From Acidobacteriota bacterium (GTDB lineage Bacteria; Acidobacteriota; Terriglobia; Acidiferrales; UBA7541), in contig JAJPIE010000037.1 in NCBI GenBank assembly GCA_021324935.1, positions 124,001 to 188,000 of the forward strand: a stretch of 64,000 nt of DNA, read 5' to 3'. The number at the start of each line of letters is the position of its first letter. The stretch's first letter is position 1. Both the position numbers and the translations under genes were made by a program. Below are positions 1 to 64,000 of the stretch, in pieces. The notes below the pieces were generated by a model. The model was not told the origin of the DNA. It did no database searches and saw nothing but the letters and a program-made list of their open reading frames with translations.

Positions 1-40
1 TTGTTACGACTACCGCGATGTGGTGCGAATTTGCACACTT

Positions 41-63
41 GAATCGGTTTGGCAACCCGATTC
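41..63. other. Inverted repeat upstream of the TonB receptor promoter
   Basis: Seven-base arms GAATCGG (41-47) and CCGATTC (57-63) flank a nine-base spacer. No T-run follows, so it is not a convincing intrinsic terminator. It lies about 40 bases upstream of the -35 box of the following gene and could be a regulator site or the end of an upstream unit; nothing else is recognisable in bases 1-99. Confidence 0.3.
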
Positions 64-99
64 CCGCCGGGGATGCGGCGCATGCTTCCGGGAAACTTC

Positions 100-128
100 T
101 TGACAAAGCATCGACCCTGCACTATAAC
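100..128 (+). promoter_or_regulatory. Sigma70-type promoter for the TonB-dependent receptor
   Basis: A consensus -35 TTGACA (100-105) and a -10 TATAAC (123-128) are separated by exactly 17 bases, which predicts transcription from about position 135 and a leader of roughly 125 bases before the receptor start codon. The match is seen directly; use in vivo is inferred. Confidence 0.65.
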
Positions 129-141
129 CCCTGCAACGCGA

Positions 142-151
142 TAACCGGTTA
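142..151. promoter_or_regulatory. LacI-family-like operator just downstream of the predicted transcription start
   Basis: The perfect palindrome TAACCGGTTA has the central CG step typical of LacI-family operators and sits a few bases after the predicted +1, a classic repression position. Its core (AACCGGTT) differs from the AAGCGCTT core of the palindromes near iolB and iolD, so it may answer to a different family member. Confidence 0.4.
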
Positions 152-261
152 GATTTGCGCGGCTTGTTCGTCCATCCGGTGCAGCCACGGTGCGCCGCCA
201 AATACCGGAGAGCTTCCCGGCCCAAACGGGGTTGGAGTCAGAAAAGTTTACTCGGAGGGGA

Positions 262-3200
262 ATGATGCAAGTCACGAGACTTCGCTGGTTCTTGGGTCTT
301 TTTGTGTTTGCGCTCGCGCTTTTGCTTGGCGCCCGGCTCTTTGCCGGCGTCACCGCCAGCATTTCCGGCACCGTCACCGACTCGAGCGGCGCTGCCATCG
401 CCGGCGCCACTGTCACGGCCACCAACGTGGATACCGGCGTGGCCGTCACGCAAACCACTAACGCGCAGGGTTATTATTCGTTTCAATCACTCCCTCTTGG
501 CAAATACAACATCGATATTCAGCAGACAGGCTTCAAATCCTACCGCCAGACGGGCCTCGTTCTCGACGTCAACGCTGCCCTCGTCGTCGATGTCACCCTC
601 CAGGTCGGCCAGAAGACCGAGAAGGTCGAAGTCGAAAGTTCTGCGCTTCACGTTGAGACCTCCAACACCCAAATGGGTGAGGTCATCGAAGGCAAGGAAA
701 TGACCGATGTCCCGTTGCTCACGCGAAGCTACACGGACCTCCTCGCCCTTCAGCCCGGCGTGGTGAGCACCCCTTCGGGCATGACCGGTGCGTATGCCGG
801 CAGCTTCATCTCCGCGGGTTTCGCGTTGCCGCAAATTTCCGGCGACCAGAATTCGGGCGCGCAATCCGTCAACGGCATGCGCGAAAGTTCGAACGGTTTC
901 ATCCTCAACGGCATCCTTACCCAGGAAACGGGCTATTCCGGAGCGGGTGCCATTCCCAACCTTGATTCCATCGCGGAATTCCGCATCCTCACCAACAACT
1001 TCGACGCGGAATACGGCAATTATAGCGGCGGCCAGATCAACGTGGTCACCAAGTCCGGCACCAACGATTTTCATGGGAACGTCTTCGAATTTTTCCGCAA
1101 CACCGATCTGAATACCGCCAACTTCTTCGCCGCGGGCCAGCGGGGCGCTTATCACCAAAATCAGTTCGGAGGAACTTTTGGCGGTCCGATTAAAAAGGAC
1201 AAGCTCTTCTTCTTTGCCGATTATCAAGGCAACCGCAAGGTCGTCGGCGAAACGCAGGTCATTTCCAATGCGCCTTCGGCTGGACTGCTCACTAGTGGAG
1301 ATCTTTCTTCCGTCGCCAGCGCCCTCACGGGTACGGTCCAAGGCACGGCTTGGGCGCAGCAATTGACGAATCAATTGGCCAGCCAGTTGAACGGCCAGAC
1401 TGTCACGGCCGGTGAACCTTACTACACTCCGGGATGCACTGCGGATGGCGCCGGTGGCACCACGAAGTGCGTCTTCCCAACCCTTTCATTGAATCCTTCG
1501 AATTTCAATTCCATCTCCGCCAAGCTGCTCCCCTATATTCTTCCTGCGAACAACGCTAACGGCACTTTTTCCACCAGTTCGCAGAAGTTGGATTTGAATG
1601 ACAACAAGTTCAGCGGGCGAGTGGACGACAACACCAGCTTTGCCGGCCTTCTGACTGCTTACTACTATTTCGACAAGTTCGACCGCGTCGATCCCTACTG
1701 GGCTTCCAATGCGCCGCTTTACCCGGGATTCAGTGTCGACAGCAACGGCCATACGCACACCATCGACCTTGGCAGCACCAAAACGTTCTCTTCCGCTGCT
1801 GTGAATGAATTCCGGCTCGGCTACTTCCGCCTGGACACCAAGTTCAATCAGCCGCTTGGTGGAAAGGGAACCACGCTTTCCAGCCTCGGTTTTCAACCGG
1901 GTGGCTCGCCAAATGCTCCCGGCGTTACCATTGGTGCGCCAAGTGTCCAAGGCATCCCGGAGATCGACTTCAACAACTGGGTGATCGGTGTTCCCAGCCG
2001 CCCCAATCGCATTACCGAGAACATCTACCAGTCCCTTGACAACTACTCGCGCGTATTCGGCACCCATACCTTGAAAATCGGCGCGCAATACCACTTCAAT
2101 CAGCTCGAAGAGAACCTCTTCAACGTCGCCAACGGCAACTACTTCTTTGGCAGCAACTTCAGCGGCCAGCCCAGCGAAACCGGCAGCGACATCGTCGACT
2201 TCCTCCTTGGCGCGCCCACTCAGTTCGTGCAAGGCCAGTCTTATCCTTCCTATGGCCGCAGCTTCTACTTCGGCATGTTTGGCCAGGATAGCTGGCGCAT
2301 CAAATCCAACCTGACCTTCAATTACGGCCTGCGCTACGACGTCAGCTCGCCCTGGCACGAAAAGTACAACGAAATCCAGACCCTCGTTCCCGGACTGCAA
2401 TCGAAAGTCTTCCCGGGGTCTCCGCTGGGCTGGGTGTTCCCGGGTGATCCGGGCATCCCGCGCGGCCTCGCCCCCACACGCTGGAACAACTTCGCACCGC
2501 GCCTCGGCCTGGCCTACTCTTTCGGCCAACACGACGGCACGCTTGGCAAAATCCTCGGCAAACCGGGCACGACCAGTATCCGCGCCGGCTGGGGCATGTA
2601 CTACACGACTTTCGAAGGCGCTACAGACTTCAACGAAATCGGCGACGCTCCCTTCGGAAACTACACGGGCCAGAACCAACCCTCCTTTGCCGCGCCTTTC
2701 ATTCAGCGTGCATCCGGCTCGCAAGTCTCCAATCCTTTCCCGGTAGCCCCGCCACCGAAGAATTTCTCCATCTCCAATCCGGCTACTGGATATCCGTACG
2801 ACAATCTTGTCGATTTCTACACTGCCTTCGGCACGATCGGGAGTTCACCCGCGTTCGATACCCACAACCGCTTGCCGTACGCCGAAACTTATGAACTTTC
2901 GGTTCAGCGCCAATTCACCTCTTCCGACCTGCTCACCGTGAGTTATGTGGGAACGCAGGGCCATCGACTGCTCTCCTCGATCTCCGCGAATCCGGGCATT
3001 CCCTCGCTTTGCTTGCAATTGCAGTCGGTCGGCTGCGGGCCGGGCGGCGAAAACAACGTCTACACTCTGCCGGATGGCACCCAGGTTGCCGGCACGCGCG
3101 GGCCCTTCAGCACCTACTATCGTAACAATCCCGTGTTCATCAACGGCACCGCCATCGTGCCCTTCGGCAACGATTCCTACTTCAGCACCATTGGCAATTC

Positions 3201-3933
3201 CAGCTACCATTCCTTGCAGGTCAACTGGCGCCATACCGCGCGCTCTCTCCAGGTCCTGCTCGGTTACACGTTTAGCAAAGCGATCGATGACTCCTCCGGC
3301 TACGGCGAGCAGATTAATCCGTATAATCCGCGCTTGAGCCGCGGCCTCGCTGCCTTCGACTCCACCAACAATTTTGTGGTCAGCTACAACTACCGGCTGC
3401 CCCTCGACAAACTCGATGCCTGGAAGCCTCTCACGCATGGCTGGGAAATCAGTGGCATCACCACCTTCTCGACAGGTCTTCCCATCACGATCGTGGAGAC
3501 CGACGATCGCGCCTTGACCGGCACCGGCTTCGGCGGGCCAATTGTTCTTCCCGTCGATACCCCGAACTACAACGGACAATCGCTGGGGATCACTGATCCA
3601 CGGAATAATCCGAACCACTACTTTTTCAATATTTCCGACTTCAGCCAAAGTGCCATCGGTATGCAAGGTACCGCGAACCGGCGCTTCTTCCATGGCCCCG
3701 GCATCAACAACTGGAACATGGCCATCAAGAAAATCACTCCGATCCGCGAAGGAATTTCGCTCGAATTCCGCGCGGAACTCTTCAACGTCTGGAATCACGC
3801 TCAATTCATTAATCCCAGTGGTCTGGTGCCGGGTCCCTTGGGAACTCCCAGTGCGCCCTTGACCAACTTCGGCGAGATCACTGCCGCTCGCGATCCGCGG
3901 CTCGCGCAGCTCGGCCTGAAGCTCAACTTCTAG
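262..3933 (+). CDS. TonB-dependent outer membrane receptor with carboxypeptidase-regulatory-like domain (Oar type)
   Basis: A protein of about 1223 residues that should sit in the outer membrane and import a large or scarce substrate using TonB energy. The start is placed at ATG 262 (ATG 265 is equally possible) because GGAGGGG lies just upstream; the longer GTG frame from 190 has no ribosome site. A signal peptide (residues 1-28) is followed by a CarboxypepD_reg beta-sandwich (about 30-115, with GTVTDSSGA), a plug domain (about 135-270, with the VNGMRESSNGF and NVVTKSGTN stretches) and a long beta-barrel ending in LGLKLNF with a terminal Phe, usual for outer membrane proteins. This large form is greatly expanded in acidobacteria and often accompanies sugar-use loci. 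Its place directly upstream of the inositol-type genes on the same strand suggests, by inference only, that it takes up the substrate of that pathway. Confidence 0.9.
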   Translation: MMQVTRLRWFLGLFVFALALLLGARLFAGVTASISGTVTDSSGAAIAGATVTATNVDTGVAVTQTTNAQGYYSFQSLPLGKYNIDIQQTGFKSYRQTGLVLDVNAALVVDVTLQVGQKTEKVEVESSALHVETSNTQMGEVIEGKEMTDVPLLTRSYTDLLALQPGVVSTPSGMTGAYAGSFISAGFALPQISGDQNSGAQSVNGMRESSNGFILNGILTQETGYSGAGAIPNLDSIAEFRILTNNFDAEYGNYSGGQINVVTKSGTNDFHGNVFEFFRNTDLNTANFFAAGQRGAYHQNQFGGTFGGPIKKDKLFFFADYQGNRKVVGETQVISNAPSAGLLTSGDLSSVASALTGTVQGTAWAQQLTNQLASQLNGQTVTAGEPYYTPGCTADGAGGTTKCVFPTLSLNPSNFNSISAKLLPYILPANNANGTFSTSSQKLDLNDNKFSGRVDDNTSFAGLLTAYYYFDKFDRVDPYWASNAPLYPGFSVDSNGHTHTIDLGSTKTFSSAAVNEFRLGYFRLDTKFNQPLGGKGTTLSSLGFQPGGSPNAPGVTIGAPSVQGIPEIDFNNWVIGVPSRPNRITENIYQSLDNYSRVFGTHTLKIGAQYHFNQLEENLFNVANGNYFFGSNFSGQPSETGSDIVDFLLGAPTQFVQGQSYPSYGRSFYFGMFGQDSWRIKSNLTFNYGLRYDVSSPWHEKYNEIQTLVPGLQSKVFPGSPLGWVFPGDPGIPRGLAPTRWNNFAPRLGLAYSFGQHDGTLGKILGKPGTTSIRAGWGMYYTTFEGATDFNEIGDAPFGNYTGQNQPSFAAPFIQRASGSQVSNPFPVAPPPKNFSISNPATGYPYDNLVDFYTAFGTIGSSPAFDTHNRLPYAETYELSVQRQFTSSDLLTVSYVGTQGHRLLSSISANPGIPSLCLQLQSVGCGPGGENNVYTLPDGTQVAGTRGPFSTYYRNNPVFINGTAIVPFGNDSYFSTIGNSSYHSLQVNWRHTARSLQVLLGYTFSKAIDDSSGYGEQINPYNPRLSRGLAAFDSTNNFVVSYNYRLPLDKLDAWKPLTHGWEISGITTFSTGLPITIVETDDRALTGTGFGGPIVLPVDTPNYNGQSLGITDPRNNPNHYFFNISDFSQSAIGMQGTANRRFFHGPGINNWNMAIKKITPIREGISLEFRAELFNVWNHAQFINPSGLVPGPLGTPSAPLTNFGEITAARDPRLAQLGLKLNF

Positions 3934-3978
3934 CGCTCAGTTTGTTGTTGCTGTAACCTTCACTAACCCCGAGCGGGG

Positions 3979-3997
3979 AATCGTCCACCGGACGGTT
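3979..3997 (+). other. Hairpin between receptor gene and dehydrogenase gene
   Basis: An eight-base stem with one G-T pair, AATCGTCC (3979-3986) and GGACGGTT (3990-3997), closes a three-base loop about 45 bases after the receptor stop codon. There is no following T-run, so it could be a weak or factor-assisted terminator or an mRNA-stabilising stem between the two genes. Confidence 0.3.
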
Positions 3998-4064
3998 CCT
4001 CGCAATCACAACGAACGCGGCTGGTTTCCCCGGCCTTCTACCATCGAAGCGAAAGAGACTCGGC

Positions 4065-5213
4065 ATGTCGGCCCAAGGCGTACTGGCGGCAACACTCGTT
4101 GAACCCGGAAAATACGAATTGCGGGAGTACCCGTTGCCGGAGCCCGCACCCGGCTGCGTTCTCGTTAAAATGGAAATGTCCGGCATCTGCGGCACGGACA
4201 AGCACACCTTTCAGGGCTACGTCACCCAATACGGCGACCGCAAGCTCGAATTTCCCATCATTCAAGGCCACGAAAATGTCGGCACCGTCGCCGCCATCGG
4301 CGGCAACGGGCGCTACACCGATTTCGAAGGCATCCCGCTCCGGATCGGCGACCGCGTCGTCGTGGGCGCCAACGTTTCCTGCGGCCAGTGCTACTACTGC
4401 CGCCATGATTTCCCTTACTACTGCTGTGAGAACACCACCGACTACGGCAATAACCTCAGCGCGAAAAATCCTCCGCACCTTTTCGGCGGCTGGTCGCAAT
4501 ACATTTACATTGTTCCCGGCAGTTTCCTCGTGAAAGTTCCCGACGATCTGCCCTCCGAAGTCGCCGTGCTCACCGAAATCTTCGCCGTGTCTGTCGGCCT
4601 CGACCGCGCCAAGCAAATCTCCGCTTTTCCAAGTGAATCGTTCCGCTTCGATGACACCGTTGTCGTCCTCGGCGCGGGACCGCTCGGCATGTGCTTCCTG
4701 ATGAAAGCGCGCATGCTCGGCGCCGGCACCATCATCGCGGTCGATCTCTCGGACTACCGCCTCGATTTTGCCAAGCGCCTCGGCGCCGATCACGTTATCC
4801 ATGCCGGAAAAATGTCCAAAGCCGAACGCCTGCAATTCGTGAAGCACGTTACCAGCGGGCGCGGCGCGGACATGGTCGTGGAATGCGCCGGCGTTCCGCA
4901 AGCTGTGCCCGAGGCGCTCGAAATGCTGCGCGTCAGCGGATTGCTCGTCGAGGCCGGCAACTTTTCCGATCTCGGCGAAATTTCCCTTAGCCCGCATCGT
5001 CATCTGTGCGCCAAAAATGCGCGCATCCTTGCGGTGGGCGGCGAAGAGCCCGCGGCTTATGGCCCGAGCATGCGCCAGATGGCCCGCTATATGAAACATT
5101 ATCCACTGCGCGAATTTGTCACGCATCGGTATGGCTTGCGCGACGTCAATGCCGCCATGCAAAAGGCCATCGAGCCCGATTCCATGAAAGTGGTCTTCGA
5201 GCCCTGGCGCTGA
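4065..5213 (+). CDS. Zinc-dependent medium-chain dehydrogenase (polyol/cyclitol type)
   Basis: A 382-residue medium-chain dehydrogenase that should oxidise a secondary alcohol to a ketone with NAD(P). Cys42 (in SGICGTDKH), His69 and Glu70 (in GHENVG) form the catalytic zinc site; Cys106, Cys109, Cys112 and Cys120 or Cys121 form the structural zinc lobe; VVLGAGPLGM around residues 205-214 is the Rossmann nucleotide site. Length is normal for the family. Relatives include sorbitol and threonine dehydrogenases and the dehydrogenases of deoxystreptamine synthesis. It heads a co-directional run of dehydratase, dehydrogenases and an inosose-type aminotransferase, so a cyclitol or amino-cyclitol substrate is inferred. 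The exact substrate cannot be read from the sequence. Confidence 0.85.
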   Translation: MSAQGVLAATLVEPGKYELREYPLPEPAPGCVLVKMEMSGICGTDKHTFQGYVTQYGDRKLEFPIIQGHENVGTVAAIGGNGRYTDFEGIPLRIGDRVVVGANVSCGQCYYCRHDFPYYCCENTTDYGNNLSAKNPPHLFGGWSQYIYIVPGSFLVKVPDDLPSEVAVLTEIFAVSVGLDRAKQISAFPSESFRFDDTVVVLGAGPLGMCFLMKARMLGAGTIIAVDLSDYRLDFAKRLGADHVIHAGKMSKAERLQFVKHVTSGRGADMVVECAGVPQAVPEALEMLRVSGLLVEAGNFSDLGEISLSPHRHLCAKNARILAVGGEEPAAYGPSMRQMARYMKHYPLREFVTHRYGLRDVNAAMQKAIEPDSMKVVFEPWR

Positions 5214-5260
5214 AGAAATTTGGTTGCGAATTGCACTTGTATAAAAGGACGGAGAACGAA

Positions 5261-6199
5261 ATGAGCAGACTGAAAGAACGGTTCTTATTTGCTTGCGCAC
5301 CCGACAGTTGGGGTGTGTTGGACTACCCAGGGCCGTCGTGGGAACAATCCTACGAAAAGATGCTCGACGAAATGGTCGATGCCGGATACACCGGCACGGA
5401 ACTCGGACCCTACGGCTTTTTCCCCACCGATCCGGCCGTGCTTAAGCCGCAGCTCGAGAAGCGCAAGCTGAAGCTCCTTGGCTCGTTTGTTCCCGTCAAA
5501 ATGACCGATCCCGCCGCTGGCAAAGCCGTCATCGAACGCATTCGCAAGGTCGGCAATCTGCTCGCCACACTGAAGGCGCCGTTCCTCGTTATGGCCGACG
5601 ACCAATCGGCGGAGCGCAACGCCTTCTCCGGCCGCGTCTATGAACACGGCTGCCCGGCGCTTACCGCAGCGCAGTGGAAGCACGTTGGCAACATCGTTGC
5701 CGACGCCGAAAAGGTCGCGCAGGAATTCGGCCTCGACCTCGTTTTCCATCCTCACGTTGCCACCTATGTCGAAACCCCGGAAGAGTGCGAGCGCTTCTAC
5801 GATGTCTGCTCGCACACCAGGATCGGTCTTTGCCTCGACACCGGTCACTGCGTCTATGGTCACGGCGACTCCGTGAAGGAAGCGGAAAAGTACAAGGACA
5901 AGCTGCGCCTTGTGCACATTAAGGACTGCAACAACGCCGTCCTCGCCGACGCGCGCAAGAATCACTGGACTTTCGAAGAAGCCATCGAACACAAAGTGTT
6001 CACCGTGATCGGCAAGGGCGACATCGACTTCCCGGCCTTCTTTCGCACGTTGATCAAGAATGGCTATTCCGGCTGGTCTGTGATCGAACAGGACGTCAAA
6101 TTCGGCCATACCGAAATTCCGCCGAAAGACAGCGTTGCCGCCAGCTTGCGTTATCTCGAAGGCGTGATGAACCAGCTCAGCGCGGCTGCGAAAGCTTAG
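5261..6199 (+). CDS. IolE/MocC-like inosose dehydratase, sugar phosphate isomerase/epimerase family
   Basis: A TIM-barrel protein of 312 residues of the AP-endonuclease-2-like fold. The start is ATG 5261, preceded by GGAG at 5251; the longer open frame running back into the dehydrogenase gene is an artefact. The N-terminal ACAPDSWGV stretch, FHPHVATYVETPEE, GLCLDTGHC, VHIKDCN and WSVIEQD are the barrel-end motifs that hold the divalent metal. IolE dehydrates scyllo-inosose to the trihydroxycyclohexanedione that IolD then hydrolyses, and MocC of rhizopine catabolism belongs to the same subgroup. Because iolD and iolB lie 7-10 kb away in the same island, an inosose dehydratase role is the best inference; an epimerase of a related keto-cyclitol is the alternative. 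Confidence 0.8.
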   Translation: MSRLKERFLFACAPDSWGVLDYPGPSWEQSYEKMLDEMVDAGYTGTELGPYGFFPTDPAVLKPQLEKRKLKLLGSFVPVKMTDPAAGKAVIERIRKVGNLLATLKAPFLVMADDQSAERNAFSGRVYEHGCPALTAAQWKHVGNIVADAEKVAQEFGLDLVFHPHVATYVETPEECERFYDVCSHTRIGLCLDTGHCVYGHGDSVKEAEKYKDKLRLVHIKDCNNAVLADARKNHWTFEEAIEHKVFTVIGKGDIDFPAFFRTLIKNGYSGWSVIEQDVKFGHTEIPPKDSVAASLRYLEGVMNQLSAAAKA

Positions 6200-6242
6200 C
6201 GACCGGCTTCTGGAGGCTTCAAGGTTTTAGGGAGAATCCGCG

Positions 6243-7271
6243 ATGAAGAAAATCGGTATCGGTGTTTTGGGCGTCGGCGAGATGGGCAAGCGCCACGCGG
6301 AAAATCTTCGCCGCCTAACCCCCGGCGCGGAACTTCTCGCCGTCGCGGACGTTGCCGCCGCTCGCGCCAGGCAAGTTGCCGACGAACTCGAAATCCCGAA
6401 ATCGTACGGCAGCCTCGAGGCCTTGCTGGAAAACAAGGACATCCGGGCCGTCTTGATCGCCACGCCCGACAAATTTCACGCGCAATCCATCATTCAGGCC
6501 GCGAAAACCGGCAAAGACATTCTGTGCGAAAAGCCCATCGCCCTGACGATGACCGACGCCTACGCCGCTCTCGATGCCGTCGCCAAAGCCGGCGTCCGCC
6601 TCCAGATCGGCTTCATGCGCCGCTACGATCCCGCTTACGCGGCCGCCATGAAGCGCATCGAAGCCGGCGAAATCGGCACGCCGCTCATCTTCAAATCCGT
6701 CGGTCGCGACAAGGACGAGCCGCCGATGGCCGCTTATCAATCCGGCGTCAATGGAATGATCCTTTACAACAACACGATTCACGATTTCGACCTCGCCCGG
6801 TGGCTCATGCGGGATGAAATCGCCGAGGTCCACACCTATGGTACCGTGGCCATTCGCCCTGAAGTCGCGCAATACGGCGATGTCGTCGCCAGCTCCGTCA
6901 ACTTGAAATACCACAAGGGCGGTATCGGCAACATCGAATCCTACGTCCAGGCTGTTTACGCCTACGATGTGCGCACGGAAATTCTAGGCTCCAAAGGCGC
7001 TGTGTTCGTTGGAAGCATCGAAAAAGTTCCGGCCGTTTTCCTTGGCGCCAACGGTGGCTCGCAATCCCTTGCCGATCATTTCCTCTCGCGCTTCGCCGAT
7101 GCCTATCTCGCCGAAGTGCAGGATTTTGTTGCCGCCCTGCTCCACGATAAGCCCGTCCGCGTCACCGGCGAAGATGGGCTTAAGGCCTTGGCCACCGCCG
7201 TCGCCGCCGAAAATTCGCTCCAGCAAGCCAAGCCGGTGAAGGTTACGCTCGAACGTTCCGTGGCGACCTGA
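6243..7271 (+). CDS. Gfo/Idh/MocA oxidoreductase, inositol 2-dehydrogenase-like
   Basis: A 342-residue NAD(P)-dependent dehydrogenase. The Rossmann motif GVLGVGEMG is at residues 7-15, the EKP motif puts the catalytic lysine at Lys97, and IHDFDLARWL gives the catalytic His180. Length, Lys97 and the GFMRRYDPAYAA stretch match bacterial inositol dehydrogenases (IolG), which oxidise myo-inositol to scyllo-inosose. One oddity is that the residue four before the histidine, normally the catalytic Asp in IolG, is Asn176 here. The gene follows the IolE-like gene by 43 bases in the same direction, the usual pathway pairing. Altered substrate use, such as an amino- or keto-inositol, is possible. Confidence 0.82.
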   Translation: MKKIGIGVLGVGEMGKRHAENLRRLTPGAELLAVADVAAARARQVADELEIPKSYGSLEALLENKDIRAVLIATPDKFHAQSIIQAAKTGKDILCEKPIALTMTDAYAALDAVAKAGVRLQIGFMRRYDPAYAAAMKRIEAGEIGTPLIFKSVGRDKDEPPMAAYQSGVNGMILYNNTIHDFDLARWLMRDEIAEVHTYGTVAIRPEVAQYGDVVASSVNLKYHKGGIGNIESYVQAVYAYDVRTEILGSKGAVFVGSIEKVPAVFLGANGGSQSLADHFLSRFADAYLAEVQDFVAALLHDKPVRVTGEDGLKALATAVAAENSLQQAKPVKVTLERSVAT

Positions 7272-7327
7272 TTTAACATCGCTGATCCAAGTGCCGTAAG
7301 TGCGGCACAAATGTAAAGGAGGACGCT

Positions 7328-8425
7328 ATGACCCAGGCAACTGCTGCGGGATACAACAGTCCGCTCCACCAGATGACCCAGACGACGCCCACGTGTCTCT
7401 GGAACGACTCTGCCTCCGTCACCGAGCTGACCTACTCCATCGAACACGGCGCCGTCGGCGCGACTTGCAATCCCGTGATCGTCCTTGGCGTCCTGAAAAA
7501 AGAGATTGCCAATTGGAAAGGCCGCATGGAAGCCCTGCTGAGGGAATTTCCCACGGCCACGGAGGACGAGGTCGCGTGGAAAATTGTGCGCGAGATCTCC
7601 ATCCGGGCCGCGGGGCTTCTCGAACCGATCTATGAAGCCCAGCGTGGCAGGAACGGGCGCCTCTCGATTCAAACCGATCCGCGCCTCTATCGCAGCTCTA
7701 AGGCGATCGTCGAACAGGCCGAAGAGTTCAGCCGCCTCGCGCCAAATATGATCGTGAAGATTCCTGTCACTTCCGCCGGCATTCCCGCGATCGAAGAAGC
7801 CACCTATCGCGGCGTCAGCATAAACGCCACCGTTTCCTTCACTTTGCCGCAATGCGTCGCCGTCGCCGAAGCCGTCGAGCGCGGCCTGAAGCGCCGTGAA
7901 AAAGAAGGCAAGGACATTTCCACCATGGGCCCGGTCTGCACCATCATGGTCGGCCGCCTCGACGACTGGCTCAAGGTGCTCATCGAGAAGGACAACATCG
8001 CCATCGATCCAGGCTATCTCGAATGGGCCGGCGTCGCCGTCTTCAAGAAAACCTACAAGCTCTTTCGGGAACGCGGCTACCGCATACGGCTGCTTTCCGC
8101 CGCCTTCCGCAATCACATGCATTGGAGCGAGATGATCGGCGGCGACGTGGTGATCTCGCCGCCCTACTCGTGGCAGGTGCGCTTCAACCAAAGCGATATA
8201 GCGATAACTCCGCGCATCGATAAACCTGTCCCATCGCCAATGGTCGAAGAATTGAGCGCGAAGTTCCCGGATTTCCGGCGTGCCTACAACGAGGGCGGTC
8301 TGTCCATTCCCGAATTTGATTCGTTTGGCCCCACGCGCCGAACCTTGCGGCAATTCATCGCCGCATGTCACGACCTCGATGCCGTCGTGCGAGACGTCCT
8401 GCTGCCGAATCCCGATGTTTCTTAG
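7328..8425 (+). CDS. Transaldolase-family protein in the inositol island
   Basis: A 365-residue class I aldolase-fold protein with a strong ribosome site, AAAGGAGG at 7315-7322. Asp27 (LWNDSAS), Asn48 (ATCNPV) and the Schiff-base Lys144 (VKIPVT) correspond to the Asp, Asn and Lys of E. coli transaldolase, and the later SINATVSF and GPVCTIMVGRLDDW strands fit the barrel. Transaldolases move dihydroxyacetone units between sugar phosphates, and relatives act as simple aldolases. The classical inositol route needs an aldolase (IolJ) after kinase IolC, and neither is in the window, so this protein could supply the carbon-carbon cleavage or transfer step. That is inference; an ordinary pentose-phosphate role is the alternative. 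Confidence 0.85.
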   Translation: MTQATAAGYNSPLHQMTQTTPTCLWNDSASVTELTYSIEHGAVGATCNPVIVLGVLKKEIANWKGRMEALLREFPTATEDEVAWKIVREISIRAAGLLEPIYEAQRGRNGRLSIQTDPRLYRSSKAIVEQAEEFSRLAPNMIVKIPVTSAGIPAIEEATYRGVSINATVSFTLPQCVAVAEAVERGLKRREKEGKDISTMGPVCTIMVGRLDDWLKVLIEKDNIAIDPGYLEWAGVAVFKKTYKLFRERGYRIRLLSAAFRNHMHWSEMIGGDVVISPPYSWQVRFNQSDIAITPRIDKPVPSPMVEELSAKFPDFRRAYNEGGLSIPEFDSFGPTRRTLRQFIAACHDLDAVVRDVLLPNPDVS

Positions 8426-8498
8426 GCCGCATGTGCTGGGTCACGATCGGAAAGTCGCACTCTTGATTCTTACGTAACTCGAACGGAGGGAGTCCCTC

Positions 8499-9797
8499 GT
8501 GGGAAAACTTGCAATCACTGGCGGGAAACCGCTTCGCACTAAACCGTTTACGCAATGGCCCATCGCCACCAAAGCGGAAGCGGCTGCCTTGAAAGACGTC
8601 CTGCAAAGCACGCGCTGGGGTGGCCAGCCCTTCCCCGGCAAGCACGCCAGGGAATTCGCCGATAAATTCGCCAGGCTCCACACGGCCAAATATGGCCAGT
8701 GCGTGAACACCGGCACCGTCGCTATCCAGGCCGCGCTCAAAGCCATCGGCATCCAGCCCGGCGACGAAGTCATCGTTCCCGCTTATACCTGGGAAGGCAC
8801 CGTTGGGCCTGTGCTCCTTGTAAACGCCATCCCCGTATTCGTCGACGTCGATCCGGATACCTATTGCCTCGACGCCCGCCTCATCGAGAAAGCCATCACA
8901 CCTAAAACCAGGGCTATTCTCCCCGTGCATCTCGGCATGCGCTTTGCCGACATGGATGAAATTCTTCGCATCGCCGCCAAGCACAACCTGAAAGTCGTCG
9001 AAGATTGCGCCCACGCTCACGGCGGCAAGTGGAAAGGGAAGGGTGCGGGCTCGATGGGCGATCTCGGCGCGTTCAGCTTCCAGACCAGCAAGCTCATCAC
9101 CTCCGGCGAAGGCGGCGCTGTTATCACCAACAACCTGGAGTACCTGGAGCTCGTGCAGAGTTACATCAACGCCGGCCGAGCCAGCCTCACCGACCAGTTC
9201 AAGAAGCGCATTATCGGTTTCAATTATCGCCTCGGCGAATTTCAGGCCGCCGTGCTGGGTGCCCAGCTCAAGCGCCTGCCAAAAGAAGGCGCCATCCGCC
9301 AGAAAAATATGAAGCGCCTCGAGTCCAAACTCAAGAACGCGGAAGCGATCGGCCTTCTCAAGCCCGATCCGCGCATCACCAGTCTCGCGCCATACGGCTA
9401 TGTCATGAAATATTTCGCCGACAAAGCGAAGGACGTCCCGCGCGCCGCCTTCGTCGCCGCTCTCCAGCTCGAAGGTGTCCACTGCGATGGGCTCTTTTAT
9501 GAACCGGTCTACAAAAGTTCGCTCTTTCCCGTCGATCCCACTGATTTCCCCGCATTAAGCTGGGGCCGCGAAAAGCCTCTCGATTTGCGCTCCATGTATT
9601 CGTGCCCACAGTCGGAAAAAGCCGCGTATCACGAAGCCGTCTGGTTCCCGCACCAGCACTTCCTCGGCCCAAATAAAGATGTCGACGACATTGTGGATGC
9701 CATTCACAAAGTCCTCGAAAACATCGAAGAGTTGCGTGGCTTGGATCACAAGGCGATTCGCAATCAGCGCCTGGGCCGCGCCGACCGCGAAAGCTGA
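8499..9797 (+). CDS. DegT/DnrJ/EryC1 aminotransferase, L-glutamine:scyllo-inosose type
   Basis: A PLP-dependent aminotransferase of 432 residues that starts at GTG 8499 behind GGAGGG (8485-8490). The PLP lysine is Lys198 in FSFQTSKLITSGEGG, and Asp169 in VVEDCAH binds the pyridine nitrogen. This lysine loop and the overall length resemble the inosose aminotransferases of streptomycin and deoxystreptamine pathways (StsC and BtrR/NeoB type), which exchange a ring keto group for an amino group. The gene sits among inositol-catabolism genes and no antibiotic genes are near, so it more probably removes the amino group of an inosamine to give an inosose for the dehydratase. A biosynthetic direction cannot be excluded. 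Confidence 0.85.
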   Translation: MGKLAITGGKPLRTKPFTQWPIATKAEAAALKDVLQSTRWGGQPFPGKHAREFADKFARLHTAKYGQCVNTGTVAIQAALKAIGIQPGDEVIVPAYTWEGTVGPVLLVNAIPVFVDVDPDTYCLDARLIEKAITPKTRAILPVHLGMRFADMDEILRIAAKHNLKVVEDCAHAHGGKWKGKGAGSMGDLGAFSFQTSKLITSGEGGAVITNNLEYLELVQSYINAGRASLTDQFKKRIIGFNYRLGEFQAAVLGAQLKRLPKEGAIRQKNMKRLESKLKNAEAIGLLKPDPRITSLAPYGYVMKYFADKAKDVPRAAFVAALQLEGVHCDGLFYEPVYKSSLFPVDPTDFPALSWGREKPLDLRSMYSCPQSEKAAYHEAVWFPHQHFLGPNKDVDDIVDAIHKVLENIEELRGLDHKAIRNQRLGRADRES

Positions 9798-9805
9798 TCT
9801 TCGTC

Positions 9806-10855
9806 ATGAAAGCGGAGCAAAAAGTCGGTTTTGCGGTCGTCGGGCTTGGCGCCATCGCGCAGACCTCCGTTCTGCCGGCTTTCCGCCACGCCAAACGTGC
9901 AAAACTTGTCGCCCTCGTCAGTCGCGACAAACGCAAAGCAGAAAAGCTCGCCAGAAAATTCAAAGCTTCTGCCGCCTATGCATCCGACGAATTCACCGCC
10001 TGCCTCGCCAATCCGGAGGTCAACGCCGTATATCTCGCCACCCCGCAAAGCGAACATCTCAGCGCCACGATCGCTGCCGCTCAGGCAGGGAAGCACGTCC
10101 TCAGTGAAAAGCCTCTCGCCCTTAATTCCGCGCAGTCCGCGCAAATGGTGAAAATTTGCGAAGAAAATGGCGTGCAATTGATGACCGCCTACCGGAAATA
10201 CTTCGAGCCCAGCGCCCTGTTCCTGAAAAAACTCATCCAGTCCGGGCAGCTTGGCAAGCTGGACATGATCCACACCGCCTTCAGCGAACTCCACGTACCC
10301 GGCCGCTCGCTCTCCTGGCTTCTCGACTCCAAAATCGCAGGCGGTGGCCCGCTCATGGACCTCGGCGTCTATTGCGTCAACACCAGCCGCTGGCTCGTGA
10401 ACGAAGACCCCGTGGAAATCACTGCACAGGCATGGAAAAAAGATGCCGCACGCTATCACGATGTTGAGGAAGGTATCGGTTTCCGCATGCATTTCTCCAG
10501 CGGCTTGCTCGTGCAGGGCAGTGCCACTTATAGTTCCGTGCTTTCCTCCTTCGTCTTCGTGCAAGGCAACAAGGGCTGGGCTTGCCTTGCTCCCGCATTT
10601 CCCTTCGACGAACAGCGCCGCCTCACGGGAAAAATCAATGGCAAGTCCTTCGAACGGAAATTCCCTGTCGTGGATGAATTTGCTCCCGAACTGGATGCTT
10701 TTGCCGCGGCCATCCGCCGGAATAAGACGGTCGAGCCCGACGGCCGCCAGGGCCATCGCGATATGCTCATTTTGGAGGCAATGTACGAGTCCGCGAGGAA
10801 AAACGCCCCGGTCGCCGTAAGATATGGAATCGCGCAGGTAGCCGCATCCGAATAA
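9806..10855 (+). CDS. Second Gfo/Idh/MocA oxidoreductase (GFOR-like active site)
   Basis: A 349-residue NAD(P)-binding dehydrogenase starting eight bases after the aminotransferase gene. The N-terminal GFAVVGLGAIAQ Rossmann motif, an EKPLALN motif with the catalytic lysine and a GGGPLMDLGVYCVN stretch are visible. The Asp and the Tyr in place of His in the last motif resemble glucose-fructose oxidoreductase and 1,5-anhydrofructose reductase groups rather than IolG. It is therefore probably not redundant with the IolG-like gene upstream and may handle a pyranose or a different cyclitol position. Close spacing with the aminotransferase and the LacI gene supports one transcription unit. Confidence 0.82.
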   Translation: MKAEQKVGFAVVGLGAIAQTSVLPAFRHAKRAKLVALVSRDKRKAEKLARKFKASAAYASDEFTACLANPEVNAVYLATPQSEHLSATIAAAQAGKHVLSEKPLALNSAQSAQMVKICEENGVQLMTAYRKYFEPSALFLKKLIQSGQLGKLDMIHTAFSELHVPGRSLSWLLDSKIAGGGPLMDLGVYCVNTSRWLVNEDPVEITAQAWKKDAARYHDVEEGIGFRMHFSSGLLVQGSATYSSVLSSFVFVQGNKGWACLAPAFPFDEQRRLTGKINGKSFERKFPVVDEFAPELDAFAAAIRRNKTVEPDGRQGHRDMLILEAMYESARKNAPVAVRYGIAQVAASE

Positions 10856-10858
10856 CCG

Positions 10859-11938
10859 ATGAGTCCTTCACCCAAAAACGGCCGCACAAAAATGAAAAAA
10901 GCCGCCAGCATCTACGATGTCGCGCGCGAATCCGGCGTCTCCGTGTTCACTGTTTCCGCCGTCGTCAACAACAAGAGCCACGTCGGCAAGGCGCTTCGCG
11001 AAAAAGTCGAAGCGGCCATCCGCAAACTCAATTATCGCCCGAATCTGATTGCCCGCAGCCTCGCCAAGCAACGAACGCACACCATTGGGATGATCGTGCC
11101 GGACATTGGCAACCCGTTCTTCCCCAGCGTCGTTCGCGGTACGGAAGACGCCGCGCAAAGGCACGGCTACAACCTGCTCCTTTGCAACTCCGACGACTCT
11201 CTGGAAAAGGAAGAAAAAGCCATCGAACTGCTTCTTTCCAAGCGCGTCGATGGCATCCTCCTCACCAAAGCCGCCGAGGACTTTCACCCGTCAATCCGGC
11301 AAATGATCAAGCAGGTCAACATCCCCTTTGTGCTCGTGATGCGTACCTATCCGAAGCTCACAAGGGATGCCGTAATCACCGACGATTACCATGGAGCCTA
11401 CGAAGCCGTATCCCACCTCGCGCGCGCCGGGCGCAAGCGCATCGCGCTGATCAGCGGTCCGTTGAAAGTCAGCAACGCAAAGGAACGCTGGCAGGGTTTT
11501 GTCGATGCGTTAAAAGCTGAGGGCCTGCCTTTCGAGCAGGATTTGGTGATCGAAGGCGACTATCGCATGGAATCGGGCTATCGTGCCGGCCACTCCCTTT
11601 TCTCGCGACGCCCGGATGGTATCTACGTCGCGAACTATCTGATGACCGTCGGCCTGCTGAAAGCCGCCGAAGAAATGGGCCTGCGTTGCCCGGAAGATTT
11701 TGGTTTGGTGAGCTTCGACGATTACCCCTGGCTTGGCATTTTCCGTCCGCGCCTGACCACCGTCGAATTACCCAAGCATCAGTTGGGCAGCGAAGCCGCC
11801 GAACTTTTGATCCGCCGCATCACCGGAGACACCAGCAAGCCCGTCCTGATTAAACTCCAGCCCGAACTTCGCATCCGCGAATCCTGCGGCTTCGCCTTGC
11901 ACGTCTCCGCTGGACCCGACGAAAAGCCGCTGGTGTAG
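10859..11938 (+). CDS. LacI-family transcriptional regulator of the island
   Basis: A 359-residue regulator starting three bases after the preceding stop. An alternative ATG at 10892 would begin directly at the conserved MKKAASIYDVA; neither has a clear ribosome site. A LacI helix-turn-helix with YDVARESGVSVFTVSAVVN is followed by the hinge helix and a periplasmic-binding-protein-like effector domain that starts with HTIGMIVPDIGNPFF. Such proteins repress catabolic genes until a pathway sugar or intermediate binds. Palindromes with the central CG expected for LacI proteins lie upstream of iolB (16393-16406) and iolD (15381-15390), making this the obvious candidate regulator of both arms of the island. 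Confidence 0.9.
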   Translation: MSPSPKNGRTKMKKAASIYDVARESGVSVFTVSAVVNNKSHVGKALREKVEAAIRKLNYRPNLIARSLAKQRTHTIGMIVPDIGNPFFPSVVRGTEDAAQRHGYNLLLCNSDDSLEKEEKAIELLLSKRVDGILLTKAAEDFHPSIRQMIKQVNIPFVLVMRTYPKLTRDAVITDDYHGAYEAVSHLARAGRKRIALISGPLKVSNAKERWQGFVDALKAEGLPFEQDLVIEGDYRMESGYRAGHSLFSRRPDGIYVANYLMTVGLLKAAEEMGLRCPEDFGLVSFDDYPWLGIFRPRLTTVELPKHQLGSEAAELLIRRITGDTSKPVLIKLQPELRIRESCGFALHVSAGPDEKPLV

Positions 11939-11993
11939 GCACGGAGCTTCGGCCAACGCTCCTTCATCGCCTGCTTCCCGCAATGATCTCTTC

Positions 11994-13370
11994 TTATGTC
12001 TCGCTGAAATCAAACAACTTCGGACGCAACGTAAATCCCTTCGTCTTATAAGCCGCGTAGACCATGCCCGCCACCAGCCAAATCACTCCTGCCCATTTTG
12101 TCCAATTCTGCAAACTAAACAGCAGTCCGAAACAAAACACAAATCCAAATCCCGGCACAATCGCATCCACAAAGAAATTCCGCTTCCCTCTCGCCTCCGG
12201 CCCGAATGAGAAATGCAGCAGCGCCACCAGGTTCACGCCCATGAACGCGATCAGCGCGCCAAACGTCACCATCTCTGCCGCCAGTTCCCACGGAATCGTC
12301 ACCACGCCGATATAGGCCAGTACGCCCACGATCCACACGTTGTAAATGGGATTGCCTTTTTTCGCGCTGATATGTCCGAAGATTTTCTTGGGTAACACGT
12401 CGTCGCGCCCCATGCTGTAAAGCAATCGCGCCGCGCCCACGTGCCCGGCCAGTCCGCACGCGATGCTCGAAACCAGCAGCATGATGCCGTACGCCGTGAA
12501 CAGCCATGGGCCGCTTGCCGCTCGCGCCACGTCCATGAACGCCGTTTCCGGATTCGCAAGCGTTGTGTAGTCCGGCCAAACGCGCTGCGCCATGTACACC
12601 TGAAACCCGCTGAACAGTCCCGTGAAGATACAAACCAGCACGGACGCCAGCAGAACGTTGCGCCGTGGATTCTTCACCTCCTCCGCCAGGATCGAGACAC
12701 CGTCAAAGCCAATGAACACCAGGGCCGCCAGCGAGGTTCCCGACGCCACCGCCCGCAATTGGAATGTGTGCGGATCATAAATCGGCTGCAGCGAAACCAG
12801 TCCCGAAATGTGGTGGTGCAAGATCACGAACCGAAACGCTTCCACCAGAAAGATTCCCGTCACCAGGCACATGAAGGACAGCAGCACCTCGTTCGTCCTC
12901 GCCGTGAACTTGATTCCTTGCACGGTCATGTAGGTGATTAGCCCTACGGCCAGGGCCGCCAGAACCGCAAAAGGAACCTTCGGAACCATTCGCTGAATGG
13001 CCAGCACCGCGTAGAGCGCATTCTGGATCGGCTGGAACAGGTACTCCAGAAACATCGCCCAACCCACAACGAATCCAACGTGCGGGTTCATTCCTTTACT
13101 GATGTAGGTATAAACGGAACCGCTGGACGGATACACTGTCGCCATGCGGCCAAAGCTGACGGCCGTCACGGACATCGCCACCATCGCGAGCAACATCGTC
13201 GCGGCAGCGTGGCCGTGCGAAAGCACCTGCGCCTCGCCAAACAGCGGCACCGCCGCGATCGGCGAGGTCAGAATCACGCCGTAATAAATCAGATCCCAAA
13301 GTCCCAGAACGCGCTTCAGGTGCGGCGCAGTCGCGGTTCCCGCCTGCAGTGACTCTGTCGTTGTGGCCAA
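11994..13370 (-). CDS. APC-superfamily amino acid/amine permease
   Basis: An inner membrane transporter of 458 residues with about 12 hydrophobic helices. The first helix carries the LWDLIYYGVILTSPIAA signature of the amino acid-polyamine-organocation family, and FIGFDGVSILAEEVKNPRR is the typical loop after helix 6. It is the last gene of the - strand run iolB-iolD-permease (67-base gap to iolD) and is convergent with the LacI gene. Inositol itself is normally carried by MFS or ABC systems, so an amine or amino-acid type carrier here fits a nitrogen-bearing substrate such as an inosamine. That link is inferred from position only. Confidence 0.85.
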   Translation of the reverse strand: MATTTESLQAGTATAPHLKRVLGLWDLIYYGVILTSPIAAVPLFGEAQVLSHGHAAATMLLAMVAMSVTAVSFGRMATVYPSSGSVYTYISKGMNPHVGFVVGWAMFLEYLFQPIQNALYAVLAIQRMVPKVPFAVLAALAVGLITYMTVQGIKFTARTNEVLLSFMCLVTGIFLVEAFRFVILHHHISGLVSLQPIYDPHTFQLRAVASGTSLAALVFIGFDGVSILAEEVKNPRRNVLLASVLVCIFTGLFSGFQVYMAQRVWPDYTTLANPETAFMDVARAASGPWLFTAYGIMLLVSSIACGLAGHVGAARLLYSMGRDDVLPKKIFGHISAKKGNPIYNVWIVGVLAYIGVVTIPWELAAEMVTFGALIAFMGVNLVALLHFSFGPEARGKRNFFVDAIVPGFGFVFCFGLLFSLQNWTKWAGVIWLVAGMVYAAYKTKGFTLRPKLFDFSET

Positions 13371-13437
13371 GCTGCCTCTTTCTCCGTCGAAGCGAACTTC
13401 CGGGCAGATTCTTCTGGTTTTGTCCGGCTAACCGCCC

Positions 13438-15288
13438 TTACAGGAAATATTTCTCTTTTGCGCGCGCCTGTTCGTACTTCTTGCGAGCTTCCCGCACGTT
13501 CTCCCGCTCGGAAACCTCTGCGATCGGCACATCCCACCACGATTCGTAGCCCGGCACGCGCTCCTCGTATGAGGTTTCCACCACCACCACGGAGGTCCGG
13601 TCGTGTTCCCGCTGTGCCGCCAGCGCGTTGCGAAACTCTTCGTGCGATTTAGCGCGAATCGCGCACGCGCCAAGGCTCGCCGCGTTCGCCGCAAAATCCA
13701 CCGGCAGCGGCTCACCGTCGTATTTTTCTCCCCGCCGGAAACGATAGTTCGTTCCCATTCCTTCATTGCCCGAGCCGCGGCTCAGCCCGCCAATGCTCGA
13801 AAATCCGTGGTTATCCAGTAAAATGATGTTCAGCTTGTAGCCTTCTTGCAGCGAAGTCACAATCTCCTGCGCCATCATTAAATAAGAGCCGTCGCCTACC
13901 ATCACGTACACTTCGCGATCCGGGTGCGCCATTTTCACGCCGAGCCCGCCGGCGATCTCATATCCCATGCAGGAGTAGCCGTATTCCATGTGATATCCTC
14001 CCGGTTCCTTCGTGCGCCACAATTTGTGCAAATCACCCGGCAAACTTCCCGCCGCGTTCAACAAAACTGCCGAGGGCTCCAGAAACGCTTGCAGTTCGCC
14101 AATCACTTCTCCCTGCGAAAGCGGCTGCTTCCGCACCGCATATATCCGGTCGACTTCCTTCTCCCACTCCGCGCGAAACTTCGCGATCCGCGCGGCGTAG
14201 GAAGCTTCCACTCGAAACCCGGCGACGGCGGTTTGCAATTCCTCCAGAGTCGCGCGCGCGTCACCGGTCAAGGGCAATGCATGGTGTTTGAACGCGTCAA
14301 ATTCCGCTACGTTGATATTGATGAAGCGCACTCCCGGATTCTGAAACGCCGTTTTCGAAGCGGTCGTGAAATCCGAATAGCGCGTTCCTACGCCGATCAC
14401 CAAGTCCGCTTCGCGCGCCAGAATGTTCGCGCCCGGAGTTCCGGTTACTCCGATTGCGCCAACTTCCTGCGGATGATCGAATCGCAGCGAGCCCTTTCCG
14501 GCCTGCGTTTCGCACACCGGAATCCCCGTGGCTTCCGCAAAGCTTGCCAGCGCTCGCGTCGCTTCCGAATAGAGCACGCCGCCTCCCGCTACGAGGAGTG
14601 GATGCCTCGCCTGGCGAATCCAGTTGGCCGCCTTCTCCAATTGCTGCGCATCGCAGCGCGTGCGGGGAATTGTCCAAATTCGTTTTCGGAAAAACTCCTC
14701 GGGAAAATCGAATGCTTCCGCTTGCACGTCCTGCGGCAGGGCCAGCGTCACTGCGCCCGTATCCGCGGGCGAGGTGAGCACGCGCATGGCCTCTGGCAGG
14801 GAAGTCAGCACTTGCTCCGGCCGTTGAATCCGGTCCCAATAGCGCGATACGGGCTTGAAGCAATCGTTGACGGAGACGTCCTGCGTGGTGGCGGACTCCA
14901 GTTGTTGCAACACCGGCGCCACATTCCGTCGTGCGAAAATATCGCCGGGAAGCAGCAGCACCGGGATGCGGTTAATCGTCGCGGCCGCCGCTCCGGTCAC
15001 CATGTTCGTGGCGCCCGGTCCAATCGAAGTCGTGCACGCCAGCGTGCGCATGCGAAACGCTGACTTTGCATACGCCGCAGCCGTGTGCACCATCGCTTGT
15101 TCATTCCGGCACAAGTAATATCGAATCCCCGAATCCTGCTCCAGCGCCTGCCCGATTCCACACACATTCCCATGGCCGAAAATTCCAAAGCACCCCTCGA
15201 TGAGCCGGTTCTCCTTGCCGTCCCGGCTGGAATATTGCGCCTTCAGGAAAGCGATGATGGCTTGCGCGACGGTCAAGCGGCGGGTCAT
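13438..15288 (-). CDS. iolD: 3D-(3,5/4)-trihydroxycyclohexane-1,2-dione acylhydrolase
   Basis: A thiamine-diphosphate enzyme of 616 residues that opens the cyclitol ring, turning trihydroxycyclohexanedione into 5-deoxy-glucuronate. The start is set at ATG 15288 because AGGAG lies nine bases upstream and TRRLTVAQAIIAFL aligns with the start of known IolD; an ATG at 15330 would add 14 residues. The IFGHGNVCGIGQALEQ stretch near the N-terminus is characteristic, and VGDGSYLMMAQEIVTS with LLDNHGFSS is the thiamine-diphosphate/Mg binding motif. Together with iolB upstream this is the most specific marker of inositol catabolism in the window. A palindrome at 15381-15390 lies in its leader. Confidence 0.93.
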   Translation of the reverse strand: MTRRLTVAQAIIAFLKAQYSSRDGKENRLIEGCFGIFGHGNVCGIGQALEQDSGIRYYLCRNEQAMVHTAAAYAKSAFRMRTLACTTSIGPGATNMVTGAAAATINRIPVLLLPGDIFARRNVAPVLQQLESATTQDVSVNDCFKPVSRYWDRIQRPEQVLTSLPEAMRVLTSPADTGAVTLALPQDVQAEAFDFPEEFFRKRIWTIPRTRCDAQQLEKAANWIRQARHPLLVAGGGVLYSEATRALASFAEATGIPVCETQAGKGSLRFDHPQEVGAIGVTGTPGANILAREADLVIGVGTRYSDFTTASKTAFQNPGVRFININVAEFDAFKHHALPLTGDARATLEELQTAVAGFRVEASYAARIAKFRAEWEKEVDRIYAVRKQPLSQGEVIGELQAFLEPSAVLLNAAGSLPGDLHKLWRTKEPGGYHMEYGYSCMGYEIAGGLGVKMAHPDREVYVMVGDGSYLMMAQEIVTSLQEGYKLNIILLDNHGFSSIGGLSRGSGNEGMGTNYRFRRGEKYDGEPLPVDFAANAASLGACAIRAKSHEEFRNALAAQREHDRTSVVVVETSYEERVPGYESWWDVPIAEVSERENVREARKKYEQARAKEKYFL

Positions 15289-15380
15289 GGCGAGGTTCTC
15301 CTCGAGGTGTGTTTTGTGATTTGCGGACAAGCATGCGGCAAAACCGGGGAGGGAGGCGAGACCAAATTCGGGGCTCGGTC

Positions 15381-15390
15381 TAAGCGCTTA
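15381..15390. promoter_or_regulatory. LacI-type palindrome upstream of iolD
   Basis: The perfect palindrome TAAGCGCTTA lies in the 140-base gap between iolB and iolD, about 93 bases upstream of the chosen iolD start. It shares the AAGCGCTT core with the longer palindrome upstream of iolB. The eight-base core also occurs by chance within coding DNA of this window, so the intergenic placement and pairing with the iolB site are the main support. Confidence 0.45.
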
Positions 15391-15470
15391 TGCAAAATCG
15401 CCTGGAAGCCGCTCCCCTGGTTCGCTTCGCTCATTCCTTCGTCTCTCTCCTCTTCTGCCAACCGCGTCCT

Positions 15471-16340
15471 TCAGCGCACCATCGGCAATCGCGGATCGAT
15501 CTCTTTCCAGGTGGATTTCAGCCAGACGTGATTCGGATCTTCGGTAACGGCCAGCGTGCGCGAGGTCCCGGCCAGAAAATTCAGATAATAGGTGTTATAG
15601 CCGGGCCCGGCCACCACGGGGTGGTAACCCGAGCGAACCAGCACCGCGTCGCCGTCCTGCGCGCGCACCGTGACATCGCGCGACATATCCGGCGAGTACA
15701 ATCGCTGTAACGCGAATCCTTCCTTGGGCCGCTCGATGCGGTAGTAATAAATCTCGTCCAGGTCCACTTCCGCCGGTGGGTTGTGCACGTCATGCTTGTG
15801 TGGAGGAAAACTCGACCAGTTTCCTCCCGGGGTGTACACCTCAATCACCACCAACTTGTCCGCCGGAAAATCCGGCCGGAGGATATCGACAATTTGCCGG
15901 GAAGCGTTCTCCCCGCCACGGAGGCTGGGAAATACCTCTTTTGGCGTGATCAACTTAGGTTGCAACTTGGCCTCGGAGGGCACTCGGCACTCGGCAATTT
16001 CGCAAACCGTCTCCGCCTTGAATGTGATCGAATGTCCCGCCGGGAGATACACGGAGTACGGCAAGCCGTCAAAAACATTCTTCCGCTGCCCGATTGAGTG
16101 CGCGCCATCGCCCCAGTCTGCGGTACACCGCCCGCCTAGCAGGACGAACGCGGCTTCTTCCGCTTGCGTCCGGGCGGAATACGTCTCGCCCGGATTCAGC
16201 CGCCGTGCGGACATGCTCATCCATTCCCACTGCACGCTCTCGCGCGAGAAATTCAGCAGCTCGCCGGATTGTCCTTCTGGCAGCGCGTGTGAATGAACCA
16301 CATCAGGAGCAGCAGCCATGTAGCACCCCAACTCGTCCAT
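15471..16340 (-). CDS. iolB: 5-deoxy-glucuronate isomerase
   Basis: A double-cupin enzyme of 289 residues that isomerises 5-deoxy-glucuronate to 5-dehydro-2-deoxy-gluconate, the step after IolD. A start at ATG 16319 is nearly as likely. The second cupin carries SSFPPHKHDVHN and LDEIYYY, giving the two His and Glu metal ligands, and RSGYHPVVAGPGYNTYYLNFLAG provides the last histidine and the family-specific tail. Length is close to the usual 270 residues. The gene is first in the - strand run iolB-iolD-permease and has a LacI-type palindrome 53-66 bases upstream. Confidence 0.93.
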   Translation of the reverse strand: MDELGCYMAAAPDVVHSHALPEGQSGELLNFSRESVQWEWMSMSARRLNPGETYSARTQAEEAAFVLLGGRCTADWGDGAHSIGQRKNVFDGLPYSVYLPAGHSITFKAETVCEIAECRVPSEAKLQPKLITPKEVFPSLRGGENASRQIVDILRPDFPADKLVVIEVYTPGGNWSSFPPHKHDVHNPPAEVDLDEIYYYRIERPKEGFALQRLYSPDMSRDVTVRAQDGDAVLVRSGYHPVVAGPGYNTYYLNFLAGTSRTLAVTEDPNHVWLKSTWKEIDPRLPMVR

Positions 16341-16392
16341 CTCGATCCGCTATTGGCAACATCGCCCTTGCGGCGAGGAGTATTCCGCCCAT

Positions 16393-16406
16393 GCAAAGCG
16401 CTTTGC
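16393..16406. promoter_or_regulatory. LacI-family operator candidate upstream of iolB
   Basis: The 14-base perfect palindrome GCAAAGCGCTTTGC has the A-rich arms and central CG of LacI, PurR and CcpA-type sites. It lies 53 bases upstream of the iolB start in a 212-base gap that holds no gene. It is the best candidate site for the LacI protein encoded at 10859-11938. Binding is inferred. Confidence 0.55.
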
Positions 16407-16552
16407 CATTGGTCGCGAGTGCTGCAAACGCATCCTTCCGGAATGCCCGGAAAAGTCTGCCTTGTCCACCCGCTAACCGCATAGATTGTAGCCCAGAAAA
16501 GGTCGTTTTTGTGAATCACTTCGTTGCCGGTCCGGGACTCCTGGGGACCGTG

Positions 16553-17176
16553 CTAGTCGAACGTAGTCGGCCATTCCGGGTGCCGGTAGTGGCCAAACAT
16601 ATGTTTCAATTGTGCCGGGGTCACCCGGGGTAACGACATCGGAGGGATGTCATCCTCGGCGAAGAAGTCCACCGCCAGGGTTTCCATACTTGGTTTCGGC
16701 GCTCCGCCGGTGAGTTCACACAGAAAAAACAGTTTGTAGGAGTGAAACGGGTAGGGCGGGTGGTCGTGTATTTCCCGGTCAAACACCGCCGCGAGCTTTG
16801 TCACCTTCACCTCGTAGCCGGACTCTTCCCGCACCTCGCGTGCCGCCGCCACGCTTGGCGCGTCACCCACGTCCGCCCAACCGCCGGGCAAAGTCCAGCC
16901 ATTGTCGGAGCGTTCCTTCACCAGCAGCACACGAGCATCCCGGAAAACCGCGGCGCGCACGTCCACCTTCGGCGTCGCATATCCGAAATTTCGCCGGAAG
17001 AGGTCCACCATCTCCTCTGTTGGCGCTGACGCCGAGCCCGATGCCAGCATCTCCGCCGCGATCTGGCGCACCTGGTTGAAGCGCTCCACGTCGAAGGGAT
17101 CGCGCACGTACGTCAGCCCGTTCTGTGCGATCGCTTGCAGGCGTTGTGCCCACTGCAGCAGGTCAGGATTCTTCAT
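16553..17176 (-). CDS. Nudix hydrolase with N-terminal Nudix_N-type domain
   Basis: A 207-residue hydrolase of nucleoside-diphosphate-linked compounds. The first 60 residues (LLQWAQRLQAIAQNGLTYV onward) resemble the N-terminal helical domain found in a subgroup of ADP-ribose or nucleoside-diphosphate-sugar pyrophosphatases. The Nudix box runs from GGWADVGD to AREVREESGYEV; the canonical first Glu is Asp, a substitution that occurs in this subgroup, and the metal-binding REVREES core is intact. Its start is four bases from the stop of the upstream pseudouridine synthase gene on the same strand, so they are probably cotranscribed. The substrate cannot be told. Confidence 0.88.
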   Translation of the reverse strand: MKNPDLLQWAQRLQAIAQNGLTYVRDPFDVERFNQVRQIAAEMLASGSASAPTEEMVDLFRRNFGYATPKVDVRAAVFRDARVLLVKERSDNGWTLPGGWADVGDAPSVAAAREVREESGYEVKVTKLAAVFDREIHDHPPYPFHSYKLFFLCELTGGAPKPSMETLAVDFFAEDDIPPMSLPRVTPAQLKHMFGHYRHPEWPTTFD

Positions 17177-17180
17177 CGCC

Positions 17181-17984
17181 CTAGTGTATCAGCGCCGGAG
17201 CCGCCGGACGCGCCGGGCGCAGCTCCTGCTGCAGGGAAGCCAGCTCCGCCGCCGTCAATCGCCGATGTTGGCCTTTTGGCAAATCGCCCAGTTGCAGCGG
17301 CCCGATGGCCACGCGGATCAGCCGCAGCACTTCCACGCCGCGCGCATTCAGCATACGCCGGATCTGACGGTTTTTGCCTTCATCCAATACGATCTCGATC
17401 CAGGAGTTCTTCCCTCCCGTCCGCAAAACCTTTGCGCGCTTGCACCGCAAAATTTCACCACGCTCCGTTTCCACGCCGCGCTCCAATTTGTCCAGCAGCT
17501 CTGGCGTGGCGATCGCGCCAATTTGCACGTGATACGTTTTGTCTAGATGCTGATCCGGATCGGTCACCTGCGCGCTCCACTCCGAATCGTTCGTGAAGAG
17601 CAGCAGCCCTTCGCTGGCCTTGTCCAGTCGCCCAACGGGCGCCAGCCAGTTCAACTCACGGGGCAGCAGGGAATAGACGGTCTCGCGCCCCTTTTCATCC
17701 GCTGCCGAAGTCACCAGTCCCCTCGCCTTGTTCATCATCAAATAAATCCTTTCCGCCGCGTGAATCGCCCGTCCGAGCACTTCAATGCGGTCCACGCCCA
17801 TCCGGACCGGCGTTTCCGGATTTCGCGGGGCGGTGCCGTTCAGCCGCACGTTTCCTTGGCGAATCAGCGTGGCTGCTTGTTTGCGCGAGCAATACCCCAG
17901 CTTGGAGAGAGCGCGCGCCAATCCCACTTTTCGCACACCCCTGATTGCCGGCGTCGCTTTCCTTCCGTCGAATCGCCGTTTCAT
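17181..17984 (-). CDS. rRNA pseudouridine synthase, RluB/RsuA family
   Basis: A 267-residue enzyme that converts a ribosomal RNA uridine to pseudouridine. The start is set at ATG 17984, with AGGA about ten bases upstream; the longer frame from 18071 runs back into the next gene. An S4 RNA-binding domain is at the N-terminus (LARALSKLGYCSRKQAATLI), and the catalytic loop PVGRLDKASEGLLLFTND contains the essential Asp. The EGKNRQIRRM motif is typical of the RluB/RsuA branch. It lies between the Nudix gene and the deiodinase-like gene, all on the - strand with short gaps, but no functional link is evident. Confidence 0.88.
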   Translation of the reverse strand: MKRRFDGRKATPAIRGVRKVGLARALSKLGYCSRKQAATLIRQGNVRLNGTAPRNPETPVRMGVDRIEVLGRAIHAAERIYLMMNKARGLVTSAADEKGRETVYSLLPRELNWLAPVGRLDKASEGLLLFTNDSEWSAQVTDPDQHLDKTYHVQIGAIATPELLDKLERGVETERGEILRCKRAKVLRTGGKNSWIEIVLDEGKNRQIRRMLNARGVEVLRLIRVAIGPLQLGDLPKGQHRRLTAAELASLQQELRPARPAAPALIH

Positions 17985-18001
17985 TACCTGGGCATCCTTT
18001 G

Positions 18002-18709
18002 TCAGCTCTTTTTGTCGACAGCGGTTGCCGTATCGGGGTGCTTCACTTCGCCGTAACGCGCCGCTAGCCACTCTCGCACTTCCTTAGGATTGTAGTTAAA
18101 TGGCCCGTTCCCGCCTTTATACGCCACGCGGCCGTCGGCATCGATGATGTAGAGCCGCTCCGGCCACGCTGCGTACGCGTCATTCGCCGCGTTGTTCATC
18201 GGATCGATCCCGAACGGCAATGGATACTTGAACCGCTTCGTGAAATCATTGGCAATCGCCACGCGCTGCGCCAGCGTCTTCGGCTGCGCGTAACACACGT
18301 TGTCCCGGTCCTTCTCGTTCGATTTCATCTGCCATTCGTCGGTGGGATGCGCCTCGCGTACGTAAATGGTCAAAAAATCCGCGCGGTCCTTGTAATCCTC
18401 ATATAGTTGAATGATGTCGCCAACCTGGCGGCGGAAAGGGGGTCAAGTGAAGCTCCCGAAGACCAGCACCAGCGGTTTGCCGCCGATGCGGTCTCGCACG
18501 TGAAACCGCGTTTCTCCATCCAGAGCCACAAGTGTCGAGTCCGGCGCAGCACTGCCTACCTTCAAATCTCCAAGATGCATGTAGGGCAATGCGTAACGCA
18601 CCATTTCCACCGCGTCTTTCGGGCTGCCTGCCATGTAACTGAGCCCTGCGCCCACGCCAACTACCACCACTCCAACTCCCAGCAAGCTCCATTTCAGAAG
18701 CGGTTTCAT
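18002..18709 (-). CDS. Iodothyronine-deiodinase-family selenoprotein with in-frame TGA
   Basis: A reading frame of 235 residues if TGA at 18445-18443 is read as selenocysteine 89. An N-terminal membrane anchor or signal (residues 4-25) precedes a thioredoxin-fold domain. Around the TGA the frame reads FGSFT-U-PPF, then IYVREAHPTDEW, AAWPERLYII and GPFNYNPKEVREWL. These match, in order, the GSxTUPPF, EAHxSDGW, LPERLYII and NYNPEEVR blocks of vertebrate deiodinases, and the frame is open on both sides. Deiodinase-like bacterial proteins exist with Sec or Cys at this position; they are thought to be thiol/selenol redox enzymes of unknown substrate. A short SECIS-like hairpin follows the TGA. A nonsense mutation is less likely given conservation on both sides. 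Confidence 0.85.
18418..18445 (-). promoter_or_regulatory. Candidate bacterial SECIS hairpin next to the in-frame TGA
   Basis: On the - strand, 16 bases after the TGA begins a five-base loop, AGGTT (18426-18422), closed by the four-pair stem CGCC/GGCG (18430-18427 with 18421-18418). Bacterial SECIS elements place a small stem with a G-U containing apical loop at this distance. The stem is short, so this supports but does not prove selenocysteine insertion. Confidence 0.5.
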
Positions 18710-18735
18710 ACCAGCTCCAGTCTCCGAAGGAATGA

Positions 18736-19281
18736 CTAATGCGCGGCGCGCAGCTCATCGCGCAACGCGTTGTATCGCGCCAACGATTTCTCAATGATGG
18801 TCAACGCCGCGTAGGCCGGACGAATGTCTTCCACCTGCACCTGCTTGCCTTCCAGTTGCTTGTAGTCCTGAAAGAAGCGCTTCAGCACCAGCAGCCGGTG
18901 GGGCGGCAGGTCGCGCGCCTCCAAATAGCTGCTGAACTCCGGATCCTTCGTGGCCACTGCGATGATTTTGTCGTCGCTGGCGCCGGAATCGATCATCGTC
19001 ATCACGCCAATGGCCCGCGCCTGAATCAGCGCCAGCGGCTGCACCGGTTCCTGGCACAAGACCAGCACATCCAGTGGATCGTTGTCTTCCGCATAGGTCT
19101 GTGGAATGAACCCGTAGTTCGCGGGGTAAAACACCGCCGAATGAATGATGCGGTCCACCTTCAAAAGGCCGGTTGCCTTGTCGAGCTCGTACTTCACGTT
19201 GGAACCAAGGGGAATTTCGATTACCGCCTGGAAATCGCGGGGCAAATCTTTGCCGGGGGAAACATCATGCCATGCATGCAT
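18736..19281 (-). CDS. ppa: Inorganic pyrophosphatase, soluble family I
   Basis: A cytoplasmic enzyme of 181 residues that hydrolyses pyrophosphate and so drives biosynthetic reactions. ATG 19281 is preferred over the GTG at 19284, and AAAAGGAGCGAGG lies upstream. The signature [10 protein letters not shown] carries the metal-binding aspartates; WHDVSPG at the N-terminus, [15 protein letters not shown] and [13 protein letters not shown] are the expected substrate-site segments. Length is normal. It lies 26 bases upstream of the deiodinase-like gene on the same strand, which may place the two in one transcript. Confidence 0.93.
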
Positions 19282-19359
19282 CACGCTGGGGCACCTCGCT
19301 CCTTTTGAGGCCCCTATTATCTCCTGAGAGCCTCTGATTCCGTTAGAGCGGTGTAGGCG

Positions 19360-19375
19360 CTGGGCTTCAGCCCAG
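19360..19375. repeat. Short intergenic hairpin
   Basis: CTGGGCT (19360-19366) and AGCCCAG (19369-19375) form a seven-base stem around two bases in the 127-base gap between the pyrophosphatase and DUF1761 genes. No T-run follows on either strand. It resembles other small palindromes scattered between genes here. Confidence 0.35.
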
Positions 19376-19408
19376 GGCGATTTCCGGCGGAGCGTCTGCG
19401 CGGCTCGA

Positions 19409-19819
19409 CTATGCCGTTCTCTTCGCCCACGCCCCGATTATCGCGCCCATCAGCACCATCCCCGCCAGCGGGTAGAATTCATTGATCGCGTAAAGCGTTC
19501 GCGGCCGCATCTCGTACATGTAAGTGGTAAGCGTGATCGGGCCAACGAATCCGGTCCAAAGCAATACTCCCACCGAAGCGCCGCGCCCGATCGTGTTGGC
19601 GTTTCTCCAGATGCAGATCTGCGCCAGCGAATAGGCAATCAACAAGTTCAAAGCAAAGCTAATCAGATAGGGCAGTGCCGGATTCATGGATTTGGCCTGT
19701 TCCATCGACATATTTTCCAGCGCCATCCATGGCTTGCTGAACAGCTTTCCGAACCACACGGCCCCCAGCAACCAGTATGCAATCGCGGATACCACCACCG
19801 CCGCATAATTTGTTCTCAT
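19409..19819 (-). CDS. DUF1761 family small membrane protein
   Basis: A membrane protein of 136 residues with about four hydrophobic helices. The start ATG 19819 is chosen because GGGGGA lies eight bases upstream and [21 protein letters not shown] is the usual beginning of this family; the longer frame to 19921 has no support. No catalytic motif is visible, and the function of DUF1761 proteins is unknown. It is an isolated gene between the pyrophosphatase and the Kdo phosphatase. Confidence 0.75.
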
Positions 19820-20007
19820 TGTGATTCCCCCGCCGAGCGCGCGCCGGGGCATTACGAAGACGGAGCCGACTACGGCGCTGGCCAGAGTCTCCAACCCCTG
19901 CGCCGCTAAGTCAAGCGCCACGATGAGTTCAAGCCGGATTTTGTCAGTTCATTCTTTTCCTGAGTTCCTTCGTTTATTCTGCGAGCAATAAACTACCAGC
20001 TCTTTTC

Positions 20008-20565
20008 TCAGGCCCTCGCTTTGTCGATTAATTCTTCCCAGATGCCCTTGGATTTCAAGATTAGCTCAATCGCTTCTCGCACCGCGCCCCTTCCCGCGTG
20101 CGCCTTCGTCGTATAGTGCGCAATCCTTTTCACGTCGGCCGCTGCATCTCCGACCGCCACCGCCAGCCCTGCACGCTTCATCAGCGGAATATCCGGCAGA
20201 TCGTCCCCGATGAATGCCACCTCCGCGTCGCTCACTCCCGCCTTGGCCAGAATCTCCTCGTACGCCGGCATCTTTAGCGCAATTTTCATATAGATGAATT
20301 CCATTTTCATCTCATGCGCGCGGCGAAGCAGCGCCGCACTCTCGCGGCCTGTGATGCAGCCGGTGCGCAGGCCCGCGGTCCTGGCCAACGTAAGCCCTTG
20401 CCCGTCGTGGGCATCGAAGGTCTTGATTTCCAATGCCGTTCCGTCAGGTTGTGACTGCAGGGTCACGCCGCCGTCGGTCATCGTTCCGTCCACATCCATT
20501 AGGATTACCTGGATGCGGGCGGCGCGTTTTTTCAGTGCTGGAGAAAGCTTTGGGCTGCGCCGCAA
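20008..20565 (-). CDS. kdsC: 3-deoxy-D-manno-octulosonate 8-phosphate phosphatase (KdsC-type HAD)
   Basis: A HAD phosphatase of 185 residues that should release phosphate from Kdo-8-phosphate on the way to CMP-Kdo for lipopolysaccharide. The start is TTG 20565, with a near-perfect AGGAGG five bases upstream. MDVDGTMTDGG holds the nucleophile and acid-base aspartates, GCITGRESAAL is motif II, and GDDLPDIPLMKRAGLAVAVGDA is motif III with the Mg-binding acids. The short, cap-less length is typical of KdsC, which works as a tetramer. kdsD, kdsA and kdsB lie 1-9 kb away on the same strand. Confidence 0.88.
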   Translation of the reverse strand: MRRSPKLSPALKKRAARIQVILMDVDGTMTDGGVTLQSQPDGTALEIKTFDAHDGQGLTLARTAGLRTGCITGRESAALLRRAHEMKMEFIYMKIALKMPAYEEILAKAGVSDAEVAFIGDDLPDIPLMKRAGLAVAVGDAAADVKRIAHYTTKAHAGRGAVREAIELILKSKGIWEELIDKARA

Positions 20566-20664
20566 GAGAGCCTCCTGAAAGACGAATTCCGCATTTTATC
20601 AGGAATGAAGCGTCTTCACGGATCTCGGATGCGCGACGATCCAGCCAGCCTTATATGCAGATAT

Positions 20665-20693
20665 TTGACTTATCGTTAATTCTATGGTAAAAT
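20665..20693 (+). promoter_or_regulatory. Sigma70-type promoter for the dienelactone hydrolase gene
   Basis: TTGACT (20665-20670) and TAAAAT (20688-20693) are separated by 17 bases in an AT-rich patch unusual for this GC-rich segment. Transcription would start near 20700, giving a leader of about 77 bases before the ATG at 20777. Confidence 0.6.
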
Positions 20694-20776
20694 AAAAGAA
20701 GGAACTTCACGCGAAATCCCCGCTGAAGCTCGCTGTCAGGCGTTACGACAAAGATGACCGGAAGGAGAGCCCCTGC

Positions 20777-21499
20777 ATGAAAACCGAGTACGCGAAATAC
20801 CACGACGGTGCTGTGGATTTGACCGGGATGTTCGCTTGGGAGGAAGGCACGGAGACCACGCGACCTGGAATTCTGGTGGTTCACGCCGGCACCGGTTTGG
20901 ATGACCACGCCAAAAACCGCGCGAAGCGCCTTGCGGAGTGGGGCTATGTCGCTTTTGCCTGCGATATGTACGGCGACGGCGTTGCAGGCGACCGCGACAG
21001 GGTGCTGAGTGTCCTGAATGAACTTCGCCACGACCCACCCAATCTCTGTCGGCGCGTTTCTGCTGGCCTCGACGTACTTCGCTCTCATCCCTGCGTTGAT
21101 GGACGCATCGCCGCCATCGGCTACTGTTTCGGGGGTTTCACCGTTCTCGAACTAGCTCGCGGCGGCGCCAATCTTGCCGGTGTCGTCAGCGTTCACGGAA
21201 CGCTCTCGACCTCAAAACCGGCTCCACGGGATCAAATCAAAGCAAAAATTCTCGCCTGTTGCGGCGCCCTCGATCCCCACGTTCCCATGACCCAGGTTTC
21301 CGCATTCATTGACGAAATGAACGAGTCTGGCGCCGACTGGCAAATGGCCATCTATGGTGGCGCCAAACACGGCTTCGCGCACGAAAACGGCCCCAAACTC
21401 CCCGGCGTCGAATACCACGCCTTGGCGGACTTCCGGTCCAGCCAGCTAATCCACGATTTCTTCCGCGAACTGTTTAGCCCCTCGGAATGCGCTGCCTAA
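20777..21499 (+). CDS. Dienelactone hydrolase family alpha/beta hydrolase
   Basis: A soluble alpha/beta hydrolase of 240 residues. The nucleophile elbow GYCFGG carries a cysteine, and GALDPHVP and GAKHGF supply the Asp and His, giving the Cys-Asp-His triad of dienelactone hydrolases. Classical members open the lactone ring in chloroaromatic breakdown, but most genomic relatives have unknown ester or lactone substrates. A ribosome site, GGAAGGAGAG, precedes the ATG, and a good promoter lies about 80 bases upstream. It is a single gene between kdsC and kdsD, facing the latter, with a perfect hairpin after it. Confidence 0.85.
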   Translation: MKTEYAKYHDGAVDLTGMFAWEEGTETTRPGILVVHAGTGLDDHAKNRAKRLAEWGYVAFACDMYGDGVAGDRDRVLSVLNELRHDPPNLCRRVSAGLDVLRSHPCVDGRIAAIGYCFGGFTVLELARGGANLAGVVSVHGTLSTSKPAPRDQIKAKILACCGALDPHVPMTQVSAFIDEMNESGADWQMAIYGGAKHGFAHENGPKLPGVEYHALADFRSSQLIHDFFRELFSPSECAA

Positions 21500-21572
21500 A
21501 CGTCACAGGGCCGGGGTCCGCCCATCCGGCATCGGGCACAGGCTTCCGCCTGCGATTCTTGCTCCATCATGA

Positions 21573-21597
21573 GTGGCACAGGCCAAGCCTGTGCCAC
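21573..21597. repeat. Perfect intergenic hairpin between convergent genes
   Basis: Eleven-base arms GTGGCACAGGC (21573-21583) and GCCTGTGCCAC (21587-21597) enclose CAA. The hairpin lies 74 bases after the hydrolase stop and eight bases before the kdsD stop, the place of a bidirectional terminator, though no T-run follows. A second imperfect repeat with GCACAGGC precedes it at about 21537, which suggests a REP-like element. Confidence 0.6.
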
Positions 21598-21604
21598 GCT
21601 CCCA

Positions 21605-22564
21605 TCAAATTAGCTCTAGCGTCCACAAATCATGCAAATGAACCACGCCCAAAACCTTCCGGGCCTCATCCACTACCACCACCGACGTAATCTTCTTCTT
21701 CTCCATCAAATTCAGCGCCTCGCTGGCGAGCACGTGCGGCCCCAGCGTCTGCGGGTTTTTCATCATGCAATCGCCAGCCCTCATCGAAAGCGCCGCACCA
21801 GCATGCTTCTCCATCAGTCGTCGCAAATCCCCATCCGTCAAAATTCCTGCCAGGGTTCCATCTTTCGCCGTCACGGTGGTCATGCCCAATTTCTTCGCGG
21901 ACATTTCATGAAACGTAGCCGGCATCGGCGTTTCCGGCGACACCCGCGGCAGCGCATCTCCCGCGTGCATCAGATGCTCGACGCGCAATAATTTTTTTCC
22001 CAGCCTCCCGGCCGGATGCAGGGCCGCAAAATCATCCGGCTGAAAGCCGCGGCGTTCCAGCAACGAGATGGCCAGCGCATCGCCCACGGCCATGGCAACT
22101 GCTGTGCTCGCCGTCGGCGCCAGGTTCAGCGAACACGCCTCTTCCTTCACGCTGACGTTGAGCACCACCTCGCTCGCCTCTGCCAGTGTCGATTTCAAAT
22201 TCCCCGTCAGCGTCACAATTGGAATTTCCAGTCGCTTCAGTGCCTCGAGTAAGTTCACAATCTCTTGCGTCTCTCCCCCATACGTGATCGCCAGAAGCGC
22301 GTCTCCCCGCGCCAGCATTCCCAGATCGCCGTGCAACGCCTCCGCGGGATGCAGAAAAAATGAAGGCGTGCCAGTACTCGACAATGTGGCGGATACTTTT
22401 CGCCCCACCAGCCCGGACTTGCCCATCCCCGTCACCACCACGCGGCCCTTGCACGCAAACAGCAAATCCACGGCTCGTTCAAACGACGCATCCAGACGTG
22501 CCAGCACCTCCTGAATCGCCTGCGCTTCGATCCGAAGCACGCGCCGCGCCGATTCCAGGCTCAT
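21605..22564 (-). CDS. kdsD: Arabinose-5-phosphate isomerase (KdsD/KpsF)
   Basis: A cytoplasmic isomerase of 319 residues that turns ribulose-5-phosphate into arabinose-5-phosphate, the first step to Kdo. The SIS domain (about residues 35-170) shows VVVTGMGKSGLVGRK, SSTGTPSFFLHPAEALHGDLG and ITYGGETQEI, and two CBS motifs fill the C-terminal 120 residues. The start is ATG 22564, which overlaps the kdsA stop as ATGA and implies translational coupling; the ATG at 22576 would sit within kdsA. It forms an operon kdsA-kdsD supplying and using arabinose-5-phosphate. Confidence 0.93.
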   Translation of the reverse strand: MSLESARRVLRIEAQAIQEVLARLDASFERAVDLLFACKGRVVVTGMGKSGLVGRKVSATLSSTGTPSFFLHPAEALHGDLGMLARGDALLAITYGGETQEIVNLLEALKRLEIPIVTLTGNLKSTLAEASEVVLNVSVKEEACSLNLAPTASTAVAMAVGDALAISLLERRGFQPDDFAALHPAGRLGKKLLRVEHLMHAGDALPRVSPETPMPATFHEMSAKKLGMTTVTAKDGTLAGILTDGDLRRLMEKHAGAALSMRAGDCMMKNPQTLGPHVLASEALNLMEKKKITSVVVVDEARKVLGVVHLHDLWTLELI

Positions 22565-23400
22565 GCGTTGCTCCATCGGCGCATCAGCGCGGAAAGGTCC
22601 TTCAAGCGCGCAAGCAATTGCGGGAGCTGGGCCAGCGGCAGGGCATTCGGCCCATCGGAAAGCGCCGCTGCGGGATTGTCGTGCGTCTCCAGAAAAATTC
22701 CATCCACGCCCGCGGCCACACCCGCGCGCGCCAGCGGTTCGATGAACTCCGGCTGCCCGCCGCTCGCGTGACCTTGCCCGCCGGGGAGTTGCACCGAATG
22801 GGTCACGTCATACACCACGGGATAACCGAGCTTGGCCATCACCGGGAAACTGCGCATGTCCACAACCAGGTTGTTGTAGCCGAAGCTCGTCCCGCGCTCG
22901 GTCAAAATGATGTTCTGGTTCCCGGCGGCCGCGATCTTTTCCGCCACGTTGCTCATGTCCCACGGCGAAAGAAATTGCGCCTTCTTCACATTCACGATCC
23001 GACCCGTCTTTGCCGCCGCCGTCAGCAAATCCGTCTGCCGCGAAAGAAACGCCGGAATTTGCAGAATGTCCGCGACCTCCGCCGCCGGCGACGCTTGCGA
23101 GGCCTCGTGAATGTCCGTGAGTATCGGCGCGTGCAGATCCGACTTGATCCTCCGCAGAATCCGAAGCCCTTCCGTCAGCCCTGGCCCGCGATACGCCTTC
23201 GTCGACGACCGGTTCGCCTTGTCGTAAGATGCCTTGAAAATGTAAGGCATACCGGCATCTGCCGCGATCTCCGCCACGCGCTCCGCCAGCGACCGCGCGT
23301 GCGCCTCAGACTCGATCACACACGGCCCCGCGATCAAAAAGAGCGGATTCCCTCCGCCCAACCGCAAACTCCCCAGCTGAATCTCTCGCGTCTTTGTCAT
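22561..23400 (-). CDS. kdsA: 3-deoxy-8-phosphooctulonate synthase (Kdo-8-P synthase)
   Basis: A TIM-barrel aldolase of 279 residues that condenses phosphoenolpyruvate with arabinose-5-phosphate to Kdo-8-phosphate. IAGPCVIESE near residues 24-31 carries Cys27, the ligand that marks the metal-dependent class, in contrast to the Asn found in E. coli. FKASYDKANRSS and YDVTHSVQLPGG are the substrate-site loops, the latter with the metal-binding His. Length is normal. The stop overlaps the kdsD start, so the two are translated together. Confidence 0.94.
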   Translation of the reverse strand: MTKTREIQLGSLRLGGGNPLFLIAGPCVIESEAHARSLAERVAEIAADAGMPYIFKASYDKANRSSTKAYRGPGLTEGLRILRRIKSDLHAPILTDIHEASQASPAAEVADILQIPAFLSRQTDLLTAAAKTGRIVNVKKAQFLSPWDMSNVAEKIAAAGNQNIILTERGTSFGYNNLVVDMRSFPVMAKLGYPVVYDVTHSVQLPGGQGHASGGQPEFIEPLARAGVAAGVDGIFLETHDNPAAALSDGPNALPLAQLPQLLARLKDLSALMRRWSNA

Positions 23401-23427
23401 GAATAAACCGAAGATATCACAATAGTT

Positions 23428-23853
23428 TCAGGGCTTCTCGGCGGGAAGCAGTTGAAACCGCGCCCTGGGGCCAATTCGATAGGCGGCAAAGTCATTTTGG
23501 TCGACCGTGAAAATGACTGAAATGGATTCGCGGTTTGCCAAATGTATAAGTGTCGCGTCCGCGAAGTCCATGGGCCTGTCCTTGTATTGCCGCATCAATT
23601 TCTCCAAACCATTAAGTTCTGAATTCTCGATGATAGCTATTGCAATAACGCCTTTTCGGAAAAAGTCCCAGGCACGGTCCTTTTCCAATCTTTCCCGATC
23701 CATAAGATGGAAAAGTTCCGAGAGAACAGCTTCCGAAGTTAGCAGGGGGAGCGGGAGACTTGGGAGAACGGCGGTGCAAGGAACGTGCCAGTCATCCGAA
23801 TCGTCCAGGAGCGCCAGAATCGCTCCTGTGTCCACCAGTATTCTAGCGGCCAT
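23428..23853 (-). CDS. PIN-domain ribonuclease toxin (VapC-like)
   Basis: A 141-residue PIN nuclease, probably the toxin of a type II toxin-antitoxin pair that cleaves RNA when free. Acidic residues expected in the active site are visible as Asp8 (ILVDTGA), Glu46, Asp96 or Asp99 (MDFADATLIHLA) and Asp118 (FTVDQNDF). Its start overlaps the end of the antitoxin gene by 11 bases, the usual coupling. Length and motif spacing are normal, so it appears intact. It is inserted between kdsA and pyrG, with both neighbours undisturbed. Confidence 0.85.
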   Translation of the reverse strand: MAARILVDTGAILALLDDSDDWHVPCTAVLPSLPLPLLTSEAVLSELFHLMDRERLEKDRAWDFFRKGVIAIAIIENSELNGLEKLMRQYKDRPMDFADATLIHLANRESISVIFTVDQNDFAAYRIGPRARFQLLPAEKP

Positions 23854-24124
23854 GCTTTTCAGCGAGATGAGCTTGCACTATCTCTCGCACTCGAGTGGAG
23901 TTGTCCCGCTTCCCGGAATGGATTGTGCCGATCAGGCGGGCCGCAATTGCGTGCAGCCTTCTTTGCTCTTTATCGTTGGATATGTCTTTCTGATTTTGCG
24001 CCAGCCATTCTCGCAGCGCCGTATGGATGACTTGCGACACCTTTACCTTCCGGCTCCGGGCCACCCGCTCCAGGTCTCTGCGCACTTCCTGAGACATCCG
24101 CAAGCTGTAGATCTTGGTCTTCAT
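23843..24124 (-). CDS. Ribbon-helix-helix antitoxin of the PIN-toxin pair
   Basis: A 93-residue DNA-binding antitoxin. The N-terminal TKIYSLRMSQEVRRDLERVARSR segment has the beta-strand then two helices of the RHH/CopG fold, and KVSQVIHTALREWL forms the second helix. The charged C-terminal half should wrap the toxin. It overlaps the toxin gene by 11 bases and is preceded within 30 bases by a cluster of palindromic TGTAAT half-sites, as expected for autorepression. Confidence 0.82.
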   Translation of the reverse strand: MKTKIYSLRMSQEVRRDLERVARSRKVKVSQVIHTALREWLAQNQKDISNDKEQRRLHAIAARLIGTIHSGKRDNSTRVREIVQAHLAEKHGR

Positions 24125-24126
24125 GC

Positions 24127-24153
24127 ATTACATTGTAATACGTTTGTATTACA
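24127..24153. promoter_or_regulatory. Autoregulatory operator of the toxin-antitoxin pair
   Basis: Three TGTAAT-type half-sites lie in a row: ATTACA (24127-24132), TGTAATAC (24134-24141) and GTATTACA (24146-24153). The last two form a perfect inverted repeat with a four-base spacer, and the first two another with one base between. Spaced half-sites directly in front of the antitoxin gene are the usual cooperative binding array of RHH antitoxins. Confidence 0.65.
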
Positions 24154-24171
24154 TCGGCGATCGGCAGGTTC

Positions 24172-25881
<1,710 letters not shown>

Positions 25882-25929
25882 TCAACGGATTTGAGCTTGT
25901 CGAACCTCCGCAGGATTGACGTACATATA

Positions 25930-25958
25930 ATTATGTTCGGAACCTGCCGGCGTGTCAA
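25930..25958 (-). promoter_or_regulatory. Sigma70-type promoter for pyrG
   Basis: Read on the - strand, TTGACA (25958-25953) and CATAAT (25935-25930) are spaced by 17 bases, predicting a start near 25923 and a leader of about 60 bases before the pyrG ATG. The rest of the 233-base gap to the next gene shows nothing further that could be recognised. Confidence 0.65.
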
Positions 25959-26093
25959 TGAGAACTCTTCGCTGCCAAAAATCGAAAAAATTTGTCGCAT
26001 CAAATCTTTTGCCGAACAAGGAGTTCGTAACTTGAACAAAATGCGATATCGTTTCTTTTGAGGACGTTCACTTCCGGGTCTCAAGAGGGAAGC

Positions 26094-26549
26094 ATGCGAA
26101 GCTGGATGATGGTGATGCTGATGACGGCATCCGTTGCGGCAAGCGGCGTGGCGTGCGCGCAGAAAGCACCTTCGGCGCCGGCAGCGGATTTGTCGCAGTA
26201 CGACGCGCGCCGCGAGGCCAACGTTGTCGGCACGGTCGTGGATTTCACAGCCAATTCCGTGTCTGCTCCCTTTGGCGCACGGATCACGTTGCGGACGCAT
26301 GCCGGTTTGCTCGAGGTCCATCTAGGCGATCCCCGATTCCTGGCTGCCAATCATTTCTCGATTCAAGCCGGCGACACGGTGCGCATCGTTGGAGAGACCC
26401 TGGCCCGTCCGAATTTCGAAATCTTCGTTGCGCGCATCGTCGAAAGAGGCACCCAGGCCCTTGCCATTCGTACCGCGCGCGGATCGTTGATCCCGTATGT
26501 TGCGCCGCGCAATGAAAAGTTCCCGGTTTTTTCCCATGGTGTCGTATGA
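26094..26549 (+). CDS. Secreted protein with a small beta-barrel-like domain, function unknown
   Basis: A predicted exported protein of 151 residues. ATG 26094 is chosen because AGAGGGAAGC precedes it and it gives a proper signal peptide, with cleavage after VACAQ near residue 23; the frame from 26058 adds 12 unsupported residues. The mature part (NVVGTVVDFTANSVSAPFG, EVHLGDPRFL, AGDTVRIVGETL) has the alternating strands of an OB-fold, like small periplasmic stress proteins. No family could be named. Its stop overlaps the next start as ATGA, so it is translationally coupled to the lipoprotein that follows. Confidence 0.65.
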   Translation: MRSWMMVMLMTASVAASGVACAQKAPSAPAADLSQYDARREANVVGTVVDFTANSVSAPFGARITLRTHAGLLEVHLGDPRFLAANHFSIQAGDTVRIVGETLARPNFEIFVARIVERGTQALAIRTARGSLIPYVAPRNEKFPVFSHGVV

Positions 26550-28132
26550 AGCGGATGGCGCTGCCGATTGCGGCGGTTCTTGCCTGCTTTCTGGCCGCGT
26601 GTAGCGGCAGTGGTTCAAGCGTTACACCCCCTCCTCCATCCGGAAATTTTTCCAACGCCAGCCTCAGCGGCCAGTACGCTTTCTCCATGAGCGGAAGAAA
26701 CGGATCGACGGGGGGGTTCGTTGGCCGCATCGGGAGTTTCTCCGCCGACGGCAACGGGCACATCACCTCCGGCTTGGAGGATGTTCTCGACTTGAGTTCC
26801 GGCCAGCCAGCCTCGACAGTCACCTTTTCCGATGGTGCCTATCAAATTCAATCCAATGGACGAGGCGTCGCCACATTCAATGTGACGGGCGGTGGCACGC
26901 TGCAAATCAGCTTGTCGTTGAAATCCAACACGGAAGGCTTGCTGATCCAGACTGACGGCGTCGCCTCCGCTAGCGGCAATTTCGAATTGCAGACTCCCGC
27001 CAAATTTTCCAACAACGCCATGCTCGGAAAATACGTCTTCGACTTTTCTGGGATTTCCTTTGCCGGCAGTCCGCCTTCCGTCGTGTCGACCGTGGGTGAA
27101 TTTGCCGCGGACGGCAATGGCAACGTCACCAGCGGAACGCTCGATATCAACGATGGTTCCTTCAATCCCTCCGGTGCCATCGGCGTTTCACCGAGTTCTT
27201 ATTTGCTCGACACCAACGGCAACGGCACCAATTTTGGCCGCGGCACCATGGTTCTAAATGGGAAGACTTACGCCTTTTTCATCGTCGACAACACGCGCAT
27301 TAAATTTCTCGAAGAAGACGCGACCGGAGGCTCCGAAGGGGAAGCCTTTGCTCAGTCCGGCGCCATTCCCGTGCAGAATTCGGATCTGAAAGGCAGCTTC
27401 GTGTTCCTCACCGGCGGCGCCGTGGCCGGCGGAAATTTTGGCCCGATCGCTCGGCTGGGTCGCATGACGGCCGATGGCTCCGGCGGCGTCAATACGCTGG
27501 TGTTCGATCAGAATGAGGATGGCAATAACACCCACGTCTCCGCAAATTCCGGCAGCTCAAACGCGGTCTATGCGATAGATACCGCCAACGCGGGCAGCGG
27601 CCGCGGCACCTTCAGTTTTCACAGCTCTTCGCTCGGCGACATTTCCTACGTTTTTTATTTCTATTCCCCGACCCGGGCCGTGATTCAAGACGCGAGCCTC
27701 AAAGTGATCGCCGATGGCGCCATGCTCGCCCAGGCGAGCGGACCCTTCACCACATCCAATGTGGCGGGAAATTTCATTTTCGATTGGAACGGGCTTCAGT
27801 TGGTGAATCCTTCGCCCTTTGATGAGACCTTCGTCGGCCAGGCCGTGCAGAGCGGCTCTGGAAACAACAATCTCAGGGGCCAGGCGGATTTTGCCGAACT
27901 CGGCCTCACCGTCATCAGCACCAGCGGCGTGACGCTGAATGCCGCCATCTCCGGCACGCTCACGATGAATGGCGACGGCACCCAGGACAATACCTACAAA
28001 ATCGCCGTTGGTGGCTCCTCACCGTTCACGGTCAACTTTAAGGCCTACATCGCCGATAGCTCAAATATTTTGGTCATCTGCTACGACGGCAACCGCACCA
28101 CCTCGGGTGTCCAAATTCAGCAAACCCAGTAG
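26546..28132 (+). CDS. Repeat-containing surface lipoprotein of acidobacterial type
   Basis: A 528-residue predicted lipoprotein. The signal ends in the lipobox LAAC with Cys19, followed by a Gly/Ser/Pro linker (VTPPPPSG). The mature protein is built of four repeats of about 120 residues that begin near residues 40, 157, 278 and 405; each opens with a G-x-Y/F-x-F strand (for example LSGQYAFSMSG, MLGKYVFDFSG), and most contain an ADGNGxxTSG-like turn. The repeats are degenerate in sequence but regular in length, suggesting old internal duplication of a beta-sandwich. It overlaps the preceding secreted-protein gene. The function is unknown; surface binding is a guess. Confidence 0.7.
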   Translation: MKRMALPIAAVLACFLAACSGSGSSVTPPPPSGNFSNASLSGQYAFSMSGRNGSTGGFVGRIGSFSADGNGHITSGLEDVLDLSSGQPASTVTFSDGAYQIQSNGRGVATFNVTGGGTLQISLSLKSNTEGLLIQTDGVASASGNFELQTPAKFSNNAMLGKYVFDFSGISFAGSPPSVVSTVGEFAADGNGNVTSGTLDINDGSFNPSGAIGVSPSSYLLDTNGNGTNFGRGTMVLNGKTYAFFIVDNTRIKFLEEDATGGSEGEAFAQSGAIPVQNSDLKGSFVFLTGGAVAGGNFGPIARLGRMTADGSGGVNTLVFDQNEDGNNTHVSANSGSSNAVYAIDTANAGSGRGTFSFHSSSLGDISYVFYFYSPTRAVIQDASLKVIADGAMLAQASGPFTTSNVAGNFIFDWNGLQLVNPSPFDETFVGQAVQSGSGNNNLRGQADFAELGLTVISTSGVTLNAAISGTLTMNGDGTQDNTYKIAVGGSSPFTVNFKAYIADSSNILVICYDGNRTTSGVQIQQTQ

Positions 28133-28200
28133 CACGGCCGTTCCGGGCTATTTCCTCGTTGCCAGGTGTGTTTTGTGTTCTGAGTCATTCGCGGCGCGCC

Positions 28201-28959
28201 TTACCCGGACGTTGTTTCCTTCAATAATTTCTCCACCCGCTGAACGTCCTCTGGCACGTCCACGCTCACGGCATCATTCGCCACTTCCGCCACGCGAATC
28301 TTCCATCCGTTTTCCAGCCAGCGCAACTGTTCAAGTTGCTCGATCTTTTCCAATTCGCCCTGCGGTAGCGTCGGATACTCCAGCAGCGCGTCCCGCTGGA
28401 ACGCGTACAATCCCAAATGCTTCCAATACTTCACATGGACCTTCTGCTGTGTGTCCCTGACCCACGGAATCGGCGCGCGCGAGAAGTAAAGCGCGTTGTC
28501 CTCGAAATCGAGCACCGTTTTCACTACATTCGGGTCCATGATGTCCGCCGCGTGGCGCACCGGAGTTGCCACGGTGGCGATCTGCGCGGCCGGCTCTTCC
28601 ACAAGTGCGCCCACCGCGGCATCGATCGAAGAAGGGTCGATCAGCGGTTCATCACCCTGCACGTTTACGAAGACGTCTCCCTCCTCGTGGGCCGCAACCT
28701 CCGCGATCCGCTCGGTGCCGGTGCGGTGGTCCGCGCGCGTCATCCGTGCTTCTCCGCCAAATCCGGCAACCGCGTCCATAATCCGCTGGTCGTCGGTGGC
28801 CACGATCACGCGGTGAACCGTCTGTGCTTGCTTTGCCCGCTCATAGACCCGTTGCACCATCGGCTTGCCCGCCAGCGAAACCAGCGGTTTGCCTGGCAAA
28901 CGCGTGGACGCATACCGCGAAGGGATCACCACCACTACCCGGAGCTCGTCGCTACTCAT
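28201..28959 (-). CDS. kdsB: 3-deoxy-manno-octulosonate cytidylyltransferase (CMP-Kdo synthetase)
   Basis: A 252-residue nucleotidyltransferase that activates Kdo with CTP for transfer to lipid A. The start ATG 28959 is preferred over 28980 because GAGGAA lies upstream and VVVIPSRYASTRLPGKPL then begins near residue 9, as in the family. VFVNVQGDEPLIDPSSID is the metal/CTP site, and FSRAPIPWVRD and HLGLYAFQRD are the sugar-site segments. With kdsC, kdsD and kdsA nearby this completes Kdo supply, so the cell should make lipopolysaccharide. Confidence 0.94.
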   Translation of the reverse strand: MSSDELRVVVVIPSRYASTRLPGKPLVSLAGKPMVQRVYERAKQAQTVHRVIVATDDQRIMDAVAGFGGEARMTRADHRTGTERIAEVAAHEEGDVFVNVQGDEPLIDPSSIDAAVGALVEEPAAQIATVATPVRHAADIMDPNVVKTVLDFEDNALYFSRAPIPWVRDTQQKVHVKYWKHLGLYAFQRDALLEYPTLPQGELEKIEQLEQLRWLENGWKIRVAEVANDAVSVDVPEDVQRVEKLLKETTSG

Positions 28960-29031
28960 GGCCGTTTCCTCGCCAAACACACTTCGCTGCCGATGCTAGC
29001 ACAATCTTTTCCTCCCGAATGTGATCTTCGC

Positions 29032-29059
29032 TTGCCTTCCGGGAACGCAGTGCTATGAT
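29032..29059 (+). promoter_or_regulatory. Sigma70-type promoter for the VWA protein pair
   Basis: TTGCCT (29032-29037) and TATGAT (29054-29059) are spaced by 16 bases. Transcription would start near 29066, about 40 bases before the GTG start of the first von Willebrand A gene. Confidence 0.5.
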
Positions 29060-29106
29060 GAAGCATCCGCGCGGCCCTCCCGGCGCAACGGGAGGATGGA
29101 GAAGCC

Positions 29107-30150
29107 GTGAAACGCGATAGGGGCAAGTTTCGCGTACCGTCCAATGTCCAAGCCCTTGGACTCTGCGCTTTCCTGCTGCTTCTCGGACATTCGGGCCTGC
29201 TCCGCGCCCAGGAATCCAACCCTGCGAACCGTGACACTCCTGTTCCGCCTCCTGCCAAGCTGACGGAAGTCTCTCACGACACGCCTTCGGTTCCGCTGCG
29301 TCCCGGCAAGGTCATCCGCGCCGATGTGGATCTCGCCCTGGTGAACGTAACCGTCACCGATCCTTTCAATCGACTCGTCACCGGACTGGACGCGGACAAC
29401 TTTCGCGTCTTTGAAGACAACGTCGAGCAGGAGGTGGTTACCTTTTCCTCCGAAGACGTACCCATTTCCATTGGCGTTATCTTCGATTTCAGCGGCAGCA
29501 TGTCCAACAAAATCGACAAGTCCCGCGAAGCCGCTCTGGAGTTCTTCAAGACCGCCAACCCCCAGGATGAATTTTTCCTGGTCACCTTTAACGAGCGCGC
29601 GGAGCTGACCAGTACTTTCACCAACAGCGTCGAAGACCTGCAATCCCGCATGATGGTTACTGCGCCGCATGGCCGCACCGCCCTGCTCGACGCCATCTAT
29701 CTTGGCCTCAGTCAAATGAGGGGTGCACGTAACGCCAAGCGTGCCTTGCTGATTCTTTCCGATGGAGGGGATAATCATAGTAGGTACAACGAGAACGACA
29801 TCAAGCGGCTGGTCAAAGAGGCGGACACCCAGCTCTATGCCATCGGCATTTTCGACCCGCTTGGTTATCGCAATCGCACCCCGGAGGAGCTGAACGGACC
29901 GACGCTGCTCTCCGAGATCACGGAACTCACGGGTGGCCGCGTTTTCGCGGTCGAGCATCTAAGTGATTTGCCGGATATTGCCACGAAGATTGGCATGGAG
30001 CTGCGAAATCAATATGTCCTGGGATACAAACCAAGCAATCACATCCACGACGCCCGGTGGCGGAAGATCAAAGTCAAATTGCGCCCGCCCAAAGGACTTC
30101 CTCCCCTCAACGTCTACGCCAAGACCGGATATTACGCGCCAGCGCACTAG
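29107..30150 (+). CDS. Secreted von Willebrand factor A protein (acidobacterial VWFA-related type), copy 1
   Basis: A 347-residue exported protein starting at GTG 29107, with GGAG five bases upstream. A signal peptide ends near LLRAQ (residue 36). The segment DLALVNVTVTDPFNRLVTGLD followed by NFRVFEDNVEQEV is the domain that precedes the VWA fold in the acidobacterial VWFA-related family, and IFDFSGSM gives the intact MIDAS metal motif. The C-terminal beta-rich part (LGYKPSNHIHDARWRKIKV) is also family-typical. Such proteins are numerous in acidobacteria, and their binding partners are unknown. A paralogue follows directly. Confidence 0.88.
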   Translation: MKRDRGKFRVPSNVQALGLCAFLLLLGHSGLLRAQESNPANRDTPVPPPAKLTEVSHDTPSVPLRPGKVIRADVDLALVNVTVTDPFNRLVTGLDADNFRVFEDNVEQEVVTFSSEDVPISIGVIFDFSGSMSNKIDKSREAALEFFKTANPQDEFFLVTFNERAELTSTFTNSVEDLQSRMMVTAPHGRTALLDAIYLGLSQMRGARNAKRALLILSDGGDNHSRYNENDIKRLVKEADTQLYAIGIFDPLGYRNRTPEELNGPTLLSEITELTGGRVFAVEHLSDLPDIATKIGMELRNQYVLGYKPSNHIHDARWRKIKVKLRPPKGLPPLNVYAKTGYYAPAH

Positions 30151-30157
30151 CCGATCG

Positions 30158-31162
30158 TTGCCGTTAGCAAAATTCTCCCTTGTTCTTCCCGGCTTAATGT
30201 TCTTCTTGCTTGTTGCCTCATCCACGTTTGCCCAGATTCCGGTGCAAACCCCGCCGCCTCCTCCGCCTCCGGGCCAGGAAGGCGGAGTCTCGCAGTCTGG
30301 CGGCAAGATCAAGGTCGACGTCAACCTCGTGGTGCTGCATACCACCGTCCTCGACGATCGCGGTAAATTCGTCGAAGGCCTTACGGCTGACAATTTTCGC
30401 GTGTACGAAGACAAGGTTGAACAGAAACTCTCCATCTTCAAGCGCGAGGACATTCCCGTCAGCATGGGCCTGGTGATCGATAACAGCGGCAGCATGCGCG
30501 ACAAGCGGCCGCGCGTGAATGAAGCCGCGCTCACCCTCGTTCAGGCCAGCAATCCCCAGGACGAAGCCTTCGTTGTCAACTTCAATGACGATTTCTATCT
30601 GGATCTCGACAAGGATTTCACCAATTCTATTCCCGAGCTAAAAGAGGCCCTCGAGCGCATCGATTCCCGCGGCAGCACGGCGCTCTATGACGCCATCATC
30701 GGTTCGCTCGACCATCTCAAAAAAGGCTCGAAGGAAAAAAAGGTTTTGTTGATCGTCACCGACGGCGAGGACAACACCAGCCGCAACTCTCTGGAAAAAA
30801 CTATCCGTGAGATTCAAAAGACCGATACAGTAATTTACACCATCGGCCTTTTGAGCCAGGAAAATAAACGCAGCGCCAAGAACGCCAAGAAAGCGCTTAC
30901 GGAAATCGCGCAGGCATCCGGCGGCCTGGCCTTTTTCCCGGAAAATGTGGACGACGTTCACGCTATCTGCGAACAAGTCGCGGGCGACATCCGCCATCAG
31001 TACACGCTGGCCTACTACCCTTCGAACACCGCCAAAGACGGCACCTTCCGCTCCGTCCACGTGGACGTAATTCCCCCGCGCGGACGCGGCAAGCTGATCG
31101 CCCGCACGCGCAACGGCTACTACGCCCCCAGCGCCGCTTCCACCGCCGCCTCCGGCCGCTGA
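30158..31162 (+). CDS. Secreted von Willebrand factor A protein, copy 2
   Basis: A 334-residue paralogue of the preceding gene. The start is assigned to TTG 30158, seven bases after the previous stop, because MPLAKFSLVLPGLMFFLLVASSTFAQ makes a good signal peptide; ATG 30197 would remove its charged N-terminus, and the longer frame from 29963 lies inside copy 1. A proline run (PPPPPPP) follows the cleavage site. VVLHTTVLDDRGKFVEGL and NFRVYEDKVEQKL precede the MIDAS motif VIDNSGSM. The shared layout shows tandem duplication with a common promoter. Partner and role are unknown. Confidence 0.85.
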   Translation: MPLAKFSLVLPGLMFFLLVASSTFAQIPVQTPPPPPPPGQEGGVSQSGGKIKVDVNLVVLHTTVLDDRGKFVEGLTADNFRVYEDKVEQKLSIFKREDIPVSMGLVIDNSGSMRDKRPRVNEAALTLVQASNPQDEAFVVNFNDDFYLDLDKDFTNSIPELKEALERIDSRGSTALYDAIIGSLDHLKKGSKEKKVLLIVTDGEDNTSRNSLEKTIREIQKTDTVIYTIGLLSQENKRSAKNAKKALTEIAQASGGLAFFPENVDDVHAICEQVAGDIRHQYTLAYYPSNTAKDGTFRSVHVDVIPPRGRGKLIARTRNGYYAPSAASTAASGR

Positions 31163-31277
31163 AGTCGGGCCCGCTTTCTGAGGTCGGCCGCTCTTCCCGC
31201 GGCGCCGCACTTCTTGGCTTTTTCTCTTCTCGGCGTTCTCTGTGGCCCTTCGTGGCCTCTGCGTTGACTCCTTCTTT

Positions 31278-32453
31278 CTAGTTCAACGCAGTCAAAAAAC
31301 TCTCGCCATGCGGAATGCTTCCTCCGAAATTTTCCGCGATCGTCTGTCCCATATCTGCTAATGTCGCTCGCACTCCCAAATTCGCTCCAACTTTCTTTCC
31401 CGGCGTGTAGGCGAGAATCGGCACATACTCGCGTGAATGATCCGTTGTCTCCCACCGGGGATCGGGATCGCAGCCGTGATCCGCTGTGATCATCAGCAGA
31501 TCGCGCTCGCCCAGCAATCCTAGATACGGCGCAAGCTGCGCGTCGAATTCTTCCAGCGATTGTGCAAATCCCTCCAGATCCTTCCGGTGGCCATAGAGCA
31601 TGTCGAAATCCACCAGGTTGCAGAAAATCAGCCCGTTCGGACGCTCACGCAACGCAGCCGTCAATTTCTCCATTCCATCCGAATTCGATTTGGTCGTCAC
31701 GTAATCATCCACGCCGCGCCCGTTGTAAATATCGTGAATCTTTCCGATGCCCAAAACCGGCACCTTCTTCTCCATCAACACGTCCAGCAGCATCGGTTTG
31801 GGCGGATCAACGGCGTAATCGTGCCGCCGCGTGGTGCGCTTGAAATTCCCGGGCTCGCCTTCAAATGGACGCGCAATCACGCGCCCCACACGGTGCTTTC
31901 CATCCAGCAATTTTCGTGCGATTTCGCACTCGCGGTAAAGTTCCGCGATCGGAATCACGCTTTCGTGCGCCGCGATCTGAAAGACGCTGTCTCCCGACGT
32001 ATACACAATCGGCTTGCCCGTCCGCACATGCTCTTCGCCCAATTCTTTAATTATTTCGGTTCCCGAGGCCGGCTTGTTCCCCAGCGTTTTGCGGCCAATG
32101 CGTTTCTCAAACGCTTCGATAATCTCCGGGGGAAATCCGCTGGGGTAAACGGGAAACGCTTGGTCCAGCCACACGCCGGCCATTTCCCAATGGCCCGTCG
32201 TCGTATCTTTTCCCGGTGAATGCGTTTCGCCTTTTCCGTAGGAAGCCTTCGGGCTCGCTGCCGGCGCAAGGTGTTTCAGGGGTGCAATGTTGCCAAGTCC
32301 AAGGTCCACCAGCGTTGGAATCTGCAACGGCCGATACTCCGCGATATGGCCTAGAGTGCTGCGTCCGGTATCGCCGTAATCGGCCGCGTCGGGCAGCGCG
32401 CCGATTCCTACGCTGTCCAGCACAATCCAGATCACCCGTTCAATCTTCCCCAT
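31278..32453 (-). CDS. deoB: Phosphopentomutase
   Basis: A 391-residue alkaline-phosphatase-fold enzyme that interconverts ribose- or deoxyribose-1-phosphate and the 5-phosphate in nucleoside salvage. VIWIVLDSVGIGALPDAADYGD at the N-terminus holds the first metal-binding Asp, and HSPGKDTTTGHWE carries the phosphorylated Thr. MITADHGCDPDPRWETTDHSREYVP carries the remaining metal-binding Asp and His residues. Length matches the family. It stands alone, convergent with the VWA pair and divergent from the membrane protein downstream. Confidence 0.94.
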   Translation of the reverse strand: MGKIERVIWIVLDSVGIGALPDAADYGDTGRSTLGHIAEYRPLQIPTLVDLGLGNIAPLKHLAPAASPKASYGKGETHSPGKDTTTGHWEMAGVWLDQAFPVYPSGFPPEIIEAFEKRIGRKTLGNKPASGTEIIKELGEEHVRTGKPIVYTSGDSVFQIAAHESVIPIAELYRECEIARKLLDGKHRVGRVIARPFEGEPGNFKRTTRRHDYAVDPPKPMLLDVLMEKKVPVLGIGKIHDIYNGRGVDDYVTTKSNSDGMEKLTAALRERPNGLIFCNLVDFDMLYGHRKDLEGFAQSLEEFDAQLAPYLGLLGERDLLMITADHGCDPDPRWETTDHSREYVPILAYTPGKKVGANLGVRATLADMGQTIAENFGGSIPHGESFLTALN

Positions 32454-32705
32454 TGCGCGGTCCCTCCGCTATTCTGCGCACTCTAGCATACCTGTGGCAC
32501 AGACACTTCTGCTTGTGCGCCGAACTGCGATTGCCACTCCGAATGCGATAACGAAGTTTTCGGCGCAGGTTTCTTCTCCCTTGGATTGACCTTGGTCGGC
32601 GCAAGAACTACGATGCCTTCAACTCCGGCGGAGTCTCGCTTGGAACATTCCGCCGCATTTTTGCGTACCAAGTGCGTGGAAGCCCGCATGGGCAGAGAGG
32701 TCGGC

Positions 32706-33653
32706 ATGGCTCAGAACCGCGGTGTCCGGAGCACGTCCGTCGTTTTTCCGCTGCTCCTTATTGCCTTCGGTGTGATGGTCTTGATGGCGCGGTCGAACCC
32801 CAACGTCGATCCCTGGCCGGTTCTCCGGCATTATTGGCCCCTCATCCTCATCCTGATCGGGGCTGGAATGATCTGGGACCGCTCGCGCCGCCCGGGAAAC
32901 CCCGAAGATCTCGCCCCGTTTCCGCTCGGCACCACGATCGGCACGATCCTTTTTCTCCTGATCGTATTTGCATTGACCTTGCACAACCACGGCTCGTTTT
33001 CCCGCACGAGTGTGGGCCCCTCCGGCCCGATGAAGCACTCCCGCAAAACGATTGAGACCCTGGGAGCGAAAGCCGTTCGCATGTCCGTGAAAATGCCTGC
33101 CGGAGATTTGCACATGGATGGAGGCGCGGATCAGCTACTGGACGCTGATTTTTCCTATGGTAGTTCGTGGCTCGCGCCGGCTGTGGAGTATACCGTCAGC
33201 GATGGCGTCGGCAAGCTGGACGTCACCCAGGAATCCGGGGCGCAGTTCATGACCAAATCCGACAACACCTGGAATGTGAAGGTCAACGACTCGATCCCGC
33301 TGGATCTCGAAGTTGATCTCGGGGCGGGCCGCGGTGAGTTTCGCTTCGCCAAGGTGAACCTCACGCGCCTGGAACTCAACATCGGCGCCGGCGAAGCCGA
33401 TGTCGACCTCTCCGGCGAGCGCGCCAAGGACCTCGAAGCCGAAATTCAAGGCGGCGTCGGCGAAGCCACTGTTCGCTTGCCCAAAAATGTCGGTGTCGTA
33501 GCCACGGTCCACGGCGGCCTCGGCTCAATCGACACGCATGGTCTCCATAAGGAAAACGACCAGTACGTCAACGACGCCTACGGCAAATCACCGACGACGA
33601 TTCACCTTACCGTCCAGGGCGGCATCGGCTCCATAAAGCTCCAGCAGGAATAG
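32706..33653 (+). CDS. Membrane protein with LiaF-type N-terminus and toast-rack-like C-terminal domain
   Basis: A 315-residue protein. ATG 32706 is chosen because GAGAGG precedes it and the first hydrophobic helix then begins near residue 11; the frame extending to 32586 has no support. Three membrane segments fill about residues 11-110, including the [18 protein letters not shown] stretch typical of the DUF5668/LiaF-type transmembrane domain. The remaining 200 residues form repeated short beta-strands ([41 protein letters not shown]), as in toast-rack adhesin-like domains. In Firmicutes LiaF inhibits an envelope-stress kinase; no kinase gene is adjacent here, so the role is open. Confidence 0.72.
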
Positions 33654-33679
33654 CCGCCGTGCATCCGGTCCGACTCGAT

Positions 33680-33708
33680 TTGCCCGCATCGGACCGCAGT
33701 CGTATACT
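33680..33708 (+). promoter_or_regulatory. Sigma70-type promoter for uvrA
   Basis: TTGCCC (33680-33685) and TATACT (33703-33708) are spaced by 17 bases. Transcription from about 33715 would leave only about ten bases before the GTG at 33725, in line with the absence of a clear ribosome site. No LexA-like box was recognised. Confidence 0.5.
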
Positions 33709-33724
33709 TTGAAGTTTAGGCACC

Positions 33725-36712
33725 GTGCGGAAAGCGCGCTGTCTGAGCTTCCCTTTGGCAACGAACAAAATCATCCCTCCCGTCCTCGAGCAGCAGGAAG
33801 TTTTGCGCGTGCGCGGCGCTCGCGTCCACAACCTCAAGAACGTGACTGTCGACATCCCACACAACGCCCTCACTGTCGTCACCGGCGTGAGCGGGTCCGG
33901 TAAATCCTCCCTGGCCTTTGACACCGTTTATGCGGAGGGCCAGCGCCGCTATGTCGAATCCCTTTCCGCCTACGCCCGCCAGTTCCTTGAACGCATGGAA
34001 AAGCCCGAAGTCGACGAAATCTCCGGCATCGCCCCCGCGGTTGCGATTCGGCAGAAAAATTCCACGCGCAACCCGCGCTCCACCGTTGCCACGTCCACGG
34101 AAATTTATGACTACCTCCGCCTGCTGTTCGCCCGATGCGGGCAGACGTTTTGCATTAAATGCGGCAGTGAAGTTCGCCGCGACACCCCGGACGAAATTGC
34201 CAATCGCGTCCTCGCCCTCAAGCCTGGCCGCCGCTTCTACGTTCTCTATCAACTGCGGATGCCTTCCGCGGAGCCAGCCAACAACGGCAAGAAAAATTCG
34301 CGAAAGAAAGCCGTTCCTCCGCCGCAGGAAGCGCTGCGTACCCTGCTGCTTGAACTTCAGAAGCGCGGGTTCAACCGCCTCTACCAGGATGGCCGGATCC
34401 ACGAATTTTCTTCGCCGGAAACGCTGCTGGATGTCAATTTCGCCAAGCCCGTCCATGCCCTCGTCGATCGACTCGCGGTCAATGCCGAATCACGTTCGCG
34501 CCTCGTCGATTCGATCGAAATCTGTTATCGCGAAGGCGGCGAAGCCATCCTCGAGTTTGTGGCCGATTCTGGGAATGCCGTCGAACGCCTCACCTTCAAC
34601 GAGCGATTCGAATGTAAAAAAGACGGCACACTCTACCAGGAACCCGAACCGCGGCTCTTCTCGTTCAATAATCCCTATGGCGCCTGCCCGCGCTGCCAGG
34701 GCTTTGGCAACACCATCGATTTCGATTTGAATCTTGTCGTGCCCGATCCCAGTAAATCCCTCGACGACGGGGCCATCGAGCCCTGGACCAAGCCGCGCTA
34801 TCGCGTCCTTCTCCAGGAAGCCAAGAAATGGGCCCGGAGCCGCGGCGTTCCCACGAACGTGCCTTGGCGCCAACTCACCGCCGAGCAGCGCCGCTTGATC
34901 CTCGAAGGCGATTCCGAAAATAAATTTGAAGGAGTAAAAGGTTTCTTTGCCTGGCTGGAACGCAAGAAATACAAGCTGCACGTCCGCGTATTCCTCAGCC
35001 GCTATCGCGGCTACGCCACTTGCTCGGAATGTAGCGGCACTCGCCTGCGCGCCGAAGCTCGCGCCGTGCGGGTCACCGGCCAGTCCATCACCGATCTCTG
35101 CAAACTCACGGTGAAAGACGCCCGTAAGTTTTTCGCGGAACTCAAGCTCACCGAAGCGCAAACTAAGATCGCCGACAAAATCCTGGAGGAAATCCGCACC
35201 CGTCTGCAATTTCTCGACGAAGTCGGCCTCGACTACCTTACCCTCGATCGGCTCACCTCGACGCTCTCCGGCGGCGAATCGCAGCGCATCCAACTGGCCA
35301 CGTCGCTCGGCTCGCATCTAGTCGGCGCGCTCTACGTTCTCGACGAGCCTTCCATCGGCCTGCATCCGCGCGATACCCAGCGCCTGATCGACATCCTGAA
35401 ATCCCTGCGCGACTTGGGCAACACCGTCCTTGTCGTCGAGCACGATCCCGACACTATCGAAGCCGCCGATCGCATCCTCGATCTCGGCCCGGGGGCGGGA
35501 GAACTTGGCGGCAAGCTCCTTTTTGCCGGCACCTACGAGGAAATTCTCCACGACGCGAAATCCATTACCGGCAAATATCTCAGCGGTGAGGCGCGCATCC
35601 CCGTGCCGGCCACGCGCCATAAGCCCGCCGGGAAGTTCCTGCGTCTATATGGCGCCACGCTACACAACCTGCAAAATATCGACCTGATGCTGCCGCTCGG
35701 CACGCTTACGGTGGTCACCGGCGTCAGCGGCTCCGGCAAATCCACGCTCGTCCACAACGTTCTCTATCGCGCGCTGCTTGCCAAGCGCAATTCCGCCAGC
35801 ATCAAGGAGTTCTGCGACCGCCTGGATGGCGACGACCACGTCACCGAAGTCATCATTGTCGATCAGTCCCCGGTGGGTCGCACACCGCGGTCGAATCCCG
35901 CCACCTACATGAAAGCTTTCGATGCCATCCGGGACGTCTTCGCGGACACGCCCGACGCCAGGCGCCGCGGATACACCGCAGGGCATTTCTCGTTCAACGT
36001 TCCCGGCGGCCGCTGCGAAACCTGCCAGGGCGACGGGACCGTCACCGTCGAAATGCAGTTCCTTGCCGACGTCGAGCTCATCTGCGAAGAATGCCGCGGC
36101 CAGCGCTTCAAATCCAGCATCCTCGAAGTCCGGTATCACGGCAAAAATATTCACGACATTCTGGAAATGACCGTGCGCGAAGCCCTGGCCTTCTTCGTCA
36201 ATGTCCCGAAAGTCGTCTCGAAGCTGAAAGTGCTCAACGAAATCGGCCTCGGCTATCTCCGGCTCGGCCAGTCCGCCACCACGCTCTCCGGCGGCGAGGC
36301 ACAGCGTTTGAAGCTCGCCGCGCATCTCACCCGCACGGAGAACCACGGCGTGCTTTATATCCTCGACGAACCCACCACCGGGCTGCACTTCGACGACATC
36401 GCCAAGCTTCTTGCGGCCTTCCGCCGCTTGCTCGAATCCGGCGCTTCGCTCCTGGTCATCGAGCACAATCTCGACGTCATCAAATCCGCCGACTGGCTCG
36501 TCGATCTCGGACCCGAAGGCGGCGACCAGGGAGGCCGCATCATCGCCACCGGCACTCCCGAACAAGTCGCACGCAACCCGCAATCCCACACCGGCCGGTT
36601 CCTCGCCAAGGTCCTCGCGAGCGGCAACGGCTCATCGAAAAAGCCGGCCAATGGCAATGGCCATTCCGACTCGCGTGCCGAAAGCACGAAATCTACTCCC
36701 CGGGTGCTGTGA
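33725..36712 (+). CDS. uvrA: Excinuclease ABC subunit A
   Basis: A 995-residue DNA-damage recognition ATPase of nucleotide excision repair. Two ABC modules are visible, with Walker A motifs [15 protein letters not shown] (near residue 55) and [14 protein letters not shown] (near 670) and ABC signatures [13 protein letters not shown] and [13 protein letters not shown]. The zinc-binding cysteine pairs CPRC, CSEC and CETC with CEEC are present. A Lys/Asn-rich insert around residue 190 ([14 protein letters not shown]) and a Gly/Ser/Asn-rich tail are slightly unusual. The GTG start is supported by the promoter just upstream. uvrC lies 3.8 kb downstream, and the TPR gene overlaps its stop by one base. 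Confidence 0.96.
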
Positions 36713-38034
36713 TGAGCATCGCTGGCTGGCGCACAACGCTTCCATTGTCTTTCGCGGTAGTGCTTCTGTGGAGCATTGGTGTCGCCACGGTCCCGTGCCG
36801 CGCGCAGACCTCGCAAGGGAAACCTCAAAAAGTCCGCAATCCTCTCAACGATCTGCTCGACGAAGCGCAATCTGCCCTCGACAAAAACGACTTCGCGGCC
36901 GCCCTTCCGCCGCTGCAGAAATTCGTCGCTGAAAAGCCGGACGTGGCCTACGCGCATTTCCAGTTGGCTTTCGCGTATACCGGGCTGCATCAGGACGATC
37001 AAGCCCGCGCCGAATACGAGAAAGCTGCCACGCTTGACCCAAAAATGGCGGAAGCGCACCTCAATCTGGGAATCCTGCTCATCGAAAAAGATCCCGCTGC
37101 CGCCTCCGCCTCCCTGCGCAAAGCAGTGGAACTCCTGCCCAGCCAGAGCCGTCCGCGTTTTCTTCTTGGCGTGGCGCTCGAACGCTCCGGCGACCTGGCC
37201 GGGGCCGCCGATGCTTTCACTTCGGCCCTCAATCTGAATCCAGGCGATACGGAATCGCTCGTCCACCTCGGGGAAGTCGACCTGCGGCTGAAAAAGGGCC
37301 CGGATGCCGAGAAGCGCTTCCGCGCGCTGCTCAGCCAGGACCCTAAATCGGCGCCGGCATTACGCGGCCTCGCCCTGAGCCTCGACGCACAAAATAAGCC
37401 CGAAGCGGTCGACGCTTACCGCAACTATCTCGCCGTCAATCCGAATGATATCGCCGCAAAAAGCCGCTTCGTCCAGCTTCTGGTGGCCGACAAGCGGTTC
37501 GATGAAGCGCTCGCCTTGTCCGAAAAATCGGAGCATGGCCAGCCCGCGAGTCTCGACGATCTCGAGCTCCGCGCCGACATCCAGATCGGCCAGAACAAAC
37601 TCGATGATGCCGTCAAAACGCTCCAACAAGCCATTGCGCTTGCTCCCAAGGACGCGCAGCTTCACGGCGGACTCGGACGCCTCTATCTCCAGCAGCGCGA
37701 CTTTCCTGGCGCCGAGCGGGAGCTGAAGATCGCCATCGAGCTGGATCGGCAGAATGTCGTCTATTGGAAGGATCTCGCGTCCACGTTTTATCTGGCGGGG
37801 AATTACGCTGGGGCGATTTCCGGTTACGATGTGGTGGATAAATTTGAAAAGCCCGGCGCTGGCGAGTGGTTTATTCGCGCGCTTTGTTACGATAAACTCG
37901 ATCAGGTGCAGCCAGCCCTTGACGCGTATCGAAAATTTCTGGACCTGGATGGTAACCAGCACCCCAACCAGGTCTGGCAGGCGAACCAGCGCATCCATGT
38001 TCTGGAGAAACGCGCGGAGCAGAAGAAAAAGTAG
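36712..38034 (+). CDS. Exported tetratricopeptide-repeat protein
   Basis: A 440-residue TPR protein whose ATG shares a base with the uvrA stop (TGATG), so the two are probably cotranscribed. A signal peptide ([14 protein letters not shown] to PCRAQ, residues 1-31) exports it. Roughly ten TPR units of 34 residues follow, for example AHFQLAFAYTGLHQDDQARAEYEKA and AHLNLGILLIEKDPAAASASLRKA. TPRs form protein-binding scaffolds; no enzyme domain is present. Two small secreted proteins of unknown family follow with almost no gap, suggesting a periplasmic assembly made from this operon. Confidence 0.82.
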   Translation: MSIAGWRTTLPLSFAVVLLWSIGVATVPCRAQTSQGKPQKVRNPLNDLLDEAQSALDKNDFAAALPPLQKFVAEKPDVAYAHFQLAFAYTGLHQDDQARAEYEKAATLDPKMAEAHLNLGILLIEKDPAAASASLRKAVELLPSQSRPRFLLGVALERSGDLAGAADAFTSALNLNPGDTESLVHLGEVDLRLKKGPDAEKRFRALLSQDPKSAPALRGLALSLDAQNKPEAVDAYRNYLAVNPNDIAAKSRFVQLLVADKRFDEALALSEKSEHGQPASLDDLELRADIQIGQNKLDDAVKTLQQAIALAPKDAQLHGGLGRLYLQQRDFPGAERELKIAIELDRQNVVYWKDLASTFYLAGNYAGAISGYDVVDKFEKPGAGEWFIRALCYDKLDQVQPALDAYRKFLDLDGNQHPNQVWQANQRIHVLEKRAEQKKK

Positions 38035-38038
38035 CGCA

Positions 38039-38548
38039 TTGTCCATCTGGGGCCGGCAAGTCGCTTCCTTGCTGGCTGTCGCGTTACTGTGCTGCGCGGG
38101 TTTGCGCGCCGAGGACAAGCTCAAGGAATTGCAGGAGCGCTTCGACCGGGAAGATCACGCGGGCAAAAAGGTCAGGGAGCTCGAAAAATTGGCTCCGGCG
38201 CAATTTGAGGCCGCCACGGATGCCGCAAACTCGGGCAATTACGTCGAAGTTGGCTTAATTTTCGAAAAATACCGGGACAACGTTCGCGCCGCTTTTGAGC
38301 TTCTCAAGAAGCAGGTATCGGACGCCGACCGGCATCCCGGAAGTTATCGGCAGTTGGAGCTCGGGGTTCGCCAGGGCATTCGCCAAGTGGAGGATATGCT
38401 GCTGGTTTCTCCAGACGCGGTTCAGCCGCCTTTGCGGATCGTGCGCAAGGATTTGCTTGATATCGACGACGTCTTGATCAATCTGCTGTTCCCGCGCCAC
38501 ACGCCGGAACCTGTCAAGGCGCCGCCCGCACCGGAAACCAAATCGTGA
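38039..38548 (+). CDS. Small secreted protein, function unknown
   Basis: About 169 residues. The start is taken as TTG 38039, five bases after the TPR stop, because it gives a signal peptide (MSIWGRQVASLLAVALLCCAGLRA); ATG 37997, inside the TPR gene, is the alternative. The mature protein is rich in Lys, Glu and Arg and appears helical (KLKELQERFDREDHAGKKVRELEKL), with a later QLELGVRQGIRQVEDML helix. No family was recognised. Its stop overlaps the next start as GTGA, so it and the next protein should be made together. Confidence 0.6.
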   Translation: MSIWGRQVASLLAVALLCCAGLRAEDKLKELQERFDREDHAGKKVRELEKLAPAQFEAATDAANSGNYVEVGLIFEKYRDNVRAAFELLKKQVSDADRHPGSYRQLELGVRQGIRQVEDMLLVSPDAVQPPLRIVRKDLLDIDDVLINLLFPRHTPEPVKAPPAPETKS

Positions 38549-39078
38549 ACCGCATACGCCTATCTCTGGCTTTTGCGCTTGCCCTGGCAAGTTTGCTCGG
38601 TGCGGCCATCCCCGTTCGCGGCGTCGCGCAGCGCCCGGAGAAGGATTATCTTTCCCCGATCGAGGCGGACAAGATCCGCGACGCGGAAACCGTCAACGAC
38701 CGAATTAAGCTTTTTATAAGCTTCGCGGAGGACCGCCTTACCAAATTCAAATATGAGCTCGAACATCCCTCCTCCACCAAGCACGAGGAAATGCTCAACT
38801 ATCTGATGAACTCCTATATCGGATGCGTCGACGATGCCGCCGATCTCATCCAACTCGGCCTGGAAAAGCAGGAGAATATCCGCCAGGGCGTGGACCTGAT
38901 GGCCAGCAAGGCCCAGGAGTTTCTCGATATCCTCAAGAAATACGAAGACAACGGGCCGGAACTTGATAAGTATAAGGACAATCTGGACGACGCCGTCGAC
39001 GGAACCGAAGACGCTCTTCGCGAAGCGCAGGCGGCCAAGAAAAAGGCCGCTCCGCCTCCGGTGCGCCGCAAGAATTGA
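38545..39078 (+). CDS. Small secreted helical protein, function unknown
   Basis: A 177-residue protein beginning at GTG 38545, overlapping the previous stop. A signal peptide (NRIRLSLAFALALASLLGAAIP) precedes a helical region with ADKIRDAETVNDRIKLFISFAEDRLTKF, which looks amphipathic. The end is Lys/Ala-rich (AQAAKKKAAPPPVRRKN). It shows the same size and character as the upstream protein, though sequence similarity is not obvious, and may form a pair with it. No family was recognised. Confidence 0.65.
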   Translation: MNRIRLSLAFALALASLLGAAIPVRGVAQRPEKDYLSPIEADKIRDAETVNDRIKLFISFAEDRLTKFKYELEHPSSTKHEEMLNYLMNSYIGCVDDAADLIQLGLEKQENIRQGVDLMASKAQEFLDILKKYEDNGPELDKYKDNLDDAVDGTEDALREAQAAKKKAAPPPVRRKN

Positions 39079-39088
39079 GGCCTGAAGC

Positions 39089-39808
39089 TTGACTCCGCGC
39101 GCCAAACTTGCCACCCACGTTCCCGGCGGCGTGGCCCTTTTTCAACGCATGTTCACGCGGATCGGCTGCGAAGGCCGCCCACCGCAGTTTCACATCGAGT
39201 TTTATCCCTATAGCAGCCTGGTCATCACGCTGCGGCGGCGCGGCGAAGTGGTTTATGTGCGCTTGTCTGATTTGCTGCGCCGGGCACCGCTGCCGGTGTT
39301 AGAGGGAGCCGCTGCTTTGCTCCTAGGTCGCGTGTATCGCCGCCGGCCGCCTCACGTGCTTGTCCGGCCGTATCTGGAGTACGCACGCTCGGATCGCACG
39401 CGCAGCCGCATTCATCGTCTCCGCAGTCATCGGGTGCGTCCTGCCGCCGCCTCAGCGCAAGGGGAGCATCACGATCTCATTCAACTGTTCGAGCGTCTGA
39501 ACGAAAGGTATTTTGCGAATGAATTGCCGCGGCCGCACATTGCCTGGAGCAGCCGATCCTGGCGCCGGCAGTTCGGCAGCTACGATCCCGGCCCGAACCA
39601 GATTGTGCTCAATCGCCGCATGGACCGGCCGGGTATTCCGCAGTTTGTGGTGGAGTATGTCTTGTACCACGAGATGCTGCACGTGAAGCATCCCACGCGC
39701 CGCTCCGGTTGCAGCCTGATCTCACACTCGCCGGAATTCCGAGCCGAGGAAAAGCGCTACGAACACTTCCACGCGGCCCGGAAATTTCTCGACCACGTCG
39801 CGCGTTAG
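39089..39808 (+). CDS. SprT-like or YgjP-like zinc metallopeptidase
   Basis: A 239-residue protein starting at TTG 39089, with TGAGG eight bases upstream. VEYVLYHEMLHVKHP carries a clear HExxH zinc motif; the SPEFRAEEKRY stretch that follows should give the third ligand, as in SprT and YgjP (WLM-like) families. LIQLFERLNERYFANELPRPHIAWSS is the SprT-type lead-in. The N-terminal 100 residues are Arg-rich and not recognised. No signal peptide is present, so it is probably cytoplasmic, unlike its upstream neighbours. Its stop overlaps that of the convergent TPR gene by a few bases. Confidence 0.75.
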   Translation: MTPRAKLATHVPGGVALFQRMFTRIGCEGRPPQFHIEFYPYSSLVITLRRRGEVVYVRLSDLLRRAPLPVLEGAAALLLGRVYRRRPPHVLVRPYLEYARSDRTRSRIHRLRSHRVRPAAASAQGEHHDLIQLFERLNERYFANELPRPHIAWSSRSWRRQFGSYDPGPNQIVLNRRMDRPGIPQFVVEYVLYHEMLHVKHPTRRSGCSLISHSPEFRAEEKRYEHFHAARKFLDHVAR

Positions 39809-40269
39809 TAGATGTCCTTCTTTTCCTTGTCGATCTCCTGGTGAAGTTTCTCGATCTTTTTTCGGATTTTGTCACCGTCTTCCGCTTTTGGATCAAGATC
39901 CAGATACCGCTGGTAGGCCTTCACTGCGGGATTCTTCTTGCCCTTCTTTTCGTAGGCTTCGCCCAGATATAAAAAGGGAAGCGCAAACCCCGGCTTGGCC
40001 TGCGTCGCATCCTCGAAGCGGTCGATTGCCGCGTCCACGTCGCCTTTCCTCATGTAGTACTTCCCGACTTCCATATCCCTATCCGCGCGCAAAGGGTCCC
40101 ACGTCGGCTGATCCGGCGCGGCCTGCGTGGCATTGTCCGCGTTCTTTATCGGCTTGGGCTGCGGCTGGCTCGGAGGTGGATTATCGGCCGGCGGCGTCTG
40201 CGCCAGAGCTGGCAGAGCAAAAAACAATGCCGTCATCCCTACGCTCAACAGAAATCCATGTCGCAACAT
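39805..40269 (-). CDS. Exported short TPR protein
   Basis: About 154 residues. The start is set at ATG 40269, with AGGAG upstream and a signal peptide, MLRHGFLLSVGMTALFFALPALAQ; ATG 40302 is possible, and the frame running to 40467 is not. A Pro/Gln/Asn-rich linker (ADNPPPSQPQPKP) is followed by two TPR-like helix pairs (MEVGKYYMRKGDVDAAIDRFEDATQ and PFLYLGEAYEKKGKKNPAVKAYQRY) and a highly charged end. The layout matches the TPR-containing assembly lipoproteins of the BamD type, but without a lipobox. Convergent with the metallopeptidase gene. Confidence 0.7.
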   Translation of the reverse strand: MLRHGFLLSVGMTALFFALPALAQTPPADNPPPSQPQPKPIKNADNATQAAPDQPTWDPLRADRDMEVGKYYMRKGDVDAAIDRFEDATQAKPGFALPFLYLGEAYEKKGKKNPAVKAYQRYLDLDPKAEDGDKIRKKIEKLHQEIDKEKKDIY

Positions 40270-40377
40270 TCTGGTCGCTGCTCCTGGCATTTCGTTCAAC
40301 ATCAGTTTGCCTCTATCCGGCGCACTCTTCAAGATTTTGCGGGGGCAGCGTCCCTCTGCCGACCTTATGCATGGAGG

Positions 40378-40416
40378 GCAGTCCGGGCCGCGCGTACCCG
40401 GGCTGCAATTTTTTTT
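40378..40416 (+). terminator. Intrinsic terminator upstream of uvrC
   Basis: A ten-base stem with one G-T pair, GCAGTCCGGG (40378-40387) and CCCGGGCTGC (40397-40406), is followed by AA and eight T (40409-40416) on the + strand. The only gene just upstream, at 39805-40269, runs the other way, so it must end a + strand transcript that is not otherwise evident, either read-through from the metallopeptidase gene or a short leader RNA of uvrC. Confidence 0.65.
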
Positions 40417-40461
40417 CGATGCCTTCCGCCGTACACTGATAACTGCCGGCAGAGAAGACTT

Positions 40462-40526
40462 GGCCACGTGAAGGTGGCCGCTACGAAGGGAAGGGGAATG
40501 CGTGCCTGCAAGATGCAGGCGCTACC
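40462..40526. repeat. REP-like dispersed repeat, copy A
   Basis: A hairpin GGCCAC/GTGGCC (40462-40467 with 40474-40479) is followed by CTACGAA, a second hairpin GCCTGC/GCAGGC and the end GCAGGCGCTACC (40515-40526). Copy B at 45432-45500 has the same order of parts and an identical 12-base end. It sits directly in front of uvrC. Confidence 0.6.
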
Positions 40527-40534
40527 ATTTGGGC

Positions 40535-42370
40535 ATGGAACCTCGCGAAAAAGCCGCCGCTCTGCCGGAATCGCCCGGCGTCTACCTTTTCAAGGACGTC
40601 ACCGGCAAAGTCGTCTACGTCGGCAAAGCCCGCTCGCTGCGCAACCGCGTGCGTTCCTATTTCCTGGAATCCCGCTGGGCCGACGCCAAAACCGGCTCGC
40701 TGGTCCGCGAAATCGAGGACATCGAAAGCATCGTCGTCGAAAACGAGCGCGAGGCGCTGGCCCTTGAAAACAACCTCATCAAGCAGTACAAACCGAAATT
40801 CAACGTCCTTCTCCGCGACGACAAAACCTATCCCTACATCAAGCTGACTCTGTATGAAAAATATCCGCGCGTCTACTTCACTCGCCGCGTCAAAAAAGAC
40901 GGCTCGCTCTACTTCGGCCCGTATTTTCCCGCCAGCCTGGCGCGCCGGATTCTCCACTTCATCCACAAGCGCTTTCTGGTCCCTTCCTGCTACGTGGACC
41001 TGCAAAAAAATCATCCACGAGCCTGCCTGCAGTTTTACATCCATCGCTGCCTGGGCCCCTGCGTCGCCGGCCTGACCACCGAATCCCGCTATGCCGAGGC
41101 CGTCCGGGACGCGCGCATGTTCCTCGAAGGCCGCCGCCAGGACCTGATGAAAAGCATCGAAGAGCGCATGCTGGCCGCCGCCGAAAGCGAGCGCTTCGAG
41201 GAAGCCGCCGCGTACCGCGATCTTTTGCGCACCCTCGACGACATCGAAGAGCGGCAGCGCATCGCTTCCGCCCAGGGCGACGACACCGACGTGCTCGCCT
41301 ACTACGCCGAGCCGCCGCTGGTCGCCGCGAATCTCTTTCACCTGCGCGCCGGGCGCGTGGTGGACCGCCGCGAATTCTACTGGGAGGACCTGGACGAATT
41401 CGATCCCCACGAACTTGTCACCTCGCTCCTCAAGCAACTCTATCTCGAAGCCGAATATCTCCCGAAAATGATTCACGTCCCGATCGATTTCGAGGACCGC
41501 GAGTTGCTGGAAGTACTGCTCGGCGAACGTGCCGGGCACAAAGTGGAAATTTTCACTCCGCAGCGAGGCAGCAAGCGCGCCTTTCTCGATCTGGTGGAAA
41601 ACAATGCCAAACATTCCTTCGAACAGCGTTTCCGCGTCCTCAAGCCCACGTCCCGCGCCATTGGCGAAGCCCTGCAATCCGCGCTGAATCTGCCCGAAGA
41701 GCCCAAGCGCATCGAAAGCTTCGACATATCGCACATCCAGGGCACGGATACGGTCGCGTCCATGGTCGTTTGGGAAAACGGCCGCATGAAAAAATCCGAG
41801 TACCGCAAGTTCATCATCCGGGGCGATGAAACTCCCGAAGGACGTCCGCGCGCGCAGAACGACGACTTCGCCAGCATGTATGAAGCAGTGATTCGCCGGT
41901 ATCGCCGTTTGCAGGAAGAAAAGAAGCTGCTTCCCGGCTTGATTCTCATCGACGGCGGGCTGGGGCAATTGCACGCCGCCGCGCAAGCGCTCGAATCCTT
42001 GCAGATCATCAATCAGCCGATGGCCAGCATCGCCAAAAAAGAAGAAATTCTCTACGTCCTCGGCCAAGAGGACGAACCGGTCATTCTGGAAAGACACTCC
42101 CCTGTCTTGCATTTGATCCAGCAGGTCCGCGACGAAACCCATCGTTTCGCCGTGGGTTTCCATAGGCAGCGCCGCGGCGCCCGCCAGACCCACTCTGCAC
42201 TCCTCGATATCCCCGGCATTGGCCCGCGAACCACGCAGCGATTACTGCAGCGTTATGGCAGCATCACCAATCTGAAAAAAGCAGGCGCGGAGGAACTAAG
42301 CCGCATGGTGCCCCGAAAGACGGCCGAGAAAATTGTCCAACACATGGCCCAGCATAGCGATACGGACTAA
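40535..42370 (+). CDS. uvrC: Excinuclease ABC subunit C
   Basis: A 611-residue dual-incision nuclease of nucleotide excision repair. ATG 40535 is chosen over 40502, which would start inside a repeat. The N-terminal GIY-YIG nuclease shows GVYLFKDVTGKVVYVGKARSLRNRVRSYF, the UVR motif near residues 205-240 (EERMLAAAESERFEEAAAYRD) binds UvrB, and the RNase-H-like nuclease begins at ESFDISHIQGTDTVASMVVW. The C-terminal helix-hairpin-helix reads IPGIGPRTTQRLLQRYGS. A Cys-containing patch CYVDLQKNHPRACLQFYIHRCLGPC sits between. All parts are present, so it should be functional. Confidence 0.95.
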   Translation: MEPREKAAALPESPGVYLFKDVTGKVVYVGKARSLRNRVRSYFLESRWADAKTGSLVREIEDIESIVVENEREALALENNLIKQYKPKFNVLLRDDKTYPYIKLTLYEKYPRVYFTRRVKKDGSLYFGPYFPASLARRILHFIHKRFLVPSCYVDLQKNHPRACLQFYIHRCLGPCVAGLTTESRYAEAVRDARMFLEGRRQDLMKSIEERMLAAAESERFEEAAAYRDLLRTLDDIEERQRIASAQGDDTDVLAYYAEPPLVAANLFHLRAGRVVDRREFYWEDLDEFDPHELVTSLLKQLYLEAEYLPKMIHVPIDFEDRELLEVLLGERAGHKVEIFTPQRGSKRAFLDLVENNAKHSFEQRFRVLKPTSRAIGEALQSALNLPEEPKRIESFDISHIQGTDTVASMVVWENGRMKKSEYRKFIIRGDETPEGRPRAQNDDFASMYEAVIRRYRRLQEEKKLLPGLILIDGGLGQLHAAAQALESLQIINQPMASIAKKEEILYVLGQEDEPVILERHSPVLHLIQQVRDETHRFAVGFHRQRRGARQTHSALLDIPGIGPRTTQRLLQRYGSITNLKKAGAEELSRMVPRKTAEKIVQHMAQHSDTD

Positions 42371-42402
42371 CCGGCCTGGCGGCTGTTACAGGTTATGCCA
42401 TA

Positions 42403-42431
42403 TTGCGGCCCTCTTCTCCCTGTGCTAGGTT
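42403..42431 (+). promoter_or_regulatory. Possible promoter for the YtxH-like gene
   Basis: TTGCGG (42403-42408) and TAGGTT (42426-42431) with a 17-base spacer lie 19 bases before the ATG at 42450. The -10 is a poor match, so this is tentative. Confidence 0.35.
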
Positions 42432-42449
42432 TTATCCGTGGAGGTTCTC

Positions 42450-42737
42450 ATGGCCGACAATGTTGGCTCCAAAGTAAGCTACTTCCTCGTGGGTCTCGGT
42501 GTAGGGGCCTTGATGGGCGTATTGTTTGCCCCCAAGTCTGGTGAAGAGACCCGTGAGTATCTCTCCAAGCGCGCCGATGACGGACGCGAATTTGCCCAAA
42601 AGAAGGCCCGCGAACTTCGCGAGCGCGCCGATGAGCTGATCGAGCGGGGCAAGGACGTGGCCACGCGCAAACGGGAATCGATTTCCGCGGCTGTCGAAGC
42701 GGGCAGGGAAGCGTTTCTTCGCGAATCGAAGTCCTGA
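42450..42737 (+). CDS. YtxH-domain small membrane protein
   Basis: A 95-residue protein. ATG 42450 follows GGAGG by five bases; the frame can extend to GTG 42438. One membrane helix with glycine zipper character, KVSYFLVGLGVGALMGVLFAPKSGEETR, is the YtxH signature. The rest is a charged helix with RELRERADELIERGKD that ends in Ala/Ser-rich sequence. YtxH proteins are linked to general stress in Bacillus, but no molecular role is known. The next gene, another single-helix membrane protein, follows at 50 bases. Confidence 0.8.
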   Translation: MADNVGSKVSYFLVGLGVGALMGVLFAPKSGEETREYLSKRADDGREFAQKKARELRERADELIERGKDVATRKRESISAAVEAGREAFLRESKS

Positions 42738-42790
42738 GCACTGCGATGTTCCCATTCGTCCGCTGAGATGGCGGAGAGGGTAGGGTGTGT

Positions 42791-43309
42791 ATGCAAGTTA
42801 CGATGGAACTGTTTATCGTCGTAGCAGCGCTGACGCTGATTATCCAGGCTGGCGTTCTTGTCCTGCTGTTCTTCCAGCTCCGAAAGACCACCGATTCCGT
42901 GAACAAGATGGTCGGCGATCTGCATTCGCGGATCGGGCCTATCCTGACGCGCACGCAGATCATGCTCGACGAAACGCAACCGAAGATTACCGCGCTGGTC
43001 GAAGATGCCTCGCACATTGTCTATCTGACCCGCTCGCAGGCGCAGAAGTTCGACCGCATCGCCACGGAAGCCTCCGACCGGTTGCGCGGTCAGCTCGTGC
43101 ACATCGATCGCATCCTGACGGGCACGCTCGAGGCCGTGGAGGACGCCGGCTCGCAGGTGCGGCGGACTTTCTGGGGGCCAGTGCACAAGGCCTCCGCACT
43201 GGTACAGGGAATCAAAATCGGCCTGGACGTTTTGCGCTCGCGCCGCTCCGCGCCCAGCCGCTCCGCCAGCGAGTCTGCGGTCGAGCAGGAAGACGAACTC
43301 TTTATCTGA
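42791..43309 (+). CDS. Single-pass membrane protein with DUF948-like coiled coil
   Basis: A 172-residue protein. ATG 42791 is preferred to GTG 42785 because of the GGAGAGGGTAGGG tract just upstream. The N-terminal helix (ELFIVVAALTLIIQAGVLVLLFFQL) anchors it, and the long helical part (VNKMVGDLHSRIGPILTRTQIML onward) resembles DUF948 proteins, which often follow YtxH genes. The C-terminus is acidic. The pairing with the YtxH-like gene suggests a common envelope role; nothing more can be said. Confidence 0.72.
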   Translation: MQVTMELFIVVAALTLIIQAGVLVLLFFQLRKTTDSVNKMVGDLHSRIGPILTRTQIMLDETQPKITALVEDASHIVYLTRSQAQKFDRIATEASDRLRGQLVHIDRILTGTLEAVEDAGSQVRRTFWGPVHKASALVQGIKIGLDVLRSRRSAPSRSASESAVEQEDELFI

Positions 43310-43413
43310 AAATCCAGAGCCAAGGCGGCAGGCGGGCACATTCAGCCCTGGCGTCCCGCATTCGAAGGCAAGAGAATTCCGCGAATCTCAGCGAAGGCAT
43401 CGAGAGCAGAAAG

Positions 43414-43435
43414 AGAAGCGGAAGCTTCTATTTTT
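43414..43435 (+). terminator. Intrinsic terminator after the YtxH/DUF948-like pair
   Basis: AGAAGC (43414-43419), a GGAA tetraloop, and GCTTCT (43424-43429) are followed by A and TTTTT (43431-43435). It lies about 105 bases after the stop codon and overlaps the end of the convergent PilZ gene. The stem is short but well formed. Confidence 0.55.
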
Positions 43436-43787
43436 GTTGCTGACGTTCGGCTTCCGCCTGAACGTCCAGGGCGTTGAGAATCCAGTCTTGCAATACGTTC
43501 AGAGCCTGCTGCTCCAGTTCATCAAAGAGCACTGCCACGCCGTCCCGCCGCACATACATCACTTCCCCGGAAGCCTCCAAGCTTTCATCTGCCTGGCGGA
43601 TTTTTAACCGCAGCCGCTGGCGTGGCTTGAAGGTAGAGGACACCTGCACGAAACATCCGCGAAAGCTCAATTCCGTCACGCGGGCGGATAGTTTTCGGCG
43701 AGGAGTTTCGAGGAAAATCTCGGCTTCTCCGTCAAATGGAAAGCGCAGGCCTCGCCGATCTTCGACGTCGTGTGGATGGTGGCTCAT
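43428..43787 (-). CDS. PilZ-domain protein
   Basis: A 119-residue protein consisting almost only of a PilZ fold. EDRRGLRFPF near residue 9 provides the Arg-x3-Arg part and ARVTELSFRGCFVQ the second motif of cyclic-di-GMP binding; the usual D/N-x-S-x-x-G is E-L-S-F-R-G here, so binding could be weakened. YVRRDGVAVLFDEL is the closing strand. Single-domain PilZ proteins act as adaptors in motility, pili or polysaccharide control. The pilMNOPQ operon is 7 kb downstream but not adjacent. Confidence 0.8.
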   Translation of the reverse strand: MSHHPHDVEDRRGLRFPFDGEAEIFLETPRRKLSARVTELSFRGCFVQVSSTFKPRQRLRLKIRQADESLEASGEVMYVRRDGVAVLFDELEQQALNVLQDWILNALDVQAEAERQQQK

Positions 43788-44173
43788 GGCAAAAGCCTAG
43801 CATTCGGCTGCCCGGGCATTGACTTGCGCTGAAGGACAGGCGTTTCCGGGTGATAAACAAGCGAAGGCAAGCGGCCCAAACTGGAACGATTCTGCAAAAA
43901 ACTGCGAATTCTGGTATGTGTGGCAAATACAAGGGTTATAAGAGGTGGCTTTTGTATGTGTGGCAAACAAAGGAGATAAAATGGGTAAGCCGAATCAGCG
44001 CCCGATATAAACCGGCGAGCCACCATGCCGAAACGGGAAGAGCGTCGGCAGATTGCTCCATTGGTGAAGATAATTGAAAAGTAAAACGAAGTCAAGAGTA
44101 AACTTTGGGTCGGCGCTCGCCGTCGATCCAATGGATGCGAGGATTTAGGAGGCGTGCTGGGAAAAAGGGCCCG
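43788..44173. other. AT-richer intergenic region with a 14-base direct repeat
   Basis: No convincing gene lies here. GTATGTGTGGCAAA occurs twice (43914-43927 and 43954-43967), 40 bases apart. After the second copy, AAAGGAGATAAA precedes ATG 43981, which opens a nine-codon frame (MGKPNQRPI then TAA), and a 19-codon frame follows at 44024 (MPKREERRQI start). The base composition is visibly less GC-rich than the flanks. It could be a leader, a small-peptide locus or a decayed element. Confidence 0.35.
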
Positions 44174-45361
44174 CTAACGGATCCAGCCACCGGCGAGGAC
44201 GGTATCACCGTCATAGAAGACCGCGGCTTGGCCGGGAGTGACCGCTCGCTGCGGCGTTTCGAAACTAATCCGGGCGCGCCCGCCGGGCAGCGCCTCGATG
44301 GTCGCTGGTGCAGGCTCATGCTTGTGGCGAATTTTGGCGTGGCCACGGATGGCAGAAGACCCACCCTCCGGAGTCGAGGGTGAGGCATCCAAAGGCTCCG
44401 CAAGGGAGATCCAGTTTACGCCCTCGATTTCCAGGAGCTTTGTGCGTAGGGCATCGTCTTCGCCGACCACGATGCGATTCTTCTGCGGATCGATCGCCAG
44501 GACATAGATGGGCTTGCCCGCGGCGAAACCGAGGCCCTTCCGCTGCCCGATGGTGTAATTGTGGATGCCGGTGTGGCGTCCGATGACCACGCCGTCTTGG
44601 GTGACGATCTCGCCTTCCCGATCCTGCAGCGGCTGGCCCTCTGCGCGTGCATAGGCGTGGATGAATTGCACGTAATTGCCGTTCGGCACAAAACAAAGCT
44701 CCATGCTTTCCGGCTTTTCGGCCACGGGGAGGCTCAGCTTGCGCGCCAGATCGCGTACTTCGTCTTTGGTCAGTTCGCCCAGCGGAAAATCGCTGCACGA
44801 AAGCTGCTCCTGCGTCAGGCCCCAAAGAAAATACGATTGATCCTTGGAATCATCGAGCGCCCGCAAAAGCTCATAGCGGCCGGAGTTGGCATTTTTGCGA
44901 ATGCGGGCGTAATGTCCCGTCGCCAGCCGCTGGGCGCCAATCTGGCGGGCCATGCGCAGCAGCGGCTCGAATTTCACATCGGTGTTGCAGTTGGTGCAGG
45001 CAATGGGGGTGCGTCCGGCAAGATACTGCCGGACAAACGGGCGCACCACGCGTTCCTGGAACTCTTCTTCGAAATTCACCACGTAGTGAGGAAAGTTGAG
45101 GTGCTGCGCCACACGCTTCGCGTCATAAACATCGTCCAGCGAGCAGCAGCGATGCTGCGCCGAGCTACTGACCTGCAACTCGGGGAGGCGGCGCTGGTTC
45201 CAAAGCTGCATGGTCAGCCCGACGACGGGATGCCCCTGTTGCTGCAACATCGCTGCTGCGGTAGAGGAATCCACACCGCCAGACATGGCAACGGCAATCA
45301 GCCCTGGCTGAGTCTCGGCCGCCACGGCGGGCAGGGAATCGAGTTGTAGCTGCGTTGTCAT
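44174..45361 (-). CDS. mnmA: tRNA-uridine 2-sulfurtransferase
   Basis: A 395-residue enzyme that thiolates the wobble uridine at position 34 of Glu, Gln and Lys tRNAs. IAVAMSGGVDSSTAAAML is the PP-loop that activates the uridine, GRTPIACTNCNTDVKF carries the first catalytic Cys, and ESMELCFVPNGNY the second. VIGRHTGIHNYTIGQRKGLG is family-typical. A loop of about 20 residues near residue 340 (LDASPSTPEGGSSAIRG) is longer than usual. A cysteine desulfurase gene, the sulfur source for MnmA, lies 134 bases upstream on the same strand. Confidence 0.94.
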   Translation of the reverse strand: MTTQLQLDSLPAVAAETQPGLIAVAMSGGVDSSTAAAMLQQQGHPVVGLTMQLWNQRRLPELQVSSSAQHRCCSLDDVYDAKRVAQHLNFPHYVVNFEEEFQERVVRPFVRQYLAGRTPIACTNCNTDVKFEPLLRMARQIGAQRLATGHYARIRKNANSGRYELLRALDDSKDQSYFLWGLTQEQLSCSDFPLGELTKDEVRDLARKLSLPVAEKPESMELCFVPNGNYVQFIHAYARAEGQPLQDREGEIVTQDGVVIGRHTGIHNYTIGQRKGLGFAAGKPIYVLAIDPQKNRIVVGEDDALRTKLLEIEGVNWISLAEPLDASPSTPEGGSSAIRGHAKIRHKHEPAPATIEALPGGRARISFETPQRAVTPGQAAVFYDGDTVLAGGWIR

Positions 45362-45431
45362 GCAGATCTAGTTTAGCGTGACTCGCCCTTTCGTGCCGCA
45401 CCAGGCAGCCATCCAGGGTAAGCCGTTCGGG

Positions 45432-45500
45432 GTGGCCGATCCTAAATTCGGCCACTACAAAAGCGCGCCGCGCGCTCGCCTGGTAGAAGCAGGCGCTACC
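45432..45500. repeat. REP-like dispersed repeat, copy B, overlapping a stop codon
   Basis: A perfect hairpin GTGGCCGA/TCGGCCAC (45432-45439 with 45448-45455) is followed by CTACAAA, a GC-rich middle and the 12-base end GCAGGCGCTACC (45489-45500), identical to copy A. The CTA at 45496-45498 of this end is the reverse complement of the TAG stop of the cysteine desulfurase gene, so the repeat now ends that reading frame. Confidence 0.6.
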
Positions 45501-46677
45501 CTCGAGAGCTGTGCTTCTGATACGTGGGAGAGATACTTCGCAGCCGCCCCACTGTTGACGGCACAATTTCCAACGCCGCGCGAATCTGGTCTTCTGTTGT
45601 CCCGCGTCCCAAACTAAACCGCAGACTCGCCCGCGCCTCCGCGGGCGGCAAGCCAATCGCGGTCAACACATGCGAGGGTTCCACCGCTCCTGAAGAACAC
45701 GCCGCTCCGGTCGAGCAAGCCAGCCCCATCAAATCCAGGGCGATCAGCAATGCCTCGCCCTCGATGCCGGAAAAGGTGATATTCGTCGTGTTCGGTGTCC
45801 GCGGGGCCCCGCCTCCATTCACCCTTGCCTCCGGCACGCGTGCCAACAACCCCTGTTCCAAAATGTCTCGCAACCCGCCGATGCGCGCCGCCTCTCTCCG
45901 AAGCGCAATGCGCGCAATCTCGGCCGCCTTGCCCATTCCTACAATTGCGGCCACGTTTTCCGTTCCCGGGCGAAATCCACGCTGATGGTGGCCTCCGTAC
46001 AGATACTGTTTCACCGGTGTGCCGCTTTTGATAAAAAGAGCGCCCACGCCTTTCGGTGCGTAGATTTTGTGGCCCGAGAGCGAAAGCAAGTCCGCTTGCA
46101 GCGCATTCACGTCGACGGGAATTTTTCCGGCGGATTGGACCGCGTCGGTATGGAAATAAAGATCCGCTTCGGCGGCGATGCGGCCAATCTCCTCGACAGG
46201 TTGCACAGTGCCCATCTCGTTATTGGCGTGCATTATAGTAATCAAAAGCGTCTCCGGCCGAATGGCGCGAACCAGTTCCTCAAGATCAATCCGGCCTTCC
46301 CGGCTTACGGAGAGATAAGTGACCGCGACTCCCTCCTGCTCCAGCGCCTGGCAGGAATTCAGCACGGCCTCATGTTCAATCGCCGAGGTAACCACATGCG
46401 CCCGGGGTCGTCCGGCCGACGCCGCTCTCACCACGCCAAAAATCGCGTGATTGTCCGCTTCGGTGCCGCCGCTGGTAAACACAACTTCCTGCGCGCGTGC
46501 GCCAATCAAAGCCGCCACCTGTTCCCGCGCGGTCTCCACCGCTGCTCGTGCACGCTGACCGTAGGTATGAATCGACGATGCGTTCCCAAACTCCGTTGAA
46601 AAATAAGGGAGCATCGCTTCCAGCACGGCGGGATCGACAGGAGTGGTCGCATTGTGATCGAAATAGATCCGGTTCAT
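45496..46677 (-). CDS. Cysteine desulfurase, NifS/IscS family
   Basis: A 393-residue PLP enzyme that takes sulfur from cysteine to a protein persulfide for Fe-S clusters and tRNA thiolation. The N-terminus IYFDHNATTPVDPAV is typical, SLSGHKIYAPKGVGALF carries the PLP lysine, and LACSTGAACSSGAVEPSHVL carries the catalytic cysteine loop. Its place next to mnmA suggests it feeds tRNA thiolation. The last residues (TYQKHSSRG) lie close to a dispersed repeat that supplies the stop codon, so the C-terminus may be slightly altered relative to relatives. Confidence 0.92.
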   Translation of the reverse strand: MNRIYFDHNATTPVDPAVLEAMLPYFSTEFGNASSIHTYGQRARAAVETAREQVAALIGARAQEVVFTSGGTEADNHAIFGVVRAASAGRPRAHVVTSAIEHEAVLNSCQALEQEGVAVTYLSVSREGRIDLEELVRAIRPETLLITIMHANNEMGTVQPVEEIGRIAAEADLYFHTDAVQSAGKIPVDVNALQADLLSLSGHKIYAPKGVGALFIKSGTPVKQYLYGGHHQRGFRPGTENVAAIVGMGKAAEIARIALRREAARIGGLRDILEQGLLARVPEARVNGGGAPRTPNTTNITFSGIEGEALLIALDLMGLACSTGAACSSGAVEPSHVLTAIGLPPAEARASLRFSLGRGTTEDQIRAALEIVPSTVGRLRSISPTYQKHSSRG

Positions 46678-46733
46678 AACACTAGTATTGTAATCGTACC
46701 TGGCTAACGTCGTAGCCCCGCCAGAGCTCCGGC

Positions 46734-47398
46734 CTACCGGATCCCCGGCACAAAGCGATGCCGCACGTCTTTCGCATACTCCTCATAATCCGCGAGGCCG
46801 CATTGGAGCATCTTGTCTTCCAGCAGCGTCCGCCGCAGCGTCAGCACGATCATCGGAAGCGTCGCAAGTCCCGCCCACCAGGATCCCAGCGCCAATCCGT
46901 TCATCGCCAGATAGCCAAGCCCGACCGTGTGGCCTGGATGCCGCACCATCGCGTACGGCCCGCTCCGCACCATCACCTTGCCCCGGTCCGGCTGCAGGCG
47001 CACGGCCGGCGAAAAAATGCGTTCGTGAGCATGGCCCAGCAAATCAGCAGAAGCCCGAGCAGGTCAATGGCGAGCGCAACGAATTGCAGACGCCAGCTCA
47101 CCACGGGCTGCCAATGAAATCTTCCGGCGACCAAGCCGGCGAGCACAGGCACGGTAAACGAACACAGTGTGCCCGCTGGCTTGAATACGCGATCCTGTTC
47201 GCCCGGCGCCGGCTTCAGGCGTTCGCTGGCAAAGCCCGGGCTTCTGACATCGCCAATCGCCACCGTGCCGATTCCCAGCACGGCATTTAGTGCGAAGTAG
47301 CACCACGCCAAGGGCAGATCGCAGCGCCCCGCGCTGGGAAAATAGACCAGAGCGCTGAAGGCGTAGAACACGATGCTGACCATGACGACCTTAGGCAT
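46734..47398 (-). pseudogene. Frameshifted isoprenylcysteine-methyltransferase-like (ICMT) membrane protein
   Basis: Two overlapping frames make one protein of about 220 residues. The first (from 47398, MPKVVMVSIVFYAFSALVYF) contains the membrane helices, and the second (to 46734) the PYAMVRHPGHTVGL and DYEEYAKDVRHRFVPG motifs of the ICMT/PEMT-type methyltransferases. They join at a run of six A (47012-47017 on the + strand): one further T on the coding strand would give NAFFSPAVRLQPDRG and restore a continuous frame. As given, the gene is broken; a sequencing error in the homopolymer is as likely as real decay. No neighbour suggests a substrate. Confidence 0.7.
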
Positions 47399-47452
47399 GC
47401 GTCTTCTCCGCTTTCGCGCGAACGCTTACATCCGGGCGTTGCTGGGCGAAGG

Positions 47453-47815
47453 TTAGTGAAGCGTGGAGCCGGCCGGTACGGCGGTTTGCGAAACCACCAG
47501 GAATTCGTACGATTTCCCATTGGCCTTCAGTTTCATTTTGCTCTTGTCCAAAGTGAATTCGACGGAGGCGTTCAACGGAATCAGGGTCTGGTCGCCCGGC
47601 TTGGGCTGCTGAACGGTGTAATCGGTAGCGCCAGAGCGCACCACGTACTGCTGGCACAGCAAGCTCACGCTCTCCTTCTTGGACTTCTTTCTTTCGCCAC
47701 AGGCGACGGAGGTTTGGGAAAGAACCGTGCCGGTCTGCGACTTTGGACCCGCGGAAGCAACTGCGGCGGCGAGGGCAAATGCGGCGAGCAGCGTCAGGGA
47801 TTTTTTTGTGTTCAT
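47453..47815 (-). CDS. Small secreted protein, function unknown
   Basis: A 120-residue protein with a clear signal peptide (MNTKKSLTLLAAFALAAAVASA). The mature part contains two cysteines (VACGERKK and LLCQQYVV) that could form a disulfide, and ends in strand-rich sequence (ASVEFTLDKSKMKLKANGK, YEFLVVSQT). No family was recognised. It lies downstream of no clear operon partner, with ubiD divergent to it. Confidence 0.65.
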   Translation of the reverse strand: MNTKKSLTLLAAFALAAAVASAGPKSQTGTVLSQTSVACGERKKSKKESVSLLCQQYVVRSGATDYTVQQPKPGDQTLIPLNASVEFTLDKSKMKLKANGKSYEFLVVSQTAVPAGSTLH

Positions 47816-48007
47816 GGCGGCTCCTGAAATTGCAGATTGGGCGAGAGCAGACTCATTTTAGCCCAGGTGCGCACGCCCAAGTCAGTGACTTTGACCCTTT
47901 CGAACGGAATGAACAACACCCAAGGTCCCGCAAATTTTGCGCGTCCTCAAAGAGCGTGTTAGTGTGAGCGTTTGGATAGAGGCCGCGGGACACTTTAGGA
48001 GGAGGCA

Positions 48008-49480
48008 GTGGGATACGCGGATTTGCGCGAATTTGTGAAGCGGCTGGAAAAAGAAGGAGAACTGCGCCGGATTAAGGCAGAGATCGACCCGGTTCTGGAA
48101 GTTACCGAAGTGGTCCAGCGCGCCCAAGCGATGCCCGGTCCTAAAGGCAATCCGGGCGGTTTCGCGCTTCTCTTCGAAAGGCCCAAAGGCTCTCGTTATC
48201 CGTTGCTCATTAACGCGTTTGGCAGCGTCCGTCGAATGGAAATGGCCTTCGAGGTCGAAAAACTCGACGATGTGGCCGCGCGCATCCGGGGTTTTCTGGA
48301 CATGCAGACGCCGCAAGGTTTGCTCGATAAGATCAAAATGCTGCCGAAGCTGGCCGAACTCGGCTCCTTCATGCCCAAGCAGGTGAAAGACGGGGCTTGC
48401 AAGGAATTGATTCGCAAGGGAAGCGACGTGAACCTCTTTGACTTCCCGATCCTGAAATGCTGGCCTCAGGATGGAGGCCGCTTCATTACTTTCCCCTTGG
48501 TGTTTACGCGCAATCCGGAAACCGGAAAACGCAATGTCGGCATGTACCGCATGCAGATCTACGACGAACGCACCACGGGGATGCACTGGCAAACGCAAAA
48601 GCACGGCGCGGAACACTTCCGCCGCGCTCGCGCGCAAAATCCCGAAGGCCGCATCCCGGTTAGCGTCGCCATCGGCTCGGACCCGGCCACCACTCTCGGC
48701 GGCATTCTGCCCATTCCGCCGGATCTCGACGAAATGATGTTCAGCGGCTTTCTCCGGCGGGAACCGGTGGAAATGGTCAAGTGCGAAACCAACGACCTGG
48801 AAGTTCCGGCCAACGCGGAAATCGTGCTGGAAGGCTACGTAAACCTCAATGAAATGCGCACGGAAGGCCCCTTTGGAGATCACACCGGCTTTTACTCCTT
48901 GGAAGGCGAGTACCCGGTTTTCCACGTCGAGTGCGTCACGCAGCGCAAAGAGCCGATCTATCTCGCCACTGTGGTGGGCCGTCCCCCGCAGGAAGACTAC
49001 TACATGGGTTACGCCATCGAGCGCGTCTTCTTGCCTCTCATGAAGCTCACCCACCCGGAAATCGCCGACGTCTCGATGCCCGCGGAAGGCATCGTACACA
49101 ACTTGATGATAGTTTCGATCCGCAAATCCTACCCGGGGCACGCGCGCAAGGTGATGAACGCCATTTGGTCCCTGGGGCAAGCGATGTTCACCAAGGTGAT
49201 TGTGGTGGTGGATCACGACGTGAATGTGCACGACTATCGAGAGGTGGTCTGGAAGGCGCTTTGCGCCATTGATCCGGAGCGCGATGTGCAATTCACCTTT
49301 GGCCCCGTCGACACCTTGGATCACGCTGCGCGAATGCAGGATTTTGGCTCCAAGATGGGAATTGACGCCACGCGCAAGTGGGCCAGCGAGGGATTTTCAC
49401 GGCCTTGGCCTGAGGAAATGCTCGTGGACGAGAAGACCAAAGCCACAGTGGAAGCTCTTTGGAAGACGTTGGGGATTTGA
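48008..49480 (+). CDS. ubiD: UbiD-family decarboxylase
   Basis: A 490-residue decarboxylase that uses prenylated FMN made by UbiX. It starts at GTG 48008 behind AGGAGGAGG. The N-terminal DLREFVKRLEKEGELRRIK, the middle GRFITFPLVFTRNPETGKRNVGMYRMQ and the EGYVNLNEMRTEGPFGDHTGFYS block, with the catalytic Glu/Arg set, are family hallmarks. In quinone synthesis UbiD removes the carboxyl from 4-hydroxy-3-polyprenylbenzoate or, in the futalosine route, from a related acid; other members act on aromatic acids. No ubiX or other quinone gene is nearby, so the substrate is unresolved. Confidence 0.9.
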   Translation: MGYADLREFVKRLEKEGELRRIKAEIDPVLEVTEVVQRAQAMPGPKGNPGGFALLFERPKGSRYPLLINAFGSVRRMEMAFEVEKLDDVAARIRGFLDMQTPQGLLDKIKMLPKLAELGSFMPKQVKDGACKELIRKGSDVNLFDFPILKCWPQDGGRFITFPLVFTRNPETGKRNVGMYRMQIYDERTTGMHWQTQKHGAEHFRRARAQNPEGRIPVSVAIGSDPATTLGGILPIPPDLDEMMFSGFLRREPVEMVKCETNDLEVPANAEIVLEGYVNLNEMRTEGPFGDHTGFYSLEGEYPVFHVECVTQRKEPIYLATVVGRPPQEDYYMGYAIERVFLPLMKLTHPEIADVSMPAEGIVHNLMIVSIRKSYPGHARKVMNAIWSLGQAMFTKVIVVVDHDVNVHDYREVVWKALCAIDPERDVQFTFGPVDTLDHAARMQDFGSKMGIDATRKWASEGFSRPWPEEMLVDEKTKATVEALWKTLGI

Positions 49481-49516
49481 GCTAAGTGGCAGGGTGTGAT
49501 GCTGATTCTCGTCTGG

Positions 49517-49564
49517 TGATGTCCATTGCGTTTTGTTGACATCATTTTATTGTGTATGACATCA
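49517..49564. promoter_or_regulatory. Repeated TGACATCA half-sites at the second toxin-antitoxin locus
   Basis: TGATGTC (49517-49523), GACATCA (49538-49544) and TGACATCA (49557-49564) form one inverted pair and one direct pair right before the antitoxin ATG at 49573. A TTGACA hexamer (49536-49541) overlaps the middle site, but no well-spaced -10 is visible. This is the expected arrangement for autorepression. Confidence 0.5.
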
Positions 49565-49572
49565 ATGTGGTC

Positions 49573-49800
49573 ATGAGAACCACACTTTCTCTCGACGATG
49601 ACATTGTCGAGCCCGTGAAGTCTTTTGCCGAAAGGCGGAATATCTCGATGGGCAAAGCCGTTTCCGAGTTAGTTCGCCAGGGGCTGAACGCACCTTTGCG
49701 GACCAAGATCGAAAATGGATTCGTTGTAGTCGACCTGCCGCCTGACTCGCCGGTCGTTACCGACGAGCACGTTCGCAAACTTCTGGACGAAATGATTTGA
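49573..49800 (+). CDS. Ribbon-helix-helix antitoxin (second pair)
   Basis: A 75-residue DNA-binding protein. The start is set at ATG 49573, where MRTTLSLDDDIVEPVKSFAERR matches the RHH/CopG beginning; the frame extends back to GTG 49552. SMGKAVSELVRQGL forms the second helix. The acidic end (PPDSPVVTDEHVRKLLDEMI) should bind the toxin. It is followed immediately by the PIN toxin with no gap between stop and start, and preceded by repeated half-sites. Confidence 0.8.
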   Translation: MRTTLSLDDDIVEPVKSFAERRNISMGKAVSELVRQGLNAPLRTKIENGFVVVDLPPDSPVVTDEHVRKLLDEMI

Positions 49801-50238
49801 GTGGCATTTTTTTTACTCGACGTGAACGTGCTGGTTGCCGCGCTTTGGTACCAGCAATCCTCTCATGCCCACGTGCAAGCTTGGCTTGCCCGTTACGCGG
49901 CACGCGGTTGGGCGACCTGCCCTCTAACGCAGAACGGCTTCGTGCGTCTGCTGTCGAATCCGGCATTCTCCCCGAACTCCCTTACGGTGAATAGCGCAAT
50001 CGCGTTGTTAGAGAGCAACCTTGTACATCCGAAGCATCATTTTTGGCCGGACGAAATCGGGGTCGCGCAAGCAGTCGAGAGATTCGGTGCTCGACTGAAG
50101 GGGTACCAGCAATTGTCGGACGCATATCTGTTGGGACTAGCGATCCACAAGAAGGGCAGACTGGTCACGCTGGATCGCGGAGTTTTGTCCCTGCTGCCGG
50201 AGCAAAGCGAGGTCCGAGCGCGGGTGGTGCTGATCTGA
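49801..50238 (+). CDS. PIN-domain ribonuclease toxin (VapC family, second pair)
   Basis: A 145-residue PIN nuclease that starts at GTG 49801, the codon directly after the antitoxin stop. Asp7 (LLDVNVLVAAL), the TQNGFVRLLS segment after residue 42, Asp107 (QLSDAYLLGLA) and Asp125 (LVTLDRGV) mark the active site; the TQNGF pattern is that of the mycobacterial-type VapC subgroup. Only about ordinary sequence resemblance to the first PIN protein in the window is seen, so the two pairs appear independent. Confidence 0.85.
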   Translation: MAFFLLDVNVLVAALWYQQSSHAHVQAWLARYAARGWATCPLTQNGFVRLLSNPAFSPNSLTVNSAIALLESNLVHPKHHFWPDEIGVAQAVERFGARLKGYQQLSDAYLLGLAIHKKGRLVTLDRGVLSLLPEQSEVRARVVLI

Positions 50239-50635
50239 CTTGCGAGAAAGCTGGTCTAGCGGAATTTTGAGAATCCCAATGGCTAGCTGGAAGCGTAACG
50301 AAAGGCTCCTGTTGCGGAAGATTGCGTACAAAGGATTACCGTCCGCGGGGACAGGACGAATCGCCGGAAAAAGCGCAATTAGTAGTGGTTCGCTCGTGGG
50401 GAGGTCACAATTAGTTGCTCCACCTGCCTGCAATACCAGGTCAATTGCCTAAGATTACCTGCATTCTTAGGACAACTTCGGGCGAGAAGGGCTTGACGCT
50501 CGGGTCTTTGGAATGACATAACGGTTCCACCAGCGGCACCCCGGGGTATCAGTGTCCGAGGCTTGGCGGGGAAACGGGTGCAGCGAAACACGTAGCTAAG
50601 AGAAGGGCGTGTGACGGATAGGGTGGGCGTTCCTC
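50239..50635. other. Non-coding leader region upstream of the HTH gene and pil operon
   Basis: No gene was recognised in these 397 bases. A seven-base perfect hairpin CCTAAGA/TCTTAGG with a ten-base loop lies at 50448-50471. A possible -35 TTGACG (50493-50498) has only a weak -10 (ACATAA, 50516-50521) at the right distance. The span downstream to the GTG at 50636 is G-rich with several short palindromes and could be a structured leader. Confidence 0.35.
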
Positions 50636-50833
50636 GTGAGCGAATCGCGCGAAGTGATGAACGTACGGCAGGCGTCCCAGTATCTGGGCATCAGCCCGGA
50701 TACTCTGTACCGGTACATCACAGAAGGCGAAATACCTGCATTCAAATTAGGAAATCGTTGGAAACTTAGGAAGACGATCCTAGACAGGTGGATGGAACGC
50801 AAGATGAGCCAAGCGGTGGCGAAGCGCCGCTAG
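50636..50833 (+). CDS. Small excisionase/MerR-type helix-turn-helix protein
   Basis: A 65-residue protein starting at GTG 50636 (ATG 50657 is possible). It is nearly all one winged helix-turn-helix: VRQASQYLGISPDTLYRYITEGEIPAFKLGNRWKLRKTILDRWM, the pattern of the HTH_17 excisionase-like family. Such proteins bind DNA in phage excision but also act as stand-alone regulators. It precedes pilM by 33 bases on the same strand, so it is probably transcribed with the pil genes and may regulate them. No integrase or phage gene is near. Confidence 0.8.
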   Translation: MSESREVMNVRQASQYLGISPDTLYRYITEGEIPAFKLGNRWKLRKTILDRWMERKMSQAVAKRR

Positions 50834-50866
50834 GTCTGTCTGAGCGAGAGGGAAAGAGGCCGCGAT

Positions 50867-51919
50867 ATGTGGTTACTCGGGGGAGCAAAAAGCAAGCAGC
50901 TGGTTGGGCTGGACATCGGCTCCAGCTCCATCAAGGCTGTGGAATTGAAGTCGACCAAGGCCGGCTATGAACTCGTCAGCTTCGGCATCGAATCGCTGGC
51001 GCAGGATACCGTGGTCGACGGTGCGATCATGGACGCGCCCCAGGTGGCCAACGCCATCACGAGAATATTTGAGAACGAAAAGATCAAGACGAAGAACGTG
51101 GCCACTTCCGTTTCGGGACACTCGGTGATCGTTAAGCGAGTGCCTCTGCCCCTGATGACCGAGGAAGAACTTTACGACCGGATTCCCTCGGAAGCTAGCC
51201 AGCATATCCCTTTCGACATCGCGGACGTGAATCTCAGTTACCAATTGCTGGAAGCCATGGACTCGCAAATGGACGTCCTACTGGTTGCGGTGAAGAAAGA
51301 CAAGATTCTGAACCACACCAACGTGCTTGCCCAGGCAGGGAAGACACCTGTAGTTGTGGACATTGACGCGTTTGGTCTGCAGAACTGTTTCGAAGTGAAC
51401 TACGAGCCCGATGCCGGCCAGACCGTGGCGCTGCTGAACATCGGGGCCAGCGTCATGAACATTAATATCGTTCGCGGCGGTATCCCGTTGTTCACCCGCG
51501 ACGTCAGCGTGGGCGGCAACCAGTACACCGATGCGCTGCAGAAGGAATTGGACCTCAGCTTCGACGATGCCGAGCGACTGAAGAAGGGCGACACCCTGCC
51601 GACGGTCACCGACGAGCAGAAGAGCCAGATTCTAAGAAGTGTCTCTGACATCCTGACGCTGGAAATCCAGAAGACTTTCGACTTTTTCCGCGCCACCGCG
51701 AGCGGCGAAAACATCCAGCGGATTATGGTGGCCGGCGGCACGGCACGTGTGCCCGGCCTGGTCGACCTGCTGCGCGAAGAGTTTGCCATGCCAGTGGAAG
51801 AGCTGAATCCCTTCCGCAAGGTGCTGATCAATCCGGGCAAGCACAGCGAGGATCAGATTCGCGAATTGGCGCCGAGACTTGTGGTCGCGGTGGGCCTGGC
51901 CCTGAGGAGCTTCGACTAG
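50867..51919 (+). CDS. pilM: Type IV pilus assembly protein PilM
   Basis: A 350-residue actin-like ATPase of the inner-membrane platform of type IV pili. LVGLDIGSSSIKAVELK is the first phosphate-binding loop and IMVAGGTARVPGLVDLL the adenosine loop; VALLNIGASVMNINIV is the second. Cytoplasmic PilM binds the N-terminal tail of PilN. It begins the contiguous set pilM-N-O-P-Q, whose order matches that in most Gram-negative bacteria. No pilin or pilus ATPase gene is in the window. Confidence 0.94.
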   Translation: MWLLGGAKSKQLVGLDIGSSSIKAVELKSTKAGYELVSFGIESLAQDTVVDGAIMDAPQVANAITRIFENEKIKTKNVATSVSGHSVIVKRVPLPLMTEEELYDRIPSEASQHIPFDIADVNLSYQLLEAMDSQMDVLLVAVKKDKILNHTNVLAQAGKTPVVVDIDAFGLQNCFEVNYEPDAGQTVALLNIGASVMNINIVRGGIPLFTRDVSVGGNQYTDALQKELDLSFDDAERLKKGDTLPTVTDEQKSQILRSVSDILTLEIQKTFDFFRATASGENIQRIMVAGGTARVPGLVDLLREEFAMPVEELNPFRKVLINPGKHSEDQIRELAPRLVVAVGLALRSFD

Positions 51920-51921
51920 CC

Positions 51922-52572
51922 ATGATCCGCATAAACTTACTTGGACAAGCAAGGCCCAAAGCCTCACGCCGGCCGGTGGACACGGGAGCGGCTCTTCCGC
52001 TGGTGTTTATCGGCGCCGGGGTGCTGCTCGGGTGCCTCTTCCTCTTCTACTTCTATCATTCCTGGCAGACGCAGTTGAATGAAGAGAACAGTCGCATTCA
52101 GAAATTGCAGGCGCAGAAGACCGACCTCGAGCAGATCAAGCTGCAAGTGGAGGCCTTCGACAAGCAAAAGCAGGTGCTGAAGCAGCGCGTGGACACCATC
52201 GAGCAGTTGCAGCGCGACCGCACCGGCGGCCAGGAATTGCTGGACCAAGTGGCCAACACCGTTTCGCGCGCGGAAAATCTTTGGCTTACTTCGATGTCCA
52301 AGAAAGGCACCTCGCTGACGATGGACGGCGCGGCGGCCTCTTTGAACTCGGTGGCCAATTTCATTACCGCACTAAAGCGCTCGGGTTACTTCCAGAAGGT
52401 CGAGATCAAGGAATCGAAGCAGGACGAGCATTCGACGAACATTCAGACATTCCTATTCACGATTAATGCGGAGATCGCCCCGAACACTCCTGCTGCAACG
52501 CCAGCGGCGAAGCCGGCCAGTGCTCCGGGCAATCCAAAGGCTCCCGCAAGCGCCCCGGCGAAGAAAGGATAG
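51922..52572 (+). CDS. pilN: Type IV pilus assembly protein PilN
   Basis: A 216-residue bitopic inner-membrane protein. The conserved tail MIRINLLGQARPK at the very N-terminus is the PilM-binding motif. One membrane helix (PLVFIGAGVLLGCLFLFYFY) is followed by a coiled coil rich in Gln and Glu and a small ferredoxin-like domain; the last 40 residues are an Ala/Pro-rich tail (TPAATPAAKPASAPGNP). It starts two bases after pilM. Confidence 0.92.
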   Translation: MIRINLLGQARPKASRRPVDTGAALPLVFIGAGVLLGCLFLFYFYHSWQTQLNEENSRIQKLQAQKTDLEQIKLQVEAFDKQKQVLKQRVDTIEQLQRDRTGGQELLDQVANTVSRAENLWLTSMSKKGTSLTMDGAAASLNSVANFITALKRSGYFQKVEIKESKQDEHSTNIQTFLFTINAEIAPNTPAATPAAKPASAPGNPKAPASAPAKKG

Positions 52573-52581
52573 GAGACGACC

Positions 52582-53232
52582 ATGGCCAATCCTTTCCGAG
52601 ATATGTCGGTGATCATGCAGGGCCTGGTCGCCCTGGCCATCGCCGTGATTCTGGTACTGTTGGGGTTATACGCTCCGTTCTCTCCTGTCGCTCAGGAGCG
52701 TTCCGATTACGACAAGGCCGTGCAGCAGCGCACGCAATTGAATCAGGAAGTGACCCAACTTCAGGTCTATCGGCAGCGCTACGGCGAGCTGAAACAACAG
52801 ATGGACGCGCTGAATAAGCAGCTGGACACTCTGAAGACCATCGTTCCAGAGGAAAAGGAAGTCGACGAATTTATCCGCCAGGTGCAGGGAGCGGCGACCG
52901 CATCCAACGTGCAACTCCGGCGCCTCACCTCCCAGAATATCGTGCCGAAGGAATATCACTACGAAATGCCGTTTGAAGTGCAAGCCGACGGCCCGTACTT
53001 CAACATTCTTGATTTCTTTTCGCGCTTGAGCCGGTTGTCGCGCATTATCAACGTTGGGGACATTCAGTTCGACGATCCCGGCGCTTCGACAGCCAAGGGA
53101 ACCAAGTATGCGGTGCGGCCGGGAACGACCGTAACCGGAGTTTTTACGGTCACGACCTATTTCACCAAATCGGCTGACAACACTTCGACGACCGCGGCGA
53201 AGGGGCCAGCCCAACCGGTGAGAAAACCGTGA
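52582..53232 (+). CDS. pilO: Type IV pilus assembly protein PilO
   Basis: A 216-residue bitopic protein that pairs with PilN to form the alignment complex. A short cytoplasmic start (MANPFRDMSVIMQ) leads into one membrane helix (ALAIAVILVLLGLYAPF), a coiled coil (QQRTQLNQEVTQLQVYRQRY) and the PilO core with EVDEFIRQVQGAATASNVQL. The end is Ser/Thr/Pro-rich. It overlaps or abuts pilP within a few bases. Confidence 0.92.
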   Translation: MANPFRDMSVIMQGLVALAIAVILVLLGLYAPFSPVAQERSDYDKAVQQRTQLNQEVTQLQVYRQRYGELKQQMDALNKQLDTLKTIVPEEKEVDEFIRQVQGAATASNVQLRRLTSQNIVPKEYHYEMPFEVQADGPYFNILDFFSRLSRLSRIINVGDIQFDDPGASTAKGTKYAVRPGTTVTGVFTVTTYFTKSADNTSTTAAKGPAQPVRKP

Positions 53233-53249
53233 GCGGGGATGAGCGAGCC

Positions 53250-53795
53250 ATGCGTCTAGCCATTACAGTATTGACCGGGGTTTTGCTGGCGACGGCCGGG
53301 AGCAGCTTGCATGCCCAGACGAAGCCGGTACCCGCGCCAGCGAAAAATTCAGCAAAGAAATCCACGCCCCCAAAGGCTTCAAAGAAGCCCGCAGAAAGCG
53401 CGCGAGCCGCCGAACGTGCCACGGCGTCCGCAGCCGAGGCAGGGGCCGATGAATCCAAGGTGGCGCGGCGCGACCCGTTTGAATCGCTGACCAGCCGCCA
53501 GGAAGCGGCGGCGCGGGCAGGCGCGAATCTGCCACCAGGGAAGGCGGGGCTGCAGGTGGGCACGCTGCGCCTGGATGGCATCGTGAAAGCCCCCAACGGA
53601 ATGATTGCGGTGGTTACCAATCCTCAATCGCGGACCTATTTCCTGCGCGAGGGGGACCAGTTGTACGACGGGCGTGTGGAAAAGATTGCCATGGACGGCG
53701 TGTCGTTCCATGAAATAGGGAAAGACGCGTTCGGCAAACCGGTAGAGCGCCAAGTGAACAAGAGAATTTACTCCAGTGCAGGAGAACAGCAATGA
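53250..53795 (+). CDS. pilP: Type IV pilus assembly protein PilP
   Basis: A 181-residue periplasmic protein that links PilN/PilO to the secretin. ATG 53250 is preferred to the overlapping GTG 53229 because it gives a clean signal peptide (MRLAITVLTGVLLATAGSSLHA). A long Lys/Ala/Pro linker (NSAKKSTPPKASKKPAESA) precedes the small beta domain with RRDPFESL and LRLDGIVKAPNGMIAVVTNP, the HR-like fold of PilP. No lipobox Cys is present, unlike many PilP proteins. Its stop overlaps the pilQ start. Confidence 0.85.
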   Translation: MRLAITVLTGVLLATAGSSLHAQTKPVPAPAKNSAKKSTPPKASKKPAESARAAERATASAAEAGADESKVARRDPFESLTSRQEAAARAGANLPPGKAGLQVGTLRLDGIVKAPNGMIAVVTNPQSRTYFLREGDQLYDGRVEKIAMDGVSFHEIGKDAFGKPVERQVNKRIYSSAGEQQ

Positions 53796-55822
53796 AGACG
53801 AACTGGCCGGCCTTACGGGGTGGCTGCCTGATAGTTGCGAGCATCGTGCTGGGCGGAGGCCTGGCGGCGGTGCGCGCCCAGGAGCCCGCAGGCGCGACAT
53901 CGACGGCGGCGGTGATCTCCAGCGTGGCCATCACGCAGGAACCACAGCGCGCAGCGATTCGCGTTGAGGGGGCCGGACGTCTCGACGTCCATGCCGCCCG
54001 CATGCAGAATCCGGAGCGCCTGGTGTTGGATTTCAGCGGCGCACGCCTGGAAGTGCAAAAGACGGCGATCCCGGGGGTCTCCGCGCCGGTGCGCGGAGTC
54101 CGCATGGGACAGTTCCGTCCGGATATCGCTCGAGTTGTTGTGGACCTTACGCAGGAAACTCCGTACCAAATCGCGCATGAAGGCGACGCGGTGGTGGTGT
54201 ACTTCCAGATGCAGGTGACGCCGGACGCCAGCCAGGCGGCCCCCGTCAATTCCACGGCCGTGACCACGGCGCCCAAGACGATTCCGTATGACACCAAGTC
54301 GCCCCGAACCGCAGTCCGTGTCAGCAAGGTTTCCAATGTTCCGGCTCCTCGGTTTGCTCTTCCGAACGAACTGACCCAGCCCTCCGTCGTTCTGGCGAGC
54401 CTCCACGAGAAGGACCAGCCGGTACCTCCGGCTGATCCCCAGCAAGCTTCCCAGCAGGCGATGCAGCAGGCGGCAACTGCGGCCACAACCGTTGCGGCGC
54501 AGCAAGCCAGCGCCGCTGCCACGGCACCGGGTGCCGTGCGCTACACCGGCGAACCGATCTCGGTGAACCTGAAGGACGTAGACCTGAAGGATTTCTTCCG
54601 GCTGATTCATGAAATCAGCGGCTTGAACGTCGTGCTCGATCCGAACGTAAAGGGAACCCTGACCATCGTTCTCGACGAAGTGCCCTGGGACCAGGCACTG
54701 GACATCGTTCTCCAGAACAACGGGCTCGACAAGCAACTCAACGGGAACGTGTTGCGCATCGCTACCCGTGAAACGCTGAAGAAGGAAGCCGAGACGCAGC
54801 GCGATCTCGCTATCGCCCAAGCCCAGGCCGTTGCGCCCGTTACCGTAACCCGTGTGCTCAGCTACGCGAAGGCCGCCACGATGAAGGACACGCTGAAGAA
54901 ATTCCTCTCGCCGCGCGGCGACATTCTTTCCGATGACCGTTCCAACCAGCTCATCATTCGCGACATTCCTTCGGTGATTCCGATCATCGATAACCTGATT
55001 CACCAGTTAGACCGCAAGTCCCAGCAGGTGGAGATCGAAGCGCGCGTGGTTTCGGCGTCGCGCTCGTTCTCGCAAGATATCGGCGTGCAGTGGGGCTTTG
55101 CCGGAACCACTACCGGTGGGCGCTCGATTTTCGGCGGCCCCGCCAGCGTTGGCGTCAGCCCGGTGCAGACCGGCACGGGGATTCCTTCGCCGCCACTGGT
55201 CGGCACGCCGTCGCAGAGCTCCGGCAGCAGCACCACCACCGCCGGGCTTCCGTTGAACGTGAACCTGCCGGCGGGGGTTCCCTCCAGCGGCTTCTACTTC
55301 GGCCACCGTTCCCCGAACTTCGCCGTCGACCTGTTCATCACTGCGGCGGAAGCGAAGGGCGTGGGCAAACTGCTTTCCAAGCCGAAAGTCATCACCCAGA
55401 ACAACGAAAAGGCGATCGTCAAGCAAGGTACAAAGATCCCGATTCAGACGACGATCAACAACACGATTTCCGTGCAGTACATTGACGCGGTGCTGCAATT
55501 GGAAGTGACTCCGCAGATTACAGCCGAGGGCACGGTCTTCATGGACGTGCTCGTGGAAAACACGCAGATCGACAACGGTATTCCCCGCGTGGAAGGCATC
55601 CCCGCGCTGGATACACAGGCGGCGCAGACCAAGGTGACGGTTGCCGACGGCGGCACGGTGGTCATCGGCGGCATCATCGTTTCCCAGCAGCAGACCAACG
55701 TGAACCAGGTGCCGATCCTCGGCAGCTTGCCGGTGATCGGGTACCTGTTCCGCGAGCAGAGTGTCAACGTCACTTCGCAGGAATTGCTCTTCTTTATCAC
55801 CCCGCGCATCATCCCCGGATAA
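53792..55822 (+). CDS. pilQ: Type IV pilus secretin PilQ
   Basis: A 676-residue outer-membrane channel through which the pilus passes. After the signal peptide, an AMIN peptidoglycan-binding domain covers about residues 35-135 (RLVLDFSGARLEV). A Gln/Ala-rich linker is followed by an STN/secretin N0 domain (ISVNLKDVDLKDFFRLIHEISGLNVVLDP), an N1 domain (RDIPSVIPIIDNLIHQLDRKSQQVEIEARVV) and the secretin core, which ends VPILGSLPVIGYLFRE. Only one AMIN domain is present. It closes the pil operon, followed by a strong terminator. Confidence 0.95.
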   Translation: MKTNWPALRGGCLIVASIVLGGGLAAVRAQEPAGATSTAAVISSVAITQEPQRAAIRVEGAGRLDVHAARMQNPERLVLDFSGARLEVQKTAIPGVSAPVRGVRMGQFRPDIARVVVDLTQETPYQIAHEGDAVVVYFQMQVTPDASQAAPVNSTAVTTAPKTIPYDTKSPRTAVRVSKVSNVPAPRFALPNELTQPSVVLASLHEKDQPVPPADPQQASQQAMQQAATAATTVAAQQASAAATAPGAVRYTGEPISVNLKDVDLKDFFRLIHEISGLNVVLDPNVKGTLTIVLDEVPWDQALDIVLQNNGLDKQLNGNVLRIATRETLKKEAETQRDLAIAQAQAVAPVTVTRVLSYAKAATMKDTLKKFLSPRGDILSDDRSNQLIIRDIPSVIPIIDNLIHQLDRKSQQVEIEARVVSASRSFSQDIGVQWGFAGTTTGGRSIFGGPASVGVSPVQTGTGIPSPPLVGTPSQSSGSSTTTAGLPLNVNLPAGVPSSGFYFGHRSPNFAVDLFITAAEAKGVGKLLSKPKVITQNNEKAIVKQGTKIPIQTTINNTISVQYIDAVLQLEVTPQITAEGTVFMDVLVENTQIDNGIPRVEGIPALDTQAAQTKVTVADGGTVVIGGIIVSQQQTNVNQVPILGSLPVIGYLFREQSVNVTSQELLFFITPRIIPG

Positions 55823-55874
55823 GCGCTTTCCGGCCAAGCGCGAGTCGCGACTGAATAATTTCAGGTAAACTGGA

Positions 55875-55906
55875 AGCGAGGAGGCGCAAGTCTCCTCGCT
55901 TTTTTT
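55875..55906 (+). terminator. Intrinsic terminator directly abutting the next start codon
   Basis: A perfect nine-base stem AGCGAGGAG (55875-55883) and CTCCTCGCT (55892-55900) with an eight-base loop is followed by six further T, making a seven-T run that ends at 55906. The ATG of the M24 peptidase gene begins at 55907. It should end the pil operon; its position leaves no room for a ribosome site of the next gene. Confidence 0.85.
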
Positions 55907-56989
55907 ATGAACGCCGCGCACGCACAACGACGACGGGCCCTGCTTCAGGAACTCAAGACCAGGAATCTCGACTCCCTCCTGGTGACTCATCCTCCCAACT
56001 GGTATTACCTGACGGGTTTTACCGGCGAGGCAGGAGCCTTGCTGGTGTCGAAGGACGGCGCAACGCTCATCACGGATGGGCGTTTTACCGTGCAGGCCAA
56101 GGATGAAACCCGCGGAGTGAAGGTCGCGCTCCAGCAAGGGGGCTTGTACCCTTCCGTTGGCGCATATCTGAAACACATGAGTGGACGGCGCCTGGGGTAC
56201 GACGCGAACCAGCTCACCGTGGCTCAATTGAATGCGCTGAAGAAGGCCGCTGGAAGCAAATGGCGGGGCAAAGAGGCGTCGGGCCTGGTTGAGGCCCTTC
56301 GCATGAAGAAAGACGCGCAGGAACTGGCCGTAATGCGAAGGGCAGCTATTCTGGCGGGTGCAGTCCTGGAAGAGGTGCTAAAATTCATCCGCCCCGGAGT
56401 GCGCGAAAGGGAAATTGCCGCCGAGATCGAATATCAGATGAAGAAGCACGGAGCCAGCGGTCCTTCGTTCGAAACGATCGTTGCCTCCGGCCCGCGGGGC
56501 GCGCTTCCGCATGCCCGTCCTACCGCAAAGAAGTTGAGGAAAAATGAGTTGGTCGTCCTCGACCTGGGTGTTATACTCGGCCACTATTGCAGCGATATGA
56601 CGCGTACCGTGCACCTCGGGCGTGCCAGCAGGCGCATCCGGGAATGGTATCGGTCGGTTCAACAGGCGCAGGCAGCAGCGGTCGCGGCCGTCAAGGCTGG
56701 GGTGAGCTGCGGGGAAGTGGATTCCGCTGCGCGGGAAGTCCTTAAGAGAAACGGATTGGATGAGTATTTCGTGCATAGCACCGGGCATGGCTTGGGCCTG
56801 GAGGTGCACGAGGATCCAAGAGTTGCCCGTGGTCAGGCGGTTCGACTGGAAGCGGGGAATGTGATTACCATAGAACCCGGGATCTATTTGGAAGGAGTAG
56901 GCGGTATTCGCATTGAAGACGACGTTCTGGTGGGAGCAGGACGTGGTGAAGTGTTGACCCGCGTCACGCGGGATCTTATCGAACTCTAG
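55907..56989 (+). CDS. M24-family Xaa-Pro aminopeptidase
   Basis: A 360-residue metallopeptidase that removes N-terminal residues before proline or cleaves X-Pro dipeptides. The creatinase-like N-terminal domain starts RRRALLQELKTRNLDSLLV, NWYYLTGFTGEAG is a family block, and VLDLGVILGHYCSDMTRTVHLG, HSTGHGLGLEVHEDP, EPGIYLEGVGG and GIRIEDD supply the five metal ligands. ATG 55907 fits the family start, yet it is preceded by the seven-T run of a terminator, with no ribosome site. It is followed by accB after eight bases. Confidence 0.9.
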   Translation: MNAAHAQRRRALLQELKTRNLDSLLVTHPPNWYYLTGFTGEAGALLVSKDGATLITDGRFTVQAKDETRGVKVALQQGGLYPSVGAYLKHMSGRRLGYDANQLTVAQLNALKKAAGSKWRGKEASGLVEALRMKKDAQELAVMRRAAILAGAVLEEVLKFIRPGVREREIAAEIEYQMKKHGASGPSFETIVASGPRGALPHARPTAKKLRKNELVVLDLGVILGHYCSDMTRTVHLGRASRRIREWYRSVQQAQAAAVAAVKAGVSCGEVDSAAREVLKRNGLDEYFVHSTGHGLGLEVHEDPRVARGQAVRLEAGNVITIEPGIYLEGVGGIRIEDDVLVGAGRGEVLTRVTRDLIEL

Positions 56990-56997
56990 AAAAAGGC

Positions 56998-57536
56998 ATG
57001 AAACGGAAAAAGACCGCGAAAACGAGTGCAAGCCCGTCGTTTGCGAATCCTGAAATTGAGCGGATCGAGCAATTGCTGCGTTTTATGAGCGAGCACAACC
57101 TGGAGGAGTTTGAGTATTCCCGGGGAGATCTGCGGATCCGGCTGAAGAAGCCCGGCACGAACGTTGTGATGACGGCCATGCCAAGGCCGGCAGCGGAAAT
57201 CATTGTTCCCTCGGCACCGCACGCTGCGGAAGCCCCCGCGCCTTCGGGAGGAGAATCTTCGTCGGCGGACATCCGCGGCGGCGAGGACCTCCATCTGATT
57301 ACCTCGCCGATAGTGGGAACGTTCTATGGTTCGCCCAGCCCCGGCGCTGAGGCGTTTGTGAAAGTCGGCTCGCATGTGGAAAGGGGCAAACGCTTTGCAT
57401 CGTGGAAGCGATGAAGCTGATGAACGAAATCGAGTCCGAGATCAGCGGCGAGGTGCTCCGGATATTCGTCGAAAACGGGCAGCCCGTCGAGTACGGGCAG
57501 CCACTGTTTGGAATTCGCCCGAGCCGCAAGCGATAA
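56998..57536 (+). pseudogene. accB: Biotin carboxyl carrier protein of acetyl-CoA carboxylase, frameshifted as given
   Basis: The carrier that holds biotin for fatty-acid synthesis. The first frame (56998-57414) has the N-terminal ERIEQLLRFMSEHNLEEFEYS and the lead-in [33 protein letters not shown], then runs into an early stop. The biotin lysine motif [13 protein letters not shown] and the C-terminal half lie in another frame, to 57536. One extra A at the AAA of 57388-57390 would give [13 protein letters not shown] and restore a normal protein of about 179 residues. AccB is essential in most bacteria, so a sequence error is more likely than real loss; accC directly follows. Confidence 0.85.
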
Positions 57537-57551
57537 GCGGCCAGCCGGACT

Positions 57552-58901
<1,350 letters not shown>

Positions 58902-58907
58902 CGTTTC

Positions 58908-59558
58908 ATGCGCCTTGTGATGTCCAGGCTGTATGTGATATTAGACGCAGGAATGCTGACGGAACCGGCCGGGGAATTCGCCAAAAAATTGACGGATGCG
59001 GGCGTGCGGTTGCTCCAATACCGCGATAAGCACTCTTCTGCCCGGGAGCTTTGGTCCAATGCGCGAGCCATCGCTCAAACTGCGCACGCAGCGGGGTGCG
59101 CCTTCTTTGTGAACGACCGTCCCGACATCGCCCATCTGGCCGGCGCGGACGGCGTGCATGTCGGCCAGGAAGACCTCGACGTGGAGCAGGCGCGCGAAGT
59201 GGCAGGCCCCGGCCGGTTGGTTGGAGTTTCGACGCACAACCTTCAACAATTTGAGCAGGCCCGGGGCAGTTCGGCGGATTATATAGCCGTAGGGCCGATT
59301 TTCCCGACGGCCAGCAAAGCAAATCCCGATCCAGTGGTGGGAATGGATTTTGTGCGTCGCGTGCGACCGCTGACGCGCAAGCCGATTGTGGCGATTGGCG
59401 GCATTACGCTGGAGCGCGCGCCGGAAGTGATCGCCGCGGGCGCGGACTCGGTGGCCGTGATCAGCGGCATTCTGCAAGCGAACGACCCCGCCGCGCAAGC
59501 GCGGGAATTCCTGCGCCGGTTGGAAGAAGTTGAACCGGCGAAACATCAGCAGGGCTGA
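58908..59558 (+). CDS. thiE: Thiamine-phosphate synthase
   Basis: A 216-residue TIM-barrel enzyme that joins the pyrimidine and thiazole phosphates of thiamine. RLYVILDAGML begins the barrel, RLLQYRDKHSS the diphosphate site, VNDRPDIAHLAGADGVHVGQEDL the second site, and GVSTHN, DYIAVGPIFPTASK and AIGGITLERAPEVIAAGADSVAVIS the phosphate-binding strands. It starts seven bases after accC. No other thiamine gene is near. Confidence 0.9.
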   Translation: MRLVMSRLYVILDAGMLTEPAGEFAKKLTDAGVRLLQYRDKHSSARELWSNARAIAQTAHAAGCAFFVNDRPDIAHLAGADGVHVGQEDLDVEQAREVAGPGRLVGVSTHNLQQFEQARGSSADYIAVGPIFPTASKANPDPVVGMDFVRRVRPLTRKPIVAIGGITLERAPEVIAAGADSVAVISGILQANDPAAQAREFLRRLEEVEPAKHQQG

Positions 59559-59564
59559 GGGCGA

Positions 59565-61106
59565 ATGGCCGACGTTAGCAGCGTTTCTTCCCATCCGGTG
59601 ACTCCCGAAAAGCACGAATTCGTGAAGGCTATAGGCCTTTTCGACGGCACGATGATCGTCGCCGGCTCGATGATCGGCTCCGGCATTTTTATCGTGGCGG
59701 CGGACATCGCGCGGCAAACCGGCTCGCCCGGCGGCCTGCTGATTACCTGGATTCTCACCGGCATTCTGACCATCGCCGCCGCGCTTTCTTACGGCGAGCT
59801 TGCCGGAATGTTTCCCCACGCCGGAGGCCAGTACGTGTATCTGCGCGAGGCTTTTTCTCCGCTTTGGGGATTTCTCTATGGGTGGACATTGTTTCTGGTG
59901 ATTCAGACGGGCACGATCGCCGCGGTGGCGATTGGATTCGCACGATATCTTGGCGTGCTGTTTCCATCGATCTCACCGAACACCTGGGTGATTCCCCCGG
60001 TCAATTTTTCCTCGCACTTCGCCGTGAGCCTCTCGGTTCAGCAACTGGTTGCCGTGCTGATGATCATTTTCCTGACGTATCTGAATACGCGCGGAGTGCG
60101 GCTCGGCAAGTGGATTCAGAATATTTTCACCTCCGCGAAGATGCTCTCGTTGCTGGGACTGATCCTGATTTGCGTGTTCGTGGCGCGCAATGCTTCGGCG
60201 ATCGCGGATAATTTCACACACCTGTGGGCCGTGCGCGGCGCGAACTGGATTGAACCCGGCTTGGGATTTTTGAAGGGCATCATGCCTACGGTGACTGCGG
60301 GCAGCGGATGGTACGGATTGCTGCTAGCGCTGGCGGTGGCCCAGGTTGGATCGCTTTTTTCCGCGGACGCCTGGAATAATATCGGCTTCACGGCCGCCGA
60401 AGTGAAAAATCCCAAGCGCGACGTGGCGCTCTCGATGGCCTTCGGCACCGTGATTGTGATCACCTTGTATTGCCTGGCGAATCTCGCGTACCTCTGCGCG
60501 CTCCCGCTGGAGCAGATTCAGCACGCGCCCGATGACCGCGTGGCCACCGCGGCGTTGTCCGCGGTATATGGCGCAAAGGGCGCCTGGATGATGGCGATTG
60601 CCATCATCATCTCCACGTTTGGCTGCAACAATGGCCTGATCCTCGCTGGCTCTCGCGTGGCGTATGCGATGGCCCGGGACGGCTTGTTCTTCCGCGCTAC
60701 CGGAAAACTGAACGACAAGGGCGTTCCGGGCATTGCCTTGCTCTATCAGGGCATCTGGATCGTGGTGCTGATCCTGCTGCGCACGCGCAAGGCCGACGGA
60801 ACGTATGGCAACCTCTACAGCAATTTGCTGGACTACGTGGTGTTCGCCGCGCTGCTCTTTTATGTATTGACGATTTTGGGCATCTTCGTGTTGCGGATCC
60901 GCCGCCCCGAACTAGAGCGTCCATACAAAGCATTCGGGTATCCGTTGGTGCCGCTGTTGTATATAGTGGCTGCCACCGGAATCATGGGCGTGCTGCTCCT
61001 CTATGAAACGCAGACCGCCGGCATGGGCATGTTGATCGTGCTGATTGGCCTGCCCGTTTACGGCTGGTGGGCGTGGCGCAAGGATGCCGCCAAAGGCCAG
61101 GCATAG
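59565..61106 (+). CDS. APC-superfamily amino acid permease (LAT-like)
   Basis: A 513-residue inner membrane transporter with 12 or more helices. The first helix with ATGLF-like AIGLFDGTMIVAGSMIGSGIFIV is the signature of the L-type/LAT branch, with the unwound GSGIF segment that holds the substrate amino group. AAEVKNPKRDV after helix 6 is typical. It starts six bases after thiE, so co-transcription is likely, although the operon is mixed in function. The substrate is not evident; an exchanger of neutral amino acids is usual for this branch. Confidence 0.88.
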   Translation: MADVSSVSSHPVTPEKHEFVKAIGLFDGTMIVAGSMIGSGIFIVAADIARQTGSPGGLLITWILTGILTIAAALSYGELAGMFPHAGGQYVYLREAFSPLWGFLYGWTLFLVIQTGTIAAVAIGFARYLGVLFPSISPNTWVIPPVNFSSHFAVSLSVQQLVAVLMIIFLTYLNTRGVRLGKWIQNIFTSAKMLSLLGLILICVFVARNASAIADNFTHLWAVRGANWIEPGLGFLKGIMPTVTAGSGWYGLLLALAVAQVGSLFSADAWNNIGFTAAEVKNPKRDVALSMAFGTVIVITLYCLANLAYLCALPLEQIQHAPDDRVATAALSAVYGAKGAWMMAIAIIISTFGCNNGLILAGSRVAYAMARDGLFFRATGKLNDKGVPGIALLYQGIWIVVLILLRTRKADGTYGNLYSNLLDYVVFAALLFYVLTILGIFVLRIRRPELERPYKAFGYPLVPLLYIVAATGIMGVLLLYETQTAGMGMLIVLIGLPVYGWWAWRKDAAKGQA

Positions 61107-61196
61107 CGGTGATTTTTGGGGTGGCTAACCTGCCGGATTGGCAGGGAATTCATCAGCACTGCGATGGCAAGTGGCAATTGAAAAAGGAGGAGTTGC

Positions 61197-62723
61197 ATGG
61201 GCAACCCCTTATTTGCGACAAAACCGCTTGATAAGCTGCTCCAGGAAGCATTGGAATCGGGCGAACACAGTCTGAAGCGAGCGCTAGGTCCCATCAATCT
61301 CATCGCACTGGGCATCGGCGCGATTATCGGCGCGGGCATTTTCGTGCTCACGGGTTCAGCGGCGGCGCTCTATGCGGGGCCTTCCATCATGCTCTCCTAC
61401 ATTCTGGCGGGTGTAGGTTGCGGGTTCGCCGGATTGTGCTACGCCGAATTTGCTTCGCTGATCCCGATTGCGGGTTCCGCTTACACATACGGATACGCAA
61501 CGCTGGGCGAAATCGTCGCATGGGTGATTGGCTGGGACCTGATCCTGGAATACGCGTTTGGCGCCGCCACGGTAGCCAGCGGCTGGAGCAGCACGCTGGT
61601 GGCATTCCTACAGGACTACAACATCAACCTGCCGCCGCAGATTTGCGACGTTCCGGGCGCCGAATGGGTTTTCTTTGAAGGTCGATGGGCGCCGCTGAGC
61701 ACTCTGAAGTTGACCGCCGCGCAGTTGGCCGCCATTCCGCACGTCACCACGAAGTTCAATCTCATCGCTTTTCTGGCCATGATTGGCGTGACCACCCTGC
61801 TGATTATCGGCATCAAGGAATCCGCCAATTTCAACACCGGAGTCGTATTCGTCAAGTTAATCGCCGTATTCACGTTCATCTTCGTAGCGGCGGCTTTTGT
61901 ATTCAAACATCCCGCGGTAGCCCGCGAAAACTGGACGGTCTTTATTCCACCCAACACCGGGGAATTCGGCTCCTACGGCTGGTCCGGCATCTTGCGCGGC
62001 GCGGGCGTGGTCTTTTTCGCTTACATTGGTTTCGACGCCGTTTCCACGGCGGCGCAGGAAGCGCGCAAGCCGCAAAAGGACATGCCGGTCGGCATCCTTG
62101 GCTCCCTGGCGATCTGTACGGTGCTTTACATCATCGTTTGCGCCTTGCTGACGGCCACGGTCCACTACTCGCGGCTCAATATCGGAGCGCCGGTGTCGCT
62201 CGCCATTCGGGAAACCGGGGTCAAATGGGGCAGCTACGTCGTCAATGCCGGAGCGCTCGCGGGCCTCAGCACGGTGATGCTGGTCATGCTGCTGGGGCAA
62301 TCCCGCGTTTTTTATTCCATGGCCAAGGATGGGCTGCTGTGGAAGTGGGCGGGCGACATTCATCCGCGCTTCCGCACGCCCTGGAAGTCCACGGGGATTG
62401 TTGGCCTGCTGGTGGCATTCGTCGGCGCGACGGTGCCGATTGGAGATCTTGGACAGCTCGTCAGCATTGGCACGCTGCTCGCGTTCGTGATTGTGTGCGC
62501 GGGAGTGTGGATCATGCGCGTGCGGCGTCCTGAACTGGAGCGTCCATTCAAGACGCCCTGGGTGCCCTTCGTACCCATCATGGGCATGATCATTTCCATT
62601 GGCTTGATGGCCGGTCTGAAGGCGGTCACCTGGATTCGCCTGGTGGTCTGGCTGATCGTTGGACTCGTCGTGTATTTCACCTACAGCGTCAAGCACAGCA
62701 AAGTACGCAACCCACAAGGCTGA
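61197..62723 (+). CDS. APC-superfamily amino acid permease (CAT-like)
   Basis: A 508-residue permease of the cationic amino acid transporter-like branch, with AAAGGAGGAG in front of the ATG. LKRALGPINLIALGIGAIIGAGIFVLTG is the branch signature and FAYIGFDAVSTAAQEARKPQKDMP the loop after helix 6. A longer periplasmic loop around residues 140-180 (ICDVPGAEWVFFEGRWAPL) is characteristic. Members carry various neutral or basic amino acids. It is a second transporter of the same superfamily after the LAT-like one, and not a close duplicate. Confidence 0.88.
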   Translation: MGNPLFATKPLDKLLQEALESGEHSLKRALGPINLIALGIGAIIGAGIFVLTGSAAALYAGPSIMLSYILAGVGCGFAGLCYAEFASLIPIAGSAYTYGYATLGEIVAWVIGWDLILEYAFGAATVASGWSSTLVAFLQDYNINLPPQICDVPGAEWVFFEGRWAPLSTLKLTAAQLAAIPHVTTKFNLIAFLAMIGVTTLLIIGIKESANFNTGVVFVKLIAVFTFIFVAAAFVFKHPAVARENWTVFIPPNTGEFGSYGWSGILRGAGVVFFAYIGFDAVSTAAQEARKPQKDMPVGILGSLAICTVLYIIVCALLTATVHYSRLNIGAPVSLAIRETGVKWGSYVVNAGALAGLSTVMLVMLLGQSRVFYSMAKDGLLWKWAGDIHPRFRTPWKSTGIVGLLVAFVGATVPIGDLGQLVSIGTLLAFVIVCAGVWIMRVRRPELERPFKTPWVPFVPIMGMIISIGLMAGLKAVTWIRLVVWLIVGLVVYFTYSVKHSKVRNPQG

Positions 62724-62843
62724 TCGCGGGCTCAAGAAGCTACCGGATGCGGGTGACCTGCGTCAGGCATCTTCCGGGCGGGCCTGGTTCAACTCGTCGG
62801 AAGGCTGCGAATCGGGTAAAGTGCCTTTTCTGAGACTGCAACC

Positions 62844-64000
62844 ATGAAGCCCACGGGGAATCACCAACAATCCTTCTGGAAAACCCTGTCGAAACTCGAT
62901 TGGGTAGCCGTGGCTTTCTGCGTGGCAGGCCTGGTCGCGGTAACGGGACCCTTCGAGGGCTTGCGCGGGGCCTGGCTTGGGAGGCTGCTCGGGCTGCTCG
63001 CGGCGGGCTATCTCGTTTACCGTTATTGGAGCCGCTGGCGGGCTCAGTTGATGTGGAGCCTGCGCAACCGGCTGATCGTGACGTACGTATTTCTGGCGGT
63101 GGTGCCCGTGGTCCTGCTGCTGATATTGGCAAGCATGCTCGGGCAGATTCTCTATTCGCAGCTCGGCGCCTACCTTCTCTATCACGATATCGAGGACCGC
63201 GTCGCGACTTTATCCGACGAGGCACAAGTACTTGCGGAGATGAAGCCCGAACTCCCGGCGACGCTCGACGAAGCGGGGAAGCAAGCGATCTTGAGAAAGC
63301 ATGTGATAAGCGCAATCGGCAGAGAGTTCAGCAAAGTCGGTGTGAATTTCGAGGTCCAGCCGGAGTTTTTGCGCTTGATTGCCGGGCCTTCGGGGCACGC
63401 GTTCGCTGGCATGATCCAGACCGGAAGCCAATTGCGCTTGGCGAGCATTCGCGAGATTGAAGGCGCAGGCGGGAGGCAGATCGTGGAGGTCAGCGCTCCG
63501 TTTACCAGCGAATTGCTGCAAAGCGTGGCGCCGGACCTAGGACCAGTCGATATCACGTTGTTGCAGACGGTGGAAACCGGTTCCACCACAAACGCCGTGC
63601 GCATCGGCAACAAGGATTACCGCGCCGTCGGCCAGATCCCGAATAAGCGTGAACTGCAGCCCGCGGAATCCTGGATGGACCCCGTAATCGACGGCTTCTC
63701 GAAGCTCGAGGGCACCTATGTCTCCGCTAGTGGGGCAGTCGAGCGCGCGCACCCGATTTTCGCGTTCTTCAAAGCGCGCCGGTCGCAACTGAACCACCGC
63801 ATCTTTGCTTCGGTGGGCGAATTCAGCGGCGCGCGCATTTTTGAGATTCAGCTGCTGGCCGCGGTTTTCCTGATCATCGAAATGGCCGCGCTGGGTATCG
63901 GGATTGTCCTCACCCGGGAAATCACGCGAACGGTTTCCGAGCTGTACCGGGCCACGCAGTTCGTGCAGGAAGGGAATTTCTCGCACCGGGTGACCATCGA
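62844..64000 (+). CDS. HAMP-containing membrane sensor, partial (cut by window end)
   Basis: An open frame of at least 385 codons from ATG 62844, cut at the edge. Hydrophobic helices lie near residues 19-35, 44-60 and 80-100 (LIVTYVFLAVVPVVLLLILASMLG), then a periplasmic or cytoplasmic region of about 200 residues, another helix near 335-360 (FEIQLLAAVFLIIEMAALGIG) and the start of a HAMP domain (TREITRTVSELYRATQFVQEGNFSHRV). What follows the HAMP is missing. In acidobacteria this layout heads PP2C/SpoIIE phosphatases and also NtrY-like kinases; the two cannot be separated here. Confidence 0.75.
   Translation, partial: MKPTGNHQQSFWKTLSKLDWVAVAFCVAGLVAVTGPFEGLRGAWLGRLLGLLAAGYLVYRYWSRWRAQLMWSLRNRLIVTYVFLAVVPVVLLLILASMLGQILYSQLGAYLLYHDIEDRVATLSDEAQVLAEMKPELPATLDEAGKQAILRKHVISAIGREFSKVGVNFEVQPEFLRLIAGPSGHAFAGMIQTGSQLRLASIREIEGAGGRQIVEVSAPFTSELLQSVAPDLGPVDITLLQTVETGSTTNAVRIGNKDYRAVGQIPNKRELQPAESWMDPVIDGFSKLEGTYVSASGAVERAHPIFAFFKARRSQLNHRIFASVGEFSGARIFEIQLLAAVFLIIEMAALGIGIVLTREITRTVSELYRATQFVQEGNFSHRVTI

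Follow-up and report, generated by a model that had tools for sequence, protein, structure and literature searches.

In the classical lower route of inositol breakdown, the step after IolB and before IolA is carried out by two unrelated proteins acting on a 6-phosphate, the kinase IolC and an aldolase (IolJ, a DUF2090 protein or a Cgl0159-like aldolase). The available passages of one study report, for 26 inositol-using genomes, IolC-DUF2090 in 16 and IolJ in 2 (PMC9007349), which by subtraction leaves 8 of the 26. A survey that calls inositol clusters by iolB, iolC, iolD and iolE, asking for three of the four, makes no mention of Acidobacteria in the accessible portions of its text (PMC9430895). 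A transaldolase-fold enzyme is found within another catabolic cluster, that of the sulfo-TAL pathway, where SftT (BmSF-TAL), as described in the accessible part of PMC11659671, uses a ketose that carries an acid group where the C6 phosphate would stand and transfers its glycerone to glyceraldehyde-3-phosphate, yielding fructose-6-phosphate and a C3 aldehyde acid. In fructose-6-phosphate aldolase (FSA), the catalytic water is held by Gln59, Thr109 and Tyr131 (PMC13259622, available passages). Literature searches in one open-access collection, which leaves aside subscription journals and preprints, listed no paper that by its title, the start of its abstract or the available passages ties a transaldolase to inositol breakdown or to its intermediate 5-dehydro-2-deoxy-D-gluconate (DKG); the direct cutting of this six-carbon intermediate, which a transaldolase-like enzyme described here probably performs, is not known as a step of the inositol pathway.

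The window, a stretch of 64,000 nucleotides from an Acidobacteriota bacterium, carries an iol island (Table 1) in which, as the original prediction had it, a gene for a transaldolase-fold protein is embedded among the pathway genes. This gene belongs to a same-strand run, preceded by those of the zinc dehydrogenase and the IolE-like and IolG-like proteins and followed by those of the DegT aminotransferase, the second Gfo/Idh dehydrogenase and the LacI regulator. Beyond the regulator, the other strand encodes the permease, IolD and IolB. The last two scored over their family cut-offs, and IolG and IolE were the best family matches below theirs. The LacI-family protein is the probable regulator of the island, and the permease is a candidate inner-membrane transporter. 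The aminotransferase and second dehydrogenase genes keep the same order after the transaldolase in one of the relative loci (L031; 82% and 65% identity), and the pair possibly represents an amino-inositol branch. Directly upstream of the island lies the gene of a large outer-membrane protein. Large proteins clustering together in one family (F7) were found in 7 of 38 transaldolase loci; these proteins and that of the window are candidate outer-membrane receptors for inositol or an inositol-containing compound.

Table 1. Features of the iol island and of its upstream flank, in window coordinates
Feature	Coordinates	Strand	Evidence
Outer-membrane beta-barrel protein, 1247 aa, with carboxypeptidase-regulatory domain	190..3933	+	OMP_b-brl_4, 585.5 bits
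Zinc-dependent medium-chain dehydrogenase, IolM/Tdh-like	4065..5213	+	below equivalog cut-offs
IolE-like inosose dehydratase	5261..6199	+	197.7 bits vs cut-off 290; best family match, below cut-off
IolG-like inositol 2-dehydrogenase	6243..7271	+	333.7 bits vs cut-off 355; best family match, below cut-off
Transaldolase-fold protein, proposed DKG-cleaving enzyme (DKG:glyceraldehyde-3-phosphate glycerone transferase or DKG aldolase)	7328..8425	+	PF00923, conservation, model
DegT/DnrJ/EryC1/StrS aminotransferase family protein	8499..9797	+	profile match
Second Gfo/Idh/MocA dehydrogenase	9806..10855	+	profile match
LacI-family regulator	10859..11938	+	profile match
APC-type permease	11994..13370	-	profile match
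IolD, trihydroxycyclohexane-dione acylhydrolase	13438..15330	-	935.3 bits vs cut-off 715
IolB, 5-deoxy-glucuronate isomerase, makes DKG	15471..16340	-	291 bits vs cut-off 205

The transaldolase-fold protein has 365 residues (start ATG, stop TAG), and AAAGGAGG stands immediately upstream of its start codon. It matched the PF00923 TAL_FSA profile (122.7 bits; cut-off 27) and none of the NCBIfam transaldolase equivalogs at cut-off (the top one, PRK03343, gave 117.2 against 367 bits), which makes it a divergent member of PF00923. The NCBIfam profile of FSA, TIGR00875, likewise fell short of its cut-off (36.9 against 245.95 bits). Structural modelling confirmed the transaldolase barrel: the AlphaFold2 model (mean pLDDT 93.4, pTM 0.91) found its best solved match in the Neisseria transaldolase 3clm (Z 39.2 over 323 residues, rmsd 2.1), and the Corynebacterium transaldolase 3r5e gave a Z of 37.6. 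The protein shares with these 350-aa transaldolases the fold and the active-site Asp/Asn/Lys, but only 22 to 24% identity. The sulfofructose transaldolase 8bc2 matched with a Z of 22.2 over 199 residues, with 22% identity between SftT and the window protein over the 199 aligned positions. SftT is also shorter (about 220 aa), decameric and equipped with the catalytic Glu. FSA (220 aa) aligned with a Z of about 20 to 21 over 194 to 197 residues.

The original prediction credited the protein with a full Asp27/Asn48/Lys144 set. All three residues, the Schiff-base Lys144 and its partners, are in place and invariant across 32 aligned relatives, but the fourth catalytic residue differs. The Glu of classical transaldolases (EC 2.2.1.2; TalB Glu96) is absent, and the HMMER alignment places Gln115 at this position, again invariant in the 32 rows. 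Thr46, Asn166, Thr168, Thr205, Arg210 and Arg261 are equally invariant. Thr205, Arg210 and Arg261 correspond to the phosphate-binding Ser176, Arg181 and Arg228 of TalB. Met207 occupies the position of TalB Phe178, being neither Phe nor Tyr, so that of the Gln59/Tyr131 pair around the catalytic water of FSA, only the Gln is retained, Met standing in for the Tyr.

Lower-pathway genes were searched for across the assembly of the window's genome (4.50 Mb, 95 contigs, 91.4% complete). Neither IolC nor DUF2090 nor a class II aldolase was matched on the contig of the window, in agreement with the claim that the island lacks IolC and IolJ, and on the other contigs no match exceeded its cut-off: the best IolC match (TIGR04382) reached 122.6 of 300 bits, the best IolC-type DUF2090 match 21.3 of 27 bits, and the class II aldolase profile PF01116 gave zero matches. 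The genome does encode IolD, IolB and MMSDH/IolA (561 bits; cut-off 448.5). The MMSDH gene lies elsewhere (contig C20; L091, 6880-11300), in a same-strand run with glucokinase-like and glucose-6-phosphate dehydrogenase-like genes, both named by eye. The best IolC match is a PfkB kinase on contig C39 that was rejected as IolC; it is grouped with a gene for a tagatose-bisphosphate aldolase and, by eye, an AgaS-like gene.

We then analyzed the distribution of the transaldolase among 247 Acidobacteriota genomes. Eight of them had a match at an E value of 1e-40, six at 58% identity or more; IolD was found in 10 at 1e-150 (9 over cut-off) and IolC in 4. Leaving out the window's own genome, IolD was present in 4 of the 5 genomes with a transaldolase of at least 58% identity and in 5 of the 241 without (Fisher test; P = 4e-6). 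Two remote matches (31 to 35% identity) were left out of this count; with them, the fraction having IolD, own genome excluded, becomes 4 of 7. Half of the 10 IolD genomes carried the transaldolase without IolC, three carried IolC without the transaldolase, and two (G024 and G050) carried neither. The IolD loci of these two showed no iolB, iolE, IolC or transaldolase and, by eye, an adjacent large membrane-transporter-like gene, perhaps reflecting another use of IolD-like proteins.

A wider scan with the transaldolase as query, keeping one genome per species, gave 36 relative loci in 35 genomes (one Spirochaete contributed a second stretch). They come from Acidobacteriota and, going by record titles, from Chloroflexi, Dormibacterota, Spirochaetaceae and Actinomycetes. 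Close relatives were 66 to 80% identical, and four partial matches 72 to 92%. IolD was over cut-off in 29 of the 35 genomes and IolC in only one (G273). Adding five genomes of the phylum sample gave 34 with both transaldolase and IolD, 33 of them without IolC over cut-off. In the phylum sample alone, IolC occurred in 0 of 5 IolD genomes with the transaldolase versus 3 of 5 without, a weak contrast (P = 0.083). Pooled with the genomes of the relatives it becomes 1 of 34 versus 3 of 5 (P = 0.004), for rows that share ancestry, were found through the transaldolase itself and are not independent draws. Six of the 35 genomes had no IolD over cut-off. Among them is a Spirochaete whose genome is a single chromosome (G257), and a 99% complete genome of the phylum sample (G061) also has the transaldolase and no IolD over cut-off, so other substrates must exist and the family is not confined to inositol. 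Stand-alone DUF2090 proteins were over cut-off in 5 of the 34 genomes with transaldolase and IolD and were considered as the missing aldolase. This candidate was set aside on the two loci read, where by eye the gene directly follows a glucose-6-phosphate isomerase-like gene (L138, 1477-2406; L140, 1546-2478); there it is possibly a glycolytic aldolase of Acidobacteriaceae.

IolD or IolB was encoded in the same stretch as the transaldolase (TAL) in 19 of the 36 relative loci. These iol clusters span Acidobacteriota and Chloroflexota and show varied gene orders: IolG-TAL (three loci), IolB or LacI divergent from TAL (three each), IolA-TAL-IolD-IolB (two), IolD-IolA-TAL and TAL-IolD (one each) and, in the phylum sample, IolE-TAL-IolD and TAL-IolB-IolD. 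MMSDH, whose substrate malonate semialdehyde has to arise when DKG is cleaved, was over cut-off in 9 of the 38 scanned loci. These neighbor counts are lower bounds, since the simple gene caller misassigned some strands and recovered the transaldolase itself in 31 of the 38 loci. The IolC queries (three in frame; a fourth, from L076, was misframed) revealed no kinase in the relative loci apart from L056.

One Acidobacteriota genome, G008, in which no close transaldolase was found, carries a cluster with the order IolB-IolD-IolC-MMSDH-like-IolE-like-Cgl0159-like aldolase (the MMSDH-like gene named by eye). Its IolD branches within those of the transaldolase genomes (support 96, in trees with SH-aLRT support only and several long-branched rows), suggesting that one IolD lineage holds either the transaldolase or the kinase and aldolase pair. 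Among the fetched loci and the window, relatives of the G008 aldolase were found only in L056 (the same locus as L130), from Actinomycetes, and on plasmid pCI3 of Clavibacter michiganensis subsp. insidiosus. It is just these two that hold IolC as well, and both have the transaldolase (57% identical in pCI3), showing that it is not always the sole lower route.

DKG is COO-CH2-CHOH-CHOH-CO-CH2OH. Derived from established structures, this ketose is 5-deoxy-D-fructuronate, with the first four carbons and the C3/C4 configuration of fructose-6-phosphate and a carboxylate at the phosphate end. A transaldolase could cut DKG in the way it handles fructose-6-phosphate, malonate semialdehyde taking the place of glyceraldehyde-3-phosphate. 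Beside the observed gene content, conservation, fold and co-occurrence, the substrate, acceptor and reaction that we infer are the following. IolG, IolE, IolD and IolB would convert inositol to DKG, whose ketone would form a Schiff base with Lys144; the C3-C4 bond would then break and malonate semialdehyde would leave, to be turned into acetyl-CoA and CO2 by MMSDH/IolA. The bound glycerone would be passed to glyceraldehyde-3-phosphate, yielding fructose-6-phosphate. This would enter glycolysis, where phosphofructokinase and aldolase would regenerate the acceptor with a gain of one dihydroxyacetone phosphate per inositol. At a cost of one ATP and a net yield of one triose phosphate per inositol, the balance would be the same as with IolC and IolJ. 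Arg210 and Arg261 may bind the acceptor phosphate and the DKG carboxylate in turn. As to whether the substrate is DKG or its 6-phosphate, both having been put forward, transaldolases take an unphosphorylated CH2OH on the glycerone side. With no room for a phosphate there and no kinase, unphosphorylated DKG would be the sensible substrate, and the 6-phosphate would not.

It is likely that the window protein cleaves DKG, by transfer or by release. That it does so by transferring the glycerone to glyceraldehyde-3-phosphate, as a non-orthologous replacement of IolC and IolJ together, is our preferred reading, to which we give close to an even chance. One protein acting on the free acid would thus do the work of two, through a chemistry resembling that of SftT, with a carboxylate in place of the sulfonate. 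The replacement of IolC and IolJ, as originally predicted, is supported in part, by the genome checks, the co-occurrence with IolD across phyla and the near-constant lack of IolC; it does not extend to the two actinobacterial loci with both systems, and the activity is a predicted one.

The main rival is an FSA-type free aldolase that would release dihydroxyacetone and malonate semialdehyde from DKG, the former then being phosphorylated by a kinase. We regard it as rather unlikely. The invariant Gln115 stands in place of the catalytic Glu, like Gln59 of FSA, and residue swaps around the catalytic water interconvert transaldolase and FSA activities, as the available passages of PMC13259622 report. 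Aldolase activity was also suggested, in the accessible part of PMC11659671, for a Faecalicatena protein whose residues Asp23, Lys140, Gln111, Asn162 and Thr201 each lie four below 27, 144, 115, 166 and 205 of the window protein; judged by these published numbers, it has the same spacing and may belong to the same subfamily. However, Met207 replaces Tyr131 of FSA, and with the Gln present and the Tyr absent the sequence is compatible with transfer as well as release. The dihydroxyacetone kinase DhaK is present in 12 of the 34 genomes with transaldolase and IolD, but absent from the other 22 and from the window's own genome, which weakly favors transfer. Glycerol kinase can also act on dihydroxyacetone.

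The remaining readings leave the lower pathway, wholly or in part, to other enzymes. The protein could serve inositol use in another way (in a side branch, on a different inositol isomer or by balancing pentose phosphates while the cell grows on inositol), with DKG left to unrecognized enzymes, such as the LacD-like aldolase of contig C39 (403 bits to tagatose-bisphosphate aldolase) and sugar kinases. That L056 and pCI3 hold the transaldolase alongside IolC and its aldolase speaks for this, as does the presence on C39 of both a PfkB kinase and an aldolase. Yet the AgaS-like gene grouped with these C39 genes suggests a role in amino-sugar use, 34 of the 35 genomes lack IolC, and two further PF00923 proteins in the window's genome (contigs C22 and C73) are candidates for ordinary transaldolase work; we judge this reading unlikely. 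Highly improbable, in our view, is a DKG-6-phosphate aldolase that replaces IolJ only, with an unrecognized kinase in place of IolC. PfkB proteins scoring 141 to 176 bits to IolC (cut-off 300) do occur in 6 of the 35 genomes, but the phosphate would fall on the glycerone side, and the IolC queries gave the result described above for the relative loci.

Related proteins were also found beside other kinds of genes. In the Spirochaetaceae locus L040 (8121-11080), from a genome without IolD, a 72% identical transaldolase has two SDR neighbors, one of the D-mannonate oxidoreductase family (359.7 bits; cut-off 281) and one glucose-dehydrogenase-like; it perhaps performs the same chemistry on fructuronate. 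On a Shinella plasmid (L155, 9806-11026), a transaldolase of 29% identity shares the Gln/Met signature; its gene is flanked by those for E1 and E2 of a complex resembling 2-oxoacid dehydrogenases, and a triose-phosphate isomerase is encoded further on. The correspondence of DKG to 5-deoxy-D-fructuronate and the Spirochaete neighborhood led us to a broader reading, which we hold tentatively, as possible but short of probable: a DKG:glyceraldehyde-3-phosphate glycerone transferase would define a lower inositol pathway that runs without a kinase in Acidobacteriota, Chloroflexota and Dormibacterota, within a Gln/Met subfamily of uronate transaldolases acting on C6-carboxylate ketoses.

The transaldolase route could account for some of the 8 inositol-using genomes left over from the counts in the available passages of PMC9007349. 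Genomes of the window type lack iolC, and genome tools keyed to iolB, iolC, iolD and iolE leave the last steps of inositol use unassigned. If true, the proposed reaction would add to the pentose-phosphate and sulfoquinovose routes a third way of reaching fructose-6-phosphate through a transaldolase, and it would be found in abundant, poorly cultured soil lineages, which live on plant inositol and phytate.

Follow-up and report, generated by a model that had tools for sequence, protein, structure and literature searches.

Two neighbouring frames on the minus strand of the window (the whole stretch of DNA that was analysed, 64 kb long) almost certainly form one selenoprotein gene of the deiodinase family (PF00837), in which selenocysteine is predicted at the TGA at 18445-18443. 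The host is a soil acidobacterium, and the interrupted gene is most likely read through with selenocysteine. Frames 18709-18443 and 18442-18002 proved to be a single frame split solely by this TGA, and both PF00837 and the deiodinases of the PDB matched across it, which upholds the reading of the initial annotation that the two frames are one gene. The conserved deiodinase blocks FGSFT-U-PPF, EAHPTDEW, LYIIDADG and NYNPKEVR, reported there to lie before and after the TGA in order and in frame, were all present in this order in the 235-residue readthrough translation. When the 64-kb window was scanned for TGA codons with coding-like flanks on both sides, eight candidates were obtained, among which the deiodinase-like gene alone was judged a convincing single gene. 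The features of the locus are collected in Table 1.

Table 1. Positions of the predicted features of the deiodinase-like selenoprotein gene in the window
Feature	Position	Strand	Basis and details
Complete CDS of the predicted deiodinase-like selenoprotein	18002..18709	-	Start ATG 18709; 235 codons, counting the Sec codon; terminated by its own TGA 18004-18002; translation with TGA = U
In-frame TGA, predicted selenocysteine 89, catalytic residue (Sec170 of mouse DIO3)	18443..18445	-	Aligned to the catalytic Cys(Sec) of DIO2/DIO3; TGA at the same place in the site-spanning homologues of the order
Core of the predicted bacterial SECIS hairpin: CGCCA stem, GGU apical loop, UGGCG stem	18418..18430	-	Covariation, synonymous recodings, synonymous divergence
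GGAG, probable ribosome binding site, 5 bases before ATG	18715..18718	-	Sequence
N-terminal hydrophobic helix (residues 3-27), probable membrane anchor	18629..18703	-	AlphaFold2 helix 3-27; hydrophobic composition
Codon of Cys139, the protein's sole cysteine, candidate resolving thiol	18293..18295	-	Present in 39/39 proteins of the branch

The PF00837 (T4_deiodinase) profile matched residues 49-216, across the TGA, at 1e-42 (146.5 bits; curated cut-off 27), and the TGA aligned to the catalytic residue of DIO2 and DIO3, which confirmed the assignment to the deiodinase family. Matches to the AhpC/TSA and Redoxin families of Pfam were weak. The NCBIfam model NF038285 (deiodinase family protein) gave 197 bits, below its cut-off of 250, with only the C-terminal part of the 347-position model matched. 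Among PDB sequences the strong matches were mouse DIO2 and DIO3 only, which matched across the TGA at 5.7e-28 and 6.6e-27. A search of PHROGs gave no match, and a plasmid collection yielded one remote match (26% identity) from Mycolicibacterium, already annotated as 'deiodinase-like protein'. An AlphaFold2 model built from an alignment of 37 homologues (mean pLDDT 91.1, about 78, i.e. moderate, in the loop carrying Cys139) consisted of a hydrophobic helix (3-27), a second helix and a thioredoxin-fold domain. The best structural matches to this model were DIO2 (Z 23.0) and DIO3 (Z 22.2), followed by a thiol:disulfide interchange protein at Z 16.2.

A deiodinase-like homologue was detected in 45 of the 95 genomes of the order. 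The site-spanning matches of the order carry one TGA, which in the 30 extracted loci falls on the same residue, FGS(F/Y)T-U-PPF, and no sense codon was found at this site among the homologues found in these 45 genomes. Relatives with a sense codon and unconserved flanks, which the initial annotation had named as the sign of a recent nonsense mutation, were thus not found in the order. In a phylum-wide sample, PF00837 proteins occurred in 28 of 396 genomes, the closer ones having TGA and eight more distant ones Cys; in every relative, the residue aligned to position 89 is Sec or Cys. For the 134 codons past the TGA, pN/pS between the window gene and four gapless relatives was 0.12-0.15, indicating purifying selection. 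With six relatives, the first 42 codons after the TGA gave 0.07-0.13, lower than the 0.21-0.34 obtained before it. Some genomes of the order (G039 at C297:1441-1956, G034, G035, G061 and G093) encode another Sec deiodinase-like protein that is more distant (about 42% identity) and in G039 stands alongside the closer one. The same gene with the same neighbours as in the acidobacterial loci was also seen in L069 (CAJCHZ010000056.1), a contig titled Betaproteobacteria; the label of this assembly is probably wrong.

The components needed for selenocysteine insertion were looked for by family searches in the host assembly (4.5 Mb, 95 contigs, 91% complete); nearly all of its close named relatives are MAGs of Acidobacteria, several of which carry the label gp2 or Candidatus Acidoferrales. 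The search for selA, selB, selC and selD, proposed with the initial annotation, found all four: selA at 3.4e-165, selB at 4.3e-110, selD at 7.1e-106 and a tRNA-Sec with anticodon UCA (ARAGORN: tca) at C47:195095-195189 (+; L009:1501-1599), on the same contig about 7 kb past the end of the window. In the order, selB was detected in 83 of 95 genomes, and in 42 of the 45 having the deiodinase-like gene; the three exceptions are only 55-77% complete. The selD gene of the host (L017:1501-2460 and just upstream; C46:202439-203398, minus strand) has an in-frame TGA near the N-terminus, KAAG-U-AAKLSPG. Because of this TGA, SelD (selenophosphate synthetase), a well-known Sec family, is a second candidate selenoprotein of the genome.

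In the hairpin that follows the TGA, a 5-bp stem (CGCCA/UGGCG) closes a GGU loop, which is separated from the TGA by 17 nt. The initial annotation had placed such a hairpin, with its GGU-containing loop, 16 bases after the TGA: hairpin and loop were found as described, but the stem starts at the 16th base only if counted from the T of the TGA, and 12 bases lie between. The published bSECIS model allows a stem of 4-16 bp, a loop of 3-9 nt that has a G within its first two positions and, in most cases, G or U next to it, a spacing of 16-37 nt between UGA and loop, and a folding energy limit of -7.5 kcal/mol (PMC13188914). The window hairpin lies within the published stem, loop and spacing ranges; its energy, -6.8 kcal/mol in 46 nt and -8.9 in 61 nt, straddles the limit depending on the stretch folded. 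As a single sequence the window hairpin was not significant (p = 0.11 against synonymous recodings, z from -0.30 to 0.85), and Rfam gave nothing at gathering thresholds in the window, with three chance-level matches far below cut-off around the gene (E up to 10).

Support for the hairpin came from the relatives. A hairpin with a GGU or GGC loop beat synonymous recodings at p<0.05 in 30 of 56 distinct homologues, where about three are expected by chance, the relatives not being independent of each other. The loop occurs in two main registers, about +20 or about +24 from the T of the TGA, and in both the covariation exceeded that of all 500 shuffles and of all slid controls. Since the covariation groups were picked by loop register after inspecting the folds, these scores lean towards structure. 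The profile of synonymous divergence is independent of both folding and register grouping: in the sequences of the order, synonymous differences were 0.00 at codons +5 and +6 and 0.24 at +8 and +9, compared with roughly 0.4-0.7 at most other codons, and these codons of low divergence are the codons of the hairpin. Taking together the covariation in the relatives, the recoding test and the collapse of synonymous variation at the hairpin codons, we take the predicted hairpin to be a real bSECIS, so that the SECIS reading of the initial annotation held in the relatives, the window sequence folded alone being uninformative. The two registers, some 4 nt apart, were seen in closely related genes of one genus (alignments A1 and A2; L037, L042-L047 and L049 versus L020-L036). 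Different pairing partners are used there within the same coding stretch, and the RNA element shifts while the protein barely changes.

These observations bear on three other explanations of the interrupted frame. That one in-frame stop is all that separates the two halves would be compatible with a recent nonsense mutation, or with a sequencing or assembly error, making the locus a pseudogene or an artefact. However, the same TGA recurs in independent assemblies across the order and beyond, and in the order it is never replaced by a sense codon. Since the TGA is conserved and the codons after it are under strong purifying selection, a recent nonsense mutation was excluded, and the probability left to this explanation as a whole is negligible. 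An in-frame TGA inside a conserved gene would be expected equally if TGA were reassigned to a standard amino acid throughout the genome, without selenium. Yet the gene itself ends at a TGA just past the conserved domain, the genome has the complete four-part Sec pathway, every relative has Sec or Cys at the aligned position, and the codon is followed by a SECIS hairpin, which leaves next to no room for reassignment. Termination competes with selenocysteine insertion at any Sec-UGA, and translation might normally end at the TGA to give an 88-residue anchor fragment, the downstream frame being translated separately or not at all. This is very improbable: the fragment would be devoid of the catalytic residue and most of the domain, and the first possible downstream start, TTG 18373, comes after conserved coding sequence (PPFRR to ADFL) that is under purifying selection.

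Reading the TGA as selenocysteine, the catalytic region can be compared with that of DIO3. In DIO3 numbering (window residues in parentheses), Ser167 (S86), Thr169 (T88), Sec170 (U89), Tyr197 (Y116), Glu200 (E119), His202 (H121), Asp205 (D124), Trp207 (W126), Gln218 (Q142), Arg225 (R149) and Arg260 (R185) are kept. Replaced are the proximal Cys168 (F87), His219 (P143), Phe258 (P183) and Arg275 (N201), the last of which itself differs among DIO1-3; the distal Cys239 has no cysteine counterpart in the window protein. In animal deiodinases, activity or the anchoring of the omega loop depends on the Ser, Thr, Tyr and Glu of this set, and in DIO1 the proximal Cys acts as resolving thiol (PMC7506546, PMC11592359, PMC9141512). 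His219 and Arg275 were linked to thyronine binding, and Phe258 gates the Sec (PMC7506546, PMC11592359). As judged from the alignment, the deiodinase catalytic network is intact while the thyronine-linked residues and the proximal and distal cysteines are replaced, which is a new detail, as is the retention of Cys139 in the branch. The replacement of His219, Phe258 and Arg275 by Pro143, Pro183 and Asn201 suggests that the substrate is not an iodothyronine.

In most of the acidobacteriotal Sec homologues the catalytic region contains the Sec and one cysteine at a branch-specific position. In the branch of the window gene, 39 of 39 proteins have Cys139, among them L084-L087, which come from other families of the phylum, and two of the 39 have one extra Cys. 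Cys139 is absent where another branch-specific Cys exists: L089, L093 and L096 have a Cys at 87, the animal proximal position, and L090, L091, L092, L094, L095, L097, L098, L104 and L105 at 156 or 157. L088, L108, L110, L111 and L112 fit none of the positions 139, 87 and 156/157. Across the homologues L020-L112 the candidate resolving thiol thus appears to have moved between branches. The positional counterpart of Cys139 in DIO3 is Val215, which lies at the omega-loop neck described in PMC7506546. Because Cys139 is conserved in the branch and located at this neck, a selenenylsulfide between Sec89 and Cys139 is a reasonable candidate step, and we give Cys139 an even chance of being the resolving thiol.

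We propose that the protein is a membrane-anchored selenol reductase with a non-thyronine substrate, in which Cys139 may serve as resolving thiol. On the comparative evidence, SelB and the Sec-tRNA(UCA) would read the TGA as selenocysteine under the direction of the hairpin. Sec89 would be the nucleophile in the thioredoxin-fold domain, with Ser86, Thr88, Tyr116, Glu119, His121 and Trp126 forming, by alignment, the anchor and proton-relay set that animal deiodinases have. With the protein held in the membrane by helix 3-27, Sec89 might take a soft electrophilic atom, either a halogen or the oxygen of a peroxide, from a small substrate other than an iodothyronine. Cys139, located at the omega-loop neck, could then resolve the oxidised selenium, and a cellular thiol system could recycle the selenenylsulfide.

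Halogen and peroxide oxygen appear about equally plausible as the electrophile. Dehalogenation-type chemistry is a tentative assignment, with a probability somewhat short of even. That the selenoprotein of PF00837 has peroxidase or thiol-disulfide reductase activity, in the manner of peroxiredoxins or ResA, in place of deiodinase-type halogen removal, comes close to an even chance. The replaced thyronine-linked residues would fit such an activity, as would the weak AhpC/TSA and Redoxin matches and the thiol-disulfide oxidoreductases and 1-Cys peroxiredoxins that come next among the structural matches; a redox role was also suggested by the authors who described the bacterial family in 2005 (PMC1088965). 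Against it, the full deiodinase set of Ser-Thr-Sec, Tyr, Glu, His and Trp, EAHPxDxW block included, is kept, a CxxC-type motif is absent, and the deiodinases stand 6 Z units above any other fold. Within our proposal of a selenol reductase, a more specific version is conceivable but unlikely: the branch would be a dehalogenating selenoenzyme for environmental halogenated aromatics, with the resolving thiol relocated to Cys139 and sister branches using 87 or 156/157. If true, one selenium chemistry would operate with a resolving cysteine that relocates across branches.

Most loci of the genus keep the order pyrophosphatase - selenoprotein gene - pseudouridine synthase. In the more distant loci L075, L077, L079 and L080 none of the window's neighbour genes was found beside the selenoprotein gene, and the neighbourhood was therefore rejected as a clue to function. 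Because the arrangement was not found in these loci, we read it as shared ancestry around housekeeping genes. A KDO-type block at 20011-23400 (-) with 24175-25860 (-) of the window, comprising DAHP_synth_1 (KdsA-like), SIS-CBS (KdsD/KpsF-like) and HAD hydrolase (KdsC-like) genes, adjoins CTP synthase; most loci of the genus retain this block upstream of their selenoprotein gene. In the tree, mouse DIO2/3 fell inside the group of 45 rows that contains the window gene (support 97/95); their branch was very long (2.22), and the bacteria sampled were Acidobacteriota only. An origin of animal deiodinases from the acidobacterial branch was considered and is not claimed, in view of this branch length and sampling.

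Bacterial Sec and Cys deiodinase-like proteins with bSECIS elements were reported in 2005 from the Sargasso Sea, their function being left open (PMC1088965), and such selenoproteins were later listed in the GOS set (PMC2398784) as well as in reviews (PMC9312934, PMC13188914). The family has thus been known in bacteria since 2005, to which the acidobacterial locus adds a member, and the locus is less novel than the initial annotation implied. A survey from 2006 listed four selenoproteins of three families in Acidobacteria, the deiodinase being unmentioned (PMC1794560), and our literature search for deiodinase, Acidobacteria and selenocysteine found no paper. Since automatic gene callers would probably cut such genes short or break them in two, a selenoenzyme that almost half of the genomes sampled from a soil order carry may be under-reported. 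With the catalytic set intact and the thyronine-linked residues and partner cysteines replaced, the acidobacterial proteins allow the role of deiodinase chemistry outside animals to be addressed directly. They also bear on which thiol recycles the selenium, a question made testable by the three alternative positions of the candidate resolving cysteine in sister branches.

The window protein shares with the bacterial deiodinase-like selenoproteins described before the PF00837 domain, Sec at the same catalytic position and, immediately behind the TGA, a bSECIS whose small apical loop contains a G, and Cys homologues exist elsewhere in bacteria. The earlier proteins came from marine metagenomes, whereas those studied here belong to soil Acidobacteriota. 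UxxC is given as the deiodinase-like motif in PMC9312934 and PMC13188914, and the GOS paper (PMC2398784) gives no motif. In contrast to UxxC, a Cys three residues after the Sec is absent here: the window gene has UPPF and the extracted Sec homologues UPPF or UPPY, the candidate resolving thiol being Cys139. The UxxC table entry of the two reviews may be mistaken or may concern another branch.

Animal DIO1-DIO3 (mouse DIO2 9h48 and DIO3 4tr3) have the same fold, 34-38% identity over about 172 aligned residues, the Ser-x-Thr-Sec-Pro-Pro-Phe site, the residues Tyr197, Glu200, His202, Trp207, Arg225 and Arg260 and an N-terminal hydrophobic helix in common with the window protein. They differ from it in the omega-loop sequence and in Cys168, His219, Phe258, Arg275 and the distal Cys239, and the window gene has a bacterial SECIS inside its coding region. 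ResA, which is membrane-anchored, and the other ResA-type thiol-disulfide oxidoreductases, like the 1-Cys peroxiredoxins (AhpE), resemble the window protein in the thioredoxin fold and in having the reactive chalcogen where the first helix begins; their match is weaker (Z about 15-16, 16-22% identity), and they lie outside the deiodinase sequence family.
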